From positions 1-21,192 of IMG/VR virus record IMGVR_UViG_3300032087_002128: a stretch of 21,192 nucleotides of DNA; one strand, written 5' to 3'. Source of the stretch: a virus. The notes under the pieces are model-generated. The model worked only from the letters and a program-made list of their open reading frames with translations. It was not told the DNA's origin and did not search any database. The first letter of the stretch is position 1. Each line of letters opens with the position of its first letter. A program made the translations under genes and the position numbers. Positions 1 to 21,192 of this stretch are shown piece by piece.

Positions 1-1
1 G

Positions 2-247
2 AGTCATCATGATGGTTACACATCCAAGATGCAGTGGGGGCAGGCACAGCCGGAAACGGTGCGTGATTATCGTATTGAAGTTCTGGACGGTGAAGCATGG
101 ATTCCGCTAGTTGAGGTTGTGGAGAATTTTCAACGCCGTCGTGTGCATGAGGTGGAACTGAACGCGGCGGTGCGTGTGATGCGTGTTGTTGTGACGGCAA
201 CGAATGGTGTGGATCAAGCTCGGATGTGTGAAGTCCGCATTTATTGA
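2..247 (+). CDS. C-terminal fragment of a bacterial protein, possibly FAD-dependent oxidoreductase tail
   Basis: The reading frame is open from the window edge, so this is the last ~81 residues of a longer protein. The visible part has the rhythm of a beta-rich C-terminal domain: VRDYRIEVLDGEAW, then a QRRRVHEVEL stretch, a hydrophobic VRVMRVVVTATNG strand, and a final ARMCEVRIY. That ending resembles the accessory C-terminal domain of FAD-dependent oxidoreductases and carbohydrate-related proteins of planctomycetes and verrucomicrobia, from memory of the family rather than a search. Base composition is much more GC-rich than everything after ~900, and it belongs with the ALDH fragment that follows, not with the phage. 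An in-frame ATG at 29 exists but is unlikely to be the true start because the frame continues upstream. Confidence 0.5.
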   Translation, partial: SHHDGYTSKMQWGQAQPETVRDYRIEVLDGEAWIPLVEVVENFQRRRVHEVELNAAVRVMRVVVTATNGVDQARMCEVRIY

Positions 248-272
248 GAATAGATAGGTGCGCTGTTTTGAA

Positions 273-295
273 CACTGTCGGGCAAGCCGACAGTG
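273..295. repeat. Perfect inverted repeat between two convergent bacterial gene ends
   Basis: CACTGTCGG (273-281) and CCGACAGTG (287-295) form a 9-bp perfect stem around a 5-nt loop GCAAG. It lies between the ends of two convergent reading frames (stops at 247 on plus and 332 on minus), where a bidirectional transcription terminator is expected. There is no clear T-run on either side, so it may be a factor-dependent terminator, an mRNA-stabilising hairpin or a dispersed chromosomal repeat unit. Confidence 0.6.
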
Positions 296-331
296 GCACC
301 CGGTGAGGTGTTTCAGGATGCTTTCTTCAAA

Positions 332-590
332 TTACAGATCGAACTTGATGCCCTGGGCGAGGGGAAGTTTGGTGGAGTAGTTGATGGTGTTGGTGGTGCG
401 GCGCATGTAGGCTTTCCAGGAATCGGAGCCTGATTCGCGTCCGCCGCCGGTTTCTTTTTCACCTCCGAATGCGCCGCCGATTTCTGCGCCGCTGGGTCCG
501 ACATTTACATTGGCGATGCCGCAATCGGAGCCTGCGGCGGAGAGGAAGGTTTCCGCCTCGCGCAGGTCGAGGGTGAAGATGCAGGACGAG
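332..590 (-). CDS. C-terminal fragment of ALDH7-type aldehyde dehydrogenase (truncated at a junction)
   Basis: About 85 residues of an aldehyde dehydrogenase of the ALDH7 (aminoadipate-semialdehyde dehydrogenase) class, an enzyme that oxidises semialdehydes with NAD. Recognisable family segments in order are [62 protein letters not shown] and the C-terminal [11 protein letters not shown]. The similarity stops abruptly around 585-595. Upstream of SSCIF the frame reads antisense through phage sequence and no longer looks like ALDH, and the catalytic Cys and NAD-binding regions are missing. It is GC-rich and clearly bacterial. The break is best explained as a chimeric assembly join. The stop at 332-334 appears to be the natural one. 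Confidence 0.85.
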
Positions 591-659
591 ATGGATGCCG
601 AGGATATATCTATTGATTGGGATTTCGACGAGGAGGACAATAGCGGGGTATGGGGTTGA
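591..659 (+). CDS. Last codons of an unidentified phage gene (5' truncated at the junction)
   Basis: An acidic C-terminal tail of about 22 residues, ending NSGVWG, is open from the junction at ~590 to TGA at 657-659. The frame can be extended to an ATG at 579, but those first codons fall in the ALDH-derived sequence. The stop overlaps the ATG of the next small ORF (TGATG), the coupling used throughout this phage, which suggests a real gene end. Too short to identify. By position it is the gene before the first structural gene, so a portal or other head/tail gene is possible but unproven. Confidence 0.4.
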
Positions 660-736
660 TGGAACCTTGGTTCTTTATTTGGATAATTGTATTCATCATT
701 TGGGTGCATCTTTTAATGCAACTACCCTGGGAATAA
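659..736 (+). CDS. Tiny hydrophobic membrane peptide, 25 residues
   Basis: Reads [19 protein letters not shown] and then MQLPWE: essentially a single membrane-spanning segment rich in Trp, Phe and Ile. Its ATG overlaps the upstream TGA (TGATG) and its TAA (734-736) is one base before the ATG of the next gene at 738, so it sits cleanly in a coupled operon. No family is recognisable at this length. A role at the membrane during infection or lysis is only a guess. The spacing argues that it is translated. Confidence 0.45.
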
Positions 737-737
737 G

Positions 738-1127
738 ATGATTCTAGAATTTACAAAGCATCCGATCCTTCAGCCACCGTCGGATGAGGAGATCGTTGCT
801 CTTGGGGAGATGGACTATAATGATATTCAAAAATTAGGATTGGTTGGAGCTGAAAAAGAAAGTTTAGAACAAGCGAAATTACAAGATGCTATAGCTAGAT
901 ATGACTACGAACAATTAAAACCATATCAAAAAATAGAAAACTATCTTGGTAATTTAGGTGCAAACTATGCAACAAATCAAATATCTACACAACCAGTATT
1001 TAGAGATCGTGCAGGTGGTTTATTAAGTGGTGCGATGGCAGGTATGAATATTGCTGGTAAATCAGGTGGTGTTATTAGTCCTATGATGGGTGCAATCGGT
1101 GGTGGTTTACTTGGAGGGTTCTTATAA
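738..1127 (+). CDS. Virion-associated protein with glycine-rich C-terminus, function unknown
   Basis: A 129-residue protein. The N-terminal third is acidic. Residues ~45-75 form a helix (LQDAIARYDYEQLKPYQKIENYL), followed by the segment STQPVFRDRAGG and a Gly/Met/Ala-rich hydrophobic end. This pattern, in which a YxYEQLKPYQ-type helix is followed by a glycine-rich tail, recurs in small structural proteins of marine podoviruses located just before the internal virion proteins. That is recognition by style, not by a named family. The TAA overlaps the next ATG (TAATG). The first ~90 bases are noticeably more GC-rich than the rest. Probably part of the tail or the ejected internal proteins. Confidence 0.55.
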   Translation: MILEFTKHPILQPPSDEEIVALGEMDYNDIQKLGLVGAEKESLEQAKLQDAIARYDYEQLKPYQKIENYLGNLGANYATNQISTQPVFRDRAGGLLSGAMAGMNIAGKSGGVISPMMGAIGGGLLGGFL

Positions 1128-2662
1128 TGGTAGCGATGTTACTTAAAGAAAAAGGCATTTATGGAAATCAAAATACACAGGTTCAAAATCAAAATAATAA
1201 TTCTTTTTTAGATTTTTTTGATGCTAATCCAAATAAAGAGGGTTTTCAATTATTTAATACTAATCCTAATAGAAATGCACAATCTGTACAAACAGTAAAT
1301 CAATCACCCACAGGTATTGTAAACCCTAACCAACAAACCTTACTTTCAAACGAAGAAATTATTGAACAAAATACAGGTGGAATTTTAAGTCCTTCTGCAC
1401 CTGCAAAAGAGGGTGGATATACTTACAACTTTTCACAACCCAATCAAAGAACAACACCTTACTCTGTGTTTACTACTCCACAAAGTAATACAAATGCAAA
1501 CGCAGGTGTAAATCAAAACTTTGTTAGACCAACCTTACCTGCTTCTGAAGGAAGTTATACGCATGGTTATGGATTAGGCACACCTTCAGCAGATACAAAT
1601 AAAGATGGTACTCCTAAAAAGAAAAGTTTTATTGATATATTAAAAGATTTTACACAAACTGATTTTGCTCTTGATATGGCTATGAAAGGTTTAGAAGCAT
1701 CTGCTCCTAAAGTTGGAACACCTACAAGCACAGGAAGAACATTGTTTGAAGCATACAATTATGCAAAGCAACAAAAGCAACAAAAAATTGATAATGAAAT
1801 TAATAGACAAAAAGCAAAAACTGACAACTACCGAGAGCCTGTCTATAGAGCTTTAGTTAGAGACAAAAAAGGAAATCAATATGGATTATTTTCATCTGGT
1901 GGAATGTTATATGCAGATATAAATGGAGTTAGAGTTCCTCAACAAGATTTACAAAGTGTTATTGGTGATTATGACATAAGAAACGTAGGCGACCAAATGG
2001 ACGGAGTTATGTCATTTGCTAACTTTAAAAAACTAAGAAACACCTTAAATGACGATGAAGTATCATTAAAGAAAATGATTTCTTTTTTAAAAGAACAAGA
2101 CAAAACTTCTGTAGGTTATCAAAGAATAATTGATGGCTTTATGGGCAAAATGAAAACTTTTTTTAGCACAAAAGCAAAACAGTACGAGATGACTGAAGAA
2201 GAATTAGCATTAGCAATAGCACAAGGAAAACTACAAGGACTACTTGGATCGTCAAGAAAAGAAGTAGTTGGAGGCGGTGTTTTAACTGAACAAGATGCTA
2301 GAAGAATTATTGAGTATCTAGGTGGTGATATAAATGCACTACAAAACAAATTTAGAGTACAAGAAGCGATTTCATATATATTTGGCGAAAAATTGACAAA
2401 TTATGATCTTAACTTAGAGGATTATAATATAGCTGTTGAAAACGAATATGGAACAAGAGGATATAAATCTAAAGATCGTATAGAATTTTCACCTGAAGAA
2501 GTTGATTTACTAAGTGCTGATGTTGCATTTGAAAGTGGAATGAAAAGTTTTGATGATATGACTTTAGACCAACTATTAAATGATATTGATCCTACAACTC
2601 TCGATGATAATGACCTTTCTATTTATTTAGAAGCAGTTAAAAAGAAACAAGAGAAAAAATAA
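1127..2662 (+). CDS. Large structural or ejection-type protein, function unknown
   Basis: A 511-residue protein. Residues 1-170 are low complexity, rich in Asn, Gln, Thr, Pro and Ser, with no obvious fold. Residues ~180-260 include lysine/glutamine-rich helix (YNYAKQQKQQKIDNEINRQ). The remainder is mostly helical and charged, ending EAVKKKQEKK. The gene starts by TAATG overlap with the previous gene and ends by TAATG overlap with the next, so it is part of one translational unit. An intrinsically disordered N-terminus plus a helical body and its place before a glycine-rich internal-virion-type protein fit a virion protein delivered with DNA, but no catalytic motif or named domain is visible. 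Confidence 0.6.
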   Translation: MVAMLLKEKGIYGNQNTQVQNQNNNSFLDFFDANPNKEGFQLFNTNPNRNAQSVQTVNQSPTGIVNPNQQTLLSNEEIIEQNTGGILSPSAPAKEGGYTYNFSQPNQRTTPYSVFTTPQSNTNANAGVNQNFVRPTLPASEGSYTHGYGLGTPSADTNKDGTPKKKSFIDILKDFTQTDFALDMAMKGLEASAPKVGTPTSTGRTLFEAYNYAKQQKQQKIDNEINRQKAKTDNYREPVYRALVRDKKGNQYGLFSSGGMLYADINGVRVPQQDLQSVIGDYDIRNVGDQMDGVMSFANFKKLRNTLNDDEVSLKKMISFLKEQDKTSVGYQRIIDGFMGKMKTFFSTKAKQYEMTEEELALAIAQGKLQGLLGSSRKEVVGGGVLTEQDARRIIEYLGGDINALQNKFRVQEAISYIFGEKLTNYDLNLEDYNIAVENEYGTRGYKSKDRIEFSPEEVDLLSADVAFESGMKSFDDMTLDQLLNDIDPTTLDDNDLSIYLEAVKKKQEKK

Positions 2663-4290
2663 TGGCAACTAGAGATGAAATTTTAGCAGAAATTGCAGAA
2701 ATAAAAAGTCAATATAAACTTAGCGATCAAGGTAATACCGAATCAAACAACGTAGGAGAATCATCTACAGCAGGTAATTTAACAAGAGCTGTTGCTCAAG
2801 GTTTGACTTTTGGTTTTGCTGATGAAATAGAAGCTGTTTTCAAATCTATAGGCAAAGACAAAACATACAAAGAAGCAGTAGATGAGGTCAGAGCAAAAGT
2901 AGATAAGTTTAGAAAAGATAATCCTGTATTAGCCTATGGTGCAGAAATAGCTGGATCAGTTCCAACTATGTTACTTGGTGGTGCAGGTGTTAGAGCAGTT
3001 CAAGGTGCTGGAAAATTAGCAAAAGGTGCAACTACTGGTAGTAAAGTTGGCAGTGCTATGAAAACTGGTGCTATTAGTGGTGGTATCTATGGTGCAGGAG
3101 CAGGTGAAGGTGCTGAAGGTAAAGCCATTGGTGCAGTTGCAGGTGGTGCTTTAGGTGGTGCTTTAGGTGGTTTAACTGCAAAAATTTTACCTAAAACTAC
3201 AGAACAAGCAAAAAAACTAATGAAAAAAGATATTAGACTAACACAAGGTCAAGCATTTGGTGGTGAAGGTAATGTTTTAGGTGGTGTTATTCAGAACCTA
3301 GAACAATCTACATCTTCTCTTGTTGGTGTTGGTAGTCCAATACAAATGGCAAAATTAAATAGTTTAGTTGATTTTAATAGAGCTGTAATAAAAGAAGCCT
3401 TAGAACCAGCATTGGGCAAAATGTCTAATAAACAGTTCAACTCTTTAATACCAAAAAATTTAAAAGGTAATGAGTTATTTCAACAAGCAGACGACATTAT
3501 GAAAAACGCTTACAATAAAGAATTAGCTAATGTGTCTTTAAATAGTAGTGCAGTCAATTCTTTAAAAAACACAATTACGCAATCTATTAGAACTTCAAAC
3601 ACAAGCACAGCAAATAAAAATAAAGTTTTAGCAGAAATTGGTAATCTTATAAAATCCAAAACTGAAAAGAGTGGAGGTATGAGTGGTATTGCTTTTAAAG
3701 AATTAGAAAGAGATTTGTCAGCATTATCTGCAAGTTACAAAAGATCACAAGGTGGAGATATTTTTCTAGCTAGATTAATTGACAACGCCAAAAAAGATGC
3801 AGGTAGTATTTTAAAAGCATTTAACCCTGAATCTAACCTTGCAAACATAAATAAATCACAAGTTGGTATGAGTGCCATACAAAAAGCAGTTAATAAAGCC
3901 AATACAACACAAGGGATTTTTTCTACAAAACAATTTTTAAACGCCCTTAAACAGAATGATATGAGTATTGGAAAAAAATCTACAGCTAGAGGTGATGGCT
4001 TTCTAAAAGAAACTGCACAATTAGCAGATGATGTTATGGGAGGTGCTATTCCAGATAGTGGCACAGCTAGTAGATTAATTACAGGTAACATTTCAGTTGA
4101 TCCTATAAAAGCGTTAGCATACGCACCTGCTACAATAGCATCAGAAATTGCTTATGGTATAGGCAGACCTGCTGTGAGAGGTTTACTACAAGTTCCAAGA
4201 GTAGGAATGAACACTATAACGCCAACAGCTTCAGGTTTACTAGGTGGAGCATCAGGTGATGCACTAAAGAATAGAGGAATATTAAGATGA
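2662..4290 (+). CDS. Internal virion / DNA-ejection-type protein
   Basis: A 542-residue protein. Residues ~35-105 contain the segment AQGLTFGFADEIEA followed by DNPVLAYGAEIAGS. This pairing is seen in many phage internal virion or ejection proteins. Residues ~107-175 are extremely rich in Gly, Ala, Val and Lys (for example GGALGGALGGLTAKI), an amphipathic or membrane-inserting type of composition. The C-terminal half is helical, with a final glycine-rich segment near SGLLGGASGDALKN. Such proteins are carried in the capsid or tail and help form the conduit for DNA across the envelope. No lytic transglycosylase motif is apparent. The stop overlaps the next start by 4 nt (ATGA). Confidence 0.65.
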   Translation: MATRDEILAEIAEIKSQYKLSDQGNTESNNVGESSTAGNLTRAVAQGLTFGFADEIEAVFKSIGKDKTYKEAVDEVRAKVDKFRKDNPVLAYGAEIAGSVPTMLLGGAGVRAVQGAGKLAKGATTGSKVGSAMKTGAISGGIYGAGAGEGAEGKAIGAVAGGALGGALGGLTAKILPKTTEQAKKLMKKDIRLTQGQAFGGEGNVLGGVIQNLEQSTSSLVGVGSPIQMAKLNSLVDFNRAVIKEALEPALGKMSNKQFNSLIPKNLKGNELFQQADDIMKNAYNKELANVSLNSSAVNSLKNTITQSIRTSNTSTANKNKVLAEIGNLIKSKTEKSGGMSGIAFKELERDLSALSASYKRSQGGDIFLARLIDNAKKDAGSILKAFNPESNLANINKSQVGMSAIQKAVNKANTTQGIFSTKQFLNALKQNDMSIGKKSTARGDGFLKETAQLADDVMGGAIPDSGTASRLITGNISVDPIKALAYAPATIASEIAYGIGRPAVRGLLQVPRVGMNTITPTASGLLGGASGDALKNRGILR

Positions 4291-6317
4291 CAGTATCAAG
4301 TTACAGCACAACAGCTAGTAGTAATACAGCTATTAATGGAGTTAATATATCTGAGGGTATGTCTCCCTCTGACGTAAATAACGCTATTAGAGAACAATTA
4401 AAAGATGTCCGATCAGTATGGAACGACAAAGAATGGTTTTTATTAGGCGATGGCGATGGTACAACTACATTTACTAGGGCCTCTGCATCATCAGTTACAG
4501 TCGCATCAGATATCACATCAACACATCATGTAGGTCGTAGAGTTAAGATAATTGGTAGTGCTACAGGTACAATTTTTGGTAAGATCGCAACAAGTTCTTT
4601 TTCTTCACCGAACACAACTTTAACCTTTACTTTTGATAGTGGTTCTCTTAACTCAGGTGATACCACAGTTGCAGTTTATGTCGGTTCGGTTTTTACAAAT
4701 CCAGCTAATCCTGTTGTCGATGAAGATAACATGGCGAGTGATAGTGCTATACTTCCTCCTTCACAACAATCCACAAAAGCATTTGTCACTTCAGGCACAG
4801 TCACCTTATCGAATAAATCAATCAATCTAGGTAGTAACACCCTAACAGGAACAACTGCCCAATTTAATACAGCATTATCTGATAATGACTTTGCTACATT
4901 AGCTGGATCTGAAAATCTTACAAATAAGACACTGACAAGTCCTATTCTTAATACAGCAATCTCAGGTACTGCATTTAAAGATGAAGATGATATGGCATCT
5001 AACAGTGCAACTGCTGTGGCCTCTCAACAATCTATTAAGGCTTATGTAGATCAACAAGTAGGATTATCTGACTTAGATATTAGTGATGGTTCTTCTACGA
5101 TAGCTATAGACCTAGACTCTGAAACTTTAGGATTACTAGGTGGTACAGGTATCGACAGCACAGCGTCAGGCAATAATGTAACTTTTGCTATAGACTCCAC
5201 TGTAGCGACAAAGACTGGAACAGAAACACTTACTAATAAAACTATTAGCGGTTCATCTAACACTTTATCAAACATAGCAAACTCTAGCCTCACTAACTCT
5301 ACTGTGAGTTATGGTGGGGTATCTCTAGCTCTTGGTGGTACTGACGCAACTCCAGCTTTTGACTTACAAGACGCAACCAGTTATCCAGCTAGTGCTTTAA
5401 CAGGAACTGTCTCTAACTCACAACTAGGTACAGGAATTGATGCTACAAAGATTGCTGATGGATCTGTCACTAACGCAGAGTTTCAATATATCAATACTCT
5501 ATCTTCTAATGCTCAAACTCAATTAGATGCTAAAGTAGCAAAGGCTTCAAACTTATCTGACTTAGCTTCAGCTTCTACTGCTAGAACTAATCTTGGTCTT
5601 GGAACAATGGCAGTTCAAAACTCTGCTACTGTAAGTATTAGTGGTGGTAGTATTACAGGATTATCGACACCTTCTAATAATTCAGATGTAGCGATTAAGT
5701 CTTATGTTGATGATGCAGTTGCTGGTTTAAGAACAAGAACGATAGCTGAGTGTGCAACAACAGCGAATGTCAATCTATCTAATGGATTAGAAGCTGGTGA
5801 TACTATTGATGGTGTTACATTAGTTGCTGGTGATAGAGTCTTAGTTAAAGATCAATCTACAGCTACAGAAAATGGTTTATATATTGCAGTCTCAAGTGGT
5901 TCTGCTTCAAGAGATCCTGAACACGATACAATCGCAGAGTTAAGTGGTGGTATGGTGGTCGTCAATCAAGGATCAACAAACGATAATAAAATATTTTTAT
6001 GTACGACAGATAATGATGGCTCACTAGGTTCTACAAACATTACCTATACTCAAGTTACCCCATCTAATACAGGTACAGTTACAAGCATTGGCCTAACACA
6101 GTCAGGCTCAGAATTTTCTATATCAGGATCACCAGTGACATCTGCTGGTAATATCACACTAGATGTAAACAGAATTAGTGCTACGAAGATTGGTGGCAAC
6201 TCAAATGTTTCTGATACAGAATATGGTTATCTCGATGGAGTAACCTCATCAATACAAACACAAATTAACAACAAAGCTGGTGCTGGTTTCGCAGTAGCGA
6301 TGGCAATAGCTTTATAA
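4287..6317 (+). CDS. Large tail fibre protein
   Basis: A 676-residue fibre-like protein. Residues 1-135 look like the tail-attachment domain of marine-phage fibres, with ISEGMSPSDVNNAIREQLKD near residue 21 and a beta-rich stretch ending TTVAVYVGSV. A repeated element of the form DEDxMASxSAxxxxSQQSxKAxV occurs at ~145-167 and ~232-254. LTNKTL/LTNKTI repeats occur near 211 and 307. A beta-structured module near 480-592 contains IDGVTLVAGDRVLVKDQ and ENGLYIAV, common in phage fibres. The end contains EYGYLDGVTSSIQTQINNK, also a typical fibre segment. Composition is rich in Thr, Ser, Asn and Gly. It probably forms the trimeric shaft that carries or precedes the smaller receptor-binding proteins downstream. 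Confidence 0.85.
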   Translation: MTVSSYSTTASSNTAINGVNISEGMSPSDVNNAIREQLKDVRSVWNDKEWFLLGDGDGTTTFTRASASSVTVASDITSTHHVGRRVKIIGSATGTIFGKIATSSFSSPNTTLTFTFDSGSLNSGDTTVAVYVGSVFTNPANPVVDEDNMASDSAILPPSQQSTKAFVTSGTVTLSNKSINLGSNTLTGTTAQFNTALSDNDFATLAGSENLTNKTLTSPILNTAISGTAFKDEDDMASNSATAVASQQSIKAYVDQQVGLSDLDISDGSSTIAIDLDSETLGLLGGTGIDSTASGNNVTFAIDSTVATKTGTETLTNKTISGSSNTLSNIANSSLTNSTVSYGGVSLALGGTDATPAFDLQDATSYPASALTGTVSNSQLGTGIDATKIADGSVTNAEFQYINTLSSNAQTQLDAKVAKASNLSDLASASTARTNLGLGTMAVQNSATVSISGGSITGLSTPSNNSDVAIKSYVDDAVAGLRTRTIAECATTANVNLSNGLEAGDTIDGVTLVAGDRVLVKDQSTATENGLYIAVSSGSASRDPEHDTIAELSGGMVVVNQGSTNDNKIFLCTTDNDGSLGSTNITYTQVTPSNTGTVTSIGLTQSGSEFSISGSPVTSAGNITLDVNRISATKIGGNSNVSDTEYGYLDGVTSSIQTQINNKAGAGFAVAMAIAL

Positions 6318-6326
6318 GGAGAAACA

Positions 6327-6662
6327 ATGGCTCAAGATTTTGAAAGATCATACGCTAGTTCGATTTCAAACTCATCAGGATCGCCAACAACATTGGTCAC
6401 TTCAAACTCTGATGACGCATTGATCTCGATTAGATTAGTAAACAAACACACAGCATCAGTAAATGTATCTGTTATCATTACATCAAGTAGTACAGACTAT
6501 AATGTAATAAAAGATGCACCAGTTCCTGTTGGTGGCTCATTAGAGTTAATCGACTCAGGTTCTAAAATTGTTATTCAAACAGGTGATGTGGTGAAAGCAT
6601 ACGCAGATACAGCTAGTGCAGTTGATGTTCTTGTTAGTTATGTAGATAGCATTAGCACATAG
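6327..6662 (+). CDS. Small fibre-associated beta-rich structural protein
   Basis: A 111-residue protein with a good ribosome site (AAGGAG, 6 nt before ATG). It is made of alternating hydrophobic strands: ALISIRLVNKHTASVNVSVII, a PVPVGGSLELIDSG turn, and GDVVKAYADTASAVDVLVSYV. This layout (a short-range Ig-like sandwich with a PxPxGxSLEL turn) is familiar from small proteins encoded beside tail fibres in marine phages. Position between the main fibre and the receptor-binding cassettes suggests a decoration or connector protein of the fibre. No enzymatic motif is visible. Confidence 0.6.
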   Translation: MAQDFERSYASSISNSSGSPTTLVTSNSDDALISIRLVNKHTASVNVSVIITSSSTDYNVIKDAPVPVGGSLELIDSGSKIVIQTGDVVKAYADTASAVDVLVSYVDSIST

Positions 6663-6670
6663 GAGATAGA

Positions 6671-7492
6671 ATGGCTTATATCGGAAATATACCAGCAGAT
6701 AAATATCAAACTCTACAAAAACAGAGTTTTACTACATCTGCTACTGATACCTATACGCTAAGTTATGCAGTAACAAATCCCCAAGATCTCGCTTTGTTCA
6801 TTAACAATGTAAGGCAGAATCCTAATGATGCTTATACTGTATCAGGCACAACACTAACCCTATCCTCTGCAATAACTGGTTCAGATACTATGTATGCAGT
6901 GTTCTTAGGGAGAGCAGTAGAAACTGTAGCACCAGCTATAGGCTCTGTTACGAACTCTATGTTAGCTGGAAGTATTGCTACTTCTAAGTTAGCTGACGGA
7001 AGTACCTTTGCGACTACTAATGGTATTACTATGGCAGACCAATGGAGATTGACCACAAATTTTAGCACTAATGACTCTGATGTAAATACAAATTTAGAAA
7101 GAGTAGATGGCGGTTATTTTAATGTTTTAGGAAGTGGTATGAGTGAAAGTAGTGGCGTATTCACATTTCCAACAACTGGTTATTATTTAATAAATTTTCA
7201 AGCATTAAGTCTTAGGTCTGGTACTGATACAGATAATGTTAAAGCAAAAATAGGCGTAACAATTAATAATTCTTCTTACACTAATGAAAGTGAAGCGTTT
7301 ACTTATCACACAGGCGGTGGTGCTGGAAACCCTTATTCCTCTACTGGTGTAGCACAAATAATTGTAGATGTTTCAGATACAACAAATGTAAAAGTAAAAT
7401 TTGGCGTTTCTGCTTCAGCAACAGTTACATTTGTGGGAAGTACAAGTAATTCAGTAACATATATGACATTTATAAGATTGGGAGATAGGTAA
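6671..7492 (+). CDS. Receptor-binding tail fibre with C1q/TNF-like C-terminal domain
   Basis: A 273-residue protein with a strong ribosome site (AGGAG). The N-terminus MAYIGNIPADKYQTLQKQ followed by the strand DLALFINNVRQNP is typical of small phage fibres; a related MAYIG start occurs in the gene at 8702. A linker with SVTNSMLAGSIATSKLADGS (residues ~95-115) is the usual shaft-like repeat. Residues ~150-273 look like a jelly-roll head: SSGVFTFPTTGYYLINFQA resembles the C1q/TNF-type signature, and the end carries the strand VTYMTFIRLGD. It is followed by a one-base gap and a small chaperone-like gene, so it appears to be the first of several fibre cassettes. Confidence 0.75.
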   Translation: MAYIGNIPADKYQTLQKQSFTTSATDTYTLSYAVTNPQDLALFINNVRQNPNDAYTVSGTTLTLSSAITGSDTMYAVFLGRAVETVAPAIGSVTNSMLAGSIATSKLADGSTFATTNGITMADQWRLTTNFSTNDSDVNTNLERVDGGYFNVLGSGMSESSGVFTFPTTGYYLINFQALSLRSGTDTDNVKAKIGVTINNSSYTNESEAFTYHTGGGAGNPYSSTGVAQIIVDVSDTTNVKVKFGVSASATVTFVGSTSNSVTYMTFIRLGDR

Positions 7493-7493
7493 A

Positions 7494-7787
7494 ATGGATT
7501 TTAATACAGGCAGACCAAATCACATAGAAGATTATTTATCACAATTACATCAAGGACAATGGTTTGGGTGGAGTGATGCAAAAAATAAAGTTTACGCAAA
7601 CCTAATCATACACGACAACTCAAAAACTAAACCTACAGAACAAGAATGTATTGACGGACTAGCACAGTTACAAGCTGACTATGACCAAGCAATCATTGAT
7701 AGAGAAAATAAAAAAGCATCTGCTAAACAAAAACTCCAAGACTTAGGATTAACAGTAGATGAAATTAAGGAGGCATTTGGTATCTAA
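7494..7787 (+). CDS. Small tail-fibre-assembly-like protein
   Basis: A 97-residue protein. The first half contains QWFGWSDAKNKVYANLIIHD and a segment KPTEQECIDGLAQLQADYDQ. The second half is a lysine/glutamate-rich helix. The PTExExxxGLAxLQxxYD pattern resembles small proteins encoded next to fibre genes that act as assembly chaperones or chaperone-like partners. It lies between two fibre genes, directly after one (gap of a single base) and overlapping the ATG of the next (TAATG). Exact function is inferred from context. Confidence 0.5.
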   Translation: MDFNTGRPNHIEDYLSQLHQGQWFGWSDAKNKVYANLIIHDNSKTKPTEQECIDGLAQLQADYDQAIIDRENKKASAKQKLQDLGLTVDEIKEAFGI

Positions 7788-8425
7788 TGGCATTATCTAA
7801 AATACAAGCAGAGAGTATGAACCTTGCAGATACCTATGCGTTTACTGGTACTGTGAGTGGTGCAGGTGAAACTAATGATGTTAAGTTAATATCTACAACT
7901 ACAATTAGTGGTACTCCCTCTACATTAGAATGGAAAGATAGTAGTCTTAGTGGTGAATTAGACTTTTCTACTTACCAATATTTTACAGTTAATATTCATT
8001 ATTTTACTCATAGCTCTGGTTCAACTAGTAAAAATATGTATGGAAGATTTTTAGATTCTAGTGGTAATGCTTTGACAGGAAGTAATTATCGTTGGACTTC
8101 TAATAATGCTAATAGAAATGGAAATGCTGACTATGGTGCAGATGCAGCAGATTCTTTTTTGATAACAAGAGATTCTGCGGGTGGTCATAGTGATAGAAGT
8201 AATTTTCTACAATTACAAATTCAGGATGTAAACAAGACAGGAAAAAAGAAAGTAGCTACATGGTATTTAAGTAATGATAACCATGATGTTACTTCTCATG
8301 CTTTTGCAACATTTGGTCATGTTCAATATACAGGAACAACAAGTGCTTTAGGTGGTATTCAAGTATATTTTGATGGCTCATCATTTGAAAACGGAGGCGT
8401 AATTAAATTATACGGACATAAATAA
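7787..8425 (+). CDS. Receptor-binding fibre-like protein
   Basis: A 212-residue protein. The N-terminus MALSKIQAESMNLADTYAF is a common attachment start of marine-phage fibre-type proteins. The body is beta-rich with many Ser, Thr and Asn, and the end ALGGIQVYFDGSSFENGG followed by IKLYGHK resembles the closing strands of small receptor-binding proteins. It has no detectable sequence relation to the heads of the fibres at 6671, 8702 or 9541, so it is probably a different binding specificity. Coupled by TAATG to both neighbours. Confidence 0.7.
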   Translation: MALSKIQAESMNLADTYAFTGTVSGAGETNDVKLISTTTISGTPSTLEWKDSSLSGELDFSTYQYFTVNIHYFTHSSGSTSKNMYGRFLDSSGNALTGSNYRWTSNNANRNGNADYGADAADSFLITRDSAGGHSDRSNFLQLQIQDVNKTGKKKVATWYLSNDNHDVTSHAFATFGHVQYTGTTSALGGIQVYFDGSSFENGGVIKLYGHK

Positions 8426-8700
8426 TGAAAAAATTATCAAACGGACAATTAATAGATTTCACTGAACAAGAAATTCAAGAATTAAATACTTGGAATGAAG
8501 GTCGTTTTCAAAGAGAAATGGAAAATTTAAGATTTAGAAGAAATCAATTATTAGCAGTTACAGATTTTTATGCACTATCTGATGTAACCATGACTGCTGA
8601 AATGACAACATACAGACAAGCATTAAGAGATATTACTAACGGATTAACTACAGTAGCAGATGTTGAAGCTGTGGTATTCCCAGAGAAACCAGAGGTTTAA
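8425..8700 (+). CDS. Tail-assembly-chaperone-like protein
   Basis: A 91-residue protein. Residues ~28-72 contain the pattern ENLRFRRNQLLAVTDFYAL, then YRQALRDITNG, which matches the phage tail assembly chaperone type (RxxRNxLLxxTDxxxL followed by YRQALRDI). Such proteins are needed for folding or attachment of the adjacent fibre. Start overlaps the stop of the preceding fibre gene (TAATG) and the stop is one base before the next fibre start at 8702. Part of the repeated fibre-then-chaperone arrangement. Confidence 0.65.
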   Translation: MKKLSNGQLIDFTEQEIQELNTWNEGRFQREMENLRFRRNQLLAVTDFYALSDVTMTAEMTTYRQALRDITNGLTTVADVEAVVFPEKPEV

Positions 8701-8701
8701 T

Positions 8702-9541
8702 ATGGCATACATAGGTAGAGGTACTGAAAACATATCCAATGTAGAGGTACTTGATAACTTAACATTTAATGGTTCAGCAAGTTACACCTTACAGAAATCA
8801 TCAACAAACTTTGTACCTTCTAGTGCTAACAACTTATTGATTAGTATTAGTGGTGTCGTACAGCAAGGCAACTTTAGTGTCAGTGGTAGTACGATTACCT
8901 TTGATACCACAGTATCTGCTAGTGATACTTGTGATTGGATATTGCATTATGGTACAGGGTTAATTACGACTGTGGCAGACGGAGCTATTACAGAAGCGAA
9001 GTTAGGCAGTAATGCTGTTACGACTGCTAAAATAAACAATGGTGCTGTAACCTATGCAAAGACTGACGGAAACTTTGGTAAGATTGGTCAAGTAATACAA
9101 GCAGTCAAAACAGATACTCAATCAACTACATCAACATCATTTGTAGATATTAGTGGAATATCCGTTTCAATAACCCCTTCATCTACATCATCTAAAATAT
9201 TTATTACTGCTAATATTTCTGGAGGTCATGTAATAAACGATACTCCTTGTTACTTTCAATTAAAAAGAGATACCACTGATATATATTTAGGAACAACTGC
9301 TACAGGTAGTAGAATTAATGCAAGTGGTCTTGTGTTTGAAGGAAATGATAGTAATCATGCGGGTAAAGTATCAATGAGTTTTGTTGATGAACCTTCTTCA
9401 ACTTCAGCAATTACATATAAAGTTCAATTTAAATCATATTCAGGTTCTGCTGTTTACATTAACAGAAGTTCTGCTGATGTTGATGCGGGATATAATGCAA
9501 GACAAGCATCATCATTAATTGTAATGGAGGTACTAGCATAA
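8702..9541 (+). CDS. Receptor-binding tail fibre, paralogue of the next gene
   Basis: A 279-residue protein starting at the ATG right after the stop at 8700. The start MAYIGRGTENISNVEVLDN and following strands match fibre N-terminal domains. A linker with AITEAKLGSNAVTTAKINNG is the usual repeat-type shaft. The C-terminal ~140 residues share visible similarity with the next gene: VSITPSSTSSKIFI here against VSITPSSASSKILI there, then DEPSSTSAITYKV against DEPASTSSLNYSV, and VYINRSS against IYINRPV. This indicates a duplicated receptor-binding head. A longer frame from 8660 exists but would overlap the chaperone gene and is not needed. Confidence 0.75.
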   Translation: MAYIGRGTENISNVEVLDNLTFNGSASYTLQKSSTNFVPSSANNLLISISGVVQQGNFSVSGSTITFDTTVSASDTCDWILHYGTGLITTVADGAITEAKLGSNAVTTAKINNGAVTYAKTDGNFGKIGQVIQAVKTDTQSTTSTSFVDISGISVSITPSSTSSKIFITANISGGHVINDTPCYFQLKRDTTDIYLGTTATGSRINASGLVFEGNDSNHAGKVSMSFVDEPSSTSAITYKVQFKSYSGSAVYINRSSADVDAGYNARQASSLIVMEVLA

Positions 9542-10077
9542 TGGCTTTAATACGCCTTAATAATCAATCAATCAGTTCTGTTACTGCTTTGCCTAGTGGT
9601 CTTGGTGGTAAGATTTTACAAGTACAACAAACTGTAAAAAAAGATACTTTCAATACAAATTCAAGTAGTTTTATAGCAATAACTGGTTTATCAGTTTCAA
9701 TTACACCAAGTTCTGCCTCATCTAAAATTTTAATTAAAACTTTAATCAATTATGGAGGAGCTAATAATCTTTATGGTCATGCTAGAGTTTATAGAGATTC
9801 AACAAGTATTTTGGTTGGTGATACAGGACAACCAAACCAAGAAAGAAGTTCTTTTGCTTTAAATATGGATAACTCAACAGCAGCAATTTATAAAGTGCAT
9901 CTTGGAGGAATAGAATTTTTAGACGAACCAGCATCAACAAGTAGTTTAAATTATAGTGTTCATGTAATTACATATAGCACTGATACTATTTACATTAACA
10001 GACCAGTTAATGATGAAAATTTAAGTAGAACTGGAAGATATACATCAATAATTACAGCAACAGAAATAGGAGCATAA
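9541..10077 (+). CDS. Receptor-binding fibre-like protein, duplicated head domain
   Basis: A 178-residue protein with a short N-terminal anchor (MALIRLNNQSISSVTALP) and then a head domain related to the C-terminus of the gene before it, including the segments GKILQVQQTVK, VSITPSSASSKILI, FLDEPASTSS and IYINRPV. The linker region of the upstream paralogue is absent, so this is a shorter version with its own anchor. Overlap TAATG with the upstream gene suggests both are made together, giving two related but diverged binding heads. Confidence 0.7.
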   Translation: MALIRLNNQSISSVTALPSGLGGKILQVQQTVKKDTFNTNSSSFIAITGLSVSITPSSASSKILIKTLINYGGANNLYGHARVYRDSTSILVGDTGQPNQERSSFALNMDNSTAAIYKVHLGGIEFLDEPASTSSLNYSVHVITYSTDTIYINRPVNDENLSRTGRYTSIITATEIGA

Positions 10078-10098
10078 ATTTAACAAAGGAGAAGAAAA

Positions 10099-10464
10099 AT
10101 GACAGACATAGCAACAGCAATACAATCTCTCAACAAAAAGGGTAATGTAAACCACGAGTTTGTTGTTAGAGGTGAGCCAACAACTGAAGCAGAATACAAC
10201 AGTGGTGTTGATTTTGTTTCTGGTGCAGATGCTAATGGTACTGCTATCTTTTCTGATACGAAGCCATATTCTTGGTCTGAAGTAAGTGCTGAAAAAGCAT
10301 TACTCCAAACTGAGTATGAAAACAATCAGTATCAAAGAGATAGAGCCAGTGCTTATCCGTCAATCCAAGACCAGTTAGATATGCAATACTGGGATAGTGT
10401 CAATGGCACTACTACTTGGAAGGATAAAATAGCTGAAGTCAAAACAACATATCCTAAAGGCTAA
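10099..10464 (+). CDS. Tail-fibre-assembly chaperone-like protein (YPSIxDQLDM type)
   Basis: A 121-residue protein with a strong ribosome site (AAAGGAG). The C-terminal third contains YQRDRASAYPSIQDQLDM and then YWDSVNGTTTWKD, a signature of a widespread family of small phage proteins found after tail fibres and thought to act as assembly chaperones. The N-terminal part (VNHEFVVRGEPTTEAEYNS) is variable-looking. It closes the fibre region. Its TAA overlaps the ATG of the next gene (TAATG). Confidence 0.7.
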   Translation: MTDIATAIQSLNKKGNVNHEFVVRGEPTTEAEYNSGVDFVSGADANGTAIFSDTKPYSWSEVSAEKALLQTEYENNQYQRDRASAYPSIQDQLDMQYWDSVNGTTTWKDKIAEVKTTYPKG

Positions 10465-10676
10465 TGAACATAGACAGTAAAACCATAGGCATCATCATGG
10501 CGATAGCAGTGCAATCGGTATCGCTTGTATGGTTTATCTCTAAGATGGATAGCAGAATAGCTAACAATGAAAGAGATATGAGTAGGATTATGGAGATGCA
10601 CAAAGACTACGATAAGATGCGTAAGCAACTTGATAGAATATCTTGGCTGCTTGACCAAGATGCACAAATGAATTAA
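10464..10676 (+). CDS. Small membrane protein with N-terminal TM and coiled coil
   Basis: A 70-residue protein. Residues ~7-26 (IGIIMAIAVQSVSLVWFISK) form one membrane segment, followed by a charged helix with heptad-like spacing (MDSRIANNERDMSRIMEM) to the C-terminus. The topology fits a small lysis-accessory or spanin-like inner-membrane protein, but no lysis motif is diagnostic. It begins the block of membrane proteins after the tail genes. Confidence 0.55.
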   Translation: MNIDSKTIGIIMAIAVQSVSLVWFISKMDSRIANNERDMSRIMEMHKDYDKMRKQLDRISWLLDQDAQMN

Positions 10677-10687
10677 AGGAGGATAAT

Positions 10688-10894
10688 ATGTCTACAATTA
10701 AAGAACTAGAAAAAGAAAACAAAAGATTAAAAAAATTATTAAAAGAAGAAAAAGAAGCTCATGCTTTTACTAAAGAAAGATTAACTGGATCTTATGACAG
10801 AAACTTTTCTTTAAGAACTGGAGTCATTAATCAACCAATAGACGAAATTATTGCTTTAAAAGAAAAGCTAAAAGAGTTACAAACTGAAGTGTAA
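10688..10894 (+). CDS. Small coiled-coil protein, unknown function
   Basis: A 68-residue, highly charged protein with an excellent ribosome site (AAAGGAGG). Residues 5-35 are Lys/Glu/Leu heptads (KELEKENKRLKKLLKEEKEA) and residues 50-67 another helix. No membrane segment. The gene lies two bases before the next coiled-coil/TM protein, with which it could interact. Unrecognised family. Confidence 0.5.
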   Translation: MSTIKELEKENKRLKKLLKEEKEAHAFTKERLTGSYDRNFSLRTGVINQPIDEIIALKEKLKELQTEV

Positions 10895-10896
10895 CC

Positions 10897-11136
10897 ATGC
10901 CTAACTTAACCAAATTAACTACCGCAAAAAAGATTGAGGTGTTAATTACCCAGGTTAATGTTATGCAAGAAAAAATAAACCACATCTCTGATACAGTAGA
11001 AAAACAATCCAAAGATATCGCTGATCTCAACAAACGAATGAACATGGGAGCTGGTGGTATCAAAGCTATTGCTCTCTTTGGTGGTATTCTTATTGGAGCA
11101 ATCGCTCTCTTTACAAAATTTTTTGGCTTAAAATAA
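10897..11136 (+). CDS. XhlA-like small protein: coiled coil plus C-terminal membrane segment
   Basis: A 79-residue protein. Residues ~10-48 form a coiled coil (KINHISDTVEKQSKDIADLN) and residues ~53-76 a single membrane segment (GIKAIALFGGILIGAIALF). This order, short coiled coil then TM at the C-terminus, is that of XhlA-type lysis-accessory proteins, which cooperate with a holin and endolysin. The assignment is by architecture. The ribosome site is weak, and translation may depend on the gene ending two bases upstream. Confidence 0.5.
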   Translation: MPNLTKLTTAKKIEVLITQVNVMQEKINHISDTVEKQSKDIADLNKRMNMGAGGIKAIALFGGILIGAIALFTKFFGLK

Positions 11137-11161
11137 ACAGATAAATCATTATGATTATCCT

Positions 11162-11476
11162 GTGGATAAGCGAATATTAAAAGGCTTTCAATCCGAAATG
11201 GCTGCAGAGCTTTGGCTCACTCAACAAGGGTATATTGTTTATGCTAAGAAAGCAGTTCAATCCCCTATTGATTTTTGTTGCTATGATCCAGAAACCAAAC
11301 AAGTTTTATTAGTCGATGTTAAATCCTCCAGTTATCGTAAATCTGGTAAAAGAGTAAACTCCCAAAATAACTTTATTTATCGATCACCTACGCCTTTACA
11401 AAAAGAATTAGGTGTGAGATTATTGTACGTTTCAGAGGAGGGTGAGTGTACTTTAGACTCACCAGTAAAGAAATGA
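11162..11476 (+). CDS. PD-(D/E)XK-like nuclease domain protein
   Basis: A 104-residue protein. A first helix with Glu (KGFQSEMAAELWLTQQGY) leads to the strand with the first acidic residue (SPIDFCCYD), then LLVDVKSSS, which supplies the D-x-K of a PD-(D/E)XK core. This resembles small phage and archaeal resolvase-like nucleases. Because the second acidic position is Asp rather than Glu and no assay is possible, activity is uncertain. The start is a GTG at 11162 without a clear ribosome site; the next ATG at 11198 would delete the helix with Glu. The stop overlaps the start of the holin-like gene (ATGA). Confidence 0.5.
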   Translation: MDKRILKGFQSEMAAELWLTQQGYIVYAKKAVQSPIDFCCYDPETKQVLLVDVKSSSYRKSGKRVNSQNNFIYRSPTPLQKELGVRLLYVSEEGECTLDSPVKK

Positions 11477-11859
11477 TTTGGTCATTATTAGGTACTGTCG
11501 CTAAAGGAGCTATTGACGTAGTTAAAACAAAGACAGAAACAAAGAAGCTCCTGGCAAAAGCAGAACAGACTCATGCCATGAAAATGGCTGAAGGTAAAAT
11601 AGATTTTGAAATAGCAGCTCAAAAGAATATGAAAGACTCCTGGAGGGATGAATGGTTTACAATCCTATTAAGTATTCCCCTGGTGATTGTATTTATTTCT
11701 ATCTTTGCTAACAAACCAGAGTGGGTAGAGAAGCTAAAAGAAGGATTTGATACCTTGAATAGCTTACCAGATTGGTATATCTATGCACTTATGGCTGCTA
11801 TAGCCAGTTCTTTTGGTATTAAGATTACTGATCTTGCTATCAAAAAATTTAAAAAGTAG
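11473..11859 (+). CDS. Probable holin, resembling the 3-TM gene-transfer-agent holin family
   Basis: A 128-residue protein starting at the ATG that overlaps the previous TGA; a longer frame from a GTG at 11446 is less likely. An N-terminal helix (MIWSLLGTVAKGAIDVVKT) is followed by a charged amphipathic region, then SWRDEWFTILLSIPLVIVFI (first strong membrane segment) and WYIYALMAAIASSFGIKITD (second), with a basic tail FKK. The pattern W-x-DEW-x-TLLxSIP followed by a WY...AxxxSFG helix matches my memory of the GTA_holin_3TM family. It would permeabilise the inner membrane at the end of infection. Confidence 0.7.
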   Translation: MIWSLLGTVAKGAIDVVKTKTETKKLLAKAEQTHAMKMAEGKIDFEIAAQKNMKDSWRDEWFTILLSIPLVIVFISIFANKPEWVEKLKEGFDTLNSLPDWYIYALMAAIASSFGIKITDLAIKKFKK

Positions 11860-11867
11860 GAGATAAC

Positions 11868-12005
11868 ATGGAAAAATATGCGTACAAAGCTATTGAGAAA
11901 ATGGATGAATGGATTGCCTGGTTCAGAGATGCTAGTCCATTAAAGAAATTTATTTTCTTTGCAGCTGTCATTATTGTTATAAGTATTCTATCTAAGATCT
12001 TTTAA
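11868..12005 (+). CDS. Small C-terminal-anchored membrane protein, 45 residues
   Basis: Begins nine bases after the holin-like stop with a good ribosome site (AGGAG). The N-terminal half is amphipathic and charged (KAIEKMDEWIAWFRDASP) and residues 28-44 form a membrane helix (FIFFAAVIIVISILSKI). Its TAA overlaps the next ATG (TAATG). The location next to the holin suggests an accessory lysis role such as an antiholin or second holin, but this is inference. Confidence 0.6.
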   Translation: MEKYAYKAIEKMDEWIAWFRDASPLKKFIFFAAVIIVISILSKIF

Positions 12006-12202
12006 TGCACTGGTACGACTGGTCTAAAAAGAATATTTACGAGCAAGAAGAATATAAAAAAAAATCTCAATTAAAAATCTGTCCAGAGTGTAAGAACTAT
12101 CCTTGCATTGGTGATAAATACCTGGATGTCTGGTGTTGTATTGACTGTGGTGCGATCCGTAAAAAAGAAAAAGAAGAAAGTAAAGAAGCGACCAGTCTAT
12201 AA
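12005..12202 (+). CDS. Zinc-ribbon protein
   Basis: A 65-residue protein with a clear metal-binding pattern: CPEC (x2 spacing) near residue 26 and CCIDCG near residue 46, flanked by lysine-rich segments. The two knuckles are about 20 residues apart as in small zinc ribbons. The C-terminus runs through a poly-Lys/Glu stretch coded by a long A-rich tract. The start overlaps the upstream stop. It overlaps the GIY-YIG-like frame that follows, so the two may be functionally linked. Confidence 0.6.
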   Translation: MHWYDWSKKNIYEQEEYKKKSQLKICPECKNYPCIGDKYLDVWCCIDCGAIRKKEKEESKEATSL

Positions 12203-12488
12203 AGTCTATAAGACTTTCTATAAGACGGGGGAATATTACATTGGTGTCACCAGTAAGACAGGAGCTGCGTTTGATAATTACTGGGGATCAAATACCACCG
12301 ATAGAGTTCCGAGCCATAAAGATATAATTTATATCACTCATAACAAAGCAGACGCTAAATTGGTAGAGCTAATCTATCAGCTCCAAAACTTTTACCAGGC
12401 TGATTGTTTAAATAAAATGTTAAACATTCGACTCCGCAGAGATCATATTAAAAAGATACCGAGATTTAGTATTAAAATAACCGAATAA
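12126..12488 (+). CDS. GIY-YIG-nuclease-like protein, start uncertain
   Basis: The recognisable part begins around 12190: VYKVYKTFYKTGEYYIGVTS, then FDNYWGSN and a helix-rich C-terminus with basic residues. YYIG followed by YxGS is the pattern of GIY-YIG-type phage proteins, though the first GIY element is modified (KVYKTFY). The frame is open from ~12108 and overlaps the zinc-ribbon gene. Possible starts are TTG 12108, ATG 12126 and GTG 12150, and none has a good ribosome site. Alternatively the two frames form one protein by +1 shift or by an indel in the A-rich run near 12161-12184. Confidence 0.45.
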   Translation: MSGVVLTVVRSVKKKKKKVKKRPVYKVYKTFYKTGEYYIGVTSKTGAAFDNYWGSNTTDRVPSHKDIIYITHNKADAKLVELIYQLQNFYQADCLNKMLNIRLRRDHIKKIPRFSIKITE

Positions 12489-12505
12489 GATTATACTAGA
12501 GAGTC

Positions 12506-12532
12506 TTTAAAACGCTCTGAGAACGTCTTAAA
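12506..12532. terminator. Hairpin between convergent operons (probable terminator)
   Basis: TTTAAAACG (506-514 of this kb) pairs with CGTCTTAAA (524-532) with one mismatch around a 9-nt loop CTCTGAGAA. It is followed on the plus strand by T6 at 12538-12543 after a 5-nt gap. It sits exactly where the plus-strand late block (last stop 12488) meets the minus-strand operon (last stop 12528) and overlaps that stop. A modest stem, so confidence is moderate. Confidence 0.5.
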
Positions 12533-13094
12533 ATGGATTTTTTAGGGGGTATTCCCATCTATTTTTGATAGAACTGCTCTGAACTTTTTTTCTTGATCTG
12601 GATGGTTTTGTCCATTCCCCACCTGGACTAACACAGGAATTATTCCAGTTTGCAGCTTTGTAAATAGTTCCTAAATGGACATCTGTATCTTGATATGAAA
12701 TTAACTTATTTAATTCTGGAAATTTTATTTTTATTTTTTTTACCATTTTGGATAATGTGTATGTTGCTGTATTCTTTGGACAAAAATCAGATAAAGCCAT
12801 TCTTCTTAATTCTAAAAATGTGTTAGGATCTAATCTTCTAGCTACAGGAGATGACCAAATAGCAGTTCCTATAATAGCTTGTTTATATTTAAAAATATAA
12901 CAAACATATTTTTTGTTCCTAACAACATTAGACCAATGAATATTTGGTAATCTTGAATGCCACATTTCATTAAGCAGACAAGCTAATTGAGCTTTAGTTT
13001 CTTCAATCTCTATATGTTTAACAGACTCTATCAATTTTATTATTTTTTTTATTAAAACAGGCAAAACACTCATATCTAGGATTGCTCTCACCAT
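12528..13094 (-). CDS. Mom-like (GNAT-fold) DNA-modification protein
   Basis: A 188-residue frame. The core at ~60-165 contains CYIFKYKQAIIGTAIWSSPV, then TFLELRRMALSD with CPKNTATYTLSKM, then LISYQDTDVHLGTIYKAANW. E-x-x-RxAxxD, KNTxSxxLxxM and ISYxDxxxHxGTIYxAxNW are the pattern of phage proteins related to Mu Mom, which modify adenine by methylcarbamoylation and block restriction. The GNAT fold is also used by other acyltransferases, so the exact chemistry is not fixed. The tail is basic. The ATG at 13094 overlaps the upstream zinc-finger frame by 77 nt. TTG 13034 or ATG 12965 are alternative starts. It is the last gene of the leftward operon. Confidence 0.6.
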   Translation of the reverse strand: MVRAILDMSVLPVLIKKIIKLIESVKHIEIEETKAQLACLLNEMWHSRLPNIHWSNVVRNKKYVCYIFKYKQAIIGTAIWSSPVARRLDPNTFLELRRMALSDFCPKNTATYTLSKMVKKIKIKFPELNKLISYQDTDVHLGTIYKAANWNNSCVSPGGEWTKPSRSRKKVQSSSIKNRWEYPLKNPF

Positions 13095-13227
13095 AATGAT
13101 TAACTCTAATTAAATTAACCTCCAACCAATCCCTGGTACAGACATCACAAGGATATAACTCCAGGCTGTGCTGAAATTTTTTACCCCTAACTTGGAATTG
13201 ATTTTTTCTTTTCACAATAGATAACAA
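13018..13227 (-). CDS. Zinc-finger protein, unknown function
   Basis: A 69-residue frame containing YPCDVC (CxxC) and, about 28 residues later, YECFACF (CxxC), separated by a strand WLEVNLIRVNHYGES. The four cysteines make a credible zinc-binding site, similar to HNH-like or treble-clef pieces in small phage proteins, but no His-Asn-His triad is present. There is no internal ATG. Starts are TTG 13227 or GTG 13215, without a good ribosome site. It overlaps both neighbours, which is unusual even for this compact operon. Confidence 0.45.
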   Translation of the reverse strand: MLSIVKRKNQFQVRGKKFQHSLELYPCDVCTRDWLEVNLIRVNHYGESNPRYECFACFNKKNNKIDRVC

Positions 13228-13369
13228 AATCTTCTATATTATTCTGTTGCATAATTGTAATAACATCTTTGGATGCTTCCTGGCATTCATGAGCTGTTTT
13301 AAAATTAGCATTGAGGTGAGAACAAGTTCCATTCGCACACATTGTTATCCATAAAATAAATTTTACCAT
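13187..13369 (-). CDS. Small cysteine-containing protein, possible secretion signal
   Basis: A 60-residue protein. The start MVKFILWITMCANGTCSH is hydrophobic and could be a short signal or membrane segment. Cysteines at ~11, 16, 29 and 52 could form disulphides outside the cytoplasm. The ATG overlaps the previous stop (ATGGTAA). Unrecognised. Confidence 0.45.
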   Translation of the reverse strand: MVKFILWITMCANGTCSHLNANFKTAHECQEASKDVITIMQQNNIEDFVIYCEKKKSIPS

Positions 13370-13743
13370 TCTACATCTAGACTACAGCTTTTACATTGAC
13401 CTTGCAAACTTCTTAACCAGGCTAACCATAGCTTTGGATCTGCTGTTCTGTATGTCTTTGAAACTTGTGGACTGACTCGTCTAATTCTAAACTGGGTAAT
13501 TTTATTTTCCTGGACTGTATACAATACAACAAAACCTGGAAGCTGCATCTTATCAGCAATCTTTTTTACCAAGGTAAACGCCTTGTCTTGACCTTTGTCC
13601 ATCGCTACCTCAATGATAGCCAAGGGTTCATAACAAACTTTGCAACACTCTACTGAGTCTACATCAATCATGGCAATCCCCTCATATTGACGATGCCATT
13701 CGGAGTAATGATCCCCCTGGTTAAAGTAATTCCATCTAGCCAT
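13363..13743 (-). CDS. Conserved-looking phage protein with cysteine pair, function unknown
   Basis: A 126-residue protein. Residues ~25-45 contain MIDVDSVECCKVCYEPLAII followed by EVAMDKG; the spacing of Asp residues and of EVA resembles a small nuclease-like or metal-binding core, but this is speculative. Residues ~68-92 form strands (GFVVLYTVQENKITQFRIRR), and a CKSC pair sits near the C-terminus. With CCKVC it could bind zinc. The start lies within the end of the DUF3310 gene (8-base overlap). Confidence 0.5.
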   Translation of the reverse strand: MARWNYFNQGDHYSEWHRQYEGIAMIDVDSVECCKVCYEPLAIIEVAMDKGQDKAFTLVKKIADKMQLPGFVVLYTVQENKITQFRIRRVSPQVSKTYRTADPKLWLAWLRSLQGQCKSCSLDVEW

Positions 13744-13969
13744 TATCGTTTAAGTATTGTAGCAGCTTGTTGGTGTACCATTCTGCCTTACCGATATCCA
13801 TCAGCTTAGCTTCCTGGGTGTCGTTATGTTTTGCACCAAAACGACAAACATATTTCATAATAGAAAATCTAAGATATCCGATCACTTGTTCTTTGGTTAA
13901 TTGACTAGAGATAGCATCAAAAGTTTCTATTTCTTTTTTATAATGATCGGGATTTATTTGTTCTGGCAT
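13736..13969 (-). CDS. DUF3310 protein (T7 gp1.7-like small family)
   Basis: A 77-residue protein. The start INPDHYKK and the later segment GYLRFSIMKYVCRFGAKH, then DIGKAEWYTNKLLQYL, match the DUF3310 family: PxHY at the front, a KYxxRxxxK core and a KAxWYxxxL helix. T7 gp1.7, a member of the same broad family, is a nucleotide kinase that affects dideoxynucleotide sensitivity; whether this protein has that activity is unknown. Ribosome site GGAGGAAGA precedes ATG, inside the end of the upstream gene. Confidence 0.8.
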   Translation of the reverse strand: MPEQINPDHYKKEIETFDAISSQLTKEQVIGYLRFSIMKYVCRFGAKHNDTQEAKLMDIGKAEWYTNKLLQYLNDNG

Positions 13970-14115
13970 TCTTCCTCCATTGAATTTTTATTAGCAAAGT
14001 AACCAGGGTGAAGAACATATCGCTCTAAATAACGTCTGTTCTTCTTCCTGGCTCTTTCTTCTTTGTTTAAGATCTCACCTCTGGTGTATTGTCTTAGAGT
14101 CTTTTGATCTTTCAT
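13954..14115 (-). CDS. Small basic protein, 53 residues, unknown function
   Basis: Translates to a lysine/arginine/glutamate-rich protein with YTRGEILNKEERARKKNRRY and an end SMEEECQNK. It fills the gap between the DUF3310 gene, which it overlaps by 16 nt, and the SSB-like gene two bases upstream. Its last codons contain the ribosome site of DUF3310. No recognisable family. The strong basic helix could bind nucleic acid. Confidence 0.5.
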   Translation of the reverse strand: MKDQKTLRQYTRGEILNKEERARKKNRRYLERYVLHPGYFANKNSMEEECQNK

Positions 14116-14117
14116 GG

Positions 14118-14402
14118 TTAAAACGGAGCGTCATCTGAGGATACATTACCCTCTGCATTGTTAGAGCTGCCGCCTGTAAATGGCTGCCATTCTTCCACCG
14201 CTAAAGACACTGTTGGATATCCAGTATTCTTTGTTGTGCCTTGCCATAAGGTTAGTTTATATGGCTGACCAGCTTTTAAAACAATATCCTCTTGTGGTGT
14301 AAAGCCTTCCTTGTGAGAAGATGCCAGGGGTTTCTTTCCCCATGATGTCATTGATGATTTTAAATCATCCCCGGGGAACATATTTAAATATTTTTTACTC
14401 AT
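14118..14402 (-). CDS. Small single-stranded-DNA-binding-like protein with DDAPF tip
   Basis: A 94-residue protein from ATG 14402; a longer frame from 14429 is unlikely. Residues ~15-80 include GKKPLASSHKEGFTPQ, VLKAGQPYKLTLWQG and TKNTGYPTVSLAVEEWQP, strands compatible with an OB-fold. The C-terminus is the acidic SSDDAPF, the type of tip by which bacterial SSB recruits partner proteins. Adjacent to the annealing protein (8-nt overlap) and the exonuclease, so a role in recombination or replication is expected. Much shorter than cellular SSB. Confidence 0.55.
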   Translation of the reverse strand: MSKKYLNMFPGDDLKSSMTSWGKKPLASSHKEGFTPQEDIVLKAGQPYKLTLWQGTTKNTGYPTVSLAVEEWQPFTGGSSNNAEGNVSSDDAPF

Positions 14403-15033
14403 GTAGATGTTTTCCTTTCTTGAGTTCATTTAGTTCTGTTTTTTTATTTGACCAAATTAATCTTGCTTTGTTTTTGTCTGCATCATTTAGAGAATTAATC
14501 CAGTCTTTAAATCTTGTTGCTGTTTCTGCTAAATGACCTTCTTGTTTTGCTTGATTAATTGCAGCAGTAAATTCTTCAAACTTATCCGCTGTTGTGCCAG
14601 AGCTACTGATAGTCTGGCTTTTAGCTTCCGCTATTTGTATCTCATCATAAGATGCAAACTCCTGTCCGCTAAAACCTAAATTGGCAAGACTACGACCAAT
14701 AGCACTGGTTTCGCAGACCTCCCAAAAACTTGTTAAATTTACAGGAGCAGATCCTTCTCTAAATTCTTCTGCAATTCCTGTTGATACAACTTTTCCATCA
14801 ATACTGATAGAGCATTTCATTACAACTACTTCTGTTTCTAAATTTTTTACTTTTACTTTGTCATTCTTAACGACATCAACAGTAATAGAAGCGTCTGGAA
14901 AATACATTCTAAATGCTTTCAGTCTTTGATTAACTGTGCCATATTTTTTTCCACCTCTTACTGTCATCGCATTCTTTTGAAAATCTTTTTCGTAAACAGC
15001 AATAGCAGCTTTTAATTTATCTTGATTGTTCAT
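14395..15033 (-). CDS. Rad52/Erf-like single-strand annealing protein (putative recombinase)
   Basis: A 212-residue protein starting at ATG 15033 behind GGAGAAAAA. Residues ~35-125 have the sequence NQRLKAFRMYFPDASITVDV, a strand-rich middle with KCSISIDGKVVSTGIAEEF, then APVNLTSFWEVCETSAIGRS followed by LANLGFSG. This matches the Rad52/Erf-like family of phage annealing proteins that carry the VN-xTS-xxE-CETSAIGRALA signature. The C-terminal part is charged helix. With the exonuclease encoded three genes upstream it would form a two-component recombination system. The fold call is inferred from motifs. Confidence 0.6.
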   Translation of the reverse strand: MNNQDKLKAAIAVYEKDFQKNAMTVRGGKKYGTVNQRLKAFRMYFPDASITVDVVKNDKVKVKNLETEVVVMKCSISIDGKVVSTGIAEEFREGSAPVNLTSFWEVCETSAIGRSLANLGFSGQEFASYDEIQIAEAKSQTISSSGTTADKFEEFTAAINQAKQEGHLAETATRFKDWINSLNDADKNKARLIWSNKKTELNELKKGKHLHE

Positions 15034-15559
15034 TAATATTTTTTCTCCTATTAATTTCTTTTTGTGCAACAATAATTAAATCGTATGGATCACGATCTTG
15101 TTTAATGTCATTTGCTTTCCAACTAATACATTGGATATTGTCTATGGTATGAGGTTTAGAATTATCTAAACGATCAAAAGATATAACCATTTTATCATTT
15201 GGAATAAATGTCATTGGCTGATTGAAATAAGAACAAATAAATTGACCAGTTCTTACATCTAAAGTTTTATAAAGTTTTTCTCTTAATTGAGGAACTCCAG
15301 GTATATATTTTGCAGACTCCTCACCAAAAGTTTTTATATCAAACTTTTTCATATCTCTTTTTCTTTGACGTAAAATATTTTTTTCATTCATTTTATATTT
15401 TAATGATGATTTTTTCTTTCTATCGTCAATCCTAGTGCATTCTAAACAGCGTCTGTTTCTCGTAACTCTTTCTGTTAAATGACCATGAACACAAGGAACA
15501 CCAGTATAATACCTAGATAATTTCCTTCTTTTAGCTTCTACTGCACTAATAATTTTCAT
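15017..15559 (-). CDS. HNH endonuclease-like protein with N-terminal zinc finger
   Basis: A 180-residue protein whose ATG overlaps the previous TGA (TATGA), fixing the start at 15559. Residues ~15-45 carry VPCVHGHLTERVTRNRRCLECT, a C-x2-GH...C-x2-C zinc finger. The C-terminal half contains ISFDRLDNSKPHTIDNIQ followed by CISWKANDIKQD. The SFDRxD...N...C...N..K pattern is a variant HNH motif in which the first His is replaced by Ser/Phe-Asp. It could be a genome-processing or homing-type endonuclease. The stop overlaps the annealing protein start by 17 nt. Confidence 0.65.
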   Translation of the reverse strand: MKIISAVEAKRRKLSRYYTGVPCVHGHLTERVTRNRRCLECTRIDDRKKKSSLKYKMNEKNILRQRKRDMKKFDIKTFGEESAKYIPGVPQLREKLYKTLDVRTGQFICSYFNQPMTFIPNDKMVISFDRLDNSKPHTIDNIQCISWKANDIKQDRDPYDLIIVAQKEINRRKNINEQSR

Positions 15560-15765
15560 ACTAGATCTGTTCCTATTTTGATATGAAACCAAATCCATTT
15601 CATATTTTGTTTTTCTTTGAGTCTGTTTCTGCATCTACATTGATGCGATAACTCTCTTTCTTTTTGTTTTCTTCTATCCATCTTTACTAACGGATAGATT
15701 TTATATTCATCCTGTAACTCAAGTGAGTTTATGAATGGTTCTAGTGGGATAATATTAGCGACCAT
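15556..15765 (-). CDS. Small basic protein, unknown function
   Basis: A 69-residue protein with a strong ribosome site (GGAGGT, 11 nt upstream). A hydrophobic start (MVANIIPLEPFINSLEL) is followed by a very basic, Cys-containing middle (MDRRKQKERELSHQCRCRNR) and an aromatic end. It links the exonuclease (11-nt overlap) to the HNH gene (4-nt overlap). No family recognised. The basic region suggests nucleic-acid binding. Confidence 0.45.
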   Translation of the reverse strand: MVANIIPLEPFINSLELQDEYKIYPLVKMDRRKQKERELSHQCRCRNRLKEKQNMKWIWFHIKIGTDLV

Positions 15766-16633
15766 AAAATTGTTTTACCTCCTGTAATTCTTCTGGTGTA
15801 TATCCATAATAGTTAATATTAGAAAAGTCTGGCTGAATAAAATTCTTTGCGATGTACTCAGCATCATCCGATAGCTTCACTAAATTCTGTCTGGTAAGAG
15901 CTGTACGATAGAAATCATTCATACAGCTTTCACCAGTTTCAGCACTTAATGCGGAGGAATTGACTGTGCTGAAAACTTTGTATTCATAGGGTGTTGCATA
16001 AATTAAATAGCCTTGTTTCTTTGTAGCTGCTCGGTAAAAAGATACTTGATCCACATGAGCCTTTTCTGGTTCTTCTGGTATGGCAACTTTTCCATAATTG
16101 TAAGTACCATCTTTTCTAGGTTTACCAGATCTCTTTTGCCATTTAGTTTTTGCTTCTATAAAAAATTCTTCTGTTTCCATATCGGTACGACCAGTCCAAG
16201 GAATATCAATTCCATCCATCCATAAATTAACGTACCGCTCACTGTTTATTGTCTTGTGAGTTTTTATTTCTAAATCTTTTAATGCTTGGATATAATTTTT
16301 AACTACTAATGGGATAGCTTCCATGTTCACTTCAAACTGTTTCATTTCTTTTTCATCATCTAAAAAATTTCCTTTTCTTTTTAGATAATCTTTGACTGCT
16401 AGATCTACAGACTCATCCTCGGACTTATCAAAAAGAGCGTAGTTATCCCAACCAATTTGTGCTGATACTCCCGCTAACATTTTAGCATTTGGTTTTTTCT
16501 TCCTCCTCCATTCCTGGTCTTTGTAAACGTATTCATACCACCATCCGCACAGCGGTTTATTTTTCTGTGTTGGTGATAAATGATTGAGTCCATGCTTCAA
16601 CCAATGTTCCCCAACAAATTTAAAATCATCCAT
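15755..16633 (-). CDS. PD-(D/E)XK exonuclease (lambda-exo/RecB/Cas4-like)
   Basis: A 292-residue protein, start behind AAGGAAG. The catalytic core is visible at ~140-200: DGIDIPWTGRTDM supplies the Asp, EFFIEAKTKWQK supplies the E-x-K strand, and HVDQVSFYRAAT carries the Gln of the following helix typical of RecB-type nucleases. N-terminal residues include helices (HWLKHGLNHLSPTQ) and CGWWYEYV. This type degrades one strand of duplex DNA ends to give single strands for an annealing protein; the Rad52-like protein, HNH and SSB-like genes follow in the operon. Whether it is an exonuclease or an endonuclease cannot be told from sequence alone. Confidence 0.8.
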   Translation of the reverse strand: MDDFKFVGEHWLKHGLNHLSPTQKNKPLCGWWYEYVYKDQEWRRKKKPNAKMLAGVSAQIGWDNYALFDKSEDESVDLAVKDYLKRKGNFLDDEKEMKQFEVNMEAIPLVVKNYIQALKDLEIKTHKTINSERYVNLWMDGIDIPWTGRTDMETEEFFIEAKTKWQKRSGKPRKDGTYNYGKVAIPEEPEKAHVDQVSFYRAATKKQGYLIYATPYEYKVFSTVNSSALSAETGESCMNDFYRTALTRQNLVKLSDDAEYIAKNFIQPDFSNINYYGYTPEELQEVKQFYGR

Positions 16634-16656
16634 TTAATTGCTTCCTTTTCTTGATC

Positions 16657-17628
16657 TTAGCTATTGTTGCTATCATGTAAAGACATATTTTGAAAAATAT
16701 GAGTGATGACATCGACAGTCCAACCATTACCAAGCATCTTATATCTTTGGGTTTTTGATACCCCATCTGTGTAATTATCAGGAACAGTCTGTAATCTTTC
16801 ACATTCTATTGGTGTTAGCTTTCTATATCTATTTTCAGTAATATTTATTTTAGGTTCTCTATTCCCACCGGTACAAGCGTTTAAAGTAGGTGATTTTCCC
16901 TCTGTTGAATAAACTCTTTTTAAGATATCATGTCCGTTTATGTCTGTTGCTACACCTATTTGAATAGGTTTTTTTATATATGTTGCAATCTGACCTTTCC
17001 ACATTGATGCAGTTAAACATCTTGCTTTTTCATCATTAATGGATTTGACCATTTCACCTCTTGTTTTTTTTCCAAAATGATTTTTTAAATAATTTGGATT
17101 TTCATCAAAAGGTAAATCTTCAAGAATATTTTTAATAACTATATTTTTTTCTTTTGGCTGTTCAATATTAGGGATATTAGTCCAATAATATCTAACTCTG
17201 TTTTGTGCAGATACCAAAGAAGAATTTATTTTAATGGGTTCGACTCCTAAATATTCAGAAATAATATCTAAATATTCTTTTTTCATTTTGACATTTTCTA
17301 ATAAAAAATATTTTGGTTTTAGTTCTTTTAACAATCGAACAAACTCAAAAAATAATTTACTTCTGGGATCATCAAAAGCTAATCTTTTCCCCGCTAGGCT
17401 AAAGCCTTGGCATGGTGAACCACCAATTAATAAATCTATCTTTGGCAGATCTTTGGCTGAAACCTGGGTAACGTCACCAATATGTTTTGTATTTGGATAA
17501 TTCTTTTTTGCTATTTGAATTGCATATTTATCAATCTCTGATGCGAAGTAATTATCATATTTAATATTTAATTTGTTTAATGCTATCTGTCCGCAAGACA
17601 TTCCGTCAAACAAAGATAAAACATTCAT
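16657..17628 (-). CDS. C5 cytosine DNA methyltransferase
   Basis: A 323-residue enzyme using S-adenosylmethionine to methylate cytosine at C5. Motif I LFDGMSCGQ near residue 5, motif IV GGSPCQGFS with the catalytic Cys, motif VI ENV, motif VIII QNRVRYYW, motif IX-like RKLTPIECERLQTVP and motif X MLGNGWTVDVI are all present and in order. The target-recognition region between VIII and IX is ~80 residues and cannot be read for specificity. The ATG at 17628 has a ribosome site (AAAGGAA) and overlaps the previous TGA; the longer frame to 17733 is out-of-frame coding for the small upstream gene. No partner restriction endonuclease is seen, so it is a solitary phage methyltransferase. Confidence 0.92.
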   Translation of the reverse strand: MNVLSLFDGMSCGQIALNKLNIKYDNYFASEIDKYAIQIAKKNYPNTKHIGDVTQVSAKDLPKIDLLIGGSPCQGFSLAGKRLAFDDPRSKLFFEFVRLLKELKPKYFLLENVKMKKEYLDIISEYLGVEPIKINSSLVSAQNRVRYYWTNIPNIEQPKEKNIVIKNILEDLPFDENPNYLKNHFGKKTRGEMVKSINDEKARCLTASMWKGQIATYIKKPIQIGVATDINGHDILKRVYSTEGKSPTLNACTGGNREPKINITENRYRKLTPIECERLQTVPDNYTDGVSKTQRYKMLGNGWTVDVITHIFQNMSLHDSNNS

Positions 17629-17777
17629 TGTTTCTTTTCCTTTATTTTTTTTACTATGTTTTTTAAAAGTTTTAGTCCGTTTTTGCTTAACGTTTGGTTC
17701 TTTCTTTCTAGTTCTAGATCTTCCCCTAACCAAAAATCCAAAAAATAAATTTCTTCTTGTGATAATTTTAAATTCAT
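17625..17777 (-). CDS. Small charged protein coupled to the methyltransferase
   Basis: A 50-residue protein with a strong ribosome site (AGGGGGT). It begins MNLKLSQEEIYFLDFWLG and ends in a Lys-rich tail KKIKEKKQ. The TGA overlaps the methyltransferase ATG (ATGA), so translation is linked. Unrecognised. The frame accounts for the apparent N-terminal extension of the methyltransferase. Confidence 0.6.
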   Translation of the reverse strand: MNLKLSQEEIYFLDFWLGEDLELERKNQTLSKNGLKLLKNIVKKIKEKKQ

Positions 17778-17778
17778 T

Positions 17779-18117
17779 TTACCCCCTTAAATATTTAACA
17801 AATCCTGTTGGATCTATTGCTTCTTTGCCTTCTTGTTCACTAAAAATATTTCCTCTTTTGTGTTTGGCAGCTTTGTCGTAGGATGCACTTTTAAAAATAT
17901 TCCCATCCATATCTACAAAGGCAATCGTATTTAATAAACCGCCAAAGGTGGGAGCAACCTCCCCCACCTTCAAATATTTTCTGCCTATCTCATAACTTAT
18001 TAAATTAGATCTACCGAATGCCAGGTTTCTGCGTCTTTGTATTTCTTCACAAAGTTTTTTTGTTTTCTTTTTTACTTCTGGCTTTTTATAAAAATAATCT
18101 GCTTGGACTTGGCTCAA
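17779..18117 (-). CDS. Conserved-looking phage protein, TTG start
   Basis: A 112-residue protein. No ATG is available. The TTG at 18115-18117 has GGAGG eight bases upstream and directly follows the previous TAG, so it is the likely start. The first half is basic and helical (PEVKKKTKKLCEEIQRRRNL), then YLKVGEVAPTFGGLLNTIAF with VDMDGN, and a C-terminal AIDPTGFVKYLRG. Function unknown; the family is not named here. Confidence 0.55.
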   Translation of the reverse strand: MSQVQADYFYKKPEVKKKTKKLCEEIQRRRNLAFGRSNLISYEIGRKYLKVGEVAPTFGGLLNTIAFVDMDGNIFKSASYDKAAKHKRGNIFSEQEGKEAIDPTGFVKYLRG

Positions 18118-18273
18118 CTATTTTTCCTCCTTTATTATTTTTTTTGCTACCCTTTGAATGATTTTGTCTTTTATCATTTGTTGTTGTTTCTTAGGGATAC
18201 CCATTAAAATTAAATTGTTATCTAAAAAACTATTTATGTTTTTTTTATTATTATTTTTTTTAGTAATTTTCAT
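18118..18273 (-). CDS. Small lysine/asparagine-rich protein
   Basis: A 51-residue protein, start behind AGGAGG. The first part is Lys/Asn-rich (KITKKNNNKKNINSFLDNN), followed by MGIPKKQQQMIKDKIIQR and a basic end. ATG overlaps the stop of the preceding gene (ATGA). No family recognised. Confidence 0.5.
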   Translation of the reverse strand: MKITKKNNNKKNINSFLDNNLILMGIPKKQQQMIKDKIIQRVAKKIIKEEK

Positions 18274-18401
18274 TTATTTTCCTCCTGTTCTTCTTCATAT
18301 TTAACAATACTTTTTAATGATTGAATGACTTGTTGTTCTGTGATCTTGTCACTTTGTAAATCATTAACCAGGTTTTCTAGATCTTCTAATAATGTTGTCA
18401 T
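18270..18401 (-). CDS. Small acidic helical protein, 43 residues
   Basis: Starts behind AGGAGGAACA and reads MTTLLEDLENLVNDLQSDKI, then TEQQVIQSLKSIVKYEEEQ. It is one or two amphipathic helices with acidic character; its TGA overlaps the following ATG. Its end contains the ribosome site for the next gene. Unrecognised, possibly a regulatory or host-takeover peptide. Confidence 0.5.
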   Translation of the reverse strand: MTTLLEDLENLVNDLQSDKITEQQVIQSLKSIVKYEEEQEENK

Positions 18402-18409
18402 TGTTCCTC

Positions 18410-18493
18410 CTATCTAAAAATTTCTTTAATGAAATATAAAATAAATGCGAATGCTCCAAAGTGAGCAACTAAAGTTAAAAAATCATTTAACAT
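18410..18493 (-). CDS. Small membrane peptide, 27 residues
   Basis: Starts behind TGGAGGTGC and overlaps the preceding stop (TAATG). Reads LNDFLTLVAHFGAFAFILYF and a basic end KEIFR, so it is a single membrane segment. The stop lies eight bases before the next ATG and overlaps the next ribosome site. Function unknown. Confidence 0.5.
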   Translation of the reverse strand: MLNDFLTLVAHFGAFAFILYFIKEIFR

Positions 18494-18957
18494 TATTGCA
18501 CCTCCATTAATAAATTAATTTCATTTTTTACGTCTGTTGGGATTTCTCTCATTAACCAAGCTGAACCATATCTATAGGGTTTGCCGTTATGCAAATATGA
18601 TTTATCAATCAAAAGATTATTTTTTTCTAATTGTTTACAAACAAAATCATAATCATAGCTAAATCCAAGATCCTCTAAATTTTTAATAAATTGCTCTTGC
18701 TTTGGACTACCAGAAGTCATGTCATTGAGATGGTATTCTTTCCAAATATTATAAATTTTATTAAAAGTTTTATTTTTAATATGTTTTTTTATCTCGTCTA
18801 AGTTTTGACCACCAGAAAGAATGTCTGTACCTAATCTATTAAAGATAGAACCAGAAGCTGTAAAAACACCATCTCTATATTCTACATTAACAACAACTAA
18901 ATTTTCTTTTCTGTTGTTTTGATAAGCTATCTTTCCAAAGTTAAAGTTTTTTTTCAT
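18493..18957 (-). CDS. First gene of the leftward operon, unknown function
   Basis: A 154-residue protein with a strong ribosome site (GGAGGT). The N-terminal half has beta-type strands (NLVVVNVEYRDGVFTASGSI), the middle a helix (IKKHIKNKTFNKIYNIWKEY), then MTSGSPKQEQFIKNLEDLGF and a C-terminal helix. No catalytic motif or named domain is recognised. As the first, promoter-proximal gene it is expected to be expressed early. Confidence 0.6.
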   Translation of the reverse strand: MKKNFNFGKIAYQNNRKENLVVVNVEYRDGVFTASGSIFNRLGTDILSGGQNLDEIKKHIKNKTFNKIYNIWKEYHLNDMTSGSPKQEQFIKNLEDLGFSYDYDFVCKQLEKNNLLIDKSYLHNGKPYRYGSAWLMREIPTDVKNEINLLMEVQ

Positions 18958-18982
18958 AATTACCTCCGCAGTAATATAATTA

Positions 18983-19010
18983 ATTATCTATGTTTAGCAT
19001 TTGTTGCTAA
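18983..19010 (-). promoter_or_regulatory. Putative leftward promoter
   Basis: On the minus strand, TTAGCA (19010-19005) and GATAAT (18988-18983) are separated by 16 bp, four of six and five of six matches to sigma70-type boxes. A transcript starting ~7 bp downstream would have a ~20-nt leader with the GGAGGT ribosome site of the gene starting at 18957. A perfect TTGACA at 19020-19015 also exists but has no good -10 at the right spacing. Confidence 0.45.
18994..19010. promoter_or_regulatory. Operator-like dyad (TTAGCA-N5-TGCTAA)
   Basis: A perfect hyphenated inverted repeat, TTAGCA (18994-18999) and TGCTAA (19005-19010) with a 5-bp centre, 17 bp in total, the size and symmetry expected for a dimeric Cro/CI-type repressor site. 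It spans the -35 and spacer of the putative leftward promoter and lies upstream of the Cro-like gene at 19084. Related half-sites TTGCT occur at ~19050 and ~19079. Confidence 0.55.
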
Positions 19011-19083
19011 TTAATGTCAAGCACTATTTTAAAAAAAATATAAAAAAAATTGCTTTTTAAAAATAAATATAGAAATTATTGCT

Positions 19084-19284
19084 ATGAATTTAGAACAATT
19101 TAGAACAAAAAATAATTATACCTTTAAAAAACTGGCGGAAATATTGGGTTTTTCAGAGCATAGCAATTCAGCAAGATTAGTACAAAGATGGTGTCAAGGT
19201 TTAATACCATCCTCAACCAATATAAAAAAGATTGTGAAAGCGACAAATGGAAAAATTAAAGTATCTGATTTCTTCCAAGAGTAA
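19084..19284 (+). CDS. Cro-like helix-turn-helix repressor
   Basis: A 66-residue protein with a small HTH of the XRE/Cro type: YTFKKLAEILGFSEHSNSAR for the first helices and LVQRWCQGLIPSSTNIKKIV for recognition and following helix. It is a stand-alone DNA-binding unit without a CI-type protease-sensitive C-terminal domain. It is divergent from the leftward operon and probably binds the dyad at 18994-19010 to control it. The ATG has no clear ribosome site, which could mean leaderless or weakly controlled translation. No other repressor or integrase is visible here, so lysogeny cannot be judged. Confidence 0.75.
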   Translation: MNLEQFRTKNNYTFKKLAEILGFSEHSNSARLVQRWCQGLIPSSTNIKKIVKATNGKIKVSDFFQE

Positions 19285-19585
19285 TCCAGATTTAATTATT
19301 TTTAATTGGAAAGATCCCCAGGAAGCACCGACAGGGTGGGAGGATTTTGACCAAAGTTTTATAGGATTGGCGGATTGTCTTTCGGTAGGGTGGTTAATTG
19401 GTGAAAATAATGAGTGTTATGTATTAGCTGCGGATCTCATTATTGATAATGGCAAGATAACCGATACAGGAAGAAGGCAAAGCATATACAAAAGCAAATT
19501 AAATATATTGTGGAGGGTGAAATATAACATTTATGCTAAAAAAATGGAAACTACTCAAAATCATAAATCAAAATTCAAGCCTTAA
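19247..19585 (+). CDS. Conserved-looking small phage protein, unknown function
   Basis: A 112-residue frame overlapping the Cro-like gene by 38 nt, with no strong ribosome site. The middle has FNWKDPQEAPTGWEDFDQSF followed by GLADCLSVGWLIGENNECYV. The pattern W-x-DP...PTGW...SVGWLI...VLAADL is recurrent in small early proteins of phages whose role I cannot name. The C-terminus is basic. If the start is later, only the N-terminal 10-15 residues change. Confidence 0.55.
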   Translation: MEKLKYLISSKSNPDLIIFNWKDPQEAPTGWEDFDQSFIGLADCLSVGWLIGENNECYVLAADLIIDNGKITDTGRRQSIYKSKLNILWRVKYNIYAKKMETTQNHKSKFKP

Positions 19586-20204
19586 TGACTCCGCTAGAAG
19601 GGTAATGTTTTTTCTTTTAGATAGAGAAAACAACAAAACCGGGAAGCTATTCCCAAGCCATGCTAGAATTGCAGATGATAGCGGATTGAGTTTAAGATCT
19701 GTATCCAGGGGTATTAATGACCTGATTAAACACGAATATTTAATTAAAATTAAAAAAGGATACACAGGAAAAGCAACCGAATATAAAATAAATTATGATT
19801 TAGCACACGCCACATTTGACCGAAGCACACGCCAAATCTGTCCAAAGTACACGCCACATTTGGCAGACCAATTAACTAATGAATTAACTAATAAATTAAC
19901 TAATAAGGAACACACGCCAAATATGTCTACCAATAAAGAAGAAGAAAAAAAGAAAGTAGCAAATATATTAAAAAATTTAACTAAAGGATTTAATCCTAAT
20001 TACAAATCAGTTGTAGAAGGAAACAAAAGAAAATATTTAGATCCAGAAAGTATTCGTCAAAGATATGTTCAAAAAACTGGAGATTATAAAGCAAGTTTTG
20101 AATGGAAAGCAAAATATTTAAATCCCAAGACAAGCGAAGAAGCATGGAATATCGCTGTATATTTAGGGATTGTAAAGGATTATAAGAAAAATAATGGTAG
20201 GTAG
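19533..20204 (+). CDS. Winged-helix replication-initiator-like protein (lambda-O-like)
   Basis: A 223-residue protein. Residues ~17-85 form a winged helix of the HTH_36/O-protein type: SSLNDSARRVMFFLLDREN, LFPSHARIADDSGLSLRSVS, INDLIKHEYLIKIKKGYTG. Residues ~91-133 are coded by iteron-like and AT-rich repeats (see the origin entry) and look like a flexible linker with TNELTNKLTNKEH. The C-terminal ~80 residues contain KYLDPESIRQRYVQKTGDYK and an aromatic helix. This layout, an N-terminal DNA-binding domain followed by an origin inside the gene, is that of phage O-type initiators. It overlaps the upstream gene by 53 nt. Confidence 0.7.
   Translation: MLKKWKLLKIINQNSSLNDSARRVMFFLLDRENNKTGKLFPSHARIADDSGLSLRSVSRGINDLIKHEYLIKIKKGYTGKATEYKINYDLAHATFDRSTRQICPKYTPHLADQLTNELTNKLTNKEHTPNMSTNKEEEKKKVANILKNLTKGFNPNYKSVVEGNKRKYLDPESIRQRYVQKTGDYKASFEWKAKYLNPKTSEEAWNIAVYLGIVKDYKKNNGR
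19805..19931. other. Putative replication origin: iterons and AT-rich 12-mers inside the initiator gene
   Basis: Four copies of an ACACGCC-type iteron start at 19805, 19827, 19849 and 19912 (consensus ACACGCCAMATNTG). The first three are exactly 22 bp apart, about two helical turns. Each holds an imperfect dyad GCCA-N4-TGKC. Between the third and fourth copies are three perfect-to-near-perfect 12-mers AATTAACTAATA (19870, 19882, 19894; the first ends in G), an AT-rich stretch suited to unwinding. Nothing else in the gene is repetitive. The layout parallels lambda ori within gene O. Function inferred from architecture. Confidence 0.7.
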
Positions 20205-20430
20205 ACCAAGTAAAAAGGTATTTTGCCAAGCAAAAAGAAAGTACGATGGTAAACAATGTCAAGCAAAAGGAATACTTTGTAAGAATGGAAGATGGATTTG
20301 TCGTTATCATGGAGGTAAATCAACAGGAGCAAAAACGCTTGAAGGCAAGTTGAAACAATATAGAAACTTGATACAGTACAAGGATAAAACAGATGAAGAA
20401 ATCAAAAGAATTATATTTAAAGATAATTGA
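20194..20430 (+). CDS. HGGxSTG-motif protein
   Basis: A 78-residue protein with a Cys/His-rich N-terminal half: CQAKRKYDGKQCQAKGILC, then NGRWICRYHGGKSTGAKT. The HGG-x-STG-x-KT signature with spaced Cys residues defines a family of small phage proteins often encoded near terminase genes, likely zinc-binding; its biochemical role is not established. The ATG overlaps the end of the initiator gene. The C-terminus overlaps the small-terminase start by 38 nt. Confidence 0.75.
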   Translation: MVGRPSKKVFCQAKRKYDGKQCQAKGILCKNGRWICRYHGGKSTGAKTLEGKLKQYRNLIQYKDKTDEEIKRIIFKDN

Positions 20431-20848
20431 ACAATTAGAACTGGGTAATAGTCTAGCTTCTATTTGTAAAAAGAAAGATATGCCAGGTTTGTCTACTGTT
20501 CACGAGTGGATGAAAAAGGATAGTAAGTTTAAAGATCAAATATTAGATGCAAGACGACTCGGTGCGATGACCTGGTTAGATTGGATGCAAGATCTATTGA
20601 CTCAAGAAGTAGAGCCACAACAAGTCCAATGGAACAGGGAAAGATTACATCATGCCAGGTGGATGGCTAGTAAGCTAGTTAGTGTATTTGGTGATAAGCA
20701 AACTGTAGTTAATGAAGGTGATCCGATTATTAAAGTAGTTTGGAAGGAAGAAGAAACAGGAGATCATCCCAGTACAGAACAAAAAGCAGACGATCACGCA
20801 CACGCATTAAGAGGTTCGAACAACAATGAGAAGAAAAGCATACAATAA
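20393..20848 (+). CDS. terS: Terminase small subunit (Sf6-like)
   Basis: A 151-residue protein. The N-terminal HTH (LELGNSLASICKKKDMPGLS and VHEWMKKDSKFKDQILDAR) is followed by WLDWMQDLLTQEVEPQQ and QWNRERLHHARWMASKLVSV. The sequence DQILxARxxGAxxWxDWM then RxRxxxARWxxSKL is that of Sf6-type small terminase subunits, which recognise the packaging site and stimulate the large subunit. The large subunit is expected downstream, beyond the window. The C-terminal tail is polar and acidic. Confidence 0.82.
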   Translation: MKKSKELYLKIIEQLELGNSLASICKKKDMPGLSTVHEWMKKDSKFKDQILDARRLGAMTWLDWMQDLLTQEVEPQQVQWNRERLHHARWMASKLVSVFGDKQTVVNEGDPIIKVVWKEEETGDHPSTEQKADDHAHALRGSNNNEKKSIQ

Positions 20849-20921
20849 GCCAATGAAATCAAGACTATATACCGCTTATAATAGAAGTTATGCAAACTTA
20901 GGAACATTTTTCCAGAAATAA
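20826..20921 (+). CDS. Short basic peptide, 31 residues
   Basis: Overlaps the small-terminase end by 23 nt with GAGGT 10 nt before the ATG. Reads RRKAYNKPMKSRLYTAYNRS and then YANLGTFFQK, basic and aromatic. Its TAA overlaps another small start (TAATG). Marginal size, unrecognised. The coupled layout makes it plausible. Confidence 0.35.
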   Translation: MRRKAYNKPMKSRLYTAYNRSYANLGTFFQK

Positions 20922-21022
20922 TGACTGATTTTACAGATTTTTTTACATCGATACCCCCAAAAACTGGGTTGCGTCTGTGTATATATAATACATGGGAGTT
21001 CAAGACACTTGGACAAAGATAG
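20921..21022 (+). CDS. Short ORF of doubtful reality, 33 residues
   Basis: ATG overlaps the previous stop (TAATG), but there is no ribosome site, and it runs through an AT-rich stretch (~20980-20990) that could be promoter-like. Reads TDFTDFFTSIPPKTGLRLCI and then an end rich in polar residues. It overlaps the next ORF. It may be real or merely an open stretch. Confidence 0.2.
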   Translation: MTDFTDFFTSIPPKTGLRLCIYNTWEFKTLGQR

Positions 21023-21191
21023 TCTAATAACCGCCAAAGTAATCATTAACAATAAAACAAAAGAAGTATCTATTGTTATTGGTAAATTTGACGATGAACA
21101 CGCTATGTTAAAAGCAGCAAGAGAACTATGTGAACACCTGGCTATAGACTTTAGTGACGAGCTACTAGCCTTACAGGAAACCATCCATTGA
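21009..21191 (+). CDS. Small acidic protein, TTG start, unknown function
   Basis: A 60-residue frame with TTG at 21009, GGGAG ten bases upstream, and TGA at 21189-21191. Strands (ITAKVIINNKTKEVSIVIG) are followed by an amphipathic acidic helix (LKAARELCEHLAIDFSDELL). Lies in the small-terminase-to-large-terminase interval. No family recognised. Confidence 0.45.
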   Translation: MDKDSLITAKVIINNKTKEVSIVIGKFDDEHAMLKAARELCEHLAIDFSDELLALQETIH

Positions 21192-21192
21192 A

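Follow-up and report, generated by a model that had tools for sequence, protein, structure and literature searches.

Gene content and layout of the window

The window, the whole 21,192-base virus sequence analysed here, displays rightward tail and fibre genes, a leftward operon at 18957-12528, and rightward replication-initiation and small-terminase genes. Synteny of this operon recovers relatives among viral contigs that reach 35-37 kb, and the 21 kb record is a fragment of a genome of about 35-37 kb. Its left end, in the region of 1-800, is suspected to be chimeric. These syntenic relatives, together with the tblastn matches of the nuclease gene at 15755-16633 (ten phage records, namely nine Pelagibacter phages and 'Phage C72C1'), lead us to take the window as a fragment of a probably pelagiphage-like phage, whose host would be SAR11. 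From 18957 down to 12528 every gene is encoded on the minus strand, and most overlap or almost touch their neighbours, in keeping with the proposal of an earlier note on this DNA that two modification genes share one leftward operon. Besides these two, the operon features genes for a nuclease, an endonuclease VII-like protein and a probable annealing protein:

12528..13034, minus strand: mom-like gene, the last of the operon, predicted to encode a GNAT-fold Mom-family DNA modification enzyme of 168 aa (PF25680, AF2 model, dN/dS)
12528..12553, minus strand: last mom codons (YPLKNPF and stop), supplied by phage sequence already resident at the junction and shared with mom-less relatives (e.g., L091)
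12554..13051, no strand: inserted segment (~498 bp) by which mom entered (gene order and alignments against L085, L086, L089-L092, L103 and L106)
13018..13227, minus strand: gene for a small CxxC...CxxC protein, upstream of mom and overlapping its start, kept in mom-less relatives
13187..13369, minus strand: small conserved operon gene, 60 aa
13363..13743, minus strand: conserved operon gene, 126 aa, no family match
13736..13969, minus strand: DUF3310/nucleotide-kinase-associated protein (PF11753, E=1.2e-13)
14118..14429, minus strand: SSB-like small protein, so called from its acidic DDAPF tail only, no family match
14395..15072, minus strand: phrog_11717 protein (function unknown; E=2.7e-24), probable single-strand annealing protein
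15017..15634, minus strand: endonuclease VII-like gene (phrog_1035, E=2e-14)
15755..16633, minus strand: putative nuclease/exonuclease of pelagiphages (tblastn)
16657..17628, minus strand: orphan C5-cytosine DNA methyltransferase, 323 aa (PF00145, E=7e-56; M.HhaI, E ~4e-31; motifs; dN/dS)

The product of 14395-15072 is a probable single-strand annealing protein by its place beside the nuclease; in pelagiphage annotations, the nuclease likewise adjoins an annealing protein. The nuclease genes of the operon are endonuclease VII-like or remotely nuclease-like, of the recombination type, and family profile matching recognised no restriction enzyme family in the sequenced part of the operon. Since the record is a genome fragment, the claim that the modification genes come without a restriction enzyme holds for the sequenced 21 kb.

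A divergent Mom-family protein at the operon end

The ORF at 12528-13094(-) is intact, and its product is matched by the Pfam Mom family PF25680 (E=4.7e-16, 59.5-59.9 bits, above the curated cut-off of 27.1) and by phrog_1384, 'Mom-like DNA modification protein' (E=7e-24). The motif from which the earlier note made its Mom-like call is real and reads LISYQDTDVHLGTIYKAANW in the window protein. A single Mom protein used as query against viral contigs gave no match; a family-alignment query succeeded, recovering a close Mom clade (L118-L134, 43-77% identical), and the profile of this clade had phage Mu Mom (8bv8) as its sole PDB match at E-values of 10 or below. The AlphaFold (AF2) model of the window protein adopts a GNAT fold (pLDDT 87.9, pTM 0.83), as the Mom-like call would have it, and its best PDB match in Foldseek is again Mu Mom 8bv8 (E=3.9e-10, TM 0.74), an entry whose title reads 'inactive mutant S124A'. 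T91 of the window protein aligns with Mu S124 in a column that is Ser or Thr in 36/36 aligned members, and H26, R78, S113, H120, G122, Y125, N129 and K157 are invariant. By profile and model, 12528-13094(-) encodes a true Mom-family protein.

Mu Mom, as is generally known, places a carbamoylmethyl group on the N6 of adenine (PMC7824862). The window protein shares with it the profile family, the GNAT fold, the conserved core and a Ser/Thr at the S124 position, and differs from it in its length (168 aa versus 241 aa), in having Thr for S124 and in a WHSRLP motif that replaces HYS. Many GNAT N-acetyltransferases match the model nearly as well as 8bv8 does, and acceptor specificity is not readable from sequence; the protein might thus act, as most GNATs do, on a non-DNA substrate, such as a protein, small molecule or RNA. 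We consider such an activity improbable, as both profile and fold place Mu Mom first, and Pfam scores all 36 aligned members as Mom, with a single additional weak 'phage GNAT-like' match.

The likeness to Mu extends to gene order: mom is the last gene of its operon in both, and the CxxC...CxxC gene of the window overlaps the start of mom, an arrangement also seen for com and mom in Mu. A role for this gene as a dedicated Com-like regulator of mom, after the com-mom switch of Mu, was rejected because the gene is kept in mom-less relatives, and it is probably not a Com.

The probable start and recent history of mom

The ORF from which mom was proposed is present, with a start that is probably TTG 13034 (yielding 168 aa) and not ATG 13094: mom of the nearest relative begins at this point, and what lies upstream of ~13052 is phage DNA of older date. 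Mom of that relative (L118) reads MIESVKDIKIEETRAQ and that of the window LIESVKHIEIEETKAQ, its Leu being the TTG at 13034, a start with no clear Shine-Dalgarno sequence. Both the sequence upstream of ~13052 and that downstream of ~12554 match mom-less relatives, and mom therefore sits in an insert of ~498 bp. The site is empty in most relatives, with nothing between the genes that flank the mom position, and in one (L085) it is occupied by a different gene of 118 aa, coding for a putative nuclease with a weak PD-(D/E)XK match below the cut-off. The C-terminal YPLKNPF of the window Mom is resident sequence; the mom relatives end in RWEYNL or RWEYSI. Mom was found in 0/14 records searched in the window's phage group, and a terminator scan found no terminator after mom.

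Values of dN/dS from 0.08 to 0.22 for mom and the methyltransferase reflect purifying selection over their history. The value for mom against L118, ~0.16, mostly records the time before insertion.

The absence of mom from all relatives checked, its last place in the operon, its TTG start with no clear ribosome-binding signal and its C-terminal codons drawn from the junction would all suit a recent passenger, poorly or not expressed, beside an anti-restriction methyltransferase, such that only one modification is made. This we hold to be unlikely: the reading frame is unbroken, core residues are conserved, the largely pre-insertion dN/dS is low and the overlap with the upstream gene would permit translational coupling.

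An orphan C5-cytosine methyltransferase

The second modification gene, 16657-17628(-), is an intact ORF with an ATG start at 17628. Its product matches PF00145 (E=7e-56), displays methyltransferase motifs I, IV (PCQ, with Cys73), VI (ENV), VIII, IX and X in order, and has M.HhaI as the closest solved enzyme (E ~4e-31). These features identify it as an intact C5-cytosine methyltransferase by homology, and the complete enzyme described in the earlier note is borne out. Its neighbours are pelagiphage recombination genes and not a cognate restriction endonuclease; it thus resembles other orphan phage C5 methyltransferases of the M.HhaI-type fold, with all catalytic motifs and no cognate restriction enzyme.

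The gene is found at the same place in 5/14 relatives (L086, L087, L092, L099 and L104) and is missing from the other nine. Identity is 81-85% within this group, with dN/dS of 0.11-0.22 against genus relatives, and 69% to the L118 enzyme, which has a different target-recognition region. The closest named methyltransferases, ~66-67% identical, are those of the Pelagibacter phages HTVC134P and HTVC309P, whose hosts are SAR11; these differ in being Autographiviridae with T7-like genomes, with no Mom annotated in either record. Mom and the methyltransferase are accessory genes that reached the phage separately, with no co-inherited cassette. Joint transfer as a cassette was rejected on the sequence relationships, the methyltransferase being closest to mom-less genus relatives and mom to L118.

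Restriction-site avoidance in the phage group and putative restriction genes in SAR11

We compared restriction sites, with expected counts from a maximal-order Markov model, in 11 loci of the phage group, which total 159 kb and include near-identical ones that make the counts non-independent, and in SAR11 DNA (856 kb). The phage group, and not its presumed host, is strongly depleted in several sites (observed/expected): GGCC, 0/100 versus 458/527 in SAR11; GCGC, 0/109 versus 345/323; GGNCC, 5/65 versus 585/607; CCGG, 9/83 versus 256/252; and GGATCC, 0/29 versus 49/90, the last being the exception to the near-expectation counts of SAR11. Six-bp palindromes as a class have observed/expected ratios of 0.65-0.77 in the phage group versus 1.01 in SAR11; random non-palindromes, as a control, lie at 0.98-1.03 everywhere. 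GCNGC is not avoided in this phage group, and CCWGG is over-represented. The related-enzyme carriers HTVC134P and HTVC309P depart from the window's group in that GATC is absent and GGCC is not avoided; among pelagiphages, GANTC depletion is reported for about half (PMC9516812). Avoidance is present with and without the two enzymes and, because mom-less relatives show it equally, it predates mom; it supports restriction pressure on these phages and not mom function in particular.

SAR11 genomes have been reported to be without restriction-modification systems in a marine methylome study (PMC9516812). In our survey of 297 SAR11 genomes (the family of the Pelagibacteraceae genome G079), PF00145 scores above the cut-off in 54/297, some by short weak matches only, and the Type I HsdR_N domain does so in 11/297. 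Among 20 neighbours of the 15 best PF00145 matches, we found one enzyme of the Eco47II family (L290) and two of the Bsp6I family (L285 and L291) adjoining SAR11 C5 methyltransferases, and an HNH protein adjoining another (L283). These loci have a G+C of 0.285-0.304, near the SAR11 average of 0.291, which argues against contamination. A minority of SAR11 genomes thus seem to carry putative restriction genes. Eco47II cuts GGNCC and Bsp6I cuts GCNGC; the former site is avoided by the window's phage group and the latter is not. Together, the putative Type II genes of SAR11 and the site avoidance of its phages contradict the published view and offer a plausible target for a modification-based shield.

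Orphan methyltransferases of phages can serve in regulation, and this one, an orphan present in some relatives only, might accordingly mark DNA for regulation, packaging or timing and not for protection. We judge this a rather remote reading, as site avoidance and the SAR11 Type II genes make protection plausible. A further, weak sign comes from CCGG, with 8 sites in 74.5 kb of non-duplicate methyltransferase carriers versus 1 in ~136 kb of non-carriers; this comparison is post hoc, the site having been picked after viewing many, near-duplicates were dropped by eye, and it is phylogenetically confounded, as carriers share ancestry. The pattern would fit a CCGG-type target for the methyltransferase and serves as a lead only.

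A predicted double modification of phage DNA

We propose that two independently acquired accessory enzymes, encoded at different places in the leftward operon, jointly shield the DNA of this pelagiphage-like phage from Type II restriction, a reading to which we give a probability of roughly two in three. The C5 methyltransferase would place 5-methylcytosine at one short target, and the Mom-family GNAT protein would probably add an acyl-type group, carbamoylmethyl in the case of Mu, to adenine N6 in a loose sequence context. Bearing both marks, replicating phage DNA would be a poor substrate for the Type II enzymes apparently present in some SAR11 hosts, and the two modifications would add to the genome-wide loss of restriction sites. 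The mechanism put forward in the earlier note is in this respect plausible. Counted against this proposal are the TTG start with no clear Shine-Dalgarno sequence, the Thr in place of S124 and the shorter protein, as well as the view of SAR11 in PMC9516812 and the small share of surveyed SAR11 genomes with restriction-modification genes.

More tentatively, Type II restriction in a minority of SAR11 strains may be a real threat to SAR11 phages, to which the window phage would respond in three layers, namely site removal, 5-methylcytosine and Mom-type hypermodified adenine, with mom a recent arrival at an operon-end slot where members of its phage group place exchangeable genes. The restriction context of SAR11 phages matters more here than the pairing of the enzymes, given that site loss and the SAR11 Type II genes stand against the published view; SAR11 are the commonest bacteria of the ocean, and restriction in them becomes a directly testable question.

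Distribution of the Mom and C5 methyltransferase pair

The two enzymes had been described in the earlier note as an uncommon double shield. Both enzyme types are indeed present, but their pairing is already known in other phages and is not new in kind. The Halogranum tailed virus HGTV-1 encodes a Mom-like protein as well as a C5 methyltransferase of full length, differing from the window in being a 144 kb archaeal virus with the two genes ~9 kb apart, and Paenibacillus phage Vegas has Mom with a partial-length C5 methyltransferase match. A C5 methyltransferase scores above the cut-off in 10/64 Mom-positive viral contigs searched, with HGTV-1 among the 10 and several of them short fragments; set against 5/14 in the window's group, this lends no support to an enrichment among Mom carriers.

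Mom-like genes are also found in phages of Listeria, Vibrio, Enterococcus, Klebsiella and others. A tblastn search of one collection returned no Pelagibacter phage among the named-phage matches to Mom, and the window mom is possibly the first in a pelagiphage. Most of what is known of Mom chemistry comes from phage Mu; a Mom as short and divergent as this one, in what is probably a SAR11 phage, would test how widespread that chemistry is. The closest mom, 77% identical, lies in an uncultured contig (L118, IMGVR 3300025815_000632) that also has a C5 methyltransferase, 389 bp downstream, and that differs from the window in its phage backbone and in its methyltransferase, at 69% identity versus 81-85% in the window's genus; in a further contig (L164), the gap between the two genes is ~240 bp.

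Predicted exchangeable slot at the operon end, and other individual genes

The end of the leftward operon, which in the window carries the Mom-family GNAT gene mom, is predicted to be a slot for exchangeable genes, since exactly the position of mom is taken by a 118-aa gene in L085, a related phage locus lacking mom.

L085:13622-13978, 118-aa gene with a weak match to PD-(D/E)XK endonucleases
Window 12005-12202, plus strand, small cysteine-rich protein with a weak match, below the cut-off, to Lar restriction alleviation proteins (PF14354, E=0.013)
Window 12108-12488, plus strand, conserved mom neighbour on the strand opposite mom, containing KVYKTFYKTGEYYIG
L115:2104-3615, Polaribacter phage P12002L, gene annotated as a DNA methyltransferase, followed after about 100 bp by a Mom-like gene

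The stretch KVYKTFYKTGEYYIG recalls GIY-YIG nucleases; a family search with the product of 12108-12488 returned no match.

Modification and restriction genes in other genomes

One of the 297 SAR11-family genomes (G098, locus L297, E=3.5e-37) has a Mom-family gene. A search of the P12002L genome for C5-cytosine methyltransferases (PF00145) yielded no match, and its methyltransferase thus belongs to another class. Restriction-modification is said to be absent from SAR11 genomes (PMC9516812). In SAR11-family genomes, we found C5 methyltransferases adjoining Bsp6I-like (L285, L291), Eco47II-like (L290) and HNH (L283) nucleases, an adjacency that points to apparent Type II restriction-modification.

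Avoidance of restriction sites

GGCC, GCGC, GGNCC and several 6-bp palindromes are almost missing from the phage part of the window (738-21192) and its relatives (L085-L104), and CCWGG is in excess; no general avoidance of this kind is seen in SAR11 DNA. GGCC occurs just three times in the phage part of the window (4478, 5018 and 6090), each time inside the tail-fibre gene (4287-6317), which suggests that this gene derives from a phage with another restriction history. Window positions 1-700 are probably a chimeric contig end, given their G+C content of 0.5-0.6 (versus 0.34 in the remainder), a minus-strand coding region with the appearance of a bacterial aldehyde dehydrogenase C-terminus, and five GCGC and three CGCG sites confined to this stretch.
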